Origin: Halorhabdus rudnickae
GTDB lineage: Archaea; Halobacteriota; Halobacteria; Halobacteriales; Haloarculaceae
Assembly: GCF_900880625.1 (NCBI RefSeq)
Contig: NZ_CAAHFB010000001.1
Coordinates: 1,550,001 to 1,614,000, forward strand
DNA length: 64,000 nt
Direction of reading: 5' to 3'
The notes under the pieces are model-generated. The model made no database searches and was not told the DNA's origin. It worked only from the letters and a program-made list of their open reading frames with translations. Numbering within the stretch: position 1 is the stretch's first letter; each line of letters begins with the position of its first letter. The position numbers and the translations under genes are program-made. Below, one piece after another: positions 1 through 64,000 of this stretch.

Positions 1-34
1 CCGGGTCGGCCACGGCGACGGTGAAATCTGCCAT
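1..34 (-). CDS. rps6e: 30S ribosomal protein S6e, N-terminal fragment
   Basis: Only the first 11 codons lie in the window, on the minus strand, reading MADFTVAVADP before the window edge. Haloarchaeal S6e proteins begin in this style (M-A-x-F-x-V-V-V-x-D-P), so this is probably the start of the small-subunit protein S6e. The divergent small HTH/zinc protein at 139 shares the short intergenic space. With so little sequence the call rests on the start motif alone. Confidence 0.5.
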   Translation of the reverse strand, partial: MADFTVAVADP

Positions 35-138
35 ACACGTTCGAAACCGGGCGCGCTTAAAAAGCCCGTCGGAACGCCCCGACACCGGGGTTCGCCGTCG
101 AACCGAACGGATTTGACCGCGCGCCCCGACCCCCCGGC

Positions 139-420
139 ATGGAACGGACGACTCGCGAGCGGATCACCGACCAGTTGCGCGAGGAGGCGCTATCGGCGAC
201 CGCGCTGGCCGCGGAATTTGCCCTTTCGACGCCAACCACCCTGGAACACATCGAGCACATCGCCGCATCTCTGGAGGAGACCGACGAGCAGTTGCTGGTC
301 GCCCCGCCAGAGTGCGCTGACTGTGGGTTCACCGACTTCGACGACCGGTTGAACGTTCCGAGTCGATGTCCGGACTGTCACAGCGAGGACGTGACACCGC
401 CGGCGTTCCGGATCGAGTAG
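139..420 (+). CDS. Small HTH-like protein with C-terminal zinc ribbon
   Basis: A 93-residue acidic protein. The N-terminal half (about residues 1-55) looks like a winged-helix module of the kind found in haloarchaeal ArsR/MarR-like regulators. The C-terminal third has two CxxC pairs, CADC near residue 59 and CPDC near residue 77, which would bind one zinc as a rubredoxin-like ribbon. It is divergent from the partial S6e gene. A transcriptional regulatory role is inferred from the domain layout; the target is unknown. Confidence 0.7.
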   Translation: MERTTRERITDQLREEALSATALAAEFALSTPTTLEHIEHIAASLEETDEQLLVAPPECADCGFTDFDDRLNVPSRCPDCHSEDVTPPAFRIE

Positions 421-435
421 CGGGGCCGTACGGCG

Positions 436-1347
436 TCAGTAACACGTGCGCTCGACGCGTCGGTCGTACAGTCGCCCGAGCAACTCGGTGATCGGGCCAC
501 CACCGACTGCCTCGCCGTCGATCGTTTCGACGGGACGAACTTCCCAGGTCGTGTTCGTCAGGAACGCCTCGTCGGCCGATCGGAGTCGCTCCGGCCGATA
601 GAACCCTTCTTCGACTGGCAGACCCTCTGTGCGGGCGAGTTCGAGAACGATCGAGCGGGTCACGCCAGGGAGGATGGGCAGGTCGGTACTGGGCGTGTGG
701 AGAACGCCGTCCGCGACGAAAAAGAGGTTGCTCGTCGCGCCTTCCGTTAGCGAGCCCCCTTCGTCCAGCAAGAGTGCCTCGTCCGCCGTTGGCTCGTCAG
801 CCGGTCCACTGTCGGCCCCCTCGCCGCCACGGCGAAGATCCAGCCGCGCGAGGATCCCGTTCAGGTAGTTGTGGGTCTTGGCGTCGGCCGGGATCGCGGC
901 GTCGGGAACCCGTCGCCGATCGACGGTGACAACAGTCGCCGGACCGTCGTGGACGGGTGTCCCGTCGACGCCGCCCCGGGGAAGTTCCGACACCGTGACG
1001 ACGATCGTGGGGTCGACCCGTGGCTCGGGTGTCAGTTTCCCGGGCTGGACTCCCCTGGTTATCGAGAGCTTCACGTAGGCATCCGCGAGGTCGTTGGCCG
1101 CAAGCGTCTCTTCGATCCGCTCGCGGAGGTCCTCCCTGGGCGGGATCGCCTCCGCGAAGCCCAAGGTTTCGCAGGTCTGTTCGAGTCGATCGGCGTGGGC
1201 GTCCCAGGCGAAGACCTCGCCGCCGTACGCCCGCAGCGTCTCGAAGGCCGCGTCGCCGTAGGCGAACCCGCGATCGCGCACGTTGACGGTCGCCTCCTCG
1301 GCCGGGACGATCTCGCCGTCGACGTGGGAGTACCAGTCGTCGGTCAC
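436..1347 (-). CDS. pabC: Aminodeoxychorismate lyase (class IV aminotransferase)
   Basis: A fold-type IV PLP enzyme of 303 residues. The family includes branched-chain aminotransferases and 4-amino-4-deoxychorismate lyase, which releases p-aminobenzoate and pyruvate. RDRGFAYGDAAFET (25-38) is the family N-terminal signature, Lys157 in DAKTHNYLNG is the expected PLP lysine, and the EGATSNLF stretch is the family phosphate-binding loop. It is the last gene of a pabB-pabA-pabC operon and overlaps pabA by 4 bases. That context favours a lyase making pABA, or an equivalent precursor, over a branched-chain aminotransferase, though sequence alone does not exclude the latter. Confidence 0.82.
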   Translation of the reverse strand: MTDDWYSHVDGEIVPAEEATVNVRDRGFAYGDAAFETLRAYGGEVFAWDAHADRLEQTCETLGFAEAIPPREDLRERIEETLAANDLADAYVKLSITRGVQPGKLTPEPRVDPTIVVTVSELPRGGVDGTPVHDGPATVVTVDRRRVPDAAIPADAKTHNYLNGILARLDLRRGGEGADSGPADEPTADEALLLDEGGSLTEGATSNLFFVADGVLHTPSTDLPILPGVTRSIVLELARTEGLPVEEGFYRPERLRSADEAFLTNTTWEVRPVETIDGEAVGGGPITELLGRLYDRRVERTCY

Positions 1348-1976
1348 GCCAAGTCACCTCGCAGTGACCGCTCGCAAAACGACGTGACGAGTCGCTTGCC
1401 GGCGTCGGTCAGGATGCTCTCGGGGTGGAACTGCACGCCGACGTGAGGGTGCTCGCGGTGGCGGACGCCCATGACGACGCGGGCCTCGTCGTCGGTCCAA
1501 GCCGTCTCTTCGAGCACTGGCGGCAACGCCTCGTGGTCGATCGCCAGCGAGTGGTACCGACCGACGTCCATCGGATCGGGCAGCGACGCGAACAGTCCCC
1601 GGCCGTCGTGAGTCACCGTCGAGGGCTTGCCGTGGACGACCGACGGTGCGTGGCCGACCGCCGCGCCGTTTGCCGAACACAGCGCCTGGTGGCCGAGACA
1701 GACCCCAAGCGCCGGATAGTCGAGTTCGAAGACCGCCTGCGAGACCCCCGCCTCGGCTGGTGTGCCCGGCCCCGGTGAGACGACGATCCCGGCGGGGTCG
1801 AGATTCCGAATCTCCGGCGCGTCGATCGCGTCGTTTCGCCGGACGACGACTGCCTCTCGGGGGTCAGCCGGTCGCAGTTCGAGATCGATCCGGTCGGACA
1901 GGGCCTCGCCGACGTACTGGACGAGGTTGTACGCGAACGAATCGTAGTTGTCGATTACGAGAATCGGCCCGGTCAC
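1344..1976 (-). CDS. pabA: Aminodeoxychorismate/anthranilate synthase glutamine amidotransferase
   Basis: A class I glutamine amidotransferase subunit of 210 residues. It begins with the typical [14 protein letters not shown] motif. The nucleophile is Cys93 in GVCLGHQAL, and the catalytic His-Glu pair is in the QFHPES motif near residue 185. It supplies ammonia from glutamine to the chorismate-binding partner encoded just upstream. It overlaps both neighbours by 4 bases, so the three genes are translationally coupled. TrpG has the same architecture; pairing with a class IV lyase gene favours the pABA branch. Confidence 0.85.
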
Positions 1977-3499
1977 GTCCGATCCACCCCGGGACCGTCG
2001 CCCGCGTCGACGACACTGACCTCGCTATCCAGCGCGTCCCCGACGGCGTTCACCAGCGCACGTGCCTTATCGAGGGTTTCGTCGTACTCGCGGTCGGGCA
2101 CGGAGTCGTGAACGATTCCCGCCCCGACCCGGAGGTGGTACTCCTCGTCGTAGCGGACCAGCGTCCGGATGACGATGTTGAGCGTCGCTCGGTCGTCGAA
2201 CCCGAAGATGCCAATACTCCCGGTGTACGGACCCCGTCGCGTGGCCTCGACCTCATCGATAATTTCCATCGTCCGGGGCTTGGGCGCGCCGGTGATCGTC
2301 CCGCCGGGGAAGACCGCCCGGATCGCGTCAGCCAGGTCCCGTTCCGGACGGAGTCGCCCCTCGACCAGCGAGACCAGGTGCATCACCGCCGAGTAGCGGT
2401 CGACCCGTCGGTACTCCCGGACGTCGACGCTCCCGAACACGCTGACTTTCCCGAGATCGTTGCGCTCTAAGTCGACCAGCATGGCGTGTTCGGCGCGTTC
2501 CTTCTCGTCGCTGGTGAGATCGGCTTCGAGTGTGCGGTCTGCAGCGGGCGTCTCGCCTCGCGGTCGGGTCCCCGCGATCGGTTCGGTCACCAGTCGATCG
2601 CCGTCCCGGTGGAGCAGGAGTTCGGGGCTCGCGCTTACGAGATCGACGTCGGGGAACTCCAGCAGGCCCGAGTACGGCGCCGGGTTCACCTCGCGGAGCG
2701 CGGCGAAGGTCTCGACCGGATGGACCGCGGCCGGCGCCCGGAGCCGATGGGAGACGTTTGCCTGGAAGGTGTCGCCGTCGCGGACGTACTGTTTGACCCG
2801 CTCGACGCGGTCGGTGAACGCCGCCCGCCCGCAGTCGCTCTGGAACCGGACCGGTCCGTCATCGGGTGGTTCCGTCGCAGCGCGATCGCCATCGAGGGCT
2901 CGCCGGGCGAGTTCCAGCGCCCGCTCGTGACCGCGCTCGAAGGCGGCGTCGGGATCCGTCCCGCTGACATTGCGATGCCAGTCCCCGTCAGCGGCCGACC
3001 CGTCGCCGAGGCGCGGACAGGCCGTCACGCGGAGTTCGACCGGCGAGTCGGCAGGTTCGCGCCAGGCGACGAGCGCATCGTAGAAGGCGACCTGCAAACG
3101 CGGCAGATCCCGGTCGCGCTCGGCATCGGCCGGCAAGTCCTCGATCTCGCGGGCGGCATCGTAGGAGAGCCACCCGATCGCACCACAGGGGTAGGGAACC
3201 CCACAATTGCCCCTGACAAGGCCCGCTCCGTCGAGTCGATCAACGAGCGCGTCGATCGCGTCCCCGTCCGGACCGACGGTCAGCCACTCGACGGGATCGA
3301 CACCGAAATAGCTCCATCCCTCGGCGCCGCCGCTCGCCTCGAGGAACGCACCACCCTCATTCGAACGTGCGCGTCGGTAGGCGTCGAAGGGGTCGGGGAC
3401 TGTCACACGGGCCTCGACGGGGACGCGATCGGCCGGACCCGCATCGGCCGCCACCTCGCGGAACGTCGACCGGTCGGTCACCACTCGCGGCTCACTCAT
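1973..3499 (-). CDS. pabB: Aminodeoxychorismate synthase component I (chorismate-binding)
   Basis: A 508-residue chorismate-utilising enzyme of the TrpE/PabB family. The C-terminal half holds the chorismate-binding motifs, including the PIAGTRPRG segment, the [10 protein letters not shown] segment and [18 protein letters not shown]. With PabA it would convert chorismate and glutamine to 4-amino-4-deoxychorismate, feeding the pABA part of C1-carrier synthesis. It is the first gene of a three-gene minus-strand operon with 4-base overlaps. TrpE activity cannot be fully excluded, but no tryptophan genes are nearby. Confidence 0.85.
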
Positions 3500-3546
3500 T
3501 GGACGCCCAGACGGATCGAGAGAACAATCGTGTTGCGGTCGCTGCG

Positions 3547-4155
3547 TTATTCGCTTGCCCGCTCGATCCAGGTCGAGACGCGCCCCTCCGCGATCCCACT
3601 GTCCTCGGCGACGGTCGCGGCGTCGGCCTCGCGCAGGTCCGCGACGGCCTCGATACCGGCCTCGCCGAGCCGTTCGGCGTAGGCCGGGCCGATCCCGTCG
3701 ATCGACTGGACGTCGACGGCTTCTTCGGACGATTCCGCCGTCCCTTCACTCTCATCTTCATCCTCCGCCTCGGTTTCAGTGTCGTCCGTGCTCGTCGGCT
3801 CACTGTCGTCATCGGTGGCTACCGACGCACGTTCGTCGGTATCGGCAGTCGCTGTCGAGGTACTCTCGTCGTCGGTAGTTGCAGTGGTCGCCGATTCGTC
3901 GTCGCCAGTCCCAATAGTCGCCGATTCGTCGTCTTCGGTCGACTCGTTCGGTTGTGCGGCCGGTTCGGCCGTCCCCTCGGCGGATCCCTCCACGTCCGTT
4001 CCGGTTCCCTTCACCGCGTCCTCAGTCTCGGTGTTGGGTTCGTGTTCGACCGTGACAGCGACGTCCTGGCCAGTCGACCCTCCCTCTTGGCGAGCACGTG
4101 TGGGCTCACGGGGCGCCAGCCCGAGGGCGACTTTGATCCGTTCGATGAGTCCCAT
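3547..4155 (-). CDS. Helix-hairpin-helix protein with acidic Thr/Ser/Glu-rich linker
   Basis: A 202-residue protein in two parts. Residues from about 20 to 140 form a low-complexity, highly acidic Thr/Ser/Asp/Glu-rich region that is probably disordered. The last 55 residues form a helix-hairpin-helix pair ([12 protein letters not shown]-type repeats: [17 protein letters not shown] and a second copy) resembling the small HhH domains appended to archaeal DNA- or ribosome-associated proteins. The N-terminus ([13 protein letters not shown]) is a short amphipathic helix. Function unknown; nucleic-acid contact is an inference from the HhH domain. Confidence 0.7.
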
Positions 4156-4179
4156 GTGCGGTGATACGAGCGCCGGGAC

Positions 4180-4977
4180 TTAAAGGCGTCCACGTAGCGC
4201 TCGATTCATCACATCGACAGGTGCGTCCCGTCCGGTCCAGCGCTCGAACGCCTCGACGCCCTGGAAGAGCAACATCCAGGCGCCGTCGACCGTCGTCGCG
4301 CCCGTCTCAGCAGCCTCCCGGAGGAGGCGAGTTTGAATGGGGCTGTAGACCGCATCGAGCACGGCAAGATTTCCGTGGAGTGCGTCGGTCGGGACCGGCG
4401 AGCGATCCTCGTCCATCCCCACGCTGGTCGCGTTCACCAGCACGTCCGCCCCCGAAAGCAGTTCGGGGAGGGCGTCGAGGCCGTGACCGCTCGCGCCGGG
4501 TACGTCCGCCGCGAGGTCGTGGGCCTTCTGTACGGTTCGATTGGCGATCGCGACGTCCATCCCTTCCGTAGCCAGACCGAACGCGACCGCCCGGCCGGCC
4601 CCGCCAGCACCGACGACGACCGCATCCCGCTCCAAATCGACGTCGTGGGCCTCGAGTGCGCGCACGGCACCGATCGCATCGGTGTTGTGGCCCGTCGGTC
4701 GATCACCGGAGAAGTCGATCGTGTTGACTGCGCCGATCCGGGCCGCCAGATCGTCCGGCTCGACCGCCTCGAGGACGGCCTGTTTGAACGGGATGGTGAC
4801 GTTCAGGCCGGCAAGTCCGAGCGTCGCCGCCGCGTCGACTGCCTCGCCGGCTGCGCCTTCGGCCGGCTCGAAGGTGACGTAGCGAGCGTCGATTCCCAGC
4901 TCGTCGTAGGCGGCTTCGTGCATGGGCGGCGAGAGAGAATGTTCGACGGGATTCCCAATGAGTCCATAGACGTCCAT
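4180..4977 (-). CDS. aroE: Shikimate dehydrogenase
   Basis: A 265-residue NADP-dependent reductase converting 3-dehydroshikimate to shikimate, the precursor of chorismate used by the pab operon next door. The substrate-binding start is [14 protein letters not shown] (4-17). The catalytic residues are Lys65 in NVTIPFK and Asp100 in GHNTDAIG. The dinucleotide-binding loop is GAGGAGRA (123-130), followed by the NRT phosphate-contact motif (146-148). The ATG at 4977 is chosen because the family starts directly at the [10 protein letters not shown] strand; an in-frame upstream start at 5022 would add 15 atypical residues. Confidence 0.93.
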
Positions 4978-5127
4978 GAACCGGGTGACGGCCGGGATCG
5001 TCAAAACCGCGGCGGTTGTCACCGAGAACCGATACCGTGCTCGCTCGGGCGTCCGACAGTATGTGAGCCGTTAGCACGGGAAGAGCAACTCCGCAAGACA
5101 TTATTTTCGGAGGGGTAACCACTCAGT

Positions 5128-6501
5128 GTGTCTCGTCTACGCCATCCACTAACGGCAGTCGCCGCCGCAGTCGCATTGACGATCCCGTGGGTCGTCGTCG
5201 AGCTGTCGCGGATCGCGGCGACACTCGAATGGATGCCGATCGATTCCGGGATTGCCCTCTCGACGGAGCTGACCGTGCTGGTGACCGGGCTGGCCGTCGT
5301 CGGCGCGTCGTTCCTGCTCGCGTGGGGTGCCGAAACAGCCGAGAAAGACGTCCCCCGGGCGTTCGCACTCGCGGTCCTCGCGGTGCTGGCCGTGGCTCCG
5401 GAGTACGCCGTCGACGCCTTCTACGCCTGGAACGCTGGCGCACAGTCCGGAACGGCGGCAGGTGCCGAAGCCGGGAATCTCGCTATCGCCAACATGACCG
5501 GAGCCAACCGGATCCTGATCGGCCTGGGCTGGTCCGGGATCGCGCTGTTCACTGTCTATCGAGCTTACAGAGTCCGGGACGAATCCGTCGAATTCCGGGA
5601 CGGATTTCTCGCCGACATCGTGACCCTGGACAAGGCGCTGACGACCGAGATCACGTTTCTCTGGCTGGCGACGTTGTGGGCGTTTCTCGTCCCGCTGGGC
5701 GGCGGGATCGACTTGATCGACACCGTCGTCCTCGTCGGGTTGTACGTGAGTTACATCCTGATCATCATTCGCTCGGGCATCGAAACAGAGGAAGAACAGA
5801 TCGGCGTGCCCGGCTACCTCCAAGCCTACCGAAAGCCAAAGCGGATCGCGACCGTGATGGGGCTGTTCATCTACTCGGGCATCATGATCCTGATCGCCGT
5901 CGAGCCCTTCGCCCACGGGCTCGAAGAACTCGGGCTCCAGTACGGCGTCCCGAAGTTCTTCATGATCCAGTGGATCGCACCGCTGGCCAGCGAATCCCCC
6001 GAGTTGATCGTGGTCGTCTATCTCGTCAACAAGGCCCGGTCCTCGGCCGGATTCAACGCCCTGATTTCCTCGAAGCTCAACCAGTGGACGCTGCTGATCG
6101 GGACGCTGGCGGTCGTCTATAGCGTCGCACAGGGGGGACTCGGAACGCTCGCGTTCGACTACAAACAGAGTCTGGAAATCTGGATTACGGCCGCCCAGTC
6201 GTTCTTCGCGCTGGCGATCCTGGTCAACTTCAACATCAGCCTCCGTGAGGCGGTCGGATTGCTCGTCTTGTTCGTCTCACAGGTGGTAGCCGAGTTCGTG
6301 GTGTTGAACGTACTCTCGCTACCGAATCCCGAGGCCGTCAGCCACCAGATCCTGCTCGGCTATACGGCCGTGTACGTCCTCATCGGTCTCGCGATGTTCC
6401 TCTACCGCCGTCAGGCAGTCAAAGAGATGCTCGCCATGACATACGAGGTGATCCAGACGGCGTTCGGTCGCCGGAGTGACTTCGAGATCGAGGAACGATG
6501 A
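5128..6501 (+). CDS. Sodium/calcium exchanger-like membrane antiporter (CaCA family)
   Basis: A 457-residue polytopic membrane protein with about 11 hydrophobic segments, starting at GTG. Two alpha-repeat-like segments carry acidic residues inside membrane helices: the VLAVAPEYAVDAFYAW region near residue 90 and the APLASESPELIVVVYLV region near residue 290. These are the ion-coordinating signatures of the Ca2+/cation antiporter superfamily. It overlaps the following dtdA gene by 4 bases. The transported ion is not determined by the sequence. A second, more canonical CaCA gene lies at 57404-58429. Confidence 0.8.
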   Translation: MSRLRHPLTAVAAAVALTIPWVVVELSRIAATLEWMPIDSGIALSTELTVLVTGLAVVGASFLLAWGAETAEKDVPRAFALAVLAVLAVAPEYAVDAFYAWNAGAQSGTAAGAEAGNLAIANMTGANRILIGLGWSGIALFTVYRAYRVRDESVEFRDGFLADIVTLDKALTTEITFLWLATLWAFLVPLGGGIDLIDTVVLVGLYVSYILIIIRSGIETEEEQIGVPGYLQAYRKPKRIATVMGLFIYSGIMILIAVEPFAHGLEELGLQYGVPKFFMIQWIAPLASESPELIVVVYLVNKARSSAGFNALISSKLNQWTLLIGTLAVVYSVAQGGLGTLAFDYKQSLEIWITAAQSFFALAILVNFNISLREAVGLLVLFVSQVVAEFVVLNVLSLPNPEAVSHQILLGYTAVYVLIGLAMFLYRRQAVKEMLAMTYEVIQTAFGRRSDFEIEER

Positions 6502-7871
6502 CCGGACGTGCCACGCGAACCGTCGGCATCGTCGTCTCGACCGAAGATCGCGCCTCCGAACACATCTACGATCACCTCCTCGACGTGGCGGACTGGACAA
6601 TCGAGCACGACGACGAGCGAGCGCCGGCCGCGGGCGGTGGTGAGATCTATCGCACCGACGGGTTCGAGATGCGGGTCTTCGAGAAGTGGCACCTCGAAGT
6701 TGACGGGGTCGCCGCGGTCTTCGACGATCCGGATCTCGTCGTCTTTGCGTCCCGGCACTCGGGGGAGACCGGCCCACTGCTGACCGCCCACCACACGGGC
6801 AACTTCGGAGCGGCCGAGTACGGCGGCGCAAACCGTGATCTTGCCCGCGCTGCTCCGAACGCTCACAGCCGCGTTCTCGACGCGCTGGCCGAACACGCCC
6901 CAGAAGGATACGAAGTCGGGATGGAGTGTACTCACCACGGCCCAACCGACGTGGGCGTCCCCTCGCTGTTCGTCGAAGTCGGCAGTGGCCCCGACCAGTG
7001 GGACGACCCCGACGCCGCCCGAGCGGTCGCGCGGGCGATCCTCGATCTGCGTGGCGTCGCGGCCGACGCCCCCCAGAAAGACGGCGAAGATAGCGCCCGC
7101 CGGCACCTCATCGGGTTCGACGGGAACCACTACGTCCCCCGCTTCGAGCGCATCGTCCGCGAAACCGACTGGGCGGTCGGCCACATCGCGGCCGACTGGG
7201 GCCTCGACGAGATGGGCGATCCGCTCGAAAGCGAAGACATCCTCCAAGCGGCCTTCGAAGAGAGCGCGGCCGAGTACGCCCTGATCGACGGCAACCGTCC
7301 ACGCCTCGAACGAGCGATCGACGAGCTGGGGTACGAAACCGTCGGCGAAACGTGGCTCCGGGCAGTCGACGGTGTCCCGCTGCCCATTGCTCGTCGCATC
7401 GAAAACCGAGTGGTCTCTGTCGCGGACGGGCTACGATTCGGCGATCAGTCCCGGAGCGACGATGGGACTTTCGAGGTCGTCGAGATGCCGGATGAGTTAC
7501 TGGACGAAGCACAGGGGATCGACCGCGAGGCGACCCGGGAGGCCGTCGAGAGCGGCGCGCTCGCGTTCACCACCGAACAGAGTGCGACGCTCGTCGGGGA
7601 TCGAGCCGTCGTCGCCGACAGCGAAGACCGCGAACAACTAGTCGAGGCGCTCGCCGACGTGTTACGGACGGACTACGACGAGGTTATCGTCGAAGACGAT
7701 CGTGTCCTCGCGCACAAGGAAGCGTTCGATCCCGAACTCGCGGCAAAGGCAGGCGTCCCGGAAGGGCCGAAGTTCGGAAAACTGGCGAACGGGCAAGCCG
7801 TTGAGGTCGACGGTGAAACGGTCGAACCTGAGGCGGTCAGTCGGGAGCGAGAAGAGACGTTCCCGATTTGA
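6498..7871 (+). CDS. dtdA: D-aminoacyl-tRNA deacylase (archaeal DtdA/GEK1 type)
   Basis: A 457-residue protein of the archaeal and plant deacylase family that hydrolyses D-amino acids from mischarged tRNA. Diagnostic stretches are the SRHSGETGPLLTAHHTGN region (about 90-107), MECTHHGPTD (about 141-150) and GFDGNHYVPRFERI (about 209-222), rich in the conserved histidines that bind metal. The C-terminal 170 residues are a haloarchaeal extension. The ATG overlaps the stop of the upstream antiporter (ATGA), so translation is probably coupled. Confidence 0.92.
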   Translation: MTGRATRTVGIVVSTEDRASEHIYDHLLDVADWTIEHDDERAPAAGGGEIYRTDGFEMRVFEKWHLEVDGVAAVFDDPDLVVFASRHSGETGPLLTAHHTGNFGAAEYGGANRDLARAAPNAHSRVLDALAEHAPEGYEVGMECTHHGPTDVGVPSLFVEVGSGPDQWDDPDAARAVARAILDLRGVAADAPQKDGEDSARRHLIGFDGNHYVPRFERIVRETDWAVGHIAADWGLDEMGDPLESEDILQAAFEESAAEYALIDGNRPRLERAIDELGYETVGETWLRAVDGVPLPIARRIENRVVSVADGLRFGDQSRSDDGTFEVVEMPDELLDEAQGIDREATREAVESGALAFTTEQSATLVGDRAVVADSEDREQLVEALADVLRTDYDEVIVEDDRVLAHKEAFDPELAAKAGVPEGPKFGKLANGQAVEVDGETVEPEAVSREREETFPI

Positions 7872-7973
7872 CTGACTAGTTGGGAAGGTGGGGCTGCCCG
7901 CTGACAATCCAGGCTCGCCCAGAGACCCCTATGCTCCCAAGGGCTAAGTAAGATGGCTCACAATGTACACACG

Positions 7974-8276
7974 ATGAGTACAGATAGGAAGCGTGTCCAG
8001 TTCCGGGCGCCGGTCCGGCTCGTCGACCGGACCGACGCACTCGCGGATGTCCTCGGGGAGGATCGGACGGACGTCCTCGTGACTGCGCTCCGGGAATACC
8101 TTCAGGAGGCAACCCACGATGACGCGCTCACCCAGGAGATCGCAGCCGCCTACTACGACGACGAGATCACGTTCGAACAGCTCAAATCACTCGTCGGTGC
8201 CGAGGAAGCGGCGAACCTCCGCGTGTTGAAACAGCAACTGGACGAAGATTTCATCGACGAGGTTGCCGACGTATAG
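7974..8276 (+). CDS. Ribbon-helix-helix-like antitoxin of a PIN toxin pair
   Basis: About 100 residues, beginning with a basic strand (KRVQFRAPVRLVDRTDAL) followed by helices, as in CopG/ribbon-helix-helix DNA-binding antitoxins. The C-terminal half is acidic and helical and would wrap the partner toxin. An earlier in-frame ATG at 7953 exists. The one at 7974 is preferred because MSTDRKRVQF puts the RHH strand at the N-terminus. Its stop codon directly abuts the PIN gene start at 8277, consistent with a bicistronic toxin-antitoxin operon that autoregulates. Confidence 0.72.
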   Translation: MSTDRKRVQFRAPVRLVDRTDALADVLGEDRTDVLVTALREYLQEATHDDALTQEIAAAYYDDEITFEQLKSLVGAEEAANLRVLKQQLDEDFIDEVADV

Positions 8277-8789
8277 ATGTCGATGCTCGTCGCCGACGCC
8301 TCTGCCCTGGTCAGTCTCGGCATCGTCGCTGACAGGGATGTCGATCCCCTAACACTGTGTCTCACTCGCTACGAAGTTGTAGTCCCGACAGTCGTTCTCA
8401 CGGAACTCCGGGACATTGCCTCGTACGACGACGTTCACGGACGTGGAGCGACCGCCGTGCTCAACCAGGCTGCGGAGTTCGAGACGCAGTCGATCGATCT
8501 CGACGCCACGTTTCCGCTCGACGACGGTGAGAACGCCGCCGTCACCCTCGCGAACGATCGCGACGCCGCGCTGTTGCTCTGTGACGAGTTCAATCAGCTC
8601 GGCCTGATTCACGCGTCGCTCGCCGATACTCGGCTCGTGACGACGCCGACCCTGCTTTCAGTGCTCGTTCGAACCGGCGAACTGTCGAGTGACGAGGCAC
8701 GGACACTACTCGAAGAAATCAGTGGAACCCGTAGCTGGGAGGCGAACAGCTACGTACAGCGGGCCCGCTCGTTACTGGAAGAGAAGTAA
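8277..8789 (+). CDS. PIN-domain ribonuclease toxin (DUF3368-like)
   Basis: A 170-residue PIN-like nuclease. The N-terminal VADASALVSLG carries the first metal-binding Asp. A second acidic cluster is LDDGENAAVTLAND (about 82-95) with the Glu typical of the family, and a third is LLLCDEFNQ (about 98-106). PIN toxins cleave RNA using Mg2+ or Mn2+ held by these acids. It begins immediately after the antitoxin stop. It is more like the DUF3368 branch than classical VapC in spacing of the acidic residues. Confidence 0.78.
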   Translation: MSMLVADASALVSLGIVADRDVDPLTLCLTRYEVVVPTVVLTELRDIASYDDVHGRGATAVLNQAAEFETQSIDLDATFPLDDGENAAVTLANDRDAALLLCDEFNQLGLIHASLADTRLVTTPTLLSVLVRTGELSSDEARTLLEEISGTRSWEANSYVQRARSLLEEK

Positions 8790-8843
8790 TACGCCGACGA
8801 CACTGATCGAAACCCACAGTGTGTTTCCCCTCGATGCGAGCAG

Positions 8844-9227
8844 TTACTCCTCGACCGCGTGAGATTGGAGTGTCTCCAAGTCGATCTCTTCGAGGACCGT
8901 CTCGTTGGTCGCTTCGAGGACGACCGGCGGCGCGACGCCAGCGTCGTGGGCCTCCAACCACCGACCCACACAGAGACACCAGTGGTCTTTGGGATTGAGT
9001 CCCGGGAAGTCCAGTTCCGGTCGCGGCGTGATCAGGTCGTTGCCCTGCTCGCGGGAAAACTCCAGGAAGTCCTGGGTCATCTTCGCACAGAGGTGGTGCT
9101 CTCCGCGGTCACCTGGAACCGCCGTGCAGTGGCCGTCGCGCTGATAGCCCGTCGAGAGCGTGTTGCTGCACGGTTCGAGTGGGTCGCCCAGGACGTTTCG
9201 CTGGGCGTCGGGGTCGCTTTGGGACAT
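8844..9227 (-). CDS. DUF2237 family protein
   Basis: A 127-residue protein of unknown function with the conserved DUF2237 pattern: RNVLGDPLEPCS at the start, TGYQRDGHC, and a central CAKMTQDFLEFSREQGNDL block. Then follow PGLNPKDHWCLCVGRW (about 77-92) and the APPVVLEATNE motif. Conserved cysteines and Trp suggest a ligand-binding fold. It stands alone, convergent with the PIN toxin gene and upstream-facing to thiC. No function is assigned. Confidence 0.85.
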   Translation of the reverse strand: MSQSDPDAQRNVLGDPLEPCSNTLSTGYQRDGHCTAVPGDRGEHHLCAKMTQDFLEFSREQGNDLITPRPELDFPGLNPKDHWCLCVGRWLEAHDAGVAPPVVLEATNETVLEEIDLETLQSHAVEE

Positions 9228-9290
9228 ACCGCCGGTTACTGCGAGTGGCGGGTAACAGTTGGTTTCGGGACGGGTTTTGCCGTGATTCGC

Positions 9291-10727
9291 TCAGTCGTCG
9301 CTCGCTACATCCTCGGCGTGGTCACACAGCGCCTCGGGCACCGTCGGCAAGCCGCTGGTGTCGTGTGTGCCCGTCGGCGGGAGATTCACCTCGGCGGCCG
9401 GGGAATCAGCGAGGTCGACGCCCGCATCGAGGTCGTCCATCTCGCCACCGTCTCTCGCATCTTGATCGATCCGCATCGAGCAGAACTCCGCGCCACACAT
9501 CGAGCAGTAGCGGGCGTCCTTGTAGTTGTCCTCGGGCAGGGTCTGGTCGTGATAGTCCTTGGCGCGATCGGGATCCAGCGCCAGCCGGAACTGCTCGCGC
9601 CAGTCGAAGTCGTATCGGGCCTGGGAGATAGCGTCGTCCCAGTCGCGCGCGCCTGGCGTACCCGCCGCAACGTCACCCGCGTGGGCGGCGATCCGGTAGG
9701 CCGCCAGGCCGTCCCGGACGTCCTCGGAATCGGGCAATCCGAGGTGCTCTTTTGGCGTGACGTAACACAGCATCGCCGCGCCGTGGCGGGCGGCCTCCGT
9801 CGCGCCGATCGCGCTCGTGATGTGGTCATACCCCGGCGCGACGTCGGTCACCAGCGGCCCGAGCAGGTAGAAGGGCGCACCGTTGCAGACCTCCTGTTGA
9901 TACTGGACGTGCTCGCCGATCTCGTCAAGCGGGACGTGGCCCGGCCCCTCGACCATGACCTGGACGCCGTGCTCTTGAGCGCGCTCGGTGAGTTCGCCCA
10001 GCGTCCGCAGTTCGGCCAGTTGGGCGTCGTCGTTGGCATCGGCAAGCGAGCCCGGCCGCAAGCCATCCCCCAGACTGATCGTCACGTCGTATTCGGCGAG
10101 GATCGAACAGATCTCATCGAAGTGTGTATACAGCGGGTTCTGTTCACCGTAGGTTTCCATCCACTCGGCGAGGATCGACCCCCCACGCGAGACGATGCCA
10201 GTGATCCGCCCGTCGGTCAACGCCAGATGCTCCCGGAGGATGCCCGCGTGGATGGTCTGGTAGTCGGTGCCCTGCCGAGCTTGGGACTCGATCACGTTGC
10301 AGAGGAGCTCCGCAGTGAGGTCTTCCGGCGATCCGGCCTGCTTCAATGCCTCGTAGATCGGAACCGTCCCGAGCGGGACCGGCGAGTGTTCGATCTGACC
10401 GGCCCGGAGTTCCGGAATGTCCCCGCCCGTCGAGAGATCCATCACTGTATCGGCACCGTACTCGATTGCGGTGTGGAGTTTCTCCCGTTCGGTCTCGATG
10501 TCACTCTCCGGTTCGCTGTTGCCGATGTTGGCGTTGATCTTCGTCGAGAAGTCCGTCCCGATGATCATCGGGTCCAGAGAGTCGTGTTCGTGATTGTTGG
10601 GGATCACTGCCTCACCGTCTGCAACCTTCTCACGGACGAATTCCGGGTCGTGATTCTCCCGCTCGGCGACTCGCTGCATGGCTGGCGTGATCTGTCCGTC
10701 GCGTGCGCGCTGGAGTTGTGTTGTCAT
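9291..10727 (-). CDS. thiC: Phosphomethylpyrimidine synthase (thiamine biosynthesis)
   Basis: A radical-SAM enzyme of 478 residues that rearranges aminoimidazole ribotide to hydroxymethylpyrimidine phosphate for thiamine. The C-terminal CSMCGAEFC motif supplies the CxxCxxxxC iron-sulfur ligands. Substrate-binding motifs include [11 protein letters not shown] near the N-terminus, [22 protein letters not shown] and [11 protein letters not shown]. It is monocistronic as far as can be seen. A perfect 12-bp palindrome overlapping a TATA box lies about 26-37 bases before the ATG, so the transcript is probably leaderless, and regulation is likely by a DNA-binding protein rather than a riboswitch. 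Confidence 0.95.
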
Positions 10728-10752
10728 CGTCGATCGTCACGATGTACTACTG

Positions 10753-10764
10753 GGTTATATAACC
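10753..10764 (-). promoter_or_regulatory. Palindromic TATA-box region of thiC
   Basis: GGTTATATAACC is a perfect 12-bp palindrome whose centre is about 31 bases upstream of the thiC ATG at 10727. That is where an archaeal TATA box sits for a leaderless mRNA. The dyad symmetry around the TATA element could also serve as an operator. No TPP-riboswitch-like leader fits in the remaining space. Confidence 0.55.
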
Positions 10765-10860
10765 TAGTGATTACGGATGTCGTTTAGTCGTGAACCGTTC
10801 CTGGAGAGCACTATTGCAATTGGTCGGGCCAGAAAGAAGACAGGGAAACGGAGAACGGTG

Positions 10861-11442
10861 TCAGCTACCGGTATCGTACTTGTAGGTGGCTTCGTCGGGG
10901 TCGATGCCGAAGTCCTCGGCGGATTCTTCGGGTTCGTCGTCGCCCTCTCGGGCGTCCGCGGACTTGAACACTTCCCGAAGGCGACCGGGCATCTCGAAGT
11001 CCTCAGTCGCGAGACGCATCGGGACGGCATCGGGTTCCAGAGAGTCTCGCTTCGTCTCCAGACGGTCGGTCAAGCTCGGTGGGAGTCGGTCCTCGTCGAT
11101 CGGTTCGAAGCCGAATTGCCCGAGATACTCCGGTTCGCCGGACAGCGAGTAGACGATCTCGAAGTCCTGGTCGCCAGCTTCCTGGATGAGGCGTTCGACG
11201 ACGTGAGCACCGACGCCCTGACCGCGCCACTCCGGGAGGACGCCGATGCTCGTCAGCTCACAGACGTCGCCGTCGTCGTCCTTGTGGATACGGATCCGGC
11301 CGAAACCCGTCCGTTCGTCACTGCGTTCGTCGACCGCGATGACGTAGTCCCGCGAACGGAAGGCCGTCTCGTCCAGTTCCATCTCCTCGATGCGATCGAG
11401 CAACCAGGCCTCGTCGCGGTTTCGCGCGTCACGAACGTACAT
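10861..11442 (-). CDS. GNAT family N-acetyltransferase
   Basis: A 193-residue protein. Residues 1-125 form a GNAT fold with the acetyl-CoA pyrophosphate-binding loop VLPEWRGQGVGAHVVERLI (about 68-86), matching the Q/RxxGxG/A motif. LGQFGFEPI is the usual last strand of the domain. The C-terminal 65 residues are an acidic tail (EGDDEPEESAEDFG) not part of the fold. The acceptor substrate is unknown. It is isolated between thiC and a zinc-finger gene. Confidence 0.82.
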   Translation of the reverse strand: MYVRDARNRDEAWLLDRIEEMELDETAFRSRDYVIAVDERSDERTGFGRIRIHKDDDGDVCELTSIGVLPEWRGQGVGAHVVERLIQEAGDQDFEIVYSLSGEPEYLGQFGFEPIDEDRLPPSLTDRLETKRDSLEPDAVPMRLATEDFEMPGRLREVFKSADAREGDDEPEESAEDFGIDPDEATYKYDTGS

Positions 11443-11487
11443 ACTACGAGGTAGCGCGGCCCTCGGGAAAAGTATTTGCAGGCACCC

Positions 11488-11793
11488 TCACAGACTGTCG
11501 TCCCCGTCCTCGAGGCGATCGACGATCTCACGGATGTCCGCGGAAGTCTCGATGCTATCTTTGACCTTTTCACGTCGGCGCACCTCGGCGGCACTGGCGT
11601 CGTAGGCGCGGACGTACTCCGCTCGGGAGTGTTCCTCGAAGGCATGACGGATTGCGAAGTACCCGTCTGGGAGAACCGTCCCGCAGACCGAACACTCGAT
11701 GCGCTCGTGGCTCGTCGACTGGTGGACGATCAGGTCTTCGACCCGGTCGAAGCCTTCACCGCAACCTTCGAGCGCACATTCCCAGCTTGTCAT
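11488..11793 (-). CDS. Small C2H2-type zinc-finger protein
   Basis: A 101-residue protein. The N-terminal half has a finger-like CALEGCGEGF...HQSTSH arrangement (two Cys and two His) followed by CSVCGTVLPDGYFAIRHAFEEH, a second Cys-Cys/His-His set. The rest is a charged helical tail. Similar small proteins with one or two fingers are common in haloarchaea and are thought to bind nucleic acid or protein, mostly without known function. Confidence 0.78.
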   Translation of the reverse strand: MTSWECALEGCGEGFDRVEDLIVHQSTSHERIECSVCGTVLPDGYFAIRHAFEEHSRAEYVRAYDASAAEVRRREKVKDSIETSADIREIVDRLEDGDDSL

Positions 11794-11882
11794 ACCCGGG
11801 GGTACGCGCTACCAAGCGTAAAAAACCCACCTATCGATTGGCGAACATCGTCACCAGAACGAGTCCGTCCTGAGTGGGGTAC

Positions 11883-12151
11883 TCACCCCGGCCGTCCCGA
11901 TCGACTACCGACTGTGTCCAGGAACGCCTCGGTCGTTCGTTCGACATCGAATGGATCGGAAAAGTGGTCGTCGATAGCTGTGAGCAACTGGTTTCGCCTC
12001 TTTGGCGGCACTCTCTGTCCGTGGGCGACGAGCGCGTCTGTGCGTCAGTCGTCTCGCTGCCGGTCGGGCATCCAGCCAGGGAGGCCGTCAGCGTGCCGTC
12101 GACCGCCGCGATGAAGCGTCGACGCCCCACTGCGGGACAGTCGTGGGTCAT
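11883..12151 (-). pseudogene. Frameshifted small Tat-lipoprotein relic
   Basis: Starting at the minus-strand ATG at 12151, the reading VGRRRFIAAVDGT...ASLAGC is a textbook Tat signal with a lipobox cysteine. The frame then loses protein character near 12045. In another frame a coherent tail resumes (VPPKRRNQLLTAIDDHF, then DVERTTEAFLDTVG) and ends at a TGA at 11883. Together this is about 89 codons with one frameshift. It may be a decayed lipoprotein gene; the tail could alternatively belong to an unrelated remnant. The rest of the space between the zinc-finger gene and the PHP gene shows no other gene. Confidence 0.4.
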
Positions 12152-12279
12152 GATACCGTTCGGGTCGACGAGCGGAAAACCCTTTCTCGGGAGGGAGACC
12201 CGACATTCGCCGGGCTCCAGGGTCATCCACACCGACAAGAATCAGAACGGCTATTGGTGACGGCGGGATACCACGGGAC

Positions 12280-13035
12280 GTGACAACGACGGCGGTCGAT
12301 CCCCACGTAAAGATACTCGACGAGTCGGTCGTTCGACAGGCGAAAGCCAGCGGGCTCGACGTCCTGGTCTACGCCCCGCACTTCGAGCGACTACCGGCGA
12401 TCAGGGAAACAGCAGAGCGCTTCTCCGACGAGGAGTTGCTGGTCGTCCCCGGTCGCGAGGTGTTCACGGGTTCCTGGCGCGAACGCCGGCACGTCCTCGC
12501 GATCGGTCTGGCAGAGCCAGTCCCGGATTTCATCACGCTTGAGGCCGCCATGCGGGAGTTCGAACGTCAAGATGCGGCCGTCCTCGTCCCCCACCCGACG
12601 TTTCTGAACGTGAGCCTCGACGCCGAGGTGGTCGATCGCTATCGAGACGTGATCGACGCCGTCGAGACGTATAATCCGAAGCACTGGCCCTCCCACAACC
12701 GCCGGGCACGGACCATCGCAGTCGAAACCGATCTGCCGCAGTACGCCTCCTCGTACGCACATCTTCGGGGAACTGTCGGTGAAGCCTGGACGACTTTCGA
12801 CCGGTCGATCCACGACGAACGGGAACTGGTCGAGACACTCCAGAACGGTGTCTGGCGAACGCCACGTCACCGCCCGGATCTCGCCCACCACGGTCGGTGT
12901 GCCCTGGAGTTCGCCCACCTGGGGTGGGAGAACTCCTGGAAGAAGGCCGACCGCCTCTTGCTCTCGGGCCGGGAGGCGACCCATCCGGACGATCCGGCCT
13001 ACGATGGACGGTTCGACGATGCAGCAGTCTACTGA
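12280..13035 (+). CDS. PHP-domain-related phosphoesterase-like protein
   Basis: A 251-residue protein starting at GTG. It resembles the PHP superfamily of metal-dependent phosphoesterases: FERLPAIRETAERF plus a strand-loop with VVPGREVFTG, then VLVPHPTFLNVS (about 104-115) and AVETYNPKHW. Later histidines in HLRGTVGEAWTTF and HHGRCALEFAH could complete a metal site. The usual N-terminal HxH motif is weak (DPHVKI), so the N-terminus may be divergent or the start lies elsewhere. The substrate is unknown. Confidence 0.65.
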   Translation: MTTTAVDPHVKILDESVVRQAKASGLDVLVYAPHFERLPAIRETAERFSDEELLVVPGREVFTGSWRERRHVLAIGLAEPVPDFITLEAAMREFERQDAAVLVPHPTFLNVSLDAEVVDRYRDVIDAVETYNPKHWPSHNRRARTIAVETDLPQYASSYAHLRGTVGEAWTTFDRSIHDERELVETLQNGVWRTPRHRPDLAHHGRCALEFAHLGWENSWKKADRLLLSGREATHPDDPAYDGRFDDAAVY

Positions 13036-13135
13036 CGGCAGGCGGGCTGCCTGTGGGGACGGACCGGCGCCCCGAACGCTTCCGGACGATCCGTCGATCG
13101 AGAGCCATACAAGCTTTGCCCGGAACCAATCGTAC

Positions 13136-13723
13136 ATGCAGGGTTCCCTCCGCGTTGCCACGCCAACGGACGCGTCCGCGATCTGTTCCATCTACGCGCC
13201 ATACGTCGAATCGACGCCCATTTCCTTCGAAACCGAAACGCCGACGACCGCGGAGATGGCCGACCGCATCGAAACGACTCGCGAGCAGTATCCCTGGCTC
13301 GTCTACGAGTCCGATGACGGCACGATACTGGGATACGCGACGGCCAGCCCCCGGCGGTCGATGGGAGCCTACGCCTGGACGGCTGAACTGACAGTCTACG
13401 TCGCCGAGGACGCACGACGCTCGGGTATCGGGACTGCGCTGTACACCGCCCTCCTGGCGTTGCTGACCGAACAGGGCTATTACAACGCGTCCGCGGCAGT
13501 GACGCTCCCGAACCCCGCGAGCGTGCGATTACACGCGAAACACGGGTTCGAGCCGGTCGGAACATTCCCAGCCGTCGGCAACAAGGACGGAGAGTGGCAC
13601 GATGTCCAGTGGTGGTACCGGCAGTTGGCGGAGCGACCGGAGGACCCGACACCGCCCGAGCCGTTCAGCGCGATCGAGGGATCGCCCGCCTTCGAGCGCG
13701 CACTCGAGGCGGGCGACCACTGA
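13136..13723 (+). CDS. GNAT acetyltransferase, phosphinothricin acetyltransferase-like
   Basis: A 195-residue GNAT protein of the Pat/YncA-like group: LRVATPTDASAICSIY at the start, VESTPISFETETPT, then the acetyl-CoA loop VAEDARRSGIGTALYTALL and the last-strand motif LHAKHGFEPVGTF. Members acetylate small amines such as methionine sulfoximine or phosphinothricin-like compounds. The physiological substrate here is unknown. The ATG at 13136 starts exactly where the domain begins; the frame is open further upstream but that part overlaps the PHP gene. Confidence 0.85.
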   Translation: MQGSLRVATPTDASAICSIYAPYVESTPISFETETPTTAEMADRIETTREQYPWLVYESDDGTILGYATASPRRSMGAYAWTAELTVYVAEDARRSGIGTALYTALLALLTEQGYYNASAAVTLPNPASVRLHAKHGFEPVGTFPAVGNKDGEWHDVQWWYRQLAERPEDPTPPEPFSAIEGSPAFERALEAGDH

Positions 13724-13768
13724 TCGCCGGACACGGGATCGTTCCCGACTGGCAAGTGGACATCGCTT

Positions 13769-14257
13769 TCAGAACAGCCCGACCATTCGAGCGCCCTCCG
13801 CAAGTACAAACTGTGGCACCCGATAGATGATAGCCGCGGCGACGACGAGTTCGAAGCCCGTCACCGCGAGCATCATTGCCGTCGAATACTTACTGTCGAC
13901 CCGCACACCGATCGGCACGTCGAACTCCTTGTCCCACAACGGGTACAGCAACGCGAGTCCACGGCGCGTCCCAAACAGATCAAGACCGAAATGCGAGAGG
14001 ACGCCGATCCAGACGTACTGGAGGTTTTCGAAGTACACCGGATAGGCCGCGATCACGCCCAGGACAAAGAGGTTATGCAAGGCTTTCCGATGCGGGCCGA
14101 AGGCCGTATCCACGTCGGGGAACAGCGCGCCGAGGACCATCGGCACCGACACTTTCGCGATCATCTCGACGGTCGCGACGTCGCCTGACGGTTCCAGCAG
14201 ATAGCCGATCCCGAGGCTCAACAGCAAGGCGTTCAGCACGTGCCCGCGCTTGTTCAT
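13769..14257 (-). CDS. Membrane-bound metal-dependent hydrolase-like protein (YdjM/DUF457)
   Basis: A 162-residue protein with four hydrophobic segments. NKRGHVLNALLLSLG at the start, ALFPDVDTAFGPHRKALHN and VLSHFGLDLFGTRRGLALLYPL carry the His/Asp pattern of the DUF457 family (membrane hydrolase-like, HxxxD/HRxxTH positions). The enzymatic activity of the family is unproven. It stands alone, followed by the tandem repeat array. Confidence 0.8.
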   Translation of the reverse strand: MNKRGHVLNALLLSLGIGYLLEPSGDVATVEMIAKVSVPMVLGALFPDVDTAFGPHRKALHNLFVLGVIAAYPVYFENLQYVWIGVLSHFGLDLFGTRRGLALLYPLWDKEFDVPIGVRVDSKYSTAMMLAVTGFELVVAAAIIYRVPQFVLAEGARMVGLF

Positions 14258-14340
14258 CGTTCGATCGGACGGCGGCAGGGACCTAAGAGTTTCTCACTCG
14301 TGAGCGCGGCAAGCGGGTCATGCTTCCCGCTCTCCGTTCT

Positions 14341-14556
14341 GAGGCCTCCCTGCGGTCGACCTCGCTGATCACGGGTCGTTCCTCCCCGCTCCGCTGTCCC
14401 GAGGCCTCACTACGTTCGGCCTCGCTGATCACGGTTCCTCTCGTCACCGCTCGCTTGTTTCGAGGCCTCACTACGTTCGGCCTCGCTGATCACGGTTCCT
14501 CTCGTCACCGCTCGCTTGTTTCGAGGCCTCACTACGTTCGGCCTCGCTGATCACGG
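14341..14556. repeat. Tandem 60/61-bp repeats at the 3' end of the cinA-family gene
   Basis: Three and a half head-to-tail units begin at 14341, 14401, 14462 and 14523. Units two and three are near identical over 61 bp, and unit one is diverged. Each contains a GAGGCCTCACTACG start and a CTGATCACGG end. The partial fourth unit supplies the TGA of the cinA-family gene. On the minus strand the unit would translate as an ISEAERSEAS-type acidic peptide, a low-complexity repeat type seen often around haloarchaeal genes. No spacer variation, so it is not a CRISPR array. Confidence 0.85.
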
Positions 14557-15066
14557 CGCACCGTCCTCGATAGCCGCCAGGAGATCGAGCAGTGCTTGCT
14601 CGGCGATCCGCCGTTTGATCTCCGTTCTGGACCCGTCGAACTCGTAGCGCCGGACGGCCGCCGCGGACTGGCCGCTGTCCCACGGTCCGGCGCGGGCGAT
14701 CCCGATGAAAACTGTCCCGGCGGGCTTGACGTCTGTCCCGCCCGTCGGCCCGGCGATCCCCGTCGTGGAGACGCCCCAGGTCGTCCCGGCCCGGTCGCGG
14801 ACGCCTCTGGCCATCTGGCGAGCAACCGGTTCGCTGACGGCCCCCTCACTGTCGAGAGCCTCGCGGGTGACCGCCAGTTCCTCGAGTTTAGCGTCGTAAG
14901 AGTAGGTCACCAGCGAGCGGTCGAAATACTCGGAGGAACCGGGAACGTCAGTCAGCAGCGAGCCGATCAGCCCACCGGTACAGGACTCGGCGACGGCGAC
15001 GGTCGCCTCGCGGTCTCGCAGTACGTCGCCGACGCGTTCCTCGATCGGTGACTCGGTATCGGTCAT
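14551..15066 (-). CDS. cinA: CinA C-terminal-domain protein (nicotinamide-nucleotide amidase family)
   Basis: A 171-residue stand-alone CinA C-terminal domain. VAVAESCTGGLIGSLLTDVPG (near residues 22-42) is the signature with the active-site Ser. It is followed by YSYDAKLEELAV, and by GVSTTGIAGPTGGT and KPAGTVFIGIA. The family deamidates NMN to nicotinic acid mononucleotide in pyridine-nucleotide recycling. The ATG at 15066 starts the domain; an upstream in-frame start would add a Gly-rich leader. The last codons come from a partial copy of the downstream tandem repeat, so the C-terminus may have been reshaped by it. Confidence 0.88.
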   Translation of the reverse strand: MTDTESPIEERVGDVLRDREATVAVAESCTGGLIGSLLTDVPGSSEYFDRSLVTYSYDAKLEELAVTREALDSEGAVSEPVARQMARGVRDRAGTTWGVSTTGIAGPTGGTDVKPAGTVFIGIARAGPWDSGQSAAAVRRYEFDGSRTEIKRRIAEQALLDLLAAIEDGAP

Positions 15067-15146
15067 GTCTGGGGATGGGTCGCCCCCGCCCAAAAGACCA
15101 CCCGGTCCCGAACGAAAAGACAAACCCGGCGGCGTGCAACTCGTCC

Positions 15147-16111
15147 ATGGACTACGAGACGCCGCAGTTCTACCGCGTCATGGAGTACGCGGCGGGTGCT
15201 GACCGGGACGTTGTAGACATGGGGGAGCCCGGACTGGGGGCCGCCACCGGGACTCAGGGACGGACTGCGAGCGTTCACGAACAGGGACGCGAGCGCCTAC
15301 AGCTATCCGCCCAGCGAGGGGATCGCGGCGCTCCGGGAAACAATCGCCAAGCGCCGCGATGTCCGGCCCGAGCAAGTGTTGGTCACCAGCGGTGCGGGAA
15401 GAGGCCAATCGCGTCGCGACCGCCACCGCTCTGGACGCAATGGACGGCGAGGAGGTGCTACTGACCGACCCAGTCTATCCGTACTACGCCGGGCGTGTGA
15501 GCGTGCTCGGTGCAGAACCACGGCTGGTCCCCGTTTCCGAAGACGGTCAGCTCGATCCGACCGCTGTCCGTGAAGCGGCCAGCGAGGAGACGGCCGCGAT
15601 CGTCGTCACGACGCCGAACAACCCGACCGGCGCGGCCTATCCGGCAGAGACGAGGCACGAACTCGTTCTCGAAGACGCTCGCCGCAACGGGCCTGTGGAT
15701 CGGGTACGCCGTCCTCGCAGACGATGACCTCCGGGAACGGGCGCGTACTCGGCACCTGCTGACGAACGTGGTGGTGAGCCGGCCGGCCCAGTACGCCGTT
15801 GCCCACGCGCTGGAGACGACGACCCCGGAGTGGTACGCGAGCAACCGACAGCGCGTCCGCGAGCGGATCGACCGGTTCACGGACGGGCCAGACGCCATCG
15901 GGGCGGAGTATCACGACCCTGACGGGGCGTTCTACGTGTTGGCGCGTTTCGACGATGTCGGGGGGCCTTCGAGTTGATCGACTCGGCCGGCGTCGCGGCG
16001 ATGCCAGGAGTCGCCCTCGGCCAAGCGCGGGCCGAGTGGCTCAGGTTCTCGATGTTTACGCCACGGGTCGATGTCGGCATCCAACGTCTCCGGGAATATC
16101 TCGACGGCTGA
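15147..16111 (+). pseudogene. Broken class I/II PLP aminotransferase gene
   Basis: Successive pieces of a fold-type I aminotransferase read in different frames. The order is MDYETPQFYRVMEYAAGADR..DMGEPG, then AYSYPPSEGIAALRETIAKR, then LLTDPVYPYYAGRV and VVTTPNNPTGAAYP. A gap follows, then FSKTLAATGLWIGYAV and WLRFSMFTPRVDVGIQRL before the stop at 16109. At least three frameshifts are needed. The segment between the NNPTGA motif and the Ser-Lys motif, normally about 60-100 residues, is missing. The catalytic lysine (SKT) remains readable but no full enzyme can be made. The parent was probably an aspartate- or aromatic-type transaminase. Confidence 0.85.
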
Positions 16112-16114
16112 GTG

Positions 16115-17155
16115 TCAGGGATCCGCCCTCAGCGACGAGGCAAGCTGGTCGAACTGTTGGCGGTAATAGGCCTCGGCACGGGACTGTGTGAGGTCGTTTT
16201 CCTCGCCGTAGAGGGCCTCGAATCCCGCCATCCGCCAGACGAGGGTGGAGAACTGATAGAGCGGTTTGCAGGCGGCGTAGGTCGTGTCGGGTTCGAACGG
16301 CCGTTCGCTCCGGTAACCCTGATAAAGGCGCTTGCGCATTCGCTCACATTCATCGGGATCGCGGATGACCGAGTCGACGAACAGGAACTCGACCTGGGCG
16401 AGGTTGTACAGGGGATCGCCAGCCAGCGTCTGCTCCCAGTCGAGGACGGCGGTGATCGAGGGCTGCTCGCCGGCATCAAACAGGAGATTCCCCGGCCGGA
16501 AGTCGTCGTGGACCAGGCGGGGTACCCCCTGACGGGGGACCGACTCGAGGTTCGCCTCGAGACACTCCCGCGCAGTGTCCCGAAGGTCTTCGAAGATGGT
16601 CTCGCCCAGTCGATCGATGTGATCGCGGGTCATCGCCCCGAAGTACTCCCGCCAGTCGGCCGAGAGGTTACTGACGACGAGACGACCCTGAGAGCGGTCC
16701 AGGCGGCCATAGCCCTCGAAGGCGATCGTCGAGTGGAGGTCCCCCAGAATCGTCCCGACCTGTTCCATGATATGGCCGCGTTCCTCGATAGAGAGCATCT
16801 CGAATGACTCATCGAGGTTGGCGCCCTGTATCCGCTCAGTGACGAAGTACGGCGGGATGTCCCGATCGGGATCCGCCTCGAAGACAAGAATACCTGGCAG
16901 CGGAACGTCAGTGCGCTCGGCGACGAACTCGTGGAGAAACGGTTCGACGGCGAAGGTATCGCCGGTCTCCGGCGCGAACTTGACGACGACCTCGTAGTCG
17001 CGCCCCTCGTACTCGAGCGTGACGAAGTAGACGTCAGACCGCGTCCCACCCGTCAATTCTTGATAGGAGAACGACTCGTAGTCCGGCCCCGATTCCTCGA
17101 GGACCGCTCGGACGGCGTCGGCAGACGTGGACACTCGTATCCGGTAGATCGCCAC
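16115..17155 (-). CDS. Aminoglycoside phosphotransferase-like kinase (APH/choline kinase fold)
   Basis: A 346-residue protein of the phosphotransferase (APH) superfamily. A Gly-rich nucleotide loop (QELTGGTRSDVYFV, about 33-46) and VVVKF (ATP-contacting Lys) form the N-lobe. LVHDDFRPGNLLFD carries the catalytic HxDxxxxN motif near residue 215, and VLDWEQTLAGDPLYNLA the metal-binding Asp. The family phosphorylates small hydroxylated molecules; antibiotic resistance is not implied. It is convergent with the aminotransferase pseudogene and divergent from the helicase. Confidence 0.85.
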   Translation of the reverse strand: MAIYRIRVSTSADAVRAVLEESGPDYESFSYQELTGGTRSDVYFVTLEYEGRDYEVVVKFAPETGDTFAVEPFLHEFVAERTDVPLPGILVFEADPDRDIPPYFVTERIQGANLDESFEMLSIEERGHIMEQVGTILGDLHSTIAFEGYGRLDRSQGRLVVSNLSADWREYFGAMTRDHIDRLGETIFEDLRDTARECLEANLESVPRQGVPRLVHDDFRPGNLLFDAGEQPSITAVLDWEQTLAGDPLYNLAQVEFLFVDSVIRDPDECERMRKRLYQGYRSERPFEPDTTYAACKPLYQFSTLVWRMAGFEALYGEENDLTQSRAEAYYRQQFDQLASSLRADP

Positions 17156-17234
17156 AGCACTTCATATCCTTATCGGAAACTGTCACGGTTCGGAACCCGT
17201 GCGTTCAAACCCACCGGGGACACAGTCGGTACCG

Positions 17235-19667
17235 ATGGCGGAGTCCTCCGAGTCGGCCGCGCCCGCCTGGCGAGAAGTGTTCGGCTTCGAGGAGCCATAC
17301 GACGCCCAGGCCGACGCGATCGAGTCTGCACTACGTGCGGGTCACAGCCATGGATTCCTGGCGATGGAAGGACCCTGCGGGACCGGCAAGACGATGGCCG
17401 CCCTGACAGCGGGGGCGACGCTCGTCCGCGACGGAGACTACGAACGGGTCCTCGTCGTGACGCCGGTCAAACAACAGCGCCGCCAGTTCGTTTCCGACCT
17501 CCGGCGGCTGAACGCGGGCCTCGATATCCCCCTCCCGGGCGTCGCCCTCGTCGGCAAGCGCGATCTCTGTCCGTACGGCCGCGAGGAGGTCTTCCCGCCC
17601 GACGTGAGCGTCCAGAATCGGTGCGAGGACCTCCGGGAGAACACCGCCGATCTGGTCGAGAGCGACGGCTCGAGCGACGATCGGCCGGTCGCCCAAGCGG
17701 CCGTCAGCCCGAAGATCGACGACGTATGGTGGGACCCACAGGTCGCCAGCGACCTGGCGAAGGCGGCCCGGTCCGGTGGGATCGGCCAGCAGGCCGTCGC
17801 CGGGGCGCTTTCGACGGCTGGCATCGAGTCACCCTATCGCCGGACGCAACCGACTGCCCCCGAGGACATCGGCGGCGAAGATCCGCCACTCTACTGTCCC
17901 TTCGAAGCCGACTGGTTCGCCCGGAACAAGGGCTCGCCGATCGGATTCGCCGCCGGCGAAAACCACGTCTTGACGGCCGAGGAGTACCTCCCGGGCGCGG
18001 TCGAACGGGGGACTTGCCCCCACCGCGCGATGAAAGTCTTGACCGAGGCCGCCGACGTCGTGATCGGCAACTACAACCACCTCTTCGATCCCGCTTCGCG
18101 GCCGCTGATCGAATCGATCCTCGACGAACGGACGTTCGTGATCGTCGACGAAGCCCACCGACTAGAAGGGCGCGTCCGGGACCTGCTGTCGGATCGTCTC
18201 GGACGACAGACGATCGTCCAGGCCCGCAACGATTGCCACCAGTTGCTCTCCCGAGCACGCCAGAGCCAAGATCACAAACGCGAGGTCCGGGCCAGACTGG
18301 GCGATCACGACGTTCCCCTCGACGTCGTTGATCAGGCACAGGACTTCTTCGATGATCTACTGGGCTGGCTGGACGACCGCGTCGCCGAGCATCTCGACGC
18401 GGAGGTCGGTCGCTCCTGGCGGACCGACAAGAGCGTCCTGCCCGAACACGACCTAGAGGTTCCGCTCCGGGATCCCGAGACGCCCGAACCCGACGAACTC
18501 ACCCGGTGGGCCGAGCGGGCGGGCTACGACGGCGGGTTCTGGCGACAGCTCGATACGGTCGGGCTTGCCGTCGAGGAGACGCTGGAAGACCTCGAGATTT
18601 CGCGGACGCCCGTCGTCGCAGCCGCGGGGGCGATCACCCGCCGGTGGTGGGAGGCCGATCACGCGACGGCGTTCCGGGAGATCGAACTCGAACACGCCCC
18701 GCGGGACGACCAGCGAATCGAGGGCTGGCGCGGCACGTACACAGCCGGGCTGACGCTGTTCGACTGCCTGCCGGCCGAACCGCTGGCCCGGATCTTCGAC
18801 GACGTGGGCGGCGGCATCCTGATGAGCGCGACCCTGGAGCCACTCGACGTGTTCACCCGCGTCGCGGGACTGGACGCGCTGGCCGACGGCGACGATGGAG
18901 ACGGGCAAGCCGAGCACGGCGAAGGTCGCCCCGTCCTCACCCGCTCGTATGGGCTCTCCTTTCCGCCGGAGAATCGCGCGAGCTGGATCGTCGACGCGAC
19001 CCCCTTCACTGCCCGCAACCGGGGGGATCCGGCGTCGATGGATCCCCTCGGCAGCGAGTGGAACCCGACCCGCGACGAGTACGCTCACGTCCTCCGGGCG
19101 ATCGCGCGCAACCCGGGGAACGTCCTGATCGCGATGCCAAACTACCGCGAGGCGACCTGGGCCGGCGCATATCTCGATGATATCGTCGAAAAACCCGTCC
19201 TCGTCGACGAGTCCTCGAGTAATGAGGCAACCGAGGAACTCAAACGGGACTTTTTCGGCGGCGAGGGGAAAGTCCTGGTCACGAGTACGCGTGGGACGCT
19301 CACCGAGGGCGTCGACTACGACGGCGCGAAGCTCCGGGCTGCGGCGGTCGTGGGAGTTCCGCTGGTCAACATCGGCTCGCCGCGCGTCCGGGCCGTCCAG
19401 CGCGCCTACGGCGACGTCTTCGGCGAGGACCACGCCTTCGAGTACGCGCTGACGATCCCGGCGGTCAGGCGCGCCCGCCAGGCGATCGGGCGGGTGATTC
19501 GCGGGGCCGACGAGGTTGGGGTTCGGGCGCTGGTCGGCGCACGCTACACGCCCGACGCGCGTCACTCGGTTTATGGCTATCTCTCGCCGGCCGAACGCGA
19601 GGAGTTCGTCACGATGAGCCCGGAGTTTCTGCCCGACCAGATCGATCGGTTCTGGGCGGAGCGGTGA
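17235..19667 (+). CDS. XPD/Rad3-like superfamily 2 DNA helicase
   Basis: An 810-residue ATP-dependent helicase. Walker A is MEGPCGTGKTMA (44-55) and the DEAH box is VIVDEAHRLE. Four cysteines in LCPYG, RCEDL, LYCPF and GTCPH sit between motifs Ia and II, as in the XPD iron-sulfur domain. C-terminal motifs include STRGTLTEGVDYDG (motif V-like) and ARQAIGRVIRG (motif VI). These enzymes unwind DNA 5' to 3' in repair. An upstream in-frame GTG at 17199 exists; the ATG at 17235 is preferred for its acidic haloarchaeal N-terminus. Confidence 0.92.
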   Translation: MAESSESAAPAWREVFGFEEPYDAQADAIESALRAGHSHGFLAMEGPCGTGKTMAALTAGATLVRDGDYERVLVVTPVKQQRRQFVSDLRRLNAGLDIPLPGVALVGKRDLCPYGREEVFPPDVSVQNRCEDLRENTADLVESDGSSDDRPVAQAAVSPKIDDVWWDPQVASDLAKAARSGGIGQQAVAGALSTAGIESPYRRTQPTAPEDIGGEDPPLYCPFEADWFARNKGSPIGFAAGENHVLTAEEYLPGAVERGTCPHRAMKVLTEAADVVIGNYNHLFDPASRPLIESILDERTFVIVDEAHRLEGRVRDLLSDRLGRQTIVQARNDCHQLLSRARQSQDHKREVRARLGDHDVPLDVVDQAQDFFDDLLGWLDDRVAEHLDAEVGRSWRTDKSVLPEHDLEVPLRDPETPEPDELTRWAERAGYDGGFWRQLDTVGLAVEETLEDLEISRTPVVAAAGAITRRWWEADHATAFREIELEHAPRDDQRIEGWRGTYTAGLTLFDCLPAEPLARIFDDVGGGILMSATLEPLDVFTRVAGLDALADGDDGDGQAEHGEGRPVLTRSYGLSFPPENRASWIVDATPFTARNRGDPASMDPLGSEWNPTRDEYAHVLRAIARNPGNVLIAMPNYREATWAGAYLDDIVEKPVLVDESSSNEATEELKRDFFGGEGKVLVTSTRGTLTEGVDYDGAKLRAAAVVGVPLVNIGSPRVRAVQRAYGDVFGEDHAFEYALTIPAVRRARQAIGRVIRGADEVGVRALVGARYTPDARHSVYGYLSPAEREEFVTMSPEFLPDQIDRFWAER

Positions 19668-19856
19668 CTCATTGGTCGCTGTACTCACAAAGCGTTCCAA
19701 GCCAAAGCGTATCAGCCGATATTTTCCACAAGGATACAATCCGTATTTTATTAAGAATTTCGTGCGCGCTACAGGGCGAGGGTGACAAATTTTGAGGCAC
19801 ACTGACGACCTCTGGCGCGCGGAAGGGTTAATGCACAAGCCAGGCATACGCCAAAT

Positions 19857-20276
19857 ATGTCAAATCCACCACCGCTTTCCATACTTGTCGCTGCTTTCGT
19901 TCTTTGTTCAGGGTGTGTTGGAATCACAGACACGACACCCGACGACCACGGTCAGTACCGGTTCGTCGTGGAGAACGGGTACGGTGAGACACAGAACGTC
20001 ACCGTGACAATCGACATACATGGAGACGGCCCAATCATCAACGAATCTCGTCGATTGACGCCCGACGGACAGTGGATCGTCACGACACGAAACGTATCTG
20101 CCCTGGAGGGTGGCTATACGATGGTCGCTTCCACAGAACGGACAACAGTTCGCGACGAGACTGATGCGAGTGGAACGGGAGCGACGCTACTCGTTCTCGG
20201 TGGGCCAATCGTAACCTGTGGCGGTGATCCAGGTTGTTACAACGAGACTGTTCGGTCGACCGGAACCCGGGGGTAA
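19857..20276 (+). CDS. Small secreted lipoprotein of unknown function
   Basis: A 139-residue protein. The first 20 residues are a hydrophobic signal (LSILVAAFVL) ending in a lipobox CSGC, so the mature protein is probably lipid-anchored through Cys20. Unlike most haloarchaeal lipoproteins there is no twin arginine, which suggests Sec export. The mature part is beta-rich (YRFVVENGYGETQNVTV) and ends with a Cys pair CGGDPGC. The sequence around it is less GC-rich than the flanking core genes. Function unknown. Confidence 0.65.
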   Translation: MSNPPPLSILVAAFVLCSGCVGITDTTPDDHGQYRFVVENGYGETQNVTVTIDIHGDGPIINESRRLTPDGQWIVTTRNVSALEGGYTMVASTERTTVRDETDASGTGATLLVLGGPIVTCGGDPGCYNETVRSTGTRG

Positions 20277-20309
20277 TGTAGAGACGTTCTTTCTGGCTTG
20301 AAACGTTAC

Positions 20310-20480
20310 TGACTGCATCCTCTAGATCTCGCACTGCTTTTCGTAACAATCTTTGAAGCATTTCTCCCCAGTTGCACCGTGGCAAATCGGCGTTACAGTT
20401 CTCTGCTACGCTCCCCCAAACCACAGCCAATCAGTCAGAGTTCAACGAGACCGAGGCTGTATGCGAGCGCAGTTCACACG
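20310..20480 (-). repeat. Decayed duplicate of the mazF 3' end and downstream flank
   Basis: This stretch aligns with about 20912-21096, which holds the last 14 codons of mazF and its 3' flank. Shared landmarks are GGCAAATCGGCGTTAC and CGAGACCGAGGCTGTAT. On the minus strand it still reads TALAYSLGLVEL against the mazF end TALEYSLGLVEI, preceded here by a stop codon. It is a relic of a former toxin gene copy, not an active gene. The space up to 20625 holds nothing else recognisable. Confidence 0.7.
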
Positions 20481-20625
20481 GACTGTCTACCCGACCCTTC
20501 AGAAGAGTCCCGTGCGAGGTACACAGCATATATCGGCAGGGGTCTTGCGCTGAAAAGGAGGATCGTGAATCGGTTAGTAAGACGATTGGCTGAACGCTTA
20601 TCCCACAAGAGTCCGTATCACAAGC

Positions 20626-20835
20626 ATGTTCCGGGCTGCCCTGAAATGGCTCGCTTCCCACATCCATCGCAAGGGCAACGATGACGAACAGAGGCAAGAC
20701 TCCCGGTTTGTTCCGTCAGTACTTGACGCATCGGTACGATATGCACATGGCAAGAGTGATTCCGGTGCCGAGCGAGAACTTGCCCAAATAGAAGTGCAAG
20801 CAGAACAACTTGAAGAACAACACCACGACGGATAA
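20626..20835 (+). CDS. Small hypothetical protein
   Basis: A 69-residue ORF between the two copies of the mazF tail. The N-terminus MFRAALKWLASH is an amphipathic or membrane-touching helix. The C-terminal half (SGAERELAQIEVQAEQLEEQ) is a charged, probably coiled-coil helix with halophile-like composition. No family recognised. The composition argues for a real gene, but it is short and isolated. Nothing is seen in the roughly 200 bases downstream before the mazF tail region. Confidence 0.45.
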   Translation: MFRAALKWLASHIHRKGNDDEQRQDSRFVPSVLDASVRYAHGKSDSGAERELAQIEVQAEQLEEQHHDG

Positions 20836-21049
20836 CCAGCCACACGAAGTGAACTATTCGCAACCACAGTGCCAGTTGGGTCATCACTTCGACTTGGAAC
20901 AAAGAAAAGAGCCCTGCTGAACCAACTCTCTATATCTTGCACTGCCTGTCGCAACCATCTCTATCTTGGCAGTGGTTACCCGATTTCACCGGGGCAAATC
21001 GGCGTTACGGTCCACTGATACGCTCACCCACCCAGCCACGTCCGAGCAA

Positions 21050-21403
21050 TCAGATCTCGACGAGACCGAGGCTGTATTCGAGTGCAGTATCCACCTCCGC
21101 CATGCGCTCGTCCGGGATCGACCCGAGGTTCTCACGGATTCGGTGCTCGATCGAGATCGTCCGAATCTGACTACAGAGCGCGACCGAATCTTCACGGAGT
21201 GGCCCCTCTGCAGCTGAAACAAGTACCTCGAAGGGATACAGCTGGTCGTCGAACGCGGTCGTGAACGGCACGACGATCGTTGTTGGTGCGTTCGCGTTCC
21301 CGACATCGTTCTGAACGACGAGATACGGACGGGTCCCGCGCTGTTCGGAGCCCTGTGTCGGATCAAGTTCCACGATGACGATGTCACCCCGTTGGACACG
21401 CAT
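21050..21403 (-). CDS. mazF: MazF/PemK-type mRNA interferase toxin
   Basis: A 117-residue member of the MazF/PemK toxin family. It opens with RGDIVIVELDPTQGSEQRGTRP, which carries the family RGD..V.LdPt.G.Eq.g.RP pattern. TIVVPFTT and LCSQIRTISIEHR are further conserved strands. These toxins cut single-stranded RNA. It lies 3 bases downstream of an AbrB-type antitoxin gene in the same operon. A broken second copy of its 3' end is present at 20310-20480. Confidence 0.9.
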   Translation of the reverse strand: MRVQRGDIVIVELDPTQGSEQRGTRPYLVVQNDVGNANAPTTIVVPFTTAFDDQLYPFEVLVSAAEGPLREDSVALCSQIRTISIEHRIRENLGSIPDERMAEVDTALEYSLGLVEI

Positions 21404-21406
21404 CGC

Positions 21407-21673
21407 TTACCACTCCGGGACGTCGCCGAGGGTCTCGTCGGCCTCCGTCGAGACCCCACGCAGTTCCGACGCGATCTCTCGATCTCGCTTCGCTCGCTGC
21501 CGATACCCCTCCGCCAGCTCTGCCTCCGAGACTGGCCGTTCGATGACGAGTTTGCCCTCATCCTCGTAAATCACGACCTCGTCCCCACCTGTAATGTCGA
21601 ACCGCTCACGGAGTGCTTTAGGGATCGTTACCTGTCCGCGCTCCCCGACTTTCCTGTGTTCGCCTTCGGCCAT
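21407..21673 (-). CDS. mazE: AbrB/SpoVT-domain antitoxin
   Basis: About 88 residues. The N-terminal swapped-hairpin AbrB domain reads RKVGERGQVTIPKALRERF followed by GDEVVIYEDEGKLVIERP. The acidic C-terminal helix (AELAEGYRQRAKRDREIASE) is the expected toxin-neutralising part. The ATG at 21673 is used; an upstream in-frame ATG at 21727 would add 18 hydrophobic, non-conserved residues. Antitoxins of this type bind their own promoter, so autoregulation is likely. Confidence 0.88.
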   Translation of the reverse strand: MAEGEHRKVGERGQVTIPKALRERFDITGGDEVVIYEDEGKLVIERPVSEAELAEGYRQRAKRDREIASELRGVSTEADETLGDVPEW

Positions 21674-21882
21674 ACATATCCATATCATATTCATACCCAT
21701 AACGCTTCGGATTCGATCGATCCCCATCCACCCGATTCAAGCAATTCCCGTCTACCCGAGTCCGCATGCGACTCCAGCCGTCGCAAGCACGGGGGAGAGG
21801 GACCGACAGCGGACAGAGACGACCCGAACCCCTGCGTGCCACGACCGAGAAGTTCTCAAGGCCGGGCCGGGAAGGCGCGTCC

Positions 21883-22920
21883 ATGAACGACATCGACGTC
21901 GAGGCCGTCGAAGACATCGACGAGTCGGTCGTCCCGACGGGGATCGAAGGGTCGGAGTACGTCCTCTACGGCGGGAAGGGTGGCGTCGGCAAGACGACGA
22001 TGGCCGCCGCAACCGCGCTGGCGAGCGCCCGTGACGGGACTGCGACGCTGGTCGTCTCGACCGACCCCGCCCACTCGCTATCGGACACCTTAGAGAGCGA
22101 GATTCCCGCCGAGCCGGCACAGATCCGCGAGGACATGCCCCTCTATGCCGCCGAGATCGATCCCGAGGCCGCGCTGGGCGACGATCCGCTTGGATTGGAG
22201 GACGGCGGACTCGGCGGCCTCGGCCAACTGCTGGGCGAGGACGTCACCGACCCCTTCACGAACGCGATGCCGGGTACCGACGAGGCTGCGGCAATCCGGC
22301 TGCTCATCCGGTACCTGGACGACGAGCGCTTCGACCGCGTCGTCATCGACACCGCACCGACCGGCCACACGCTCCGGTTGCTCGAACTCCCCGAAGTCAT
22401 GGACACGATGGTCGGGAAACTGCTCTCCTTGCGCGAGCGAATGAGCGGCATGATGGGCACGATCACCAGCATGTTCGGCGACTCCGACGAGGAAGACCTA
22501 GAGGAGGGACTGGACGACCTGCGCGTCCTCCGCGAGCGCATCGAGCGCTTGCGGACGATCCTCCAAGACCCCGAAAAGACGGACTTTCGCGTCGTTATGG
22601 TCCCCGAAGAGTTGAGCGTCATGGAGTCCGAACGCCTGCTGGAGCGGCTGGCCGCCTTCGATATCCCCGTTGGGACGATCGTGGTCAACCGTGTGATGGA
22701 GGATCTGGCGGACGTGGCCGACGTCGAGACCGACTGGTACGTCTCGCCGAACCTCGAAACGTGTGAGTTCTGCCAGCGCCGCTGGGACGTCCAACAGACG
22801 GCACTCGAACGCTCCCAGGACGTCTTCCGGGGTCACGACGTCCGTCGGGTGCCACTATTCGCCGACGAGGTCCGCGGTGAGCAGTTGCTGCGCGTTGTGG
22901 CGGCGTGTCTCGAAGAGTGA
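21883..22920 (+). CDS. ArsA/Get3-family ATPase
   Basis: A 345-residue deviant-Walker P-loop ATPase. The loop is GKGGVGKTTMA (31-41), switch I TDPAHSLSD, and switch II DTAPTGHTLRLLELP. Near the C-terminus LETCEFCQRRW provides a CxxC pair like the zinc-coordinating motif of Get3 dimers. Archaeal members are related to the tail-anchored protein-targeting factor Get3 and to arsenite-pump ATPase ArsA. No arsenic genes are adjacent, so a protein-targeting role is favoured. The region from 22921 to 23151 shows no gene. Confidence 0.88.
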   Translation: MNDIDVEAVEDIDESVVPTGIEGSEYVLYGGKGGVGKTTMAAATALASARDGTATLVVSTDPAHSLSDTLESEIPAEPAQIREDMPLYAAEIDPEAALGDDPLGLEDGGLGGLGQLLGEDVTDPFTNAMPGTDEAAAIRLLIRYLDDERFDRVVIDTAPTGHTLRLLELPEVMDTMVGKLLSLRERMSGMMGTITSMFGDSDEEDLEEGLDDLRVLRERIERLRTILQDPEKTDFRVVMVPEELSVMESERLLERLAAFDIPVGTIVVNRVMEDLADVADVETDWYVSPNLETCEFCQRRWDVQQTALERSQDVFRGHDVRRVPLFADEVRGEQLLRVVAACLEE

Positions 22921-23151
22921 GCCGGCTGTTCTGGTGGTCGCAAAACCGATCACGAGAGACGGAAAGAACGACCGGTGAACTCGTGCCGGCACCGTGCGTG
23001 GTGCATGAGAGAACTCTTCGGCAACGCTCACGGAAGATATCGAGCGCCAGTCGCCCACACAACAGTGGCCCAGTACGCTCGCTTTTGTCGACAAAACAGG
23101 CCGCCGTCGGGAGGCTGCCGTCAAGGAACACGAACGGGAAGAGAGACGCGA

Positions 23152-24468
23152 CTAGTTGATCACGAACACGCGGAAATCGTTAACGTTCGTCCCAGTCGGT
23201 CCGGTTTCGATCACTGCGCTAGATGCTTCGAGTGTGGAGAGTGCGTCGTTCTCCAGCAGCGCCGCCCGCCCGCGCTGTGGGTTCGAAAGCGTCTCGCCGT
23301 CGACGATCGCACCAGCGACCTCGGTTCCACCGTCTTCGCCGTCGGTGTCGACGCTCGCACAGACAACGTCGTCGGGCTGCTCGACGGCGACCCGGAGCGC
23401 GAACTCCAGGTTCGGCCCGCCGTCGCCGTTTCCCATCACTGTGACCGTCGTCTCGCCGCCCGAGAGGAGCACAGCGGGCGGTTCGACCGGCGTCGCCGTC
23501 GCCCCGGACTCCTCGGCGATCGCTAGCTGAGAGAGCGCGGCCTCGGTCGCCTCCCCGCGAACGCGCGAGGACAGCACCAGAGGCTCGTAACCGGCTTCAC
23601 GAGCGGCGTCACGGGCCGCCGCGAGTGCGGTCCAGGCGTCAGCAAGGACGTGGTTGTCGACGTGGCCGAGGACCCCCGGATCGGACGGCGTCTCCTCGCG
23701 CTCGCCAGCCATCCCCGCTTCGAGGTGTTCGCGGACCGCCGCGGGAACGGTCACATCGTAGCGATCCAGGATTTCGAGGGCATCCGCGTAGGTCGTCTCG
23801 TCGGGTGCCGTCGGGCCGCTGGCGATCACGCCGGGATCGTCGCCGACGACATCCGAGAACAGGAGACCGACGACTGTCGCCGGGGCAGCTGCCCTGGCCA
23901 GGCCGCCGCCTTTGATCGCCGAACAGTGCTTGCGGACAGCATTGATTTCCTTGATCGACGCACCGCTTTCGACCAGTGCCTCGGTCGTCGTCTGGAGGTC
24001 GACAAGCGTGATCTCACCGGCAGGCAATGCGAGCAACGCGCTGCCGCCGCCCGTGATCGGCGCGAGGACGAGCGTCCCCTCGCCCAGCCCCTTCGCCCGC
24101 TGGAACACCCGCCGGGCACCGTCCAGACTGTCCCGGTCGGGAACCGGGTGGCTCCCTTCGACCGTCTCGACAGTTCCGGTCTCGACAGGGGCCGTCGAAA
24201 CGATCAGTCCTCGATCGACGTAGCCTTCGAGGTGGGCTTCGAGGTCGCGGGCGACGACGTCGGCTGCCTTTCCGCCGCCGAGGACGACGACCGAATCGTA
24301 GGCGGCGAGGTCGTACTCGCTTTCGGCGACGGTCAGAACGCTTCCGTCGACCGAGAGCGACTCCCGGAGGACTCGCTCGGGGGTCGCCGCCTCGATCCCC
24401 GCTTCGAGACAGGACAGCGCGACATCGTGGGCCGGTGTCGCCGCCAGCCGATCGCGGTCGTCGATCAT
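23152..24468 (-). CDS. Glycerate 2-kinase (MOFRL family)
   Basis: A 438-residue kinase of the GckA/MOFRL group, phosphorylating D-glycerate to 2-phosphoglycerate. Features are VVLGGGKAADVVARDLEAHL, LAPITGGGSALLALPAG, NAVRKHCSAIKGGGLA and GLLFSDVVGDDPGVIASGPT. In the C-terminal MOFRL domain are LSGGETTVTVMG and GTNVNDFRV. It overlaps the upstream SDR gene by 4 bases (ATGA), so the two are co-translated. In haloarchaea glycerate kinases serve sugar-acid or glycerol-linked catabolism. Confidence 0.92.
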   Translation of the reverse strand: MIDDRDRLAATPAHDVALSCLEAGIEAATPERVLRESLSVDGSVLTVAESEYDLAAYDSVVVLGGGKAADVVARDLEAHLEGYVDRGLIVSTAPVETGTVETVEGSHPVPDRDSLDGARRVFQRAKGLGEGTLVLAPITGGGSALLALPAGEITLVDLQTTTEALVESGASIKEINAVRKHCSAIKGGGLARAAAPATVVGLLFSDVVGDDPGVIASGPTAPDETTYADALEILDRYDVTVPAAVREHLEAGMAGEREETPSDPGVLGHVDNHVLADAWTALAAARDAAREAGYEPLVLSSRVRGEATEAALSQLAIAEESGATATPVEPPAVLLSGGETTVTVMGNGDGGPNLEFALRVAVEQPDDVVCASVDTDGEDGGTEVAGAIVDGETLSNPQRGRAALLENDALSTLEASSAVIETGPTGTNVNDFRVFVIN

Positions 24469-25301
24469 CGCCCAAAGCCCGCGATCCGCCGGAACAACCC
24501 GAATGCGGTGTCGCGCCAGCGGTCGGGGAGATACCTGAGCGCCAAGAGCAGTTTTGCGCCGTGACCCACGGCGTAGCGGGGATCGGGGTCGGTCATCGCC
24601 GCCGCGTCGTAGATCACCGTCGCGACGTCTTCCGGCGGGATTCCGAAGACGCCGTCGTACTCGATCGCCCGGCGGTCGTCCTGGGCCTCGTAGATGGCGT
24701 CGTAGGCACCGGTTTCTTCGAGGCGTTTGCGGGACGCCTCGACCGTGTCGGCGAACTCCGTTTCGACGACGCCCGGTTCGACCACTACGATATCGACGCC
24801 GTGGGGACCGACCTCGCCCCGAAGGGCGTCGCTCATCGCTTCGAGAGCGAATTTCGAGGCCGAGTAGACACCCTGTCCGGGGACAGTCAGGCGGCCCTGG
24901 ATGCTGGAGACGTTGACGATCGTCCCCTCCTCGCGGTCTCGCATATGTGGGAGGACAGCCCGGGTCAGTCGATGGGGGCCGTAGACGTTGACATCGAACT
25001 GGTCGGCGACGGCGTCGGTCGGCACGTCCTCGCATGGCCCGAACTGGCCGTAGCCGGCGTTGTTGACCAGACAATCGATCCGGCCCTGCTCGTCGACGAT
25101 TCGATCGACGACCCGCTCGACTGCTCGGGCGTTCGTCACGTCCAGGGCGGCCGTCTTCGCGCCGGCGTCGGCGAGGTCGGCGATGTCGTCGGTATCCCGA
25201 GCACTCGCGTAGACCGTCCAGTCCTCTTCGAGAAACCGTTCGGCGCTCGCCCGGCCGATGCCGGACGAACAGCCGGTGATGAGTGCGATGTGGTCGTCCA
25301 T
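24465..25301 (-). CDS. Short-chain dehydrogenase/reductase
   Basis: A 278-residue classical SDR. The NAD(P)-binding TGCSSGIGRASAERF motif starts near residue 9. NNAGYGQFGP (NNAG), the catalytic Ser in VNVSSIQGRL and YSASKFALE (YxxxK) follow. The C-terminus is shorter and more basic than the core. It is coupled to the glycerate kinase gene downstream, which may point to a glycerate or related hydroxy-acid pathway. The substrate cannot be named from sequence. Confidence 0.9.
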   Translation of the reverse strand: MDDHIALITGCSSGIGRASAERFLEEDWTVYASARDTDDIADLADAGAKTAALDVTNARAVERVVDRIVDEQGRIDCLVNNAGYGQFGPCEDVPTDAVADQFDVNVYGPHRLTRAVLPHMRDREEGTIVNVSSIQGRLTVPGQGVYSASKFALEAMSDALRGEVGPHGVDIVVVEPGVVETEFADTVEASRKRLEETGAYDAIYEAQDDRRAIEYDGVFGIPPEDVATVIYDAAAMTDPDPRYAVGHGAKLLLALRYLPDRWRDTAFGLFRRIAGFGR

Positions 25302-25365
25302 ACCGACCGCGATGAGTGCCGAAAAGTAAGCCCTGGCGGTCGATCCGTAGGTCCTGGCCGCGCCG

Positions 25366-26196
25366 TTACCGCTCTAGCTCGCGCTTTCGCTGATCGGCTG
25401 CCCGGTCAGCGAGTCGCGTGGGTTCCGAGAGTTTGTACCCGGCGGCGCACTGCGCAACGATGTCAGCGGTCGTTTCGGCACTCACGCGATGGCCCGGACT
25501 GACGTACAGCGGGTTGATCGACGTCGAGCCCGACTCGTACTGGCGGGTCTGGACGGCGTGGCCGATGACGGTCCCGGATTCGGCAGTCTCGACTGTCCCG
25601 TCGGCCTCGATGGGGATACGTGCGCCTTCGGGGAGACGATCCGGGATCGGTTTCGCAGGCGTCCCACAGAGCAGGTTCTTGGCGACGCCGATTGCGGGGA
25701 CGCCCAGCGTCACGCCGATATGAGTTGCCAGCCCGGCCTCCCGGAAGTGAATGCGTCCGCTGCCGTCGACGACGAGCAGGTCGGGCTCGACGGAAAGATT
25801 TGACAGTGCTGCGAGGATCGCTCCCCCCTCGCGGAAGCTCAACAAGCCGGGAATGTAGGGGATCTCGGTGTCGACGGCGGCGTAGGCGCGGTCGATGATG
25901 GCACCGTCCTGCAGGGCGACGACGGCGCTGAGGGCGCGATCGCCATCGTCGAGAAAGGCCTGATCGACGCCCGCGACGATCGGCCCGTCGTCGGTAAGGC
26001 GGTGCTGGGCGTCGGCGTTGAGTCGCTGCTGGGCGTCGGCCCCAAGATCGACAGGTGAATCGAACGCGATCGTCGTGGGATCGAAGGCGAAGTCGTCACG
26101 GAAGGTGGCAGTGTCGGCGATCTCGCGCTGCAGGGTTTCCATCTCCGCACGGGAGAGCGAGGGATCGGGAACGAACTCGGGGCGAACGGGATCCAT
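25366..26196 (-). CDS. nfi: Endonuclease V
   Basis: A 276-residue deoxyinosine-specific nuclease that nicks the second phosphodiester bond 3' of inosine. Catalytic acids sit in IVAGVDQAF, in LLVVDGSGRIHFREAGLATHIG, and in the AIGVAKNLL lysine region. SFREGGAILAAL is the conserved helix. The N-terminal 60 residues are a haloarchaeal acidic lead. It lies directly downstream of the rhomboid gene with 3 bases between them, so they are probably co-transcribed. Confidence 0.92.
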   Translation of the reverse strand: MDPVRPEFVPDPSLSRAEMETLQREIADTATFRDDFAFDPTTIAFDSPVDLGADAQQRLNADAQHRLTDDGPIVAGVDQAFLDDGDRALSAVVALQDGAIIDRAYAAVDTEIPYIPGLLSFREGGAILAALSNLSVEPDLLVVDGSGRIHFREAGLATHIGVTLGVPAIGVAKNLLCGTPAKPIPDRLPEGARIPIEADGTVETAESGTVIGHAVQTRQYESGSTSINPLYVSPGHRVSAETTADIVAQCAAGYKLSEPTRLADRAADQRKRELER

Positions 26197-26199
26197 CGC

Positions 26200-27192
26200 T
26201 CAGAACGGTCCACGGCCGCGGCCCGGACCGCCTGGCCCTCCTGGACCGCCAGGGCCACCCGGACCGCGACCGCCGCCGAGCTGGAGCTGGTTGGGGACCC
26301 GGATCCGATTGCGAACGTGTTGCCCGTAGGCCAGGCCGATCGCCAGGCCGATCAAGTGTGCGGCGTTGGCGACGCCACCACCGCCGGTCCCGAACATCCC
26401 GAGGACGTTGATCGCCACGAGTCCGATCGTCATAAGCCAGATCGGCACTGGGATGATGAAGTACAGATAGACCCGAAGTCCGGGATTCAGGATCGTCAGC
26501 ACCCCCATGATCGCGATGGCTGCACCCGATGCACCGACGACCCCACCAGGGAAGTACCCGAGCGCCGCGGCGGACGGGACGCCTTGGTAGAGTTGAATGA
26601 GCACCTGTCCGAGCCCGGCAAGCGCCCCACTAGAGAGGAAAAGGAGCGTGAAGTCCCGCGAGCCGATGTAATCCTCGACCAGCCGGCCGAAGAAGAAGAT
26701 CACGATACTGTTGAATGCGATATGTGCGAATCCCCCATGTGAGAGAACCGACGTGAACCACGTCCAGACGTATTCTGGGTGCTGTGGAGCCAGGACGAAG
26801 ATCGAGCGATACAACTCCGAATACAGCGTTGCAGCCTGCAGGCTGGGCGTCCCGACCGTCACGATGGCAACCAGAAACTGCAAGAGAAACGTGAGCCACA
26901 TCGCCGCCAGGAAGACGTACGTCATGTTCCCCCGGAAGTACGCGAACGTGCCGCCGGGACCGATATCGATCCCGATCCGCTCAAGGAGGCCCCCAGCCGA
27001 ACGAGAGTTGCCTCCCGTCGAGACACTGTCGTCAAACCCGCTGTCGAAGACGCCGCCGGGGTCGTCCCACTCGTCCAGTCCCGGGCAGTCGTGGTTCTCC
27101 GGGAGGCGGTGTTCCGCACAGAAAGTGCCACCGCAGTGTTTGCAGTGATACGGCATGTTCGTCTGTTTGCCGCACACGTCGCAAGTCGTCAT
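26200..27192 (-). CDS. Rhomboid family intramembrane protease with AN1-like zinc finger
   Basis: A 330-residue membrane protein. Residues 1-38 form an AN1-type zinc finger (CDVCGKQT, CKHCGGTFCAEHR, then HDCPG). After a linker, six to seven membrane helices carry the rhomboid motifs: HIAFNSIVIF, the catalytic Ser in VVGASGAAIAI (GASG), and the catalytic His in AAHLIGLAIGL. The C-terminus is a run of Gly-Pro-Gly repeats. Such proteins cut single-pass membrane proteins within the bilayer. The start at 27192 is chosen because the finger begins there. Confidence 0.92.
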   Translation of the reverse strand: MTTCDVCGKQTNMPYHCKHCGGTFCAEHRLPENHDCPGLDEWDDPGGVFDSGFDDSVSTGGNSRSAGGLLERIGIDIGPGGTFAYFRGNMTYVFLAAMWLTFLLQFLVAIVTVGTPSLQAATLYSELYRSIFVLAPQHPEYVWTWFTSVLSHGGFAHIAFNSIVIFFFGRLVEDYIGSRDFTLLFLSSGALAGLGQVLIQLYQGVPSAAALGYFPGGVVGASGAAIAIMGVLTILNPGLRVYLYFIIPVPIWLMTIGLVAINVLGMFGTGGGGVANAAHLIGLAIGLAYGQHVRNRIRVPNQLQLGGGRGPGGPGGPGGPGGPGRGRGPF

Positions 27193-27460
27193 TGCCGATC
27201 CGTAACAGACCCCAGGGCAAAGATATTGTGCTTGGGTCGGTTCTCGAGACGGGTGACCTCGATGGCGTCGGCCGGCTATTACGTGCTCCACGCTAGGACG
27301 GCAGCGAGTACGACGGACTTCTTGGGAGAACACTTCGAGACCTGCTGCCCGAGCAAGAACCAGGTACCGAACCGACGGAGACCAGATATCACAACCGGTT
27401 CATTCCCGGCGTCCAAAAGGCCGGTATGAGCAGCCCAATCGCCGAATCGAGGGGAGACAC

Positions 27461-28114
27461 ATGAAACGACGGCAAGCAGACGCCGCAGCGGGGCTCCTCC
27501 TCGGCGCGATCATCTTGAGCGGCGGCGCACTGGCCTGGCAAGTCTCCCAGCAGCGCCGTGCCCTCGACGGGTCGATGGGATCGATGGTGGACGGGTCGAT
27601 GATGGACTCCTCGATGGGGACGATGCACGGACCGGATCCCCTGTGGTTCGTCGTTGGGACGCTGTTGATCGCGGCAGTCGTCGCCGGAGTGTACGTCCTG
27701 CTTCGGCCGGCGTTCACGAGCGATGACGACCTGACTCGACCGGAACCCGCCGACGCTGCTCCGGCGACTGAGGATGATGATGCATCGACGAATCGGGACC
27801 CAACGCAGGCAGAACCCAGCGATCCCGAGCACGATGGTGACACCGCCAACGCGCGATCAGCCACCCCCGAGGCGAACCCGACCGAGCGCGTCCTGGATCT
27901 GCTTCCCGAAGACGAGCGACGAGTCCTCGAACCCGTCCTCGGCTCGCCCGGGATCACGCAGATCGAACTCCGGGACCGATCCGAGTTCTCCAAGAGCAAG
28001 GTGAGCCAGACAGTGAGCGACCTCGAAGAGCGGGGCTTGCTCTACCGGGAACGCCAGGGACGGACCTACCGGATCTTTCCGAGCGACGATCTCGAACGGA
28101 GCGGAACGTCATAG
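27461..28114 (+). CDS. Membrane-anchored winged-helix protein with Met-rich loop
   Basis: A 217-residue protein. Two transmembrane helices (about 10-30 and 62-82) flank a Met-rich extracytoplasmic loop, GSMGSMVDGSMMDSSMGTMHG (GSM..MHG, about 37-57). An acidic linker leads to a C-terminal winged-helix domain (about 140-212, ERVLDLLPEDERRVLEPVL and RSEFSKSKVSQTVSDLEERG). The layout suggests signal input at the membrane and DNA binding inside, as in DUF7343-type haloarchaeal regulators. The Met-rich loop resembles copper/silver-binding stretches, so metal sensing is a possibility, not a demonstration. Confidence 0.75.
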   Translation: MKRRQADAAAGLLLGAIILSGGALAWQVSQQRRALDGSMGSMVDGSMMDSSMGTMHGPDPLWFVVGTLLIAAVVAGVYVLLRPAFTSDDDLTRPEPADAAPATEDDDASTNRDPTQAEPSDPEHDGDTANARSATPEANPTERVLDLLPEDERRVLEPVLGSPGITQIELRDRSEFSKSKVSQTVSDLEERGLLYRERQGRTYRIFPSDDLERSGTS

Positions 28115-28280
28115 CACACCCGACTCGACTGGCGCCATTCGAATTCGTCAGCGACGAACGATCTCTACAGAGAAAAACGATTAGAACCGTTTATACACGG
28201 TCTCGAACGATCTCTTGTCTGTGTTCACACCCAGATAAGTAACTACTGTACTCCACTATGTTGCCCTGAGGCGAAATTCA

Positions 28281-28757
28281 ATGACCGAGACGAACGCCGT
28301 AATCTGGCTGGTTGTGGGACTCGCATTACTCGCGCTTCTGGTCGCAGTGCCTGCGATCAGCGCCCACGGGAACGGAACAGTACCGGAGAACGCGACGGCT
28401 ACCGATGGGCCGTATCAGACCACTATCGACGAACGGGCCGTCTGGATGGCCGATCACATGACGACTCGTTGGGGAGCGAATGCGACCGAATGGATGGACG
28501 TCCATATGGGCATGAGCGACAGGTGGACGAGTGCACAGACCGGCATGAACGACAGCGAGTGGATGAGAGCACACATGGGCGTGAACGGCGAGTGGACAGA
28601 CGACGAGAACGCTTCCGTCGGGCCGTTCACTCATGCGCCGGCCGGTGAGAACGCCCATCACGACGAGTACCACGACGATAGCGTGAGCGGCTACGGCGAC
28701 CACCACGACGACCAACAGGGCTATCGCGGAATGAACGGTCGGGGACACGGATGCTGA
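28281..28757 (+). CDS. Secreted or anchored Met/His-rich protein
   Basis: A 158-residue protein. A single N-terminal hydrophobic segment (VIWLVVGLALLALLVAV) is a signal or anchor. The exported part has a repeated WM-x-x-HM pattern: VWMADHMTT, EWMDVHMGM and EWMRAHMGV. A C-terminal His-rich tail follows (HHDEYHDD, YGDHHDDQQG, GRGHGC). These Met/His repeats are plausible soft-metal ligands. Its last codons overlap the next gene. No family recognised. Confidence 0.65.
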   Translation: MTETNAVIWLVVGLALLALLVAVPAISAHGNGTVPENATATDGPYQTTIDERAVWMADHMTTRWGANATEWMDVHMGMSDRWTSAQTGMNDSEWMRAHMGVNGEWTDDENASVGPFTHAPAGENAHHDEYHDDSVSGYGDHHDDQQGYRGMNGRGHGC

Positions 28758-29200
28758 AAACGACTGGTCTCGTCGATAACGGATGGACGAGCCGGGCCGG
28801 ATCCGTCCGCCCCCGGTCGAACGAAGATACCAACGGTCGAAGACGGGGCACAGTCTCGCGAGTCGCCCGAACGGGACTGTTCGTGGTCACGCTCCTCGTG
28901 GCAACCGGGAGTGCGAACGCCCAGCACGGTAGCGGTGGGATGATGGGCAGCGGAGGCTACGGTGCGTTCGGAATGTCCGGCTTCGGACTCGTGTTCTGGC
29001 TGGTGCTCGCGCTTGGAATCGTCGGCCTCGTCGCTTACGCACGCGGAGGCTCCCGGTCCAGGCCGGAGACGTCGGCCGGAACCGACACCAGACGAGAGAA
29101 ACGTGATCGTGCACTCGAGACGCTCCGGGAACAGTACGCCCGTGGGGAACTCGAAGCCGAGGAGTTCGAGCGGCGCCGGGCGGAACTTGAACGGTCGTGA
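28751..29200 (+). CDS. SHOCT-domain membrane protein with Met/Gly-rich loop
   Basis: A 149-residue protein whose ATG overlaps the preceding gene (ATGCTGA). There is a basic N-terminus, a first hydrophobic helix (LFVVTLLVATGSANA), and an exposed loop QHGSGGMMGSGGYGAFGM. A second helix (LVFWLVLALGIVGLVAY) and a C-terminal SHOCT motif (LETLREQYARGELEAEEFERRRAEL) follow. Bacterial small SHOCT membrane proteins with HGGGMM-type loops often sit next to copper-handling genes. The third member of a Met-rich trio. Confidence 0.75.
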   Translation: MLKTTGLVDNGWTSRAGSVRPRSNEDTNGRRRGTVSRVARTGLFVVTLLVATGSANAQHGSGGMMGSGGYGAFGMSGFGLVFWLVLALGIVGLVAYARGGSRSRPETSAGTDTRREKRDRALETLREQYARGELEAEEFERRRAELERS

Positions 29201-29281
29201 CGAGCGAGCCGGCCGAGAACCGCTAGCCGAAGGATCGATCTGTGTCGACGTGTGTAAGTCGATCGACGACGACAGGCAGGC

Positions 29282-29878
29282 ATGCGCCAGTTCGTCGTGA
29301 TCGGTCACGAGGTGCCGACGACGCCAGACTTCCCCCTGGACGATCTGCCGGGTGCGGCCGGGCGACTCGACGTGCTCTGTCGGAGCGTCAACGCCGCGCT
29401 GTTTCTCTCTCACGGCATCCGTGAGGACGTTCGGCTCCGCCTCGTCCTCGGCGACACGTTCACCCTCCGGGTGGAAGGAAGCGAAGTACGGGGTCTCCAT
29501 CCCGACGAGCGGAGTACGGCGGCCCGGATCAGGAGTGCCCTCGAGCGTAGCGACGAAGCCATCGGCCATCAGGCAGTCGAGACTTCGCCAGGGATCTTTC
29601 TCACTCGTCGGGGTGTGAAACCGACGCTCCGGGAGGTGGCCGAGGAGGGGACACTGATCCAGCTCCACGAGGATGGAGAAGCGATCACCACCGGTGAGCC
29701 GCCGGACGATCCCGTCTTCGTCCTATCAGACCACCGAGATTTCACTGCGGCAGAGGCGACACACCTCGACGAACTGGGCGCTCGACAAGTGCGTCTCGGT
29801 CCGCGGGCGCTGCATGCCGACCAGGCGATCACCGTCGCACAGAACTATCTCGATACGAACGGGTTCGAACGATACTGA
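29282..29878 (+). CDS. trmY: tRNA (pseudouridine(54)-N1)-methyltransferase
   Basis: A 198-residue SPOUT methyltransferase that makes N1-methylpseudouridine at tRNA position 54 in archaea. Signature parts are [28 protein letters not shown] at the start, [13 protein letters not shown] and [11 protein letters not shown]. Near the C-terminus [37 protein letters not shown] forms the knotted SAM site. Length and both ends match the archaeal family. Monocistronic. Confidence 0.93.
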
Positions 29879-29896
29879 TGGGTCCGGGAGAGCCGG

Positions 29897-30175
29897 TCAC
29901 TCGATCCGGAGGTCGCCGCCATCGTCGCCGCCGTTCTCGTCCCACTCGAGTTCGAACTCGACGCTGAGTTCACCGGGGGCGTCGGCCGGCCCTTCACGTT
30001 CGGCCTTCACTTCGAAGGTCGGCCGTTCGGGGGGGTCCATCGTGACCGACTGGTCGCCGGCCGATAGCGAGATCGGATCGCCGGCTTCCAAGTTGTCAGC
30101 GACTGTCCGGAGGTACGACGCGATCTCGGCGCGGGCGAGCGAGCGTTCCGTCTCGAAGAGCACTTTTTCGGGCAT
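29897..30175 (-). CDS. amphi-Trp domain-containing protein
   Basis: A 92-residue protein beginning MPEKVLFETERSLARAEIASYLRTVADNLE-like, the typical opening of amphi-Trp domain proteins, a small haloarchaeal and bacterial family of unknown function. It is acidic (FELEWDENGGDDGGDL). The ATG at 30175 gives the family-standard start; an upstream in-frame start would add 29 residues unrelated to the family. It is convergent with trmY and divergent from the tRNA. Confidence 0.85.
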   Translation of the reverse strand: MPEKVLFETERSLARAEIASYLRTVADNLEAGDPISLSAGDQSVTMDPPERPTFEVKAEREGPADAPGELSVEFELEWDENGGDDGGDLRIE

Positions 30176-30297
30176 ACAACGATATAGGCCCGGGACGGGG
30201 ATAAGTGTTGTAGCGCAAACAACCGCCGCCGATGAATTCACCAGACTGGACGCGTCTCGCAAGAGTTAAAGGCGAACCTCGGCTATATTTTCGATGC

Positions 30298-30370
30298 GGG
30301 CCGGTGGGGTAGCTTGGTATCCTTCGGCCTTCGGGTGGCCGTAACCGCGATTCGAATTCGCGCCGGCCCA
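30298..30370 (+). tRNA. tRNA-Pro (anticodon CGG)
   Basis: The 73-base sequence folds into a full cloverleaf. The acceptor GGGCCGG pairs with CCGGCCC before discriminator A. The anticodon stem CGGCC/GGCCG encloses loop TTCGGGT with anticodon CGG. The T stem CGCGA/TCGCG has the loop TTCGAAT. No intron and no encoded CCA. A possible box A (TTAAAG) lies about 28 bases upstream. The 270 bases downstream hold no gene, and no duplicated tRNA end was noticed that would mark an integration event here. Confidence 0.95.
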
Positions 30371-30643
30371 CTTCTCCCACAATTCAACTTCCCTGAAGAG
30401 CGGCCACAGCGACTGGGTTACTCGTCGGTGGCGGCGAACAACCAGGCTCTTCGTTTTCCCGAGCGGAGCGAGCAGACACGAATGAGGATCAGCACGTCGG
30501 CGAAGAGTGTGTGGGCAAGTCAGTCGCAGTCACCAACGTTTGATTCGGCTACGTCAGAATGAGAGGACGTGTCGAACTTGAACGTACCCACACACAGGAA
30601 AACATAACGGCAATTCAACGAAGGGAACGAAACCTGTCGCTGC

Positions 30644-31189
30644 TTACGTCGCGGTTAGTGTTTTCGTGATGACGACAGAGTTCGTGGGTGTGTGAATCAC
30701 GCGAACCGTGATTGTCTCACGGCCAGTGATTATACAATCAGTTTGTGGGATCCGAAAGCTGATTACATCGCCTGATGCGTACTTTTGACGTTCTAATGCG
30801 CTGCCATCTGGCAGACCGGCAAACGAGTTATCAAATATATCAGCGCCCTCGTAATTCGAGTTGGAGAGTCTGCTGTCTTCGATAGGTAAATCAACGATCC
30901 GGCTACGCTTCCCGCAGGCAGCAGTCGCGTCAACGACAACTTCCGTATCAGACATCCGTATCGTGTCGCCCGCCATATGTCTAATACGAACAAACCCATT
31001 GTCGCTTCCTGATCCAGGCGGATTCGGTTCGAGTGTCCCAGTAGACTGTCCGACGATAGGGCCTGGTTGATTGGCTTCGTCGGTGAACCCGAGTACAAGT
31101 ACCGAAAGTGTCGCGGCGAGTATCACCACGATAGCGACCAGTAGTATGTTCGCTATGACCGGAGAATCGGCCCGTGACCATGAACTCAC
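30644..31189 (-). CDS. Type IV pilin-like protein
   Basis: A 181-residue protein with an archaeal class III signal: SRADSPVIANILLVAIVVILAA near residues 5-26, where DSPVIANILL is the usual H-domain start of DUF1628-type haloarchaeal pilins. The mature part is beta-rich, with two cysteines (ATAACGKRS and QTDCIITG). It would be processed by PibD and assembled into, or associated with, surface pili. It lies alone. The 240 bases upstream to the DUF424 gene show no gene. Confidence 0.82.
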   Translation of the reverse strand: MSSWSRADSPVIANILLVAIVVILAATLSVLVLGFTDEANQPGPIVGQSTGTLEPNPPGSGSDNGFVRIRHMAGDTIRMSDTEVVVDATAACGKRSRIVDLPIEDSRLSNSNYEGADIFDNSFAGLPDGSALERQKYASGDVISFRIPQTDCIITGRETITVRVIHTPTNSVVITKTLTAT

Positions 31190-31431
31190 GATGCTCGTTT
31201 TAACGGGGCGATGACACTAATCTGTTTGCATTATTCCAGTCGAACTTCGTAAGGAGGGCCACGGTATTTGGTTCGTCCCAACGATGGCGCAACCGTCGGA
31301 GTGACACCGTCAGTATTGAGACGACAGTCGACCGTCCCTTCTGGAGAGCCTTTCAGTCGGTCGAAACTCGACGGAGGAATTCGTGTCGCTGGTCGGATAA
31401 GCACGCCCGAACCGGGAACCCGACACCAGCG

Positions 31432-31746
31432 TTACATCCAGAGCAACTGGGCGTGGCGCGTGCCGTCGATCTCGAGGACATTACCCTCCTCAACGAAGCC
31501 GTGCTCGATGGCGACGCCGACGGCGGTAGTGCCCACGAGGTTGGCGGTGTCACAGCGGGCGAGGCTATCGGCGACGCGCTCCGCGCTGGCGTGCTCGCCG
31601 CCGTAGAATTCCTCGGAGACCGACAACGAGATCTCGTCCTCGGCGAAGGTCTCCCCCAACACGTCGGCGTCACATACTGCGACGAGCAGTCCCTCCTCGG
31701 TCTCGCGTTCGGTGAGCAACAGCCCGTCAGTTCCCTCCTCGGTCAT
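31432..31746 (-). CDS. DUF424 family protein
   Basis: A 104-residue acidic protein with DUF424 hallmarks: LLVAVCDADVLGETF near the start, ISLSVSEEFYGGE, NLVGTTAVGVAIEHGFVEEGNVLEIDG at the C-terminus. The archaeal family is uncharacterised; its genes often lie near translation genes. It starts one base after the TPR gene stop, so the two form an operon. Confidence 0.88.
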   Translation of the reverse strand: MTEEGTDGLLLTERETEEGLLVAVCDADVLGETFAEDEISLSVSEEFYGGEHASAERVADSLARCDTANLVGTTAVGVAIEHGFVEEGNVLEIDGTRHAQLLWM

Positions 31747-31747
31747 C

Positions 31748-32500
31748 TCACTCGCGTAGCTCCTGCTGGCGCTGCTCGATCAGTTCTTCTTCGGTCTGCT
31801 GGCGCAACTCCTCGGCCTCCTCGACGAGTTCCTCGGCACGCTCGTCCTCACCCACCTGTTCGTGGGCGCGAGCCTTCTGTTCTAAGAGGTCAGCACTCCG
31901 GAATCCGAGCCGGACGGCGTTGTCGAAGGCGTCGATGGCCTCCTCGGCCAGGCCGCGTTCCAGCAGGAAGAAGCCGCGGTTGTACCACGCCTGGGCAAAG
32001 CGGGGGTCGATCTCGACGGCCCGTTCGGCGTGTTCTAAGGCCTGCTCGGACTGGCCCGATTCCCACAACGCGTACGCGAGATTCGTCTCGGCGGTCGCGG
32101 CGTGCTCGGAGTCGGCGTCGACGTCCAATGCCTCCCGGTAGGCACCGATGGCCTGGTCGTACTCTTCGAGTTCGGCGTGGGCGACACCTTTGTTCACCCA
32201 GGCCTCCTGGGCGATCCTGTCGTCGTCGGCGAAACGGGCGGCCCGTTCGAGGGACTCGGTTGCTTCCTCGAATCGCTGGATTCGCGTGTACTCGAGCCCG
32301 ACGTCGAGCAGGCTCTCTGCATCGACATCGTCGTCCGCCAGATTCCGTTCGTCGAGCAGGTCGCTCACGACGCGTGAATCGACCGGGTCGACGGAGTCCT
32401 GGTCGACGGCGAGTTCGGGCGGCTCGAGATCGAAGCCCTCGTAGGGCTCGGAGAACCCTTGGCCCTCGGAGAAGCGGTGGTCCTCGGAGTCGTCAGTCAT
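31748..32500 (-). CDS. Tetratricopeptide-repeat protein
   Basis: A 250-residue protein. After an acidic N-terminal lead of about 65 residues come four to five TPR units, for example YTRIQRFEEATESLERAARF, KGVAHAELEEYDQAIGAYREAL, LAYALWESGQSEQALEHAER and NRGFFLLERGLAEEAIDAFD. It ends in a charged helix rich in Glu and Gln. TPR arrays mediate protein-protein contacts; the partner is unknown. A second in-frame ATG lies 6 bases upstream (32506). Co-transcribed with the DUF424 gene and divergent from thpR. Confidence 0.88.
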   Translation of the reverse strand: MTDDSEDHRFSEGQGFSEPYEGFDLEPPELAVDQDSVDPVDSRVVSDLLDERNLADDDVDAESLLDVGLEYTRIQRFEEATESLERAARFADDDRIAQEAWVNKGVAHAELEEYDQAIGAYREALDVDADSEHAATAETNLAYALWESGQSEQALEHAERAVEIDPRFAQAWYNRGFFLLERGLAEEAIDAFDNAVRLGFRSADLLEQKARAHEQVGEDERAEELVEEAEELRQQTEEELIEQRQQELRE

Positions 32501-32554
32501 TACCATCAGTTGGCAACGCGGAAGGTTAAGGGCTGCGTCACCGGACGGGTATGT

Positions 32555-33112
32555 ATGGGCAAACGTCTGTTCGTCAGCGTCGATCTCGACGATCTCGGCG
32601 AGGCGGTCGATACGGTCCAGGGCCGCTTGAAGGGGGCATCGGGCCTGGATTTCGTCGATCCCCATCAGGCACACGTCACGCTGAAGTTCCTCGGCGACAC
32701 CGATCCGGACCGGCTGCCCGCCCTCACTGACGAGCTCGCGGCGGCAGTCGAGGATAGCGGCGTCGAACCATTCCAGGCGGAGTTCGGCGGATTGGGGGCG
32801 TTCCCGAGTACGGACTACATCAGAGTTGTCTGGCTGGGCGTCCGCGAGGGGAGCGAGCGACTGAGTCGCCTTCACGAGGCGATCGAGGACCGAACGGTCG
32901 CGATGGGCTTCGACGAAGCGGAACACGATTTCATGCCCCACGTGACGCTGGCGCGCATGAACCACGCTGGCGGCAAAGAACGCGTCCAGGAAGTGCTCCG
33001 GGAAGACGGTCCCACCGTCGGCACCCTCGACGTCGAGGCTGTCAGGCTGACCGAGAGTGTCCTGACCGACGACGGTCCCGAGTACTCGACGGTCGAAGCG
33101 TTCGAACTCTGA
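32555..33112 (+). CDS. thpR: RNA 2',3'-cyclic phosphodiesterase
   Basis: A 185-residue 2H phosphoesterase of the ThpR/LigT family. The two catalytic HxTx motifs are HVTL at 40-43 and HVTL at 129-132. The family opening RLFVSVDLDD is present. It hydrolyses 2',3'-cyclic ends of RNA to 2'-phosphates. The ATG at 32555 begins the conserved strand; longer in-frame starts lie within the divergent promoter region. Length is standard for the family. Confidence 0.92.
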   Translation: MGKRLFVSVDLDDLGEAVDTVQGRLKGASGLDFVDPHQAHVTLKFLGDTDPDRLPALTDELAAAVEDSGVEPFQAEFGGLGAFPSTDYIRVVWLGVREGSERLSRLHEAIEDRTVAMGFDEAEHDFMPHVTLARMNHAGGKERVQEVLREDGPTVGTLDVEAVRLTESVLTDDGPEYSTVEAFEL

Positions 33113-33241
33113 ATTCTGATATAATCTCCCGGCCGAGCTGCGCATGTCAACACGATTTAGGCCCACTAAACGACTTAGGCCCACCAAAATAGGTAGAAAT
33201 ATTGATAATTGTTAAGTGGGTCACGCCCCAACAGATGGGTG

Positions 33242-34045
33242 ATGGCACTGCTGGCCAACTTGACGTTGGTGTTCGTCGCGGGGTTCATCACGGCGCTGGC
33301 GACGGGACTGGGTGCGATCCCCTTCTTCCTCGTTGAGGACATCAGCGATCGGTGGTACGTGGCGCTGTGGGGACTGGCCTCGGGAATCATGCTTGCGGCG
33401 TCGTTGTTCGGGCTGATCTTCGAGGGACTGGCCGAGGGGACGGCTTTCGAAATTGCGGTGGGCATGGGCGCGGGCGTCCTCCTCGTGATCGCCGCCCATC
33501 ACGTGTTGGACGACGTCGATATCGATCCCAAGGAGTACGCCGAGGCCGACTTCAAGAAACTCGTGCTCATTCTCGGGATCCTGACAGTCCATAGCTTTCC
33601 GGAGGGCGTCGCCGTCGGTGTCTCCTTCGCCGAGTTGGGCCTGGAAGGGGCCGACGGGCCGATGCTCTTTGGTGTGGCAGTTCCGGTCCTGGCGGTTTTC
33701 ATGACGGTCGCGATCTCGATCCACAATATCCCGGAAGGCGTCGCGATTTCGATCCCGCTGCGCTCGATGGGGGTCTCCGAGTGGCGCATGGCCTGGTGGG
33801 CAGTCTTTTCGAGTCTTCCCCAGCCGATCGGCGCGGTGCTCGCGTTCGCGTTCGTCCGGTTGGCCAGGGACTTCCTGCCCTACGGCTTTGGCTTTGCCGC
33901 CGGTGCGATGATCTACCTCGTCGCGACGGAGTTCATCCCCGAGGCCCTGGAGACGGGGGCCCCACTACCAGGGGGTGGCCACCGCGAACTCGCGGGTGGT
34001 CTGGCCGCCGGGGTGACACTGATGGTTCCGCTCGCGCTGATTTGA
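33242..34045 (+). CDS. ZIP family divalent metal transporter
   Basis: A 267-residue membrane protein with eight hydrophobic helices. The ZIP metal-binding signatures are HSFPEG (117-122) in helix 4 and HNIPEG (161-166) in helix 5, and IYLVATEFIPEAL is the conserved helix 7 start. The cytoplasmic loop between helices 3 and 4 is short and acidic with HH (86-87). It is expected to import Zn2+ or a related ion. The start is set at the ATG just before the first helix. Confidence 0.9.
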   Translation: MALLANLTLVFVAGFITALATGLGAIPFFLVEDISDRWYVALWGLASGIMLAASLFGLIFEGLAEGTAFEIAVGMGAGVLLVIAAHHVLDDVDIDPKEYAEADFKKLVLILGILTVHSFPEGVAVGVSFAELGLEGADGPMLFGVAVPVLAVFMTVAISIHNIPEGVAISIPLRSMGVSEWRMAWWAVFSSLPQPIGAVLAFAFVRLARDFLPYGFGFAAGAMIYLVATEFIPEALETGAPLPGGGHRELAGGLAAGVTLMVPLALI

Positions 34046-34397
34046 CTGGCCGAAAGCACTCGAGTACAACGGGCCATCTGTCGAAGGGGCGATGAAGAAG
34101 TGGATCAGACGCCCTCCAGCGTTCGGCTGTTCGTCGTTTGACCGCCGGCGCTGCTTGGCCGATGGCTGTCGCGATAACGTAGTCAGTGACGACGTCATCG
34201 ATTCGCGTCGATTGCGGCACTGGCTGGCCCCGTTTGGGTCTGCAATTCGGGTCACCCCGTCGTCGGCGTCCCGGCGGAGGTCACCGATAACCCGCTCGTG
34301 GAGGCCCCACTCCTCGGCAGTCGGTTCCGGCGGCAACTCCGATCTGCGCGATCGGATTTCGGTGAGTACCGTCTCGGTGAGGATCGCGCCAGGGACG
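34046..34397. other. Intergenic stretch without a supported gene
   Basis: About 350 bases between the ZIP gene and the stop of the broken HTH_10 regulator. The minus strand has an open stretch containing EEWGLHERVIGDLRRDADDG, which has protein-like composition and may be the remnant of an unknown gene. It has no recognisable family and no clear start. Confidence 0.4.
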
Positions 34398-34890
34398 TCA
34401 GGGAACAAGTTCGCTAAACACGCGTTGCTCGACCTTTCGAAGGTGTTCACCGACCGTTACCGGTGCGATCCCGACAATCCCGCTGACGTCTTCGAGGAAA
34501 GCCTGTCGGGGTTCGCTGTAATACCCCAACTCGACTGCTGCTTCGAGAACTTCTTGCTGTCGAGTGGTGAGCAGTCCGGCCAGCGATGAGTTATCACTCT
34601 CGTATGTTCCCGTCTCGACAAGCTCACGTAATCGGCGTTCTCAACGTACTCGTAGAGCCTGTTGAATACGTCGTCCGTCCCCAGGTACGTCACTGTCAGT
34701 CGATCGTCAACCGCGAACCGGATTGGCGTCTCAATCACCAAAAGTGACTCGCGCTGTCGTTGCACTCCCCACCGGACAATCTCCGTCGACTCGAGTTGGC
34801 TCACAGCCAGCCAGCGGTCCGTGCCAGCGGTGAGATTCCTGTTGACGTGGGGGACCGTACAGGCGCAATCGCCAAATACGAGGGTGCACT
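34398..34890 (-). pseudogene. Frameshifted HTH_10 (Bat-type) transcriptional regulator
   Basis: The N-terminal part ([16 protein letters not shown], then FAVDDRLTVTYLGTDDVF) reads in one frame until about 34630. After one frameshift the C-terminal part resumes: SLAGLLTTRQQEVLEAAVE, ELGYYSEPRQAFLEDVSG and VGEHLRKVEQRVFSELVP, then TGA at 34398. That is the standard HTH_10 end of bacterio-opsin-activator-like regulators. The N-terminus appears truncated where it meets hisB (ATG at 34901). No start codon with a normal N-terminus is seen, so the gene is judged non-functional. Confidence 0.78.
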
Positions 34891-34900
34891 TGCCTCTCGT

Positions 34901-35488
34901 ATGACCGACCGGACCGCCGCAGTCACCCGCGAGACCGGCGAAACGTCGATCGAGGTCACGCTCGACCTCGACGGCGATGGCGACGCCACCGTCGAGACCG
35001 GCGTGGGTTTTCTCGATCACATGCTCGATAGCTTCGCCACCCATGGCCTGTTCGACCTCACCGTCCGCTGTGACGGCGATCTGGGGGTCGACGAACACCA
35101 CACCGTCGAGGACGTCGCGATCGCCTTGGGCGAGGCCATCGACGAGGCGCTAGGTGAACGCCGCGGGATCGTCCGCTTCGCCGACCGCCGGGTCCCCTTA
35201 GACGAGGCCGTCGCCGGGATCGTGCTGGACGTCAGCGGCCGTCCCTTCTTTGCCTTCGAGGGTGAGTTCTCCCAGGCGGAGGTAGGTGAGTTCACGTCCG
35301 CTCTGGCCAGGCACTTCCTGCGGTCGCTGGCGACGAACGCAGAGCTGACGCTGCACGCCGAGGTCGCGGGGACCAACGCCCACCACGAGATCGAGGCGCT
35401 GTTCAAGGGACTGGCGCGGGCACTGGATGACGCGACGCGGATCGACGAGCGGCGAGCAGACGCCCCCTCGACGAAGGGCACGCTATGA
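34901..35488 (+). CDS. hisB: Imidazoleglycerol-phosphate dehydratase
   Basis: A 195-residue enzyme of histidine biosynthesis (dehydration of imidazoleglycerol phosphate). Metal-binding histidine motifs are present: [35 protein letters not shown] and [18 protein letters not shown]. The C-terminal STKGTL is the family end. The ATG at 34901 matches the usual short N-terminus. It overlaps the ACT-domain gene by 4 bases, so the two are co-translated. Confidence 0.95.
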
Positions 35489-36006
35489 CCGACGAGTCGG
35501 CCTCCTTCGAGGCGATCATGGGGAAGTTCGAGGACAGCCCCAGCCAACAGCGGGTCATCCGCCTCCTGCTGGAACGGGGCTTCTCGGTCAACGACGAGGG
35601 CCGCGTCGTCTCGGGCGGGATCGAGATCCCCAACACCGGGATCGCCCGCGAGATCGATGTCGACCGGCGGGTCGTCGATGCGACCACCGACGCCATTCTG
35701 GCGGATCCGGAGTTGCGGCGCATCTTCCAGAATATTTCGGCGATCCCCAGCCTGATGGACCTGGCGCCGGTGCTCGATCTCGCGTCGATGACGGTCGCCG
35801 TTCGTGAGGCCGAGGAGTCCGGGATCGTCGCGACGGTCACGGACATGATCGCCAAGCGGGGCATCTCGATCCGGCAGGTAATCACCGAGGATCCCGAGTT
35901 CACGGATCAGCCGCGGCTGTATGTCATCACCGACGAGCAACTGCCGGGTGAGTTGCTCAACGAGATCCGGAACCTGCCGTTCGTTCACAAGATCGAGTTG
36001 CAGTGA
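35485..36006 (+). CDS. HTH plus ACT-domain amino-acid-responsive regulator
   Basis: A 173-residue protein. The N-terminal half has an HTH-like segment ([20 protein letters not shown] and [21 protein letters not shown]). The C-terminal half is an ACT domain ([21 protein letters not shown]). These occur in archaeal regulators of amino-acid metabolism. It is translationally coupled to hisB, which makes histidine or a related amino acid a likely ligand, though this is inference. Confidence 0.85.
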
Positions 36007-36123
36007 CGGCGGCGGCCCGGCCTTGCTCTTGAGTCCGGTGTTCTCTCAACCGGAACTGAGATTTCCATCGAGTCCCGAGCTATCTGAACCGGGATTGATA
36101 TTACGTCCGGGCCAACTCCCAGT

Positions 36124-36576
36124 ATGGACCTGGACGTGAGAGCGCTACGCCGGGGCCTCGCCGAGGCGCGTCCGTACCTCCTCTCTCATCACCTCCCGGA
36201 GCGGCGCCACCGGTGTTATCGACTCCGTCCGTTCGGCCGCCGGATCGACGTCTGTGCGCGCTGTTCGGGCGTTTATCCTGGGATCGTGCTGGGCGTTCTC
36301 GCGTTCTTTCTGGCTCCCGGCCCGTTCGCCAGCCTGCTGGCGGTGGCGCTTCTTCCGTTTCCCGCGCTGCTCGACTGGAGCCACACTGCTCTCGGGAACT
36401 ACCGCGGGTACAATCCCGTTCGGACGACGACCGGCGCGTTGCTGGGATACGGGTACGGAGTGGGACTCGGTCAGTTGTTCCTCGCTGGGAACCTCCGCGT
36501 GCTCGCCGTCGGCATCGTCTACGTCGTTCTGGCGGGTACTCTTCTCGTCGTGCAACGCCGTCGGTCACTCGGGTAG
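36124..36576 (+). CDS. DUF2085 family membrane protein
   Basis: A 150-residue membrane protein with three to four helices. The soluble N-terminal part has SHHLPERRHRCYRL and RIDVCARCSGVYPGI, the Cys-rich DUF2085 signature. Further conserved residues are LDWSHTALGNY and NPVRTTTGALLGYG. Function unknown. It is followed at 36 bases by a TM2-domain gene on the same strand. Confidence 0.85.
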   Translation: MDLDVRALRRGLAEARPYLLSHHLPERRHRCYRLRPFGRRIDVCARCSGVYPGIVLGVLAFFLAPGPFASLLAVALLPFPALLDWSHTALGNYRGYNPVRTTTGALLGYGYGVGLGQLFLAGNLRVLAVGIVYVVLAGTLLVVQRRRSLG

Positions 36577-36612
36577 TTATTTATCCTTCCTATGTGATCG
36601 CTCTCGTATCGG

Positions 36613-37044
36613 ATGAAATACTGTATCAACTGTGGGGTCGAGATAGCCGAGCAGGCAGACGTCTGTACCGAGTGCGGCGTCGATCAATCGACCACGCTCG
36701 ACGGGGCACACGGCGATCGGGGCCGTGACGAACGATATTGCGTTTCGTGTGGCGAACTGATATACAAACAGTCCGAGATCTGTCCGGAATGCGGCGTCGA
36801 ACAACCGTCGATCGGTTCCGGCGACACCGATCAGGTCGCCGCCGGCATCCTCGCGATACTCCTCGGTGGGCTCGGCGTCCACAAGTTCTACCAGGGAAAT
36901 ACGCGCAACGGCGTCCTGTACCTCTGTTTCTTCTGGACCACGATCCCTGCCCTGCTAGGATTGGTCGAGGGTATCCTCATGCTCGTGGCCGACGAGGACG
37001 AGTACGAGGAGCAGTACGCTGATGGATCCATCCTCGGGAAATAA
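36613..37044 (+). CDS. Zinc-ribbon TM2-domain membrane protein
   Basis: A 143-residue protein. Two zinc ribbons (CINCG...CTECG at 4-22 and CVSCG...CPECG at about 43-62) precede a TM2 domain with two helices (VAAGILAILLGGLGVHKFYQG and YLCFFWTTIPALLGLVEGI). The GGLGVHKFYQG turn is the TM2 signature. Function unknown. The short tail is acidic. Confidence 0.88.
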   Translation: MKYCINCGVEIAEQADVCTECGVDQSTTLDGAHGDRGRDERYCVSCGELIYKQSEICPECGVEQPSIGSGDTDQVAAGILAILLGGLGVHKFYQGNTRNGVLYLCFFWTTIPALLGLVEGILMLVADEDEYEEQYADGSILGK

Positions 37045-37227
37045 GGCCGGTAGGCTCGGGCCACTCGGAGAGCACGATCCGTCGGCAGTCGTGACAGCAG
37101 TTCGCGACCGATCGTCTCTCGCGTTCTCGCTCGTCGTCGGGACCTGCCCAGTTTTTCGACGTTGAGCGTCGCCGTCGTTCACCGCAGGATCGATAGAAGT
37201 AGGTAGGTGCCACTAGATCGTCCGCGT

Positions 37228-38520
37228 ATGCAGGTAGACATCGGGAACGCACTGGCCGAGGTCGCAACGCCGGGGATCCCCCGCGACGCACTCGATCGAC
37301 TCGACGATCGCGTCGGTGCCGCCCACGAGCGCATCGAGACCGGGCGGGCGAACGACGAGCATGGGTATGCGACGCTGAACCAACCCGACAACATCGACGT
37401 CGACGCCATCCAGCAGGCCGTCGAACCGTTCGACGACTGCGAGACGCTCATCAACGTCGGCATCGGCGGCAGCGCGCTGGGTGCGGCGACGATCTCTGCC
37501 GCCCTGGACAGCGACGTCGAGGCCTACTATCTCGACAACGTCGACCCGAAATGGGTGGCCGATCATATCGACGAGATTGATCTCTCAAAGACGGCACTGA
37601 ACGTCGTTTCCAAGTCCGGGACGACCGCCGAGACGCTCTCGAACTTCCTGGTCGTTCGGGAGGCCATGGAGTCGGCCGGGGTCGACTGGACCGAGCGGAC
37701 GTGGGTGACGACGGGGCCGAAGGGCAACCTGCGGGACCTCGCCGAGAAACACGATCTGCCGTCGCTGCGCGTTCCCGACGGCGTTCCGGGTCGCTTCTCC
37801 GTGCTCTCGACGGTGGGGCTCGCGGCCGCAGCACTGCAGGGTCACGATATCGAGGCGATCCTCGACGGTGCCCGCGACGCTGACGATGCGCTGGGGCCGT
37901 CGCTGTTCGATTCGCCGGCCTACGCCTACGGCGCGGTCAACTACGCTCTCGACCAGCGCGGAGCCGGCATCAACGTCCAGCTTCCGTACGCCGAATCGCT
38001 TGAGACCTACGCCGAGTGGTACTCACAGCTGTGGGCCGAGAGCGTCGGCAAGGACGGCGTCGGCCAGACACCCGTCCGAGCGCTCGGTGCGACCGACCAG
38101 CACTCCCAACTGCAGCTGTACCGCGCCGGGCCTCACGACAAGATGGTCACGTTCATTCGGCCCCAGGAGCGGGCGGACACGACGATCCCCGAAACGGACC
38201 TCGATGGACTGTCGTACCTGGGCGGATCGACGCTGGGCGAGTTGATCGACGCCGAGTTCGAGGCCACGGAGGCCAGCCTCGCCAACGCGGGTCTGCCCAA
38301 CGTCCGCATCGAGATCGACCGCGTCGACGAGCGGGCGATCGGCGAGTTGCTCTACAGCATGGAAGCGGCGACGATCCTGGCCGGCGAACTCTACAACGTC
38401 GACGCGTTCGTCCAGCCGGCCGTCGAGTGGGGCAAGAAGGCCACCCGCGGCCTGCTGGGCGGCGGCGACTTCCAAGAGGCCGACGAAGTCCAGGAAAAGA
38501 CCGAGCTGACGATCGAATAA
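37228..38520 (+). CDS. pgi: Glucose-6-phosphate isomerase
   Basis: A 430-residue enzyme interconverting glucose 6-phosphate and fructose 6-phosphate. The sugar-phosphate (SIS) core includes LINVGIGGSALGAATISAAL and NVVSKSGTTAETLSNFLV. Then come TGPKGNLRDLAEKHDLPSL, GVPGRFSVLSTVGL (the Arg active site) and GATDQHSQLQLY. The ATG at 37228 fits the short haloarchaeal N-terminus; a GTG at 37207 lies upstream. Monocistronic, convergent with a PIN toxin gene. Confidence 0.95.
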   Translation: MQVDIGNALAEVATPGIPRDALDRLDDRVGAAHERIETGRANDEHGYATLNQPDNIDVDAIQQAVEPFDDCETLINVGIGGSALGAATISAALDSDVEAYYLDNVDPKWVADHIDEIDLSKTALNVVSKSGTTAETLSNFLVVREAMESAGVDWTERTWVTTGPKGNLRDLAEKHDLPSLRVPDGVPGRFSVLSTVGLAAAALQGHDIEAILDGARDADDALGPSLFDSPAYAYGAVNYALDQRGAGINVQLPYAESLETYAEWYSQLWAESVGKDGVGQTPVRALGATDQHSQLQLYRAGPHDKMVTFIRPQERADTTIPETDLDGLSYLGGSTLGELIDAEFEATEASLANAGLPNVRIEIDRVDERAIGELLYSMEAATILAGELYNVDAFVQPAVEWGKKATRGLLGGGDFQEADEVQEKTELTIE

Positions 38521-38528
38521 GGCTGTTT

Positions 38529-38954
38529 TCAGGCGATTTCGCCCGGAGAGAGTCGCGAAACGATTCCGTCGAAGTCGTCGTCGAACGCCAGCACGTGATC
38601 GATGTCGCGTTGTTCGAGGAGCGAAATTGTCGTCGCGTCCGTGAAACTGAGCGCGTGATCGTCGTAACGGTCGAACGTTTCGATAGCTCGTTGGAACTGT
38701 GATTTGTCGACGACGAGTAGTTCGAACGGACTCGGCTGCCCGATCAGGTGGTTGCTTACCTGTTTTGTGTCGGCGTATCGACCAGTTCGTGTCCGTGTGA
38801 GCGTCACTGTCTCATCGTAGATGTGATCGGAGATGAACGGCTGCCCGTATTCGCCGGCGACAATCCGTTTCATTGCAGCACGCGCGATCTCGTGTCGGTG
38901 TGCATCCACGTCGTGGTGGGCGTACAGGACGCCGGTGTCGACGATGACGCTCAT
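38529..38954 (-). CDS. vapC: VapC-type PIN-domain ribonuclease toxin
   Basis: A 141-residue PIN nuclease. The N-terminal SVIVDTGVLYAHHDVDAH carries the first catalytic Asp. The Glu is in ISDHIYDETVTLTR, and the third and fourth acids in LSFTDATTISLLEQR and VLAFDDDFDGI. This is the standard VapC arrangement. It overlaps the antitoxin gene by 4 bases (ATGA). Confidence 0.88.
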   Translation of the reverse strand: MSVIVDTGVLYAHHDVDAHRHEIARAAMKRIVAGEYGQPFISDHIYDETVTLTRTRTGRYADTKQVSNHLIGQPSPFELLVVDKSQFQRAIETFDRYDDHALSFTDATTISLLEQRDIDHVLAFDDDFDGIVSRLSPGEIA

Positions 38955-39250
38955 TCGTTCACTGCTTCCTGCTCGTAGAGGATCCGATCGATGTCGTCCT
39001 CGTCGATCGCCGACCCGGACGCGAACGTCCCCGAGAAGAACTGCTCAATTTCCCCCTCTGAGAGCCCCTCGAAGTCGTCGCGGAACGAGTCGATGAAGGC
39101 CTCCTTTGAGTCGAACCCGTGGCTGACGAGCCGATCGAGCAGTTCCTGCTGGGTTACCTTCCGGCCAGTTTCGAGTTTGATCTCGGCCTGTAACTGCTCG
39201 AGTTTGTCCTTCGTGTCCGTCGCGATTTTCACGGAGGTCGCCATGGACAT
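38951..39250 (-). CDS. vapB: VapB-like antitoxin
   Basis: A 99-residue partner of the PIN toxin. The N-terminal half (SVKIATDTKDKLEQLQAEI) looks like a ribbon-helix-helix DNA-binding start. The acidic C-terminus (DDFEGLSEGEIEQFF) is suited to bind and block the toxin. It starts at 39250, or at the second in-frame ATG at 39244. The two genes overlap and probably autoregulate. Confidence 0.8.
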   Translation of the reverse strand: MSMATSVKIATDTKDKLEQLQAEIKLETGRKVTQQELLDRLVSHGFDSKEAFIDSFRDDFEGLSEGEIEQFFSGTFASGSAIDEDDIDRILYEQEAVNE

Positions 39251-39371
39251 GGGTAGTAGTTTCTACAGTGTATATGTTTCTACTACTGTCCCAGGCATCT
39301 CCCATCCATTAACTCAAATGCCCGTTGTAGTCATCTCAAGGCCCTTTATCCGGGGTTGCGAAGTGGCGGGT

Positions 39372-40292
39372 ATGCACCGCCGAACGCTTCTCACACTCGG
39401 GGGGATCGGTCTCGCTGGCCTCGCTGGCTGTCTCGACACGACCGGAACCAGTGACGAGGTGTCGACCGAACCAACGTCCTCGACACCGACAGATACGGAC
39501 ACGTCCACGAGGACTGAAACGGATGCATCGACCGAGACTGACACGGACACGTCGACCGAACCCACCACGGGCGAGGGGAATGGTCGACTGTCGGTCACCG
39601 TCGAACGGCACCAGCCGGCTGTCGTCGAACTGACCAACCCCGACAGCATCGGCCTGACCGGCGGCGAAAAAACACAGTATCTCTACCTCTGGGTCGAGGT
39701 AACCGAGGGGGACCCGCCGATGCGGGAGGACCTAGCGTTTCGGCTCGCCGGCGACCGCCACGAACTCCGGCCGGCCGAGCAGCCCTTCCGGCTTTGGCGG
39801 GCGTACAATCACAGCGAGGAGCGCTACGATGCCAAACGCGGGTCTGGCTGGGTTCTCTTCGAACTCCCCGAGACCGACGACGCGAGCGACGCGGCTCTGG
39901 TTTGGCCCGGTGGTGAATGGCAACCCGATCCGGACTTGCGCACCCGACTCGCGTCGCCGTTCCCGTCCTTGTCGGTCGAGTGGTCGGTCCCCGAGACGGT
40001 CACGCCGGGCATGGAGCCGGCCATCGAGTTCACCGTCACGAACGAGGGCGAACGCGACGGCCGGTTCGTCGCGGCGTTGAACCGGACCGGCGGCGGGATC
40101 GCTTACATGCCCGTGGCGGCCATCAGGAAGTCAATCCCGGCCGGCGAGACCGTCTCTTGGACGGTGACGGACACGTACGCCGTTCGCGCACCGCCGGAGG
40201 AAGAGATGGGGGACGGCCAACCGGACATGGAGTACAAACTCCGGCAACTCGGGGGGCGGGAAACCCGGGAGGTTCGGATCGTCCTGGAGTGA
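39372..40292 (+). CDS. Tat-exported lipoprotein, Thr-rich linker
   Basis: A 306-residue lipoprotein. The Tat signal is MHRRTLLTLGGIGLAGLAGC with lipobox LAGC, followed by a Thr/Asp/Glu-rich linker (about 22-70) that would keep the domain off the membrane. The mature domain is beta-rich, containing VELTNPDSIGLTGGEKTQYLY-like strands and MEPAIEFTVTNEGERDGRF, reminiscent of CARDB or immunoglobulin-like modules. Function unknown. The ATG at 39372 is fixed by the twin-arginine signal; the frame is open further upstream but that is not coding. Confidence 0.82.
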   Translation: MHRRTLLTLGGIGLAGLAGCLDTTGTSDEVSTEPTSSTPTDTDTSTRTETDASTETDTDTSTEPTTGEGNGRLSVTVERHQPAVVELTNPDSIGLTGGEKTQYLYLWVEVTEGDPPMREDLAFRLAGDRHELRPAEQPFRLWRAYNHSEERYDAKRGSGWVLFELPETDDASDAALVWPGGEWQPDPDLRTRLASPFPSLSVEWSVPETVTPGMEPAIEFTVTNEGERDGRFVAALNRTGGGIAYMPVAAIRKSIPAGETVSWTVTDTYAVRAPPEEEMGDGQPDMEYKLRQLGGRETREVRIVLE

Positions 40293-40446
40293 GCGCCGGA
40301 CGTGAGTGGCGCCGGACTGTGGCTATCGGCCGATATAACGGACGAAGAGAACGGGAACGGAGTGGAAGCTGGTGATAGTTCTGAGCGATCAGGATTTCTT
40401 TTTCGTTCCTCCCTTACGCGATCTGCTTACACTCTTTTCTATGCTC

Positions 40447-40672
40447 AGCTTTGCACGTTGGCGAGTTAACGTATTTTGCGGAGGAAATGGGGGTATGAAT
40501 CGGACTCCGTCGTCTCAACCGAGGACGGACGTATTACGAGCCGTGCTTGATTGGGTCGGTTCACTGTCGTTCACCCGAATTATGACCGGTACGACGCCAT
40601 CGATCTCGTCACGTTTTGCCTGCAACTGGTCGCAGTCTGGCGATTCATTTCCTCTAACTAACGTGCAAAGCT
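40447..40672. mobile_element. MITE-like element with 13-bp terminal inverted repeats
   Basis: AGCTTTGCACGTT at 40447-40459 and its exact reverse complement at 40660-40672 bound 226 bp. Inside, the plus strand keeps peptide-like pieces in two frames (DVLRAVLDWVGSLSF, then NYDRYDAIDLVTFCLQLVAV), as in a short internal deletion derivative of an insertion sequence. No target-site duplication is obvious. It sits just downstream of the membrane gene that follows the first halocin gene, at the edge of the accessory region. Confidence 0.6.
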
Positions 40673-40687
40673 AAGTGACTGTGAAAG

Positions 40688-41161
40688 TCACTCGAATTCC
40701 TGTATTCGTTTGGTGGGATGCCAGGGCTTCAGGCCTCGTCGCCACATGAGAACAATCTTGACGAGAACCCATCCGCCACCGCCAATCGTGAACGCATACG
40801 CAAGCCTTGGACTCCCTGCCTGATAGACGACGTAAACGAAATAGGCCCCTATAATTACCGCGCTGAGTTTACCGAGGAACCATGCTGATTTAGCCCCTCG
40901 CTGATACGGGGTGTTTCGGAAGTCGTCGGCTCTAACCCGTTCGATTGGAAACCACGGCTTTCGTCCGTTCCGCCAATCATCAATGACTTGTCCGAGAGCG
41001 TATCCGCCGCCACCGAATAATATACCCAATGCGATTGTTTTTTTGCCAGATTTATAAAGTGCACCCACAAGAACTAGACCGAACAGTACCTTCGCGAGTT
41101 TGGCTGAGACAGTGATGAGTATAATTGATTTCCGGTTCTTAGACAATGAAACAATATTCAT
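40688..41161 (-). CDS. Membrane protein with an internal duplication, beside halocin gene 1
   Basis: A 157-residue basic membrane protein. Two homologous halves (about 20-80 and 95-155) each contain a hydrophobic pair of helices, a GGGG turn and a W-R-x-G-x-K-P-W-x-P motif: DWRNGRKPWFPIERVR in the first, MWRRGLKPWHPTKRIQ in the second. It lies 31 bases downstream of halocin gene 1 on the same strand, so it may be co-expressed and could protect the producer or take part in export. Family unknown; the immunity idea is inference. Confidence 0.7.
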   Translation of the reverse strand: MNIVSLSKNRKSIILITVSAKLAKVLFGLVLVGALYKSGKKTIALGILFGGGGYALGQVIDDWRNGRKPWFPIERVRADDFRNTPYQRGAKSAWFLGKLSAVIIGAYFVYVVYQAGSPRLAYAFTIGGGGWVLVKIVLMWRRGLKPWHPTKRIQEFE

Positions 41162-41192
41162 TTATGGTGGTTCGACTGTCCAACTCTGTTAG

Positions 41193-41645
41193 TCATTCGG
41201 TCATTTCACAAAAGCCTGCACCTGCACAAATTGCCGTTGTTCCAGCCGCACATGATAGTGTACCAGCATTTGCAACGATATATGTACAGAACGCAGCAAC
41301 CGCCCCACCAGCCCATGGGCTGAATACCCCCGATGAGATCGCTGCACTCGCACAGCTGGACAGAGATAGAGAAGCTGCACCCGCACAAGCGATGCCCACA
41401 ATGGAAGAGCAACCATAACAAGAGAGGTCTGGCATTGCAATAGTGACTTCATCTTTCTGCTGGCTATTCTCAATCGATGAGTCAACAACGGTATCTATCG
41501 TTCCCATGCCGTTTTCTGTTTTACCATACGCCTTCATGTCGACTGTTGTCTCACGGGACTGAGCCGATACCCCTTCGGACTTAGGCTCCCGAGTAATACC
41601 CAGAGCGCAAACTGGCTTCCGTTTATTCCCATGCTCTGCCGTCAT
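41193..41645 (-). CDS. Halocin C8-like precursor 1, C-terminal part (microhalocin domain)
   Basis: The longest ATG-started piece is 150 residues, but the frame is open upstream to about 41760 and continues the Tat-signal ORF at 41732-42073 after one frameshift. Readable upstream residues include KRHPAIVHIPFEPTE and RISPNNGGVLLA. The last 75 residues hold eight cysteines (SCYGCSS, IACAGA, SSCASA, AFCTYI, LSCAAG, AICAGAGFC) in a small, hydrophobic, Gly/Ala-rich domain. This matches the C-terminal bacteriocin-like part of halocin C8 precursors. In halocin C8 the N-terminal part acts as immunity protein (HalI), and the C-terminal peptide is released and kills related archaea. Confidence 0.78.
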   Translation of the reverse strand: MTAEHGNKRKPVCALGITREPKSEGVSAQSRETTVDMKAYGKTENGMGTIDTVVDSSIENSQQKDEVTIAMPDLSCYGCSSIVGIACAGAASLSLSSCASAAISSGVFSPWAGGAVAAFCTYIVANAGTLSCAAGTTAICAGAGFCEMTE

Positions 41646-41731
41646 GGCCAGTAATACACCCCCGTTGTTCGGACTTATGCGCGTTTCGGTCGGCTCAAAT
41701 GGAATATGAACTATTGCAGGATGGCGCTTAT

Positions 41732-42073
41732 TTACTTTCTTTTTGTCGTGATTAGCTCGATAGATGCGAAATAATCTGCTTCGAAATCGATTTCGAGTTC
41801 AGTATCGTCATCAACTTTATCAACTAGCTCATTGAATTTCTTATCTTCACTCACGGCTCGCAAATCATTTTTCGCTTCTGATTTGGATTTAACATCATAG
41901 TCAACCACTGTGATATCTCTATATTTCTTTGGAACTCGTTTCTTCCTTTTTCCTGACCCACGTCCTTTCTTCATATTTGGTTTCCCGGCAACCAGACCAG
42001 TGGTGCCAAGAATAGCTGTGCCTGTACTGATTGACTTCAACACGGATCGCCGCGATGGGTTCGAATCAGCCAT
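41732..42073 (-). CDS. Halocin C8-like precursor 1, N-terminal part with Tat signal
   Basis: 113 codons starting MADSNPSRRSVLKSISTGTA, a Tat signal with twin arginine and hydrophobic core (ILGTTGLVAG). A Lys/Arg-rich stretch (KKGRGSGKRKKRVPKK) and an acidic helical region corresponding to the HalI-like domain follow. The frame ends in TAA at 41732 right after an A5 run on the coding strand (41740-41744). The protein then continues in the -1 frame into the Cys-rich part. An upstream in-frame ATG at 42103 would add 10 residues. 77 bp here are identical to the second halocin gene. Confidence 0.78.
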   Translation of the reverse strand: MADSNPSRRSVLKSISTGTAILGTTGLVAGKPNMKKGRGSGKRKKRVPKKYRDITVVDYDVKSKSEAKNDLRAVSEDKKFNELVDKVDDDTELEIDFEADYFASIELITTKRK

Positions 42074-42489
42074 ACTTCGATCTAAACCCCGTTTCAATAG
42101 CATATATTATTTACTATTTCAGAATTAATTTACTAGATGGTATGAAGTGTGCTAATACTGTAGTCCCATCCTCTCAGATAGTCTCTTTCTCTCAAATTTC
42201 ATGCTCCTCTATCTAATTTTCATTGTATTTATTATAATAATAGAACTGGTTCACCGATATATTCGACCAGCTTTCTGATAAGTTCCTGAGATTTCAATAG
42301 TATGATGAGGACAACGATGACGCTGATATTTCCTCTCGTAAGAGAGACAAAGATATAGCTCATTGTTGCTCACTTGTAGGAACTCCTTCGCAGCTGCCTG
42401 TTTTTCCGGCGAATAGCATTATCACCAACATTAGCGAACGAATGAAAAACATCTCCGTGAGATAGTCGGAAAGGTGTAATTTCGAATTG
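42074..42489. other. AT-rich gene-free stretch upstream of halocin gene 1
   Basis: About 415 bases of AT-rich sequence between the halocin start and repeat R1. No gene on either strand was accepted. It probably carries the promoter of the halocin gene: a TATA-like run (ATATATTATTTAC) lies close to the minus-strand start. Confidence 0.6.
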
Positions 42490-42674
42490 GAACCTCGTTG
42501 CGAATCGTAGTAGGTTTGTCCGTCGCCCGTTTTCACTCACTACAATGAAGCATGTCATGCCGGTTGGTTGCCAATGTGAGCGGACATCCAATACATAGGG
42601 CGGCACTGACGACTGCGCAGCTTCCGGGACCCGACCTGCAGAAATCACCAGAGAGGACGACGATGACTGAAACT
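42490..42674. repeat. Repeat R1 (ends in a ProC-tail remnant)
   Basis: Colinear with R3 at 51030-51216 over about 185 bp. Shared blocks include TCGTAGTAGGTTTGTCCGTC, GCGGACATCC and GGCACTGACGACTGCG. The final part reads on the plus strand as TDDCAASGTRPAEITREDDDD, similar to the ProC C-terminus ([15 protein letters not shown]). It lies between the first halocin gene and proC. Confidence 0.75.
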
Positions 42675-42745
42675 GAACCTCCTGCCCCGGAACGACCGGA
42701 TATCGCAGTTGGTATATCCGTCAGCCCCGGAGATGGACACAGAAA

Positions 42746-43516
42746 ATGGTTCACGCGAGCGTCATCGGCTGTGGACACATGGGCGGGGCGATCGTCCGCG
42801 GACTCGCCGACAGCGAGCACCGGGTGACCGCCTGCGACATCGAGACATCGGTGCTGGAGGATATCTCCGGGATTGCCGACGAAACGACGACCGATCCGGA
42901 ACGGGCCGCCGAAGCGCCGATCGTCGTGCTGGCGGTCGGACCGGACGCCGTCGGTGATGTCCTGGCCGATCTGGATCTCTCGGCCGATCAGACTGTCGTC
43001 TCTGTGGCGGCGGGGATCTCGATCGACTATCTCGACGCCAGAACCGAGGCCGCGGTCGTTCGGATGATGCCCAACCTGGCGGCCGAGTACGGAGAGATGG
43101 CGGCGGCCGTCGCCCCCGAACCCGACGCGGCGGTCGCGGCCCTGCTTTCGTCTCTCGGGACGGTCGTCACCATCGAAGAGGACCACATGGATCTGGCGAC
43201 GGCAATCAACGGCAGCGGGCCGGCCTTCGTCTTCTATCTGATCGGCGCGATGGCCGAGGCCGGCGTCGAAGGTGGACTTGACCCCGAGAGTGCCCAGACC
43301 CTCGCCGCCCAAACCTTCAAGGGGGCGGCCGAGACTGTCCTCCAGAGCGACGAGAGCGTCGAGGCACTGATCGACGCCGTCGCCACGGAGGGCGGGACGA
43401 CGATCGAGGGCATGGACGTGCTGTGGGACAGTGACGTCGAGACCGTCCTCGGCGAGACGGTGGCCGCCACCGAGACGCGTTCGGCGGAAATTTCCGCGGA
43501 GGTCGGCGATGAGTGA
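42746..43516 (+). CDS. proC: Pyrroline-5-carboxylate reductase
   Basis: A 256-residue last enzyme of proline biosynthesis, reducing pyrroline-5-carboxylate with NAD(P)H. The N-terminal Rossmann motif is VIGCGHMGGAIVRGLAD, followed by VVSVAAGISIDYL, VVRMMPNLAAEYGEM and the substrate helix DLATAINGSGPAFVFYLIGA. The C-terminal GGTTIEGMDVL is the family end block. In the ancestral arrangement its stop overlapped the proB start (ATGAGTGA). Here proB codons 1-5 follow but the gene is then interrupted by a 7.65-kb insertion. Confidence 0.93.
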   Translation: MVHASVIGCGHMGGAIVRGLADSEHRVTACDIETSVLEDISGIADETTTDPERAAEAPIVVLAVGPDAVGDVLADLDLSADQTVVSVAAGISIDYLDARTEAAVVRMMPNLAAEYGEMAAAVAPEPDAAVAALLSSLGTVVTIEEDHMDLATAINGSGPAFVFYLIGAMAEAGVEGGLDPESAQTLAAQTFKGAAETVLQSDESVEALIDAVATEGGTTIEGMDVLWDSDVETVLGETVAATETRSAEISAEVGDE

Positions 43517-43523
43517 TAGCGAG
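43481..43523. repeat. Left copy of the 43-bp direct repeat (proC end / proB start)
   Basis: The 43 bp cover the last 11 codons of proC with its stop, and the first five codons of proB. The same 43 bp occur at 51174-51216 with one mismatch (A for G at position 9). Left of this copy is intact proC; right of it is foreign AT-rich DNA. It is the left boundary of the insertion and looks like an attachment-site core. Confidence 0.85.
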
Positions 43524-43664
43524 ATATTTTCGAATGAGATAGTCCAAATGAGCCGAATATATAATTCAGGTATAGAGAAATGGTTGAGGCCGGAACTCCA
43601 GAACTACAATGGTAGTACTGCTAGAGTTATTGTATCGAACCTTTGTTTACGTGACTATTTATAG
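43509..43664 (+). other. Chimeric ORF: proB start fused to island DNA
   Basis: The duplicated proB ATG and first codons (MSDSE) run into island sequence and end after 51 residues. Composition after residue 5 is unlike the proB start. It is a by-product of the insertion and probably not a functional gene, but it could be translated by coupling to proC. Confidence 0.6.
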
Positions 43665-43759
43665 CATTAAAATACATATATGGGTATGATATTGTTCCGG
43701 CCATAGGATAAATTGAATCACTCCGAAAAGAAGAAGTATTAGAAAGGAATGTATACGAT

Positions 43760-44236
43760 GTGAAACTAACTATGTTATCACGCCGGTCCCTGCTCACAGT
43801 GTGCGCAGGTGTTATCACAACAGGGTGTCTTAGTAATGAACAATCGATTTCAGAAATCACTTTGAATTCGGTTATTGTACGAAATCTTGACGACACGGCG
43901 CATACTCTTCAGAGTGAAATTGAACGTGATGGTGAATTAATTGTTAATAAAAGTATTGAAGTTTCGGCTCGAAGTGATGGGCGTAGATCGCTTGCTGTTC
44001 TTGGAGAGGTGTTTTCGAAGACGCCAGCAGAGTACCATATTTTCGCCACCCTCAAAGAGTCTGATACAGAGATATACACGGAATTAGGGACTGTTCAAGA
44101 GTCAAATTGTATTAATGCTGAGGTCCGTATTACAACCGAGGAGTCCCTAGAAGTATGGATGGGCAGTAGTTCCGCGTGTGGAAAAATAAAAACTCTGGCT
44201 AATCAATCTGAAAGTTCAACCAGATCAAGAACTTGA
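43760..44236 (+). CDS. Small Tat lipoprotein of unknown function
   Basis: A 158-residue protein with signal LSRRSLLTVCAGVITTGC, a twin-arginine lipoprotein signal with lipobox TTGC. The mature part has ITLNSVIVRNLDDTAHTLQ and [13 protein letters not shown], resembling small haloarchaeal beta-sandwich lipoproteins. The true start may be the second ATG (LSRR preceded by M). Its 3' end overlaps the convergent Tat protein gene by about 34 bases. Codon use is AT-rich compared with the core genes. Confidence 0.68.
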   Translation: MKLTMLSRRSLLTVCAGVITTGCLSNEQSISEITLNSVIVRNLDDTAHTLQSEIERDGELIVNKSIEVSARSDGRRSLAVLGEVFSKTPAEYHIFATLKESDTEIYTELGTVQESNCINAEVRITTEESLEVWMGSSSACGKIKTLANQSESSTRSRT

Positions 44237-45240
44237 AATTCAGGAGGTTTAATTATAATATCTTCCACATCGATTTCATCAGCAGATATCAAATATTCTC
44301 TATTAGACGTGTCATATTTGTTCGCAACCTTTGGACTGGGCTTGAAATCAAAACCATAATCTATAGCTTCGGCAGTGCTTGAGGGGACTGGATCATCTTT
44401 TGTTTGTATCAATGCGCTACCGCGGAGGCCAACTGGACTTTCAGCTTCAAGCTTATACGTGAGGTAAGTTTTTGTATCAACCTCAATATCAACGAGTGCA
44501 CCGGGTTTTGCACGAGCTTCAAACTCAATGAAGTGATCTGTTGCTGGGGTGTGTTCGTAATCGATTGCTCCAAGTGAATCCAGTTCCCAGTGGAAGTCAT
44601 CTTTGGCACCGCGATCTATGGAAAGATCATCAAGAAGTGAATTGAGTGTTTGAATGGTTCCTAGTCCGGGAGTTTCACTAAGAAGAGTCTCAAAAGCGCT
44701 CTCCGCACGATCTTGTTGAGAGAGGTCCTCACCTTCTGCGGGAGAAGCAGCAATCTTACCGTCATTTTGTTCTTCTCCGGGAACCCATCGGCTTGTGCCA
44801 CTTGACCAATCATGGAAATTAATACCATGGCCGGTTAGATAGGGGTAGTAGTCTCCATCTTCCTTTGATTGTCCGCTACTATACGCGACAGACTCGCCAC
44901 GGCCGGTAATTCGGAAAATATGCCCCCATTTATCTGTTCCAGTGGGACTGGGGCGTGGGGTCATCCCATAGTATTCGAAGGTCCCTCGGTGGTTGATCCA
45001 AACACTTTGTCCATACGCACAATAATCTGGACTGCATGTGGTAAATTCACTATTCTCAGTCTTTTGCTGGTCAGGGTCTGTATCTGCGTTAAGACTAACT
45101 TTCGGAAGAGAAGTTGCTGCAACAGAGTGTCCTAATCCGATTGTGGATAAGGCAACTGATCCAGTTTTAATGAATGATCGACGAGATCTGCTTTGGTTTG
45201 GTGATTGTACTTCTCTGCTAGATTCGTTGTTTCGATCCAT
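44203..45240 (-). CDS. Tat-exported hypothetical protein
   Basis: A 345-residue protein with Tat signal SRSRRSFIKTGSVALSTIGLG. The mature part begins with a Cys pair (TTCSPDYCAYGQSVWINHRG) and continues with aromatic, beta-rich segments (GTFEYYGMTPRPSPTGTDKW, HGINFHDWSSGTSRWVPG). The C-terminal part reads DIEVDTKTYLTYKLEAESP. No known family was recognised. Position within the halocin-bearing insertion and its secretion make it a candidate accessory or effector protein, but that is only context. Confidence 0.7.
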   Translation of the reverse strand: MDRNNESSREVQSPNQSRSRRSFIKTGSVALSTIGLGHSVAATSLPKVSLNADTDPDQQKTENSEFTTCSPDYCAYGQSVWINHRGTFEYYGMTPRPSPTGTDKWGHIFRITGRGESVAYSSGQSKEDGDYYPYLTGHGINFHDWSSGTSRWVPGEEQNDGKIAASPAEGEDLSQQDRAESAFETLLSETPGLGTIQTLNSLLDDLSIDRGAKDDFHWELDSLGAIDYEHTPATDHFIEFEARAKPGALVDIEVDTKTYLTYKLEAESPVGLRGSALIQTKDDPVPSSTAEAIDYGFDFKPSPKVANKYDTSNREYLISADEIDVEDIIIKPPEFQVLDLVELSD

Positions 45241-45503
45241 CGCAATAGTGGCTACAATGGAAATGTAGTTTACATTATCTGTTGACTAGTAACGGAATGA
45301 AATCGTATCACTCAGAGAACGATTGGCTACTCATTAAATGAAATCTTGTTCCAATCTGGGTTTAAGATAGATTTCATTAGGACGTAATAAATGTATAGAT
45401 TATTTATTGCATACAATACCCATTAGAACAAGTTTCCGAAATTTGTCACTGGAATCTTACACGCACGTCATTGTCAAGCGTATACTTGCTCGTCAGGTAG
45501 TGT

Positions 45504-46005
45504 TCAGATAAGCTGGTTCCATGCGAACGCGAATGATTTGAGCCAGTCATCAGCTGTTTCTGCAGCGGCGTGACTGAAACAGTTTGAAAACGAAGACGTT
45601 CTGCGTTTTACCTCACGAAAGATACGTTCGACACTGTTCCGATTTCCGCTGCGTTCGTATCTGAAATCGAGGCCATGACGATTACACGCGTCTTTCAACG
45701 AGTGCGATCCATCGATGAGAAACACCGCGTCGTCAACGTCGTGTTTCTCACGTAGCTCATGAAAGAATGCGTGAGCGATGACCGAATTTGTCGTCGGCTC
45801 AAGCTTTGTATGGAGTAATTCGTTTGTTTCAGGATCGACGACAGCGTACAGCCAGTATCGCTCGTCATCGAGTCGGATCACGGTTTCGTCAACCGCAATC
45901 TAATCCGGGCTTCGTCCAGTTTCAGGCTGTAGATCGGCTTTGTGAACCCAATTATGCACGGTTGACCGAGCGCGTTGGACACCAAATACCTCAAGAATAA
46001 CTGCT
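45504..46005 (-). pseudogene. IS6-family transposase relic
   Basis: The C-terminal two-thirds of a haloarchaeal IS6-type DDE transposase. ILEVFGVQRARSTVHNWVHK reads from about 46003, then an in-frame TAG interrupts at about 45900. The remainder is open: IRLDDERYWLYAVVDPETNE, VFLIDGSHSLKDACNRHGLD and NSVERIFREVKRRTSSF with the catalytic Glu. The first roughly 60 residues are missing. The flanking GTAGTGTTCAGATAAG at the 3' side looks like the end of the element. Non-functional. The 263 bases between it and the Tat gene hold nothing recognisable. Confidence 0.88.
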
Positions 46006-46273
46006 CAAATCATACAGTTACGTTCCGAAATTATGTAGTACCGCTCTTCCAAAAGAGCATATTGATACTGCCGTCGCACTCTAACGTAAGATCATAAATA
46101 GGGATCTAAACGGCTTTTTGCCCCGATCAATAACCGGCCGTCACAAACTAAATCGCGGGAATGCGCACTATCAACAATGTGCTACGCAAGAACGCTAGAG
46201 TAGTCTTAGTGTTCAATTTCCTTTCTTAGAAATGGAGGATATTTATGTCTTCATATAGTGCTTATCAAGTATA

Positions 46274-47035
46274 ATGTGTGGTCGAAGTCTTATTCAGGTG
46301 GTGGACAAGCGGATCAATATTTTGCAAGTTGTTTGCGAAGAATATCCAACCAAGCGGGACTTAACTAATGCTGTTTCAGACTCCCGAGCGACGGTTGATC
46401 GTGCAATCCGTGAACTAGAAGAGTTTAATCTTGTTTGCCGGGAAAATGGTTCTTGTAGACCAACATATACAGGGATATTAGCTCGGAACCTGTATATGGA
46501 TTTTGCGAATGCATTTTCGATACTCGAAAATACAAATGACGTGGTTTCATCACTCTCGTTAGATGAAAACCTTGTTAAGGATATTTTTCATGGAGGGTCT
46601 ATATTCCGACCGTCCAATTTCGCACCGTATGAAATAATTGATCCAATCTCTGAAGATCTTAAAGTGAGTAACGAACTAGTCCTGGTGTCCCCTGTCTATA
46701 TACCCTCATATTTTAATCAAGTACTTTCCCAAGGTGCAGAAAATAGCTCAAATGTTGATTTAATAATCAATAGTAGAATAGTAGATATATTGATGGATAG
46801 CGAAAGTGTAGTTGAAAAATATTTATACAATGGTAACAAAATCTTCAAGAAAAACAAAACCCCGAATTACGGCATTTTAAATATCGACAAAGACATTGTA
46901 TATGTATTACTATTCACTACTGAGGGATATCTTTCTTCTATAATCCGGAATACAACTCAAAGTGCAGTTCAATGGTCGATGTCTAGAATATCTAAAATCA
47001 AAGAGGAGAGTTCAAATTTCACAGCTAGCAAGTAA
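46274..47035 (+). CDS. Winged-helix transcriptional regulator
   Basis: A 253-residue protein. The N-terminal winged helix reads RINILQVVCEEYPTKRDLTN and SRATVDRAIRELEEF, with a recognition helix in the second part. The C-terminal 150 residues form an unknown sensor domain seen in haloarchaeal regulators of the HTH/DUF1724-like type (VLVSPVYIPSYFNQVLSQG and YGILNIDKDIVYVLLFTTEG). Strongly AT-rich codon use marks it as acquired. Control of the neighbouring secreted or halocin genes is a reasonable but untested idea. The 268 bases upstream have no gene. Confidence 0.78.
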   Translation: MCGRSLIQVVDKRINILQVVCEEYPTKRDLTNAVSDSRATVDRAIRELEEFNLVCRENGSCRPTYTGILARNLYMDFANAFSILENTNDVVSSLSLDENLVKDIFHGGSIFRPSNFAPYEIIDPISEDLKVSNELVLVSPVYIPSYFNQVLSQGAENSSNVDLIINSRIVDILMDSESVVEKYLYNGNKIFKKNKTPNYGILNIDKDIVYVLLFTTEGYLSSIIRNTTQSAVQWSMSRISKIKEESSNFTASK

Positions 47036-47365
47036 ATTCCACTTAATTACCGCACAATTTAGTTGAGTATTTCTTTGCGGGACTGATCCTTATCCGTTTA
47101 ATATGTTTTTTGAATATTATATTTACCGTTCTCCAGTCGGTCAGTACGTTTCGTGGATAAATCATGATAGGCCCCTCACTACTTAATTTCTTATTAATAG
47201 TAATATTGCTATATTATACTATATTCTGCACTTAACAAGGATATCGCGATATCATTACTCACCACCCATATAAGATATATATATACTTTTATCTGATATA
47301 ATTCAAATCTAATGAATATAGAAATTTAGTAGATTGGACATTCAGATAAAGTATATTGAATTACA
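47036..47365. other. AT-rich gene-free stretch
   Basis: 330 bases, very AT-rich (runs such as TATATATATACT), between the regulator and the left inverted repeat of the ISH3-like element. No ORF worth reporting on either strand. Confidence 0.6.
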
Positions 47366-48754
47366 ATCAGTACCTCACAAAGCATCGCCAGTTAGCCTGA
47401 CCTAAGTCATCTGTTCTGCTGTGGTGAGTCGTCGGTAGCGGTTGAACAACGCTGATCGAAGACGGAGCTGTCGCTGTCGGCGGCTGACCGCCGCCGACGC
47501 GACAGCGTAGCCACTCACAAGGTGGCGTGCCCGGTCGGTAACTACCGGTGGAACTGGTCGTCAGGTGGTCTATTCGCGGGGACGGCCCGACGCACCGCGA
47601 GGGCCGTCCACGTAGCCCGTCGAACCATATTGACGAACTCCTTGTATGGCCACCACCAGAGGCGACGCCCGCCTCGGCGGGGCGTCGCCACATATTCGTA
47701 GTGGAGGTACCGCCAGACGTTCTGCAAGGGGAGACTCACCACGACGTACAGCAATCTCACTGTCGCATCTCGCGTTGTTGTCGTCGCTATCGCTTGTCCA
47801 AGCAAGCGATAGCTCGACTCGATACCGAAGCGTTTGCTGTAGTGGTATCGAGCGTCGGGGGGAGTCTTGATGAACGGCGCGTCAGCGGCGTAGCCGTGAC
47901 GCGCCACACCGTGTTGGTCATACCGTCCATTCAGGTACGTACAATTGATGTAGACGAGAAACTCGACGGTCCCGCTATGACCGTCGAGTTTCCCTGTCAG
48001 GTCGTGATCGATGACGCGGCTCCACCCTTTCGAGAGTTCCTGCTGAATCGCCTCACCCCACCGGATGATCGGCATCACGTAGGCGTAGTTGTGTGCCTGT
48101 AGTAGCGTGAGACACTTGCTGTCGTAGAACCCGCGTTCGAGGTAGACGGCCTTGACCTCGGTGTCAAGGCCATCGAGAACGCCAAGAAACTCGGTTAGGA
48201 CGCTGCTGGCGGTGTCGCCGTCTTCGAGACGGCGACACCGCCAGCGTATAGCGCTTGTTCGTCACACGCGCGTAGAGTGTGGCGTAAGCGTGGAACGCAG
48301 TGGTGCCACGTTTCGCTTCCGAGTGATAGAGAGCGTCTGTGTCGTCTTCGTCACCGTAGTAGGGCCGCAAGTGGAGGTCTGCGCAGACCTCCACCTGCTT
48401 GGGGAGCAGTTTGACGATATCTCGTCGAAGGCTGTTGGCGACTCGTTAGAGCCGGTCCGGCTCGAACTTCGACCGCAGGTGGTAGAGGATCGTGTTCGCC
48501 GACGGCGAGTCTTCACTGGAGTTGCATAGCGTCGAGATCGAGGTCCCGTCGGCGGTTGCGCCGACGAGGACCTCGTAGAGGCCCTCTGTATGATTTCAGC
48601 GTTGTTGGCAAGGTTCAGAGAAACTTCCTCGTCAAGTCGGTTGACGAGGAAGTTAAGGAGCTGGTCTTCGTGGATTTCACTGTCTGCTTGTTGTTTGGAG
48701 TGCACATCCTCAACAAGCCGACATTCTCATTAACCGGCTTTGTGAGGTACTGAT
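47366..48754. mobile_element. ISH3-family-like insertion sequence, degenerate
   Basis: 1389 bp bounded by perfect 18-bp inverted repeats: ATCAGTACCTCACAAAGC at 47366-47383 and its reverse complement at 48737-48754. The length is about that of ISH3/ISH27-group elements. The single transposase gene on the minus strand is broken by frameshifts. No clear target duplication flanks it. It inserted between the regulator and repeat R2. Confidence 0.85.
47542..48705 (-). pseudogene. Broken ISH3-like (IS4-type DDE) transposase
   Basis: Transposase pieces read in at least three frames. DEEVSLNLANNAEI is at the 5' end; then ADLHLRPYYGDEDDTDALYH, FHAYATLYARVTNKRYTLAV and the intact last 178 codons. The last piece includes VIDHDLTGKLDGHSGTVEF and HYSKRFGIESSYRLLGQAIA, the region around the catalytic Glu of the family. 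At least two frameshifts separate them, so the enzyme cannot be made in full. Confidence 0.85.
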
Positions 48755-48784
48755 AATTCGTTCGAACCGGAGTAAGTGTGTGCA

Positions 48785-48932
48785 TAGCTCATTTTGGTCA
48801 ATACAATGAGGAAATTTACTTTCATCAATTGCCGTGCAGCTCGATATTCAAAACGAGGAACGAACTGACGACTGCGCAGCTGCCAAGGCTCGCCCGGCGG
48901 AGATCACAGCGGAGGTTGGCAATAAGTGAAAT
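48785..48932. repeat. Repeat R2 (diverged, ends in a ProC-tail remnant)
   Basis: Aligns with R3 over about 150 bp, from CATTTT..CAATACAATGAG through CTGACGACTGCG to GCGGAGRT..GCGGAGGT. On the plus strand its end reads DDCAAAKARPAEITAEVGNK then TGA, clearly like the ProC C-terminus. It lies directly beside the right end of the ISH3-like element. Confidence 0.7.
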
Positions 48933-48987
48933 GATGGGTTCCTAGGGACTCAGGGACATCCTCAAACACCCAGCATCTTCATAATGT

Positions 48988-49254
48988 TCACGCTACGTAG
49001 ACAACTGCCGCTATTGTGACCGATCCGATGATGAGGCCTAGATTGCTTGTCCAAGTAGCGACCACAATCAAACTCCAGAGAGCCACAAGTAACCCTGCCT
49101 CCTTGGGCTTTCCTTATCCCCACTTTGCATATGTCGTTGTCAAACCAGCAACGACCGCAATCCCGAATAAGAGTTGCTCAATCAACAGGAAGCTCTATCC
49201 CATAGCCGACACGGAGAGTATGATAATAACTATGTCTGAAATTCTATGATTCAT
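48988..49254 (-). pseudogene. Small membrane-protein gene with two in-frame stops
   Basis: From the minus-strand ATG at 49254, 89 codons in one frame give hydrophobic helices: ISDIVIIILSVSAMG, FLLIEQLLFGIAVVAGLTTT and LIIGSVTIAAVVYVA. They are interrupted by a TAG after codon 19 and a TAA after about codon 46, ending in TGA at 48988. The frame preservation around the two stops indicates recent loss. It lies downstream of halocin gene 2 and resembles a small multi-helix membrane protein. Confidence 0.7.
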
Positions 49255-49458
49255 GATCTAGCTCCGTGGCCATATCCAGATATTTCTCCCGGTGAAATGC
49301 ACATTTGCTGGTTATTAAAATATGTTAAATATGTCATGATTTTGAAATAGGTAAATTCATCTTTTCTTGGTGACTTCTTTTTTCCATGAATTAGTCAAAT
49401 ATCCACCAAAGTTAATACCGGCTGGGCTAAGATTGAAATATTAACGTGGGCCATCGCG

Positions 49459-49606
49459 TTAAGTTTGGCGTGAGTTGTGGTAGACGGCGAAGGCTTCAAG
49501 CCACTCTTGAGCTGTCTCTAGCTCGACATGGCTGAAACTATTTGCAAACGAAAAAGTACGCCGTTTTACCTCCCAAAAGACACGTTCGATGGCATTCCGA
49601 TTTCCA
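49459..49606 (-). pseudogene. C-terminal relic of a second IS6-family transposase
   Basis: Only the last 49 codons remain: HGNRNAIERVFWEVKRRTFS, then FANSFSHVELETAQEWLEAF, ending in TAA. They are homologous to the end of the transposase relic at 45504 but diverged, so this is a separate event. The sequence upstream (to 49675) is unrelated, meaning the rest was deleted. Confidence 0.85.
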
Positions 49607-49675
49607 TGTGAGAGTATCTGACTCGCCCTACAACCCGTTTGACTCGTACTCCTATCCGTGCAGTTTTTGATACCC

Positions 49676-49861
49676 CTAGACATAATACCCGACTCCGAAT
49701 ATCGCACCGCCCATGAGACAAGAAGCGGCGGCAAATCCCGACTCACCAGTGAACTGGCTAGCCGGGACGTCACCCACAACGACTAAACTCCCGTAGCCCC
49801 CAACCGAAACGAGGGCGGCAACAACGAGGGCTCCGAGTATCCTTGAATTTTTTACTGACAT
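49676..49861 (-). CDS. Small two-helix membrane protein beside halocin gene 2
   Basis: 61 residues: VKNSRILGALVVAALVSVGG is the first helix, and FAAASCLMGGAIFGVGYYV the second. It lies 15 bases downstream of the second halocin gene on the same strand, matching the position of the larger membrane protein after halocin gene 1. A role in immunity or export is suggested by position only. No family recognised. Confidence 0.6.
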   Translation of the reverse strand: MSVKNSRILGALVVAALVSVGGYGSLVVVGDVPASQFTGESGFAAASCLMGGAIFGVGYYV

Positions 49862-49876
49862 AATCGACTATTCTCG

Positions 49877-50707
49877 TTAACAGAATCCTACCTTATCACA
49901 GATTTCTTGGGTCCCATAGTAACAACCAAACAACGATATTGTTCCCATAAGAGAGGCACACGCTGCCCAGCATCCGAACGCCCCCCATGGTCCACCACTG
50001 AGACAGGCAACACCGAGTTTGTTACATGTAGCCATGGTGGCCCCCAATCCGCCAGCATCGCAAACCGCATTGGTGATAACCTTGCAAGAATCGCAACTCA
50101 TTCCTGCTGTATTAATCGACGAGACATTTTGGACGTCAATTCTTTCCGCCGAAAAGGCTGTATTCGAACTATTCTCGTGGGTCTCCACCGATCGACCAGT
50201 ATTTGGATCGTTCCCGTAGATACCCACCGATCGACCAGTAGTCATACTGGAGATGGAAGAGGACGGAGCGGTACCAAAACCGAGCGTGGAGGCTAATCTT
50301 CTATCTCCGTTTTCATCGTCTGCGACAATCGAAAATAGTAGAGCGCCACCCCGAGGCAAATTGGTGCGATTTTGTTTCGACGTTGATCCATCACTCGGCC
50401 AAAAGGGAAGGACGACGAGACGCGGATCTCGTTCGTTCCAGCGTTTATTTTTCGTGTCGAGATCGGCGGTCATCGTTCGCTCCTTCTTTGGACTGAATCC
50501 ATCGGAACTGATTGTCGCTTTCATTTCCTCAAAATATGAGCTGTCCTGAATCGCTTGCAAGTTACTCTTCGATTGGGAATCAGTCCAAGAAGGATCCTTA
50601 ATGAATTTTGCTTTTGGCCCTTTCCTCCTTTTTTGTCTCTTTTCTCTTTTCCTTCCCACGTCCTTTCTCTTTGTTTGGTTTCCCGGCAACCAGACCAGTG
50701 GTGCCAA
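49877..50707 (-). CDS. Halocin C8-like precursor 2, main part (microhalocin domain)
   Basis: The frame is 276 codons. Its first residues are the out-of-frame reading of the Tat-signal region, so real coding starts after the frameshift near 50600-50640. It covers SQSKSNLQAIQDSSYFEEM, then PRLVVLPFWPSDGS and RGGALLFSIVADDENGDRR (homologous to precursor 1). A Ser/Thr-rich linker with a repeated TGRSV motif follows. The C-terminal domain of about 75 residues has ten cysteines (SCDSC, AVCDAG, TCNKLG, ACLSGG, GCWAAC, GCYYG, ICDKVGFC). Halocin C8 also has ten cysteines and ends with an xGLC-type tail. Confidence 0.8.
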   Translation of the reverse strand: MAPLVWLPGNQTKRKDVGRKREKRQKRRKGPKAKFIKDPSWTDSQSKSNLQAIQDSSYFEEMKATISSDGFSPKKERTMTADLDTKNKRWNERDPRLVVLPFWPSDGSTSKQNRTNLPRGGALLFSIVADDENGDRRLASTLGFGTAPSSSISSMTTGRSVGIYGNDPNTGRSVETHENSSNTAFSAERIDVQNVSSINTAGMSCDSCKVITNAVCDAGGLGATMATCNKLGVACLSGGPWGAFGCWAACASLMGTISLFGCYYGTQEICDKVGFC

Positions 50708-50771
50708 GAATAGCTGTGCCTGTACTGATTGACTTCAACACGGATCGCCGTGACTCGTTCGGATCAGTCAT
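50598..50771 (-). CDS. Halocin C8-like precursor 2, Tat-signal part (frameshifted)
   Basis: 57 codons: MTDPNESRRSVLKSISTGTA is a Tat signal nearly identical to that of precursor 1, followed by a Lys/Arg/Glu-rich stretch (KEKGRGKEKRKETKKEE) and a TAA at 50598. An A6 run on the coding strand (50629-50634) lies where a +1 shift would connect it to the frame at 49877-50707. Together they would make a preprotein of about 300 residues, close to the 283 of the halocin C8 precursor. Confidence 0.78.
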   Translation of the reverse strand: MTDPNESRRSVLKSISTGTAILGTTGLVAGKPNKEKGRGKEKRKETKKEERAKSKIH

Positions 50772-51029
50772 GATTGCGTCCAAAATGTATTTATTTAGAT
50801 TATATATTATGTTTTTGAGACATATAAAAGGGAAATATTGTTTTGGATTATATTATTGATGTCGTCATTATCTCCTGGCGGTTACCGACGAGCTCTGATT
50901 TGAATGTCTCTCTGGCGCACTTCAAGCTTCGCGATAATAGATAGAGTCGAACGGTAGCGAGCACCAACAACGTACTAAACGAGAATGATATACGAAACCC
51001 ACGTTGGTGATGGTTGTACTGTACCGACC

Positions 51030-51216
51030 GAACTCGTTACGGATCGTAGTAGGTTTGTCCGTCGCCCATTTTAACTCATTACAATGAGACACGCCACTCT
51101 GATCGATCACCAATGTGGGCGGACATCCCACACACGGGACGGCACTGACGACTGCGTAGCCGCTGAGGGCCTCTCGGCGGAGATTTCCGCGGAGGTCGGC
51201 GATGAGTGATAGCGAG
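51030..51216. repeat. Repeat R3 (ends in an almost perfect proC tail)
   Basis: Colinear with R1 (42490-42674) and, over its last 150 bp, with R2. Its last 43 bp (51174-51216) are the right copy of the proC-end/proB-start direct repeat. Just upstream, the plus strand reads [21 protein letters not shown], a chimera of the repeat and the true ProC end. It replaces the native sequence in front of proB. Confidence 0.8.
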
Positions 51217-52041
51217 GCGGTGCCCGACGACGCGGTCGAGCGAGTCCGGGAGACGGCAGCTGGGGCCGAGCGGGTCGTCGTCAAGGCAGGGACCAACTCC
51301 CTGACGGACGACGATTCCAATCTCGACGACGACAAACTCGATAAGCTCGTCGACGACGTGACCGACCTGCTCGATCGCGGCAAGGAAGTCATCCTCGTCT
51401 CCTCCGGTGCGATCGGGGCCGGACGGGGTCGGGTTGACACCGGAAGGGGGACTGTCGAGGAGTCACAGGCCCTCTCGACGGTCGGCCAGAGCCTTCTGAT
51501 GCGTCGCTACACCGAGAGTTTCGAACGCCACGACCGGAAGATCGCCCAGATCCTGGTGACCCAGGCCGACCTGGACGACCCCGAGCGGTTCACCAACTTC
51601 CACAACACGATCGAGACACTGCTCGAATGGGGCGTGGTTCCGATCGTCAACGAGAACGACGCCGTCGCCATCGAGGAGATCCAGATCGGTGACAACGACA
51701 TGCTTTCGTCCTCAATCGCGGTCGGCGTCGAGGCCGATCTGCTGGTGACGCTGACCGACGTCGACGGCGTCTACACCGGCAATCCGAAAGCGGACGACGA
51801 CGCCCAAAAGATCGAGGCCGTCGGGCGCAACTACGGTGCTGTCCAGAAGGCTGTCGAGGCGAGTGCAACCGACGGATTCGGCGGCATCGTCACCAAGGTC
51901 GAGGGCGCGCGAACGGTCAACGAGCACGGCATCCCGGCGGTGATCGCGGGCTCGGCCGAACCTGCCGTCCTCGACCGGATCGCCCGCGCGGAACCGGTGG
52001 GCACAATATTCCTGCCTGTCAATGGGGCGTACGATGACTGA
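51202..52041 (+). CDS. proB: Glutamate 5-kinase
   Basis: A 279-residue kinase phosphorylating glutamate for proline synthesis. [15 protein letters not shown] is the nucleotide-binding start; [27 protein letters not shown]-like [16 protein letters not shown] and [19 protein letters not shown] follow, then [14 protein letters not shown]. No PUA domain, as usual in archaea. It overlaps proA. The proC-like tail in front of its ATG is the right end of the insertion, so its original coupling to proC is lost and any promoter must lie in repeat R3 or upstream. Confidence 0.94.
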
Positions 52042-53365
52042 CGCGAACACCGAACGCAAGGTCGAGGCCGCCGAGAAAGCGGCTCTCGAGCTTGCGAACG
52101 TCAGCGACGCCGACCGCAGTGCTGCCCTGGAAGCAATCGGTGACGCCATCGATGAACACCGCGAGTCGATCATCGCGGTCAACGACGAGGACGTCGCGGC
52201 AGCCGAGGAACTGCTCGAAGCCGGCGAGTACACCCAGGCGTTGGTCGACCGGCTGAAAGTCGACGACGCCAAGGTCGACTCGATCGTCGAGATGGTCGAG
52301 AGCGTCGCCGAGATGGACGACCCCCTCGGTGAGACGCTGGCGGCGCGACACCTCGACGACGATCTGGATCTCTACAAGGTCGCCGTCCCCATCGGTGTGA
52401 TCGGGACGGTCTTCGAGTCGCGGCCGGACGCACTCGTCCAGATTGCCGCACTCGCCCTCAAGTCGGGCAACGCGGTCATTCTCAAGGGCGGCAGCGAAGC
52501 AAGCGAGTCCAACCGCGAACTGTTCGAGATCATCCGAGAAGCCGCCCAGGAAATCGAGGCAATTCCTGAAGGGTGGGTCCAGTTGATCGAGGCCCGCGAG
52601 GCCGTCGACGCCGTCCTCTCGATGGACGACCACATCGACCTGCTGATGCCCCGTGGTTCCTCGGAGTTCGTCAGCTACGTTCAGGACAACACCCAGATAC
52701 CCGTCCTGGGTCACACGGAGGGCGTCTGTCACGTCTACGTCGACAGCGAAGCTGACCTTGAGGAGGCTGTCGAGGTGGCCTACGACGCGAAGGTACAGTA
52801 CCCTGCCGTCTGTAACGCCGTCGAGACGCTGCTGGTCCACGAGGACGTGGCCGAGTCGTTCCTGCCCGAGATGGCCGACCGCTATGCCGAGGCTGGCGTC
52901 GAACTACGCGGCGACGAGCGAACGCGAGAGATCCTCGCCGATTCCGACCTCGATATCCTGGAGGCGACGGACGAGGACTGGCGGACCGAATACGGCGACT
53001 TGATCCTCTCGATCAAAGTCGTCGACTCCCTCGTGGACGCAATCGATCACGTCAACACGAACGGCTCGAAACACACCGAATCGATCCTGACCGAGGACGA
53101 TGACAAAGCTCGGACATTCATGACCGCGATCGACGCTGCCAGCGTCTTCCACAACGCCTCGACCCGGTTCGCTGACGGATATCGCTACGGGCTGGGCGCG
53201 GAGGTCGGTATCTCGACGGGCAAGATCCACGCCCGCGGCCCCGTCGGCCTCGAAGGGCTAACGACCTACAAGTACTACCTGGAGGGGGACGGCCATCTCG
53301 TCGCGTCCTACGCCGGCGAGGATGCCCTGCCGTTCTCCCACGAAAAGTTCGACGGCGAGTGGTGA
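52034..53365 (+). CDS. proA: Glutamate-5-semialdehyde dehydrogenase
   Basis: A 443-residue NADPH-dependent reductase of glutamyl-5-phosphate. Motifs are [58 protein letters not shown] and the catalytic Cys in [33 protein letters not shown] is near the C-terminus. The ATG at 52034 overlaps the proB stop by 8 bases; another in-frame ATG at 52022 is possible. Completes the proC-proB-proA set. Confidence 0.94.
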
Positions 53366-53407
53366 GGGCAGCGTCGATCGGCGACTCCAGTTGGTAAACC
53401 GACGGCG

Positions 53408-53743
53408 TTGCAGGGAGACGTACGCCTAACAGGCAGCCACCGAACCGCCGTCCAGTATGGCAGCGACGATCTGCGGGACCATTGGGGTGTGGCTCGGCGG
53501 GCGAACCCAGCGTTTGCAGTGTCCGTCGTCGCGATCCCGCTCGCGGCACTGGGTTACGCGCTGACGATCGCATCGATTCAACAGCACACCTACGTCCACG
53601 TGATAGCTGGGGTCCTCTGGACGGGCATCGACGCGTTCATCGGTGCGGTCCTCGGGCCGGTTATCGGCGGCGTTCAGGGGCTGTTTCAGCTCCTGTTGAT
53701 CCTCGACATGGTGTATCTCCGGTACGGCGGGTTTCTGTTCTGA
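53408..53743 (+). CDS. Short membrane protein, probably C-terminally truncated
   Basis: About 111 codons from a TTG; a GTG at 53489 is an alternative start. The segment DHWGVARRANPAFAVSVVAI leads into three hydrophobic helices (LAALGYALTIASIQ, VIAGVLWTGIDAFIGAVLGP and LFQLLLILDMVYL). The first part resembles haloarchaeal DUF2269-like membrane proteins, which are normally longer. Here the sequence diverges after VIGGVQG, so it may be a truncated version. Confidence 0.5.
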   Translation: MQGDVRLTGSHRTAVQYGSDDLRDHWGVARRANPAFAVSVVAIPLAALGYALTIASIQQHTYVHVIAGVLWTGIDAFIGAVLGPVIGGVQGLFQLLLILDMVYLRYGGFLF

Positions 53744-53775
53744 GTCGCGCGAGGACAGCCCCGGGTTCCCTCGAC

Positions 53776-54264
53776 TCACGCCATCACGACCCGAACGTCG
53801 TGGGCCTGGTCGTCCCCGAAGGCGGGCACGACGGTGCCATCGATGGTGTCGCCGTTGACCTCGACAGTCTCGACGCTTGATTCGACACCGTCGGGGTTCT
53901 CAACGCTGATCTCGTCGGTCGTCCCACGGAACTCACGGGTCATCTCGAAGTCGTCCCAGTCGGCCGGGATCGACGGGTCGATCACGAACCCGTCGTGATC
54001 TGGTCCAACGCCGAGGATGTAACGGGTGAGCACGACGTAGTTCCAGGCCGCCGTCCCGGCCAGCCAGGAGTTCTTGGCCTCGCCGGTGGTCTGAGCGTCC
54101 GAGCCGGCGATGGTCTGGGCGTAGACGAACTGCCCGGCGATGAACATCGACTCGGCGCGCTCCTCGGGGACGTCGTGTTCGGCCGTCTGGAAAGATTCGG
54201 TGTCTGTGAGTTGTTCGCGGAGATCCGTCGGACCCTCGACGTGTGTGCCATTCCCTAGATGATA
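53776..54264 (-). pseudogene. C-terminal relic of a GH94-type glycoside phosphorylase
   Basis: The open minus-strand frame reads TDLREQLTDTESFQTAEHDV and MFIAGQFVYAQTIAGSDAQT. Then follow EAKNSWLAGTAAWNYVVLTR, GFVIDPSIPADWDDFEMTRE and FGDDQAHDVRVVMA. This is the C-terminal (alpha/alpha)6 end plus beta-sandwich tail of cellobiose-phosphorylase-like GH94 enzymes. The N-terminal about 600-700 residues and the catalytic Asp are absent, and a stop lies upstream. A remnant of sugar metabolism. Confidence 0.8.
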
Positions 54265-54316
54265 TCACCCACGCGGAGGAGTTTCACCCTCTCGGGGGTG
54301 AGGCAGTCACGTCCGC

Positions 54317-55663
54317 TCACTCGATGAGCGGCGTCCCGTCGGCGTTTGGTCCCAGCCGCGGCCCAGGCGGATCACCGCGGACCGGTTCCCGCTGTCGGTA
54401 GTCCGTCGAACGTTCGACTGGTGTCCGTCCGATCGACCGGATTAACTCGCTGTAGTCCGCAAACGAGCGGTACTGCCCGAACTCCCCTCCGGCGCGGGCT
54501 GTGATCTCCTCGGAGAGGATCGTCCCCATGAAGTCGTCCGCGCCACAGGAAAGCAGTTTCAGCCCGAACTCGTCGCCGTACTTGACCCACGACGACTGGA
54601 TGTGCTTGACGTTATCGAGAAACAGTCGCGAGACAGCAATCATCAACTCGTCTTCTACCCGAGAGGCCCCGCTGTCGACCATCCCGTTCTCGGCCAGGGG
54701 CGTGTCCGGGTGGATGAACGAGAGCGGGACGAACTCCGTGATCGCACCTGTCCGGCCTTGCAACTCGCGGACGCGTTTCAGGTGCAGCGCCCGATGGGCC
54801 TCGTTCTCGACGTGACCGTACATGATCGTCGAGGTGACGTCCAGACCGACGTCGGCGGCGGCCTCCATCGCTGCCAGCCATTCGCCGGTGTCGATCTTCG
54901 CGGGACAGATCACGTCCCGGACCTCGTCGACGAGGATCTCCGCCGCGGTGCCGGGAACGCTGTCCAACCCGGCCTCGGCGAGCCGTCGGTAAACAGTCTG
55001 ATACTCCCAGTCTGTCCCGCGACGGGCATGAGCGGCTTCTTCCGGTGTCAGCGAGTGAACGTGGACGCCGTCGACGGCCATCGCCTCAATCTGCTCGACG
55101 TAGGTCCCTGGATCAGTTGTATAGGATTCGGGCGACCGGTAGTTCAGTCCATCTTTCTCGCTTGTTTCGAGGACCGCACGGTGATCGTCGTCCAGGGCGA
55201 ACGCGGGGTGCAGTCCCGAAACGGAAGTCACCTCGTAGATCCCGCGCTTGAGAGCCTTGGTGACGATTTCGCGAGATTGAGCAGGAGTCTTCGTAAAGCC
55301 CGGATGATCGTCCGGACAGTCGGCCCGGAACTGTTCGGCGCTGTCCTTGAAGTTGCAGAACAGACACCCCGTGTCGCAGGCGGTCGTCACGTTGTTGTTG
55401 AGGTTGGCGACGACGGTGACGTCCTCGCCGACGACCTCCCGGCGGCGGTGATCGGCAGCCTCTAAGACCGCCTCCTTGCGTTCGGGGTCGATCCCGGGTC
55501 GTTCAGACCCCGTCGTCAAGAGTTCGATCGCGTCGGCAACCGAGAGACGGTCACCGTCTCGGGCCTTCCGGAGGGCGTTCTCGAAGTGCTGGTCGCTCTC
55601 CGGCCGGCGTTCAAAATCGAAGTCCCCACGCGGGACGTTTGCGCCGATCTTTTCGGCAGCCAT
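54317..55663 (-). CDS. cofH: FO synthase subunit 2 (coenzyme F420 biosynthesis)
   Basis: A 448-residue radical-SAM enzyme transferring a tyrosine-derived group to the pyrimidine precursor of the deazaflavin FO. The cluster motif is CDTGCLFCNFKD (CxxxCxxC). Further motifs are YEVTSVSGLHPAF, GVHVHSLTPEEAAHARRG and VPGTAAEILVDEVRDVICP, and the MYGHVENEAHRA region. The ATG at 55663 gives the usual start; a longer in-frame start at 55753 overlaps the divergent promoter region. cofG is not in the window. Confidence 0.92.
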   Translation of the reverse strand: MAAEKIGANVPRGDFDFERRPESDQHFENALRKARDGDRLSVADAIELLTTGSERPGIDPERKEAVLEAADHRRREVVGEDVTVVANLNNNVTTACDTGCLFCNFKDSAEQFRADCPDDHPGFTKTPAQSREIVTKALKRGIYEVTSVSGLHPAFALDDDHRAVLETSEKDGLNYRSPESYTTDPGTYVEQIEAMAVDGVHVHSLTPEEAAHARRGTDWEYQTVYRRLAEAGLDSVPGTAAEILVDEVRDVICPAKIDTGEWLAAMEAAADVGLDVTSTIMYGHVENEAHRALHLKRVRELQGRTGAITEFVPLSFIHPDTPLAENGMVDSGASRVEDELMIAVSRLFLDNVKHIQSSWVKYGDEFGLKLLSCGADDFMGTILSEEITARAGGEFGQYRSFADYSELIRSIGRTPVERSTDYRQREPVRGDPPGPRLGPNADGTPLIE

Positions 55664-55787
55664 CGGGTTATATCCCGGGATCAGGCATCTTAACGTCGGG
55701 GATCGCGTCGTCAAGCGCCGGTGTCGAAAACGCCGGTCTTGGACCGGTAACACAACGTTGATTTGGCGACCTCCCCTCGATCAGTCC

Positions 55788-57377
55788 GTGACTGACCCTC
55801 CAGCCGATGCCGACCCGTCGGTCCCCGACGATCGCGATGACGACCCGCCACCGACCGGTCCCCAGACGGAGCCAACTGGTGGGTCTGAAGGTGGGCCGGA
55901 CCGAGAGGATCAGTCGGATTCCATCACCGAAGGGAGCCTGATCCGACCGCTGATGGGACTGGCCTGGCCGATTGTCGTCATCCAGCTGTTGCAGGTCACC
56001 TACAACATCGCCGACACGGTGTGGCTCGGGCGGCTCTCGGCGGACGCGGTCGGCGCGATCAGCCTCGCCTTCCCGCTGATCTTCCTGTTGATCGCCGTCG
56101 CTGGCGGCTTTACGACTGCGGGGGCGATTCTCGTCGCCCAGTACACCGGCGCGAAGGGCGAGCGCTCGGCCGGCCTCGTCACCGGCCAGACCGTTTCGTT
56201 CGTGGGACTGCTGTCGGTCGTGATCGGCGTCGTCGGGTACTTCTATACTCGTCCCGCACTCGAACTCCTCCCGAGCGATCCCGAGACATCGGCGACGGTC
56301 ATCCCGCTCGCGGCCGATTACATGGAAGTCATCTTCATGGGTATTCCGCTGATGTTCGGATTCTTTATTTTCTCAGCACTCATGCGTGGCTACGGCGACA
56401 CGCGAACGCCGATGTTCGTCATGGTTGTCTCGGTCGCCCTCAACGTCTTCCTGGACCCATTCTTCATCTTCGGGTTCGCCGGCAACCCACTGTTCGGGTG
56501 GCTCGGGCTCGGTGGCCTGGAGGCGTCACTTCACGCCGCGACGGGATTCTCGGGTCTCGGGATCGGCGGCGCAGCGCTGGCGACGATCCTCTCTCGTGGC
56601 GTCGGGACGGGGATCGGTCTCTGGTTGCTGTTCGGGACGTCGATCGGCCCCGCCGTCACGCTCGCGCACTTGCGCCCCGACTTCGGCGTCATCGAGGACA
56701 TCGTCCGGTTGGGGACGCCAAGCATGGTCGAGCAGTCGACCAGCGCGCTGGCGATGATTACCTTGACGGCGATAATCGTCACGTTCACGCCGCCGGTCGT
56801 CGCCGCCTACGGCCTGGGCAATCGCCTGATTTCGCTGGTGTTCCTGCCGGCAATGGGACTCGGCCGGGCGATCGACACCATGGTCGGGCAAAATCTCGGC
56901 GCCGATCGCGCCGACCGCGCCTCGCGGGCGACCTGGCTGGCCGCTGGAACCGGCGCGGCAGTGATGACGGTCGTCGCGGTGATCGCCGTCCTGTTCACCG
57001 AGCCAATCGTCGCCGTGTTCATGGGCGACGTCCCAGACGCTGCCGCGACGATCGCAAACGGCGTCGAGTACGTCCGGATCCGGTCGGCCGAGTTCGCCTT
57101 TATCGGCGTCACACAGGTGATCCTCGGCGCGTTCCGCGGGGCGGGCAACACTCGAACGGCGATGATCATCTCGATTCTGACGCTGTGGATCGGGCGAGTC
57201 GGTAGCGTCGCCCTCCTGGTCTTCGTCTTCGAGTGGGGGGCGACGGGCGTCTGGGTCGGCATGGCGCTTGGCAACATCGTCGGTGCAGTCGTCGGCGTCG
57301 CGTGGTTCCTCCGGGGCACCTGGAAAGAGCGGTACATCGACGATCCGGCGATCGAACCCGAGGAGACCGCAACCTGA
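55788..57377 (+). CDS. MATE family efflux transporter
   Basis: A 529-residue protein starting at GTG, with an acidic/Pro-rich cytoplasmic lead of about 50 residues. Twelve membrane helices in two homologous halves follow. MATE motifs are MGLAWPIVVIQLLQVTYNIA in helix 1, AGAILVAQYTGAKGERSAG, and in the second half STSALAMITLTAIIVTF and AMGLGRAIDTMVGQNLGADR. It exports drugs or metabolites in exchange for Na+ or H+. The substrate is unknown. Confidence 0.9.
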   Translation: MTDPPADADPSVPDDRDDDPPPTGPQTEPTGGSEGGPDREDQSDSITEGSLIRPLMGLAWPIVVIQLLQVTYNIADTVWLGRLSADAVGAISLAFPLIFLLIAVAGGFTTAGAILVAQYTGAKGERSAGLVTGQTVSFVGLLSVVIGVVGYFYTRPALELLPSDPETSATVIPLAADYMEVIFMGIPLMFGFFIFSALMRGYGDTRTPMFVMVVSVALNVFLDPFFIFGFAGNPLFGWLGLGGLEASLHAATGFSGLGIGGAALATILSRGVGTGIGLWLLFGTSIGPAVTLAHLRPDFGVIEDIVRLGTPSMVEQSTSALAMITLTAIIVTFTPPVVAAYGLGNRLISLVFLPAMGLGRAIDTMVGQNLGADRADRASRATWLAAGTGAAVMTVVAVIAVLFTEPIVAVFMGDVPDAAATIANGVEYVRIRSAEFAFIGVTQVILGAFRGAGNTRTAMIISILTLWIGRVGSVALLVFVFEWGATGVWVGMALGNIVGAVVGVAWFLRGTWKERYIDDPAIEPEETAT

Positions 57378-57403
57378 CGCGAGGAGAATATGGACGGGGC
57401 GTC

Positions 57404-58429
57404 TCACGCATTCGGCAACAGATCGACCGCCACGTCGAGCGTTTCGAGAACCACCCAGCCGACGAACAGCGCGTAGATCCCCAGCAGGCCGACTGCTTCC
57501 CGCTCGGACAGCGTAAGGTCAGTTCGCATGACGGTAAAGAGCGCGATTGTCGCCGTCGTGAGCACGCCGAACATCGGGACGGCCATCGCGAAGTCGATCG
57601 TCTCCTCGCCGACCAGCAGGATACCGATCGGAATCGCCACGAGCAGGTCGAACGTATTCGATCCGAGGACGTTTGCCAGCGACGCAACCGGCCGCCGTGC
57701 GCGTGCGGCCCGGACGCTGACCAGCGAGTCCGGCAGACTGGTTGCACCGGCGACGATCGTCACGCCCAGCAAGAACTCGGGAACGCCGAAGATCATACCC
57801 AACGAGGAGACGGCCTCGACGAGGAAGTGTACGGCGAGGAGGATGACGGCCAGCCCGGCCGCCAGCCGAAGCCATTGCCGACCCGGATCGACTGCGTTCC
57901 CCGACTCGTCGTCCCCAGGCACGTGATCAGCCGTGTCTTGGTACTGGATGAAAACGTACAGGCCGTACAGTGCCAGCGGAAGCAGCGCGAGGGGCCGGGT
58001 GATCGTTCCCGAAAGGCCATCCCCGGCGGGGTAGTAGATGACGCCCAGCGCGAAGGTGATCAACAGCGCCGAGACGGCCAGCATGTAGAACTGGGCCTCC
58101 TTGTAGACGAGCGTCCGGTTGGATTCGATCGGGTCGTCGGTCAACAACCCGGCGAACCCGGGGATGACCAAGACGTTGAAGATTGCCGATCCCACGATCC
58201 CACCGACGCCGATCGCCAGCGAGCCGGCCAGACCGGCGATCACGACAGTCGCGAGTTCCGGCATGCTCGAACCGACAGCGGCAATCACGGCTCCCTGGAC
58301 GACCTGCGGGAGGCCGTAATGGCTTGCCAGCCGATCGCTGGCCTCCTCGAGCCAGCCGCTACCGAACCAGATGGCTCCGGCAGCCAATACGATGATGGCG
58401 ACGTCGGTGAGCAGTGTGCTAGTACTCAT
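57404..58429 (-). CDS. Calcium/sodium antiporter (CaCA family)
   Basis: A 341-residue exchanger with ten helices and two clear alpha-repeats: AVIAAVGSSMPELATVVIAG (about 47-66) and VTIVAGATSLPDSLVSVRAA (about 224-243), each with the GSS/ATS-P-E/D core. GSAIFNVLVIPG and GSNTFDLLVAIPIG are the second parts of the repeats. It is expected to exchange Ca2+ for Na+ or H+. Convergent with the MATE gene. Confidence 0.92.
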   Translation of the reverse strand: MSTSTLLTDVAIIVLAAGAIWFGSGWLEEASDRLASHYGLPQVVQGAVIAAVGSSMPELATVVIAGLAGSLAIGVGGIVGSAIFNVLVIPGFAGLLTDDPIESNRTLVYKEAQFYMLAVSALLITFALGVIYYPAGDGLSGTITRPLALLPLALYGLYVFIQYQDTADHVPGDDESGNAVDPGRQWLRLAAGLAVILLAVHFLVEAVSSLGMIFGVPEFLLGVTIVAGATSLPDSLVSVRAARARRPVASLANVLGSNTFDLLVAIPIGILLVGEETIDFAMAVPMFGVLTTATIALFTVMRTDLTLSEREAVGLLGIYALFVGWVVLETLDVAVDLLPNA

Positions 58430-58468
58430 CGGGAGACAATCGTGGAGTGTTACGTGTTAACGAGGAAA

Positions 58469-60355
58469 TCATTCCATCTGGCAGAAGGCCATCCCGTCAT
58501 GGACCGCCTCGCTCTCGCCGAGTAAGGTCACTTTATCGCCCGCCTCGACGGTGTAGTCGGCGTTCGGAACGAACGTATCGCCGTTCTTGCTGACCAGGGC
58601 GATCAGACACGAATCGGGCAGCTCCGGCCCGATGTCGCGGATCGTCCGGCCGACGAGGTTGTCACTGGTCACTTCGATCTCCTGGACGTCGCCGACGCGG
58701 TTCACGTCGGTCATCCAGCGGGCCATCGCCGGCCGTTCGATCTGGTTGTCGATCGCCCACGCGACTGCCATCGACGAGGAGATCGTCCGGACGCCCAGAT
58801 CCTCGAAAGCCTCGACGTTGTCGGGATTGTTTGCCCGGGCGATGATGTCCTCGATCTCGAAGTTGGTACTTGCGAGCTGGGCAACCAGGAGGTTGGTGTC
58901 GTCATCACCAGTCGCTGCGACGATCGTCTTCGCGTTGCTCGCGCCGGCCTCCCGTAACACGTCGGTGTCCGTCCCGTCGCCGATGATCGCGGTGAACCCG
59001 TCGTTGCGGATGGCTTCGACCTGTGTTTCGTCGTCTTCGATGATGACGACGTTCTCTCCACGCTCTTCGAGGCGGGTGGCGAGCGCACGACCGACGCGGC
59101 CGCCGCCCACGATGATGACTCGCATTGGTATCACGTCCAAGTATTCTGCGACGTAGCGTGCCAGGCCGCCTTCGACGACGGCCGTGGCGAGGATGACCAG
59201 AAAGACTGTTCCGATGAGGACGTTGGCCTCCGCGACCATGCCCTGTGACTGCAGTTCGATGGCGAACAGCGTCGCGACGGAGGCGGGAATGATCCCGCGC
59301 GGCCCGACGAAACTCATGAACGCCCGTTCGCCGAACGTAAAGCGGTTTCCAACCGTCGAAACGAACATCAAAAGAGGACGGATGAGTGCCGCAACCGCGA
59401 CGGCCACGACCAGTCCAGGCACCCAGACCTCAAAGAGGACATCCAGCTCCAGGATCGCTGCCAGCGTGATGAACACGAACGACAGCACCAGCAGCGTCAC
59501 GTCGCCTTTGAAGGCAGTAATGTCTTCCTCGTAGGGAATGTCCAGGTTGCCGAGGACGATCCCGGCCGTCGCGGCAGCGGCGACACCGGCTTCGCCCGAG
59601 AGATAGTTCGCCCCGGCGTAGGAGACGATCGCCCCGGCGAGCACCAGCAGCCGGGCGTTCCGCGGGGCGTCCCCCGGCGAGAGGTCGACGTATCGAAGCA
59701 AGTAGTAGACGACGGCGGCGACGACCATCCCGACGAGCAGCCCCTGGCCGAGCCGTTCGGCGAATGCACTGAGTAACTCGACGGGCGGCGCGCCACTGAG
59801 GACGATCACTTCGAAGACGACGACGGCAGTGATTGCCGCCGTCACGTCGTTGACGATCCCCTCCGTCTCCAGGGCGGTGGCGACGCGATCCCGGACCGGG
59901 ACGACGTTGAGGATCGGTGCGATGACGGTCGGTCCCGTCGCCACGAGCAACGCTCCGATCAGGAACGACAGTCCCCAGGTGGTTGTCTCGAACGCGAGTT
60001 TCACGGCGACGGCCGTCCCGACCAGTGCGATCGCCGCGCCGAGGGTGACCAGCCGGAAGGTCGCAGCCGGCGCCTCACGCAACCGGTCGAGGTGAAGGTG
60101 AAAAGCCCCCTCGAAGACGATGATCGCCACCGAGAGCCCGACGATCGCCGAGAGCGGTGCCGCGCCGAAGGTTGAAAGCGAGAAGAGCCGGGAGGGCAAA
60201 ACGAGCCCCGACAGCGGGCCGATCGCGAGACCAGCCGCGATGTAGAAGATGATGCTGGGAAGACGCCAGCGTGCGGCCAGCAACTGCGCGCCGACGCCCA
60301 GCGCGAAGATCATCGCGACCAGCAGGACGATTACGTCCGCGCCGCCGGCGCTCAC
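58469..60355 (-). CDS. NhaP-type cation:proton antiporter with TrkA (RCK) domains
   Basis: A 628-residue protein. Residues 1-390 form 12-13 membrane helices of the CPA1 type. GALLVATGPTVIAPILNVVP carries the antiporter T-P motif, and ATALETEGIVNDVTAAITAV the E-ND motif. From about 395, VIIVGGGRVGRALATRLEER opens a TrkA-N/RCK nucleotide-binding domain, and the last 80 residues form a TrkA-C domain (VTSDNLVGRTIRDIGPELPD). Probably a Na+ or K+/H+ antiporter gated by NAD(H) or cyclic nucleotides. Confidence 0.92.
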   Translation of the reverse strand: MSAGGADVIVLLVAMIFALGVGAQLLAARWRLPSIIFYIAAGLAIGPLSGLVLPSRLFSLSTFGAAPLSAIVGLSVAIIVFEGAFHLHLDRLREAPAATFRLVTLGAAIALVGTAVAVKLAFETTTWGLSFLIGALLVATGPTVIAPILNVVPVRDRVATALETEGIVNDVTAAITAVVVFEVIVLSGAPPVELLSAFAERLGQGLLVGMVVAAVVYYLLRYVDLSPGDAPRNARLLVLAGAIVSYAGANYLSGEAGVAAAATAGIVLGNLDIPYEEDITAFKGDVTLLVLSFVFITLAAILELDVLFEVWVPGLVVAVAVAALIRPLLMFVSTVGNRFTFGERAFMSFVGPRGIIPASVATLFAIELQSQGMVAEANVLIGTVFLVILATAVVEGGLARYVAEYLDVIPMRVIIVGGGRVGRALATRLEERGENVVIIEDDETQVEAIRNDGFTAIIGDGTDTDVLREAGASNAKTIVAATGDDDTNLLVAQLASTNFEIEDIIARANNPDNVEAFEDLGVRTISSSMAVAWAIDNQIERPAMARWMTDVNRVGDVQEIEVTSDNLVGRTIRDIGPELPDSCLIALVSKNGDTFVPNADYTVEAGDKVTLLGESEAVHDGMAFCQME

Positions 60356-60430
60356 GGAGAAACCTCCATACCGATACGCACTTTTCCTGACCCAATAAAA
60401 CGAGCGATTCCGGCGGCGTCGTCGTCAGGA

Positions 60431-61333
60431 CTACTCGTCCAGATATGTCAGTACACCGCGGACGTTCATCGCTGTCTCTCCACGCCCTTTCTCCTCGCCC
60501 CAGATCTCGGTCGCGGCAGTCTCGCCCGCGAAGTGCTCGATCACGGCATCGTCGTCTTCGAGTTCGTTCCGGGCGGCGGCGACCGCCTGGACCCAGTCGC
60601 TGAGTCGACGGGCGTATCCATCGAGCTGGTGGGTCCGCGGTGCGGGGCCGAAGTGGGAGTACAGCAGCGTCTCCGGCGCCAGATTCTGGATCGTTTCGAC
60701 GTCCCGCAGCGCCTGCTCTAGGTCGAAGTCCGGCGGCGGCGATGTCGGCTCCGCCCGGTCACGGTCGGGGACGTACAGCCCTGCCGCGTCGCCGGTGAAG
60801 ACGGCGTCGTTTTCGGGGTCCTCGTAGACGACCTGGTGAGGGGCGTGTCCCGGCGCGTGGTGAGCGACCAGGGCATGATCGCCGAGGTCGACCTCGTCGC
60901 CGTCGGCGATCGTCCGGACGCGATCGTCCGGGACCGGATCCGGCTCGACATAGTGGCTGATCTGGTCGCCGACGGCCTGTTTGGTTCCCTCCCAGAGCCG
61001 CCCGGGATCGACGAGGTGGGCGGCGCCGATCTCGTGGACGACGATCGTCGCGTTGGGACACGCCTCGGAGAGAAAGCCGGCCCCGCCGGCGTGATCGAGG
61101 TGGACGTGTGTCACGGCGATTACCTCGATCTCCGCGGGAGCCAGCCCCACGTCCTCTAGCGCGTCGAGGATCCGCTCGTAGTTGGTGCCGATACCGGTCT
61201 CGACGATCGTGGGTCGCTCGGCGTCGAGGACGTATACCGAGCCGTACCTCTTGACATCGTACATCCCCGTATCGACGTAGTAGAGGTCGCTACAGGTGCC
61301 GGTCGTTACTCGGATCACGTCACCGATAGCCAT
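60431..61333 (-). CDS. MBL-fold metallo-hydrolase
   Basis: A 300-residue metallo-beta-lactamase-fold hydrolase. The metal site motif is THVHLDHAGG (75-84, HxHxDH), with further ligands in GHAPHQVVYED and FTGDAAG, and HFGPAPRTHQLDG near the C-terminus. The ATG at 61333 begins the domain; the open frame upstream overlaps the divergent L40e region. Substrate unknown; the general fold hydrolyses thioesters, lactones or phosphodiesters. Confidence 0.88.
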   Translation of the reverse strand: MAIGDVIRVTTGTCSDLYYVDTGMYDVKRYGSVYVLDAERPTIVETGIGTNYERILDALEDVGLAPAEIEVIAVTHVHLDHAGGAGFLSEACPNATIVVHEIGAAHLVDPGRLWEGTKQAVGDQISHYVEPDPVPDDRVRTIADGDEVDLGDHALVAHHAPGHAPHQVVYEDPENDAVFTGDAAGLYVPDRDRAEPTSPPPDFDLEQALRDVETIQNLAPETLLYSHFGPAPRTHQLDGYARRLSDWVQAVAAARNELEDDDAVIEHFAGETAATEIWGEEKGRGETAMNVRGVLTYLDE

Positions 61334-61406
61334 ACCTGGAGGGCGAGGGCGGCGGAAAAAAGGGTTCCCACTCGGGATCGTTGCGGTGCACCGAGACGGA
61401 GGTGGT

Positions 61407-61556
61407 TCAGGCCGAGCGGGGTTCCTTGGCCTTCGGACGGAGTTTCCCGTAGCCACACTTCCGGCACTGGCTGGCGCGTTCGGGGTTGCGTGCGTTACAC
61501 CGCATGCAGATCTGCTTCTCGAGGAGTCGTCCCTCGGCTTTTTCGAATCTGGCCAT
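61407..61556 (-). CDS. rpl40e: 50S ribosomal protein L40e
   Basis: A 49-residue protein: [20 protein letters not shown] begins it, then [20 protein letters not shown] and PKAKEPRSA. The four cysteines in CMRC and CRKC make the zinc finger of L40e. It is a small archaeal large-subunit protein and matches the family length. Start at the ATG at 61556; the stop overlaps no other gene. Confidence 0.95.
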
Positions 61557-61656
61557 TGTGAGCCGGGATTACCGACGCGCGCGTTTAACTTTTCCGAGTC
61601 AGCCCGCCCTGGGATCAGCGGTCCATTGATACGTCGTCCACCCGTGGCCACGGGAC

Positions 61657-62703
61657 ATGGACTACGGTCGCATTGCTGATCTCCCGGTCTCTATCGAGTC
61701 ACACGACCTGACGCTCAACGAGCGCAAGACTTCGAGTGGGTTCGAACGGGTCACGACGACGATTACGTTGCGGGGCGAGGGTACAGTCGGTCGCGGCGAG
61801 GACGTCACCTACGACGCGGAGGATCATCGGGCACTCGCGGCCAGTACGCCGCTATCGTTCGCCGGTGAGTACACGATCGACTCGTTCTCGGAGACCGTCG
61901 GTGAGATGAATCTCTTCCCCAGCGGGCCACAGCGCCCGCCGTCGCGGCGCTATCGGCGCTGGGCCCTCGAGAGCGCCGCTCTCGACCTGGCGTTGAAACA
62001 GGCCGGGACATCACTCGCCGAGGCTCTCGATCGATCGTTCGACCCCGTCCGGTACGTCGTGAGTACGCGCCTGGATGAGCCCCCCTCAACCGATCGACTG
62101 GACGCGATCCTGGAAAGTTACCCTGACGTGACATGCAAGCTAGATCCCACTGTCGAGTGGTCCCCGGAGCTGATCGAGGCAGTCGCCGAGCGCGACGCCG
62201 TCCGGACCCTCGACTTGAAAGGCCAGTACGCCCACGCCGATGTCCACCAGCCGGCGAACCCATCCCTCTACGAACGGCTCGTGAGGACCTTTCCGGGGGT
62301 GATCATCGAGGACCCGGCCGTCACCGAAGCGACCCGTCCCTTGCTGGCCGATCAGGTCGACCGCCTCGCCTGGGACGTCCCCGTGGAGGGCGTCGAATCG
62401 CTGGGTGTGTTGCCGTTCGAACCCCACTGGATCAACGTCAAGCCCTCCCGGATCGGAACGATCGAGGACCTCTGTGGCGTCGTCTCCTACTGCGAGGAGC
62501 ACGGGATCGGGATGTACGGCGGTGGCCAGTTCGAACTCGACGTAGGACGCGAACAGATACAAGCGCTGGCGTCGCTTTGCTACCCCGACGCCCCAAACGA
62601 CGTTGCGCCGAAGGGCTTCAACGACCCGGAGGTCGATCCCGGTCTCCCGGCGAGTCCACTCCAGCCTCCCGCAGCCGAGCCCGGATTCGGAGCGAGCGAG
62701 TGA
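61657..62703 (+). CDS. Enolase-superfamily-like protein (haloarchaeal)
   Basis: A 348-residue protein. The N-terminal part (about 1-95) resembles the capping domain of the enolase superfamily (SFSETVGEMNLFPSGPQR). The barrel part has WALESAALDLALKQAGTSLA, CKLDPTVEW (Lys strand), RTLDLKGQYAH and VIIEDPAVTEATRPLL. WINVKPSRIGTIEDLCGVVS and MYGGGQFELDVGREQIQALA follow. Key acids are present but the usual catalytic KxK motif is not obvious, so the activity is unknown. It is divergent from L40e. Confidence 0.75.
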   Translation: MDYGRIADLPVSIESHDLTLNERKTSSGFERVTTTITLRGEGTVGRGEDVTYDAEDHRALAASTPLSFAGEYTIDSFSETVGEMNLFPSGPQRPPSRRYRRWALESAALDLALKQAGTSLAEALDRSFDPVRYVVSTRLDEPPSTDRLDAILESYPDVTCKLDPTVEWSPELIEAVAERDAVRTLDLKGQYAHADVHQPANPSLYERLVRTFPGVIIEDPAVTEATRPLLADQVDRLAWDVPVEGVESLGVLPFEPHWINVKPSRIGTIEDLCGVVSYCEEHGIGMYGGGQFELDVGREQIQALASLCYPDAPNDVAPKGFNDPEVDPGLPASPLQPPAAEPGFGASE

Positions 62704-62758
62704 TTCCGCTGACGCCGGGATTGTGTCTCGTCTCCTCGTGATCACAAGGCTGGGTCTT

Positions 62759-63259
62759 TCAATCAGATTCGTCCGCGAGATAATCGTCCTGTACCGCGAC
62801 GACGGCCGCCGAGTCCTTACAGGCCGCGTAGCGTTCGAGCGGTTCGGCGTTGAGCTCCAGAAAAGTATGGCCCCAGGTGAACTTCGAGAGGATCTCCTCG
62901 GCCTGCTCGCGCTCGCCGAGGATGACAAGCGCGCCCGCGAAGGCCTCGACGGTCGACAGCTGGAAGGGAGTCCCGTAATTGACGGGGTTTCCCGCCACGA
63001 GGAACGGCAGCGAGCGCTGGACGCCCGGCAGGTCGAAGGCCTCCGTCTCGGCGGTCTCCCACGAGCAGTCCAGGGCGACCAGCCGGTCGTGGTCGGCGTC
63101 GGCCGGTGAGAGCGCTTGCTCGGCGAAAGGGTTGAGGACGATCCCCGGTGGGACGGACCGGGGCGAGCGGTGTAGTCTCGCCAGGTCGAAGCGGGCAAGC
63201 TTCCGGGCCGTGCACTTTTCGGGGTCGTCGTCGCCCTCGTAGCGGACGTGTAGCTCCAC
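62759..63259 (-). CDS. tsr3: Tsr3 homologue (DUF367), 16S/18S rRNA aminocarboxypropyltransferase
   Basis: A 166-residue protein of the archaeal and eukaryotic Tsr3 family, which transfers the aminocarboxypropyl group of SAM to a modified uridine in small-subunit rRNA. Motifs are [28 protein letters not shown]-like [15 protein letters not shown] and [32 protein letters not shown] and [17 protein letters not shown] follow. The length is typical for archaea. It is convergent with the enolase-like gene. Confidence 0.92.
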
Positions 63260-63335
63260 GGAGAAGCATTTTCACGACGAGACAAAAGCAATACGGAGAG
63301 GCACGCTTAACACGGATGGGTCGCAACCAACGGAT

Positions 63336-64000
63336 ATGCTTCAGGTGGGCGAAAACGCGCTGACCTTCGAGTTGCCCGCCGTCCTCGAGGGGGACATCCA
63401 AACTCTCTCCCTCGAGGAGTACCTCGGCGAGCAGATCATCATCCTCGCGTTCTACCCGGGTGATTTCAACCCGGCCTGCGGCGAGGACAGCGGCCTCGAC
63501 GAACTCGACCTCTTTACGATGCAACCCGACGTGACGGTAATCGGTATCGCTCCCGATACGGTCTACAGCCACCGCCGGTTTGCGGACGCCTACGACCTGG
63601 CGATCCCGCTCGCTGCGGACACCACCGGGGAGGTCGCGGCGGCCTACGAGGTCGATCACGAGGACGAGTACGGCCAGGCTATCCCCCAGCGGGCGGTGTT
63701 CGTCGTCGATCTGGACGGTGTGATCCAGTACGCCTGGTCGACGCCGGACCCGTTGAAGGTACCCGACAGCGAAGCGATTCAGCGGGCAGTCGGGGATATC
63801 GGCGGCGATGCGACGGCCGTCTCGCGGTACCGCGTCGGCCACGCCCACTACGTCGAGGGGCGACGCGGATTCACCAGCGCGATGAACGCCTTCCAGGAAC
63901 ACGAGTGGATGGTCGCCCGATCGGACTTCCAGCGCGCCCGCGAGGAGTTCACCACCGCAGTCGAGGGGTTCGCCACGGCGGGGCGGTTCGTCGGCCACGC
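63336..64000 (+). CDS. Redoxin-domain (AhpC/TSA-like) protein, partial at window edge
   Basis: 222 codons to the window edge, starting MLQVGENALTFELPAVLEGD. Residues 1-150 form a peroxiredoxin/thioredoxin-like fold: IIILAFYPGDFNPACGEDSG (candidate peroxidatic Cys, though the usual TxxC spacing is altered to NPAC), VIGIAPDTVYSHRRFADAYD and RAVFVVDLDGVIQYAW. After it, a helical region (FTSAMNAFQEHEWMVARSDF) begins that continues past the edge, so this is a redoxin fused to another domain. Substrate unknown. Confidence 0.8.
   Translation, partial: MLQVGENALTFELPAVLEGDIQTLSLEEYLGEQIIILAFYPGDFNPACGEDSGLDELDLFTMQPDVTVIGIAPDTVYSHRRFADAYDLAIPLAADTTGEVAAAYEVDHEDEYGQAIPQRAVFVVDLDGVIQYAWSTPDPLKVPDSEAIQRAVGDIGGDATAVSRYRVGHAHYVEGRRGFTSAMNAFQEHEWMVARSDFQRAREEFTTAVEGFATAGRFVGH

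What the first reader, a model, noticed from the sequence alone, without database searches (positions are those of the whole stretch)
49877..50771. Second, ten-cysteine halocin-C8-like gene inside the proC-proB insertion
This copy has ten cysteines in its last 75 residues, like halocin C8, and a near-identical Tat signal to the first. The linker has a repeated TGRSV motif. Two divergent paralogues within 9 kb suggest a locus diversifying its toxin and immunity repertoire.
Basis: partly seen in the sequence, partly recalled or inferred. Interest (0 to 1): 0.78.

Follow-up and report, generated by a model that had tools for sequence, protein, structure and literature searches.

The report
Frameshifted halocin-like gene in toxin-exchange locus
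A salt-loving archaeon carries, beside its proline-synthesis genes, a broken gene for a small cysteine-rich antimicrobial protein; the same spot in sister species holds different toxin-like genes behind the same secretion tag, which suggests a site where toxins are swapped.

Summary
The gene is real. The last 76 residues (10 Cys) match NCBIfam TIGR04449, halocin C8-like domain, at 37.7 bits (cut-off 24), and the first 40 residues are a Tat signal 85% identical to copy 1. It is not intact as assembled: the signal ORF (50598-50771) and the toxin ORF (ending 49877) lie in different frames. Copy 1 is also frameshifted. Relatives are single ORFs.

The two copies are not plain paralogues. They share DNA only over the first 126 bp (90%); their middle and Cys-rich domains are 25% and 27% identical. 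Each matches a gene in another genus or family better (copy 2 to G009, 63% in the Cys domain; copy 1 to G320, 50%). Each is followed by its own small membrane protein, also found in that relative, a candidate immunity protein.

The genus is Halorhabdus. H. amylolytica has an empty proC-proB junction; five other species and this one have an insert there with a conserved ~200-bp element. G005 carries a third, unrelated toxin-like gene plus partner behind the same signal. I read the locus as a polymorphic-toxin-like cassette site; the window's version is decaying. A saposin-like fold is only a weak lead.

The parts
50598..50771 (-). 5' ORF of copy 2: Tat signal peptide plus Lys/Arg-rich linker (57 codons, then stop)
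   Evidence: RRSVLK twin-arginine motif; 34/40 residues identical to copy 1
49877..50735 (-). 3' ORF of copy 2 in the other frame: middle domain plus 76-residue 10-Cys halocin C8-like domain (domain about 49880-50095)
   Evidence: TIGR04449 37.7 bits; 44% identical over 237 aa to the single-ORF relative in G009
49676..49861 (-). 61-aa two-TM protein 15 nt after the toxin stop; candidate immunity protein
   Evidence: Homologue sits 4 nt after the intact relative in G009 (28% id over 54 aa, E 7e-8)
41732..42073 (-). 5' ORF of copy 1: same Tat signal plus first part of the middle domain
41193..41741 (-). 3' ORF of copy 1 (frameshifted relative to the 5' ORF): middle domain plus 8-Cys halocin-like domain
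   Evidence: TIGR04449 24.6 bits, cut-off 24; 41% identical over 181 aa to G320
40688..41161 (-). 157-aa internally duplicated membrane protein after copy 1; candidate partner/immunity
   Evidence: 38% identical over 108 aa, E 4e-24, to the gene after the copy-1-type toxin in G320, which has an internal stop
50980..51209 (.). R3: conserved intergenic element between the toxin promoter side and proB, ending in a ~40-bp duplication of the proC 3' end; holds a 22-nt core
   Evidence: 75-88% identical in G003-G006, 77% in G002; absent from the empty site in G001
42488..42685 (.). R1: second copy of R, upstream of proC and of copy 1, extending into a proB-like 5' end
48749..48936 (.). R2: degenerate third copy of R inside the insert
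43466..43523 (+). proC 3' end at the left border, duplicated at 51159-51216
   Evidence: 86% identity over 58 bp; single copy in the empty site of G001
48979..49254 (-). Small membrane protein gene, constant member of the locus; three in-frame stops here, intact in G002-G006
44203..45240 (-). 345-aa Tat-signal protein in the same insert; toxin candidate
   Evidence: 37% identical to a Halorussus pelagicus plasmid protein next to a tyrosine recombinase gene; C-terminal remnant in G002 at the same site
43760..44236 (+). Lipoprotein-like gene convergent with the 345-aa gene; candidate partner
   Evidence: 30% identical to the convergent neighbour in Halorussus
46274..47035 (+). HTH regulator (HVO_A0261_N and FilR1_middle domains)
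   Evidence: Pfam above cut-off

Best explanation
Copy 2 is a halocin-C8-like (TIGR04449) secreted peptide precursor: a Tat signal exports it, the C-terminal 76-residue Cys-rich part would be released by proteolysis and act on related archaea, and a two-TM protein encoded directly downstream would protect the producer. It sits in a Halorhabdus-specific exchange site at the proC-proB junction. There a constant block (proB start, R element, promoter, Tat signal) and a constant membrane-protein gene flank interchangeable toxin-plus-partner modules, which are swapped by recombination just after the signal. In this genome the toxin ORFs are frameshifted and the constant membrane gene has stops, so the locus is probably decaying. 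Shown: domain membership, frameshifts in the assembly, shared signal with unrelated downstream parts, partner conservation, empty and occupied sites. Inferred: export, cleavage, killing, immunity, exchange by recombination, inactivity.
For: TIGR04449 hit. Single-ORF relatives in G009, G320, G287. Domain-wise identity: copy1-copy2 85/25/27% (signal/middle/Cys), copy2-G009 30/36/63%, copy1-G320 32/39/50%, copy1-G005 toxin 85% signal only. G005 matches the window from proB to the signal (73% over 575 bp) and then diverges; its toxin and downstream partner travel as a pair in G366, G364 and G285, in G366 behind a different signal. Toxin type matches partner type in window/G009 and window/G320. Small multi-TM gene within 150 bp downstream in 11 of 22 domain clusters versus 10 of 148 control genes, Fisher p=2e-6. 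Empty site in G001. No frameshift in ~4,965 conserved codons of the window compared with G001; three stops in the constant gene.
Against: No activity or immunity data. Canonical halocin C8 loci lack the membrane partner, so immunity could lie in the precursor's middle domain. Only one other species (G005) carries a toxin behind this exact signal, so exchange rests on few cases. The 5' parts could share identity by gene conversion alone.
Confidence: 0.62

Rival explanations
1. The frameshifts are sequencing or assembly errors in A/G-rich runs; both precursors are intact and functional in the organism.
For: Both shifts lie in A-rich stretches; the reading frames beyond the shift are otherwise open for 243 and 183 codons and align smoothly with relatives.
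Against: No frameshift in about 4,965 conserved codons of the same window; the neighbouring constant membrane gene carries three in-frame stops, not indels, which shows real decay at the locus.
Confidence: 0.2
2. Programmed ribosomal frameshifting joins signal and toxin, so that export of the toxin is regulated.
For: Both copies are interrupted between signal and toxin domain, and copy 2 has an A-rich run (gacaaaaaagg) in the overlap.
Against: The two shifts are in opposite directions and at different places; the single-ORF relatives in G009, G320, G287 and the G005 toxin need no shift.
Confidence: 0.05
3. Plain tandem duplication followed by divergence of the toxin half under selection, with the signal kept similar by constraint.
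For: The copies lie 9 kb apart, with R and the signal duplicated.
Against: DNA identity drops abruptly from 90% to undetectable at the end of the signal; each toxin half is nearer to genes of other genera or families; the downstream partners are unrelated to each other.
Confidence: 0.1
4. Self-protection is encoded in the precursor's middle domain, as for HalI of halocin C8, and the small membrane proteins do something else (export, processing).
For: The G009 precursor aligns over its whole length with a canonical halocin C8 precursor (24.5%, E 4e-8); HalI immunity is reported for halocin C8 (Sun 2005, Mei 2008, as cited in PMC11509114 and PMC8628083).
Against: The canonical cluster, which has HalI, lacks the membrane partner, while half of the other clusters have one, of a matching type in the two cases compared.
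Confidence: 0.3

Closest known systems
Halocin C8 precursor ProC8 / NCBIfam TIGR04449
   Same: Tat signal, middle domain, C-terminal Cys-rich domain with 10 Cys ending in C-x5-C
   Different: Only about 24% identical in the middle and Cys domains; frameshifted here; separate membrane protein downstream
Polymorphic toxin systems (Zhang et al. 2012, PMC3482391; archaeal cases Makarova et al. 2019, text not held)
   Same: Constant N-terminal part with exchangeable C-terminal toxin and adjacent partner gene
   Different: The constant part is only a Tat signal with its upstream DNA; the toxin is a short secreted peptide; no large trafficking domains; a fixed chromosomal site with a conserved element
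Saposin-like bacteriocins (enterocin AS-48 group, PMC7559574)
   Same: Helical membrane-active small protein as a possible analogy; Foldseek hits of the copy-2 model are mostly saposins
   Different: No significant E-value; the canonical halocin C8 model does not hit saposins; disulfide-rich, Tat-exported

Membership tests
Halocin C8-like domain (TIGR04449) | Score above the curated cut-off over the whole 69-position model | tested here: met
   37.7 bits, cut-off 24, positions 1-69; 41 bits in the genome search
Halocin C8-like domain (TIGR04449) | Conserved cysteines of the mature domain | tested here: met
   10 Cys; all 7 columns invariant in the 20-sequence alignment A2 are present
Halocin C8 precursor (single gene) | One open frame: Tat signal, middle domain, C-terminal toxin | tested here: not met
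   The parts are in order but in two frames; the relative in G009 is one ORF
Halocin C8 precursor (single gene) | Middle domain homologous to the HalI immunity domain | tested here: inconclusive
   Copy 2 to a canonical precursor 24% in the middle; whole-length match only through the G009 relative (24.5%, E 4e-8)
Halocin (functional definition) | Secreted, processed, kills related haloarchaea | not testable with these tools
   No expression or activity data
Polymorphic toxin system | Same N-terminal region joined to unrelated C-terminal parts at one locus | tested here: met
   Copy 1, copy 2 and the G005 toxin share the signal (80-85%) with unrelated or 25-27% identical remainders
Polymorphic toxin system | Adjacent cognate partner gene that changes with the toxin type | tested here: met
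   the immunity function itself was not testable
Polymorphic toxin system | Large trafficking or delivery domains in the toxin protein | tested here: not met
   Precursors of 267-299 aa; no Pfam domain above cut-off in the two window copies or the G005 toxin
Saposin-like proteins | Fold or profile match to saposins | tested here: inconclusive
   Foldseek: 11 of 13 PDB hits are saposin-like but E 0.38-7.5; hhalign matches only the 12 C-terminal columns, probability 6%; canonical halocin C8 model hits none

The most novel reading that the evidence does not exclude
The proC-proB junction of Halorhabdus is a dedicated exchange site for secreted archaeal toxins. A fixed promoter and Tat signal, flanked by a genus-specific conserved element with an invariant 22-nt core, is coupled by recombination to different toxin-plus-immunity modules, giving species different peptide weapons at one address. 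The copy-2 type of mature domain may have a saposin-like, membrane-disrupting fold.
Probability: 0.4. Interest if true: 0.72.

Novelty: new variant of a known kind. Interest (0 to 1): 0.55.

Why it matters
Of the halocins, halocin C8 is described as the best characterised at the molecular level (PMC11509114), and its immunity is reported to lie in the precursor itself. If half of the wider family instead carries small membrane partners, immunity and target become directly testable by expressing pairs and mispairs. A single chromosomal site holding different toxins behind one signal in sister species would show how archaea change their secreted weapons, as polymorphic toxin loci do in bacteria. 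It also warns that the window's own two genes, as assembled, should not be treated as functional halocins.

Tried and rejected
The search for related loci with alignment A1 in genome contigs: 57 pattern matches, no relative. Plasmid collection: no match for copy 2 or for the copy-1 partner. Rfam on 40000-52000: nothing at E <= 0.1, so R is no known RNA family. PDB profile search with the mature domain: no match, so no solved sequence relative. Saposin homology: suggestive Foldseek list for the copy-2 model and a saposin-like C-terminal C-x5-C motif, but profile comparison is weak and the canonical halocin C8 model does not support it, so it is kept only as a lead. BFVD search: nothing. Pfam and NCBIfam on the G005 toxin, its partner and the small membrane protein: nothing above cut-off. 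Makarova et al. 2019 and Mei et al. 2008 are not in the held library, so how much of the partner pattern was already described there could not be checked.

Full report
WHAT IS THERE. On the minus strand, a 57-codon ORF starts at 50771 with a twin-arginine signal (MTDPNESRRSVLKSISTGTAILGTTGLVAGKPN...) and stops at 50598. The frame ending at 49877 is open from upstream of 50707 and encodes a middle domain with two TGRSV motifs and a 76-residue C-terminal part with ten cysteines. That part matches NCBIfam TIGR04449, halocin C8-like domain, at 37.7 bits (cut-off 24) over the whole model; copy 1 matches at 24.6 bits. These are the only two matches in the genome. Seven cysteines are invariant across the 20 family members aligned here.

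BROKEN IN THIS ASSEMBLY. The signal and toxin parts of copy 2 lie in different frames (net +1), somewhere in the purine-rich stretch before 50598. Copy 1 has a shift in the other direction near 41735, inside its middle domain. Relatives in G009, G320 and G287 are single ORFs that align smoothly across both points. In the same window 17 conserved genes or gene parts, about 4,965 codons, show no frameshift against the close relative G001, and a neighbouring membrane-protein gene that is intact in five congeners has three in-frame stops here. I therefore favour real decay, without excluding local sequencing errors.

NOT PLAIN PARALOGUES. Copies 1 and 2 are 90.5% identical over the first 126 bp of the gene (41948-42073 and 50647-50771) and have no detectable DNA similarity after that. 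By domain (signal/middle/Cys part), copy 1 to copy 2 is 85/25/27%; copy 2 to G009 (another genus of the family) is 30/36/63%; copy 1 to G320 (another family) is 32/39/50%. The precursor halves are related to each other (blastp E about 1e-16), so they are distant members of one family that share a local signal sequence.

PARTNER GENES. Fifteen nucleotides after copy 2 lies a 61-aa protein with two hydrophobic segments; the G009 relative is followed after 4 nt by a homologous 81- to 84-aa protein. Copy 1 is followed by a 157-aa internally duplicated membrane protein whose homologue follows the copy-1-type toxin in G320, although with an internal stop there. Among 22 clusters of the domain, 11 have a 50- to 165-aa protein with at least two TM segments within 150 bp downstream on the same strand, against 10 of 148 control genes (Fisher p=2e-6). 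The cluster holding canonical halocin C8, whose immunity is reported to be part of its own precursor, has none. Immunity is the natural guess for these partners; it is not shown.

THE SITE. In G001 the proC stop overlaps the proB start, an empty site. In the other five congeners proC and proB are separated by an insert: about 0.6-2.4 kb in G003-G006, and of unknown length in G002, where the contigs break. Each insert carries a small membrane-protein gene and a roughly 180- to 230-bp element (R) ending in a copy of the proC 3' end. A 22-nt core of R occurs once in each of these five genomes, twice here, never in G001, and in none of the other 377 genomes of the order that were scanned. The window has R next to proB (R3), a degenerate internal copy (R2), and a copy upstream of proC next to copy 1 (R1) that runs into a proB-like start, which suggests that copy 1 was moved there from a proC-proB site (inference).

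EXCHANGE. In G005 the same site has the same block from proB through R to the Tat signal (73% over 575 bp), followed by an unrelated 299-aa precursor and a 241-aa downstream gene. Matches to that toxin, several of them partial, occur in 18 other genomes, and in G366, G364 and G285 a homologue of the 241-aa gene lies beside it, in G366 behind a different signal. In G002 the site holds remnants of the window's third toxin candidate, a 345-aa Tat protein with a convergent lipoprotein-like gene; that pair also occurs on a Halorussus plasmid near a recombinase gene. The simplest reading is a locus with constant ends and exchangeable toxin-plus-partner modules, analogous to polymorphic toxin systems but built on a Tat signal and short secreted proteins.

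STRUCTURE LEAD. AlphaFold2 gives four helices for the copy-2 mature domain (mean pLDDT 69.5); 11 of its 13 Foldseek PDB matches are saposin-like proteins, none significant (E at least 0.38; TM-score up to 0.66). The terminal cysteine motifs resemble saposins, but profile comparison aligns only the last 12 columns, and the model of a canonical halocin C8 domain (pLDDT 78.8) does not match saposins. This is a lead, not a result.

KNOWN AND NEW. The halocin C8 domain family is known and curated; from memory, Makarova et al. 2019 expanded it and described archaeal polymorphic toxins, but that paper could not be read here, and the adjacent-partner pattern may already be in it.

Noticed in passing
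window 44203-45240 (-) and 43760-44236 (+): 345-aa Tat-signal protein and a convergent lipoprotein-like gene form a pair conserved on a Halorussus pelagicus plasmid (NZ_CP035120.1), next to a tyrosine recombinase gene there; a remnant occurs in Halorhabdus salina. Possibly another toxin and its protector.
   Followed up: partly
window 42507 and 51046; G002-G006: Invariant 22-nt sequence GTAGTAGGTTTGTCCGTCGCCC found only in Halorhabdus proC-proB inserts; function unknown (promoter, regulator site or recombination site).
   Followed up: partly
window 40441-40676: Short element with inverted ends (AGCTTTGCACGTT), looks like a miniature transposable element (read by eye).
   Followed up: no
window 45504-45881, 47542-48078, 48262-48705, 49459-49605: Fragments that look like degenerate transposase genes within the insert (naming by eye); 45529-45647 and 49487-49605 are 74% identical.
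   Followed up: no
window 46274-47035: HTH regulator with HVO_A0261_N and FilR1_middle domains; regulators of arCOG02808 are reported near archaeocin genes (PMC8416519); whether this gene belongs there was not tested.
   Followed up: no
window 53776-54147: C-terminal remnant (75% identical) of an 815-aa protein that is intact in H. amylolytica.
   Followed up: no
L083 (G004): The proC-proB insert also carries an unrelated membrane-protein ORF in the other orientation (read by eye).
   Followed up: no
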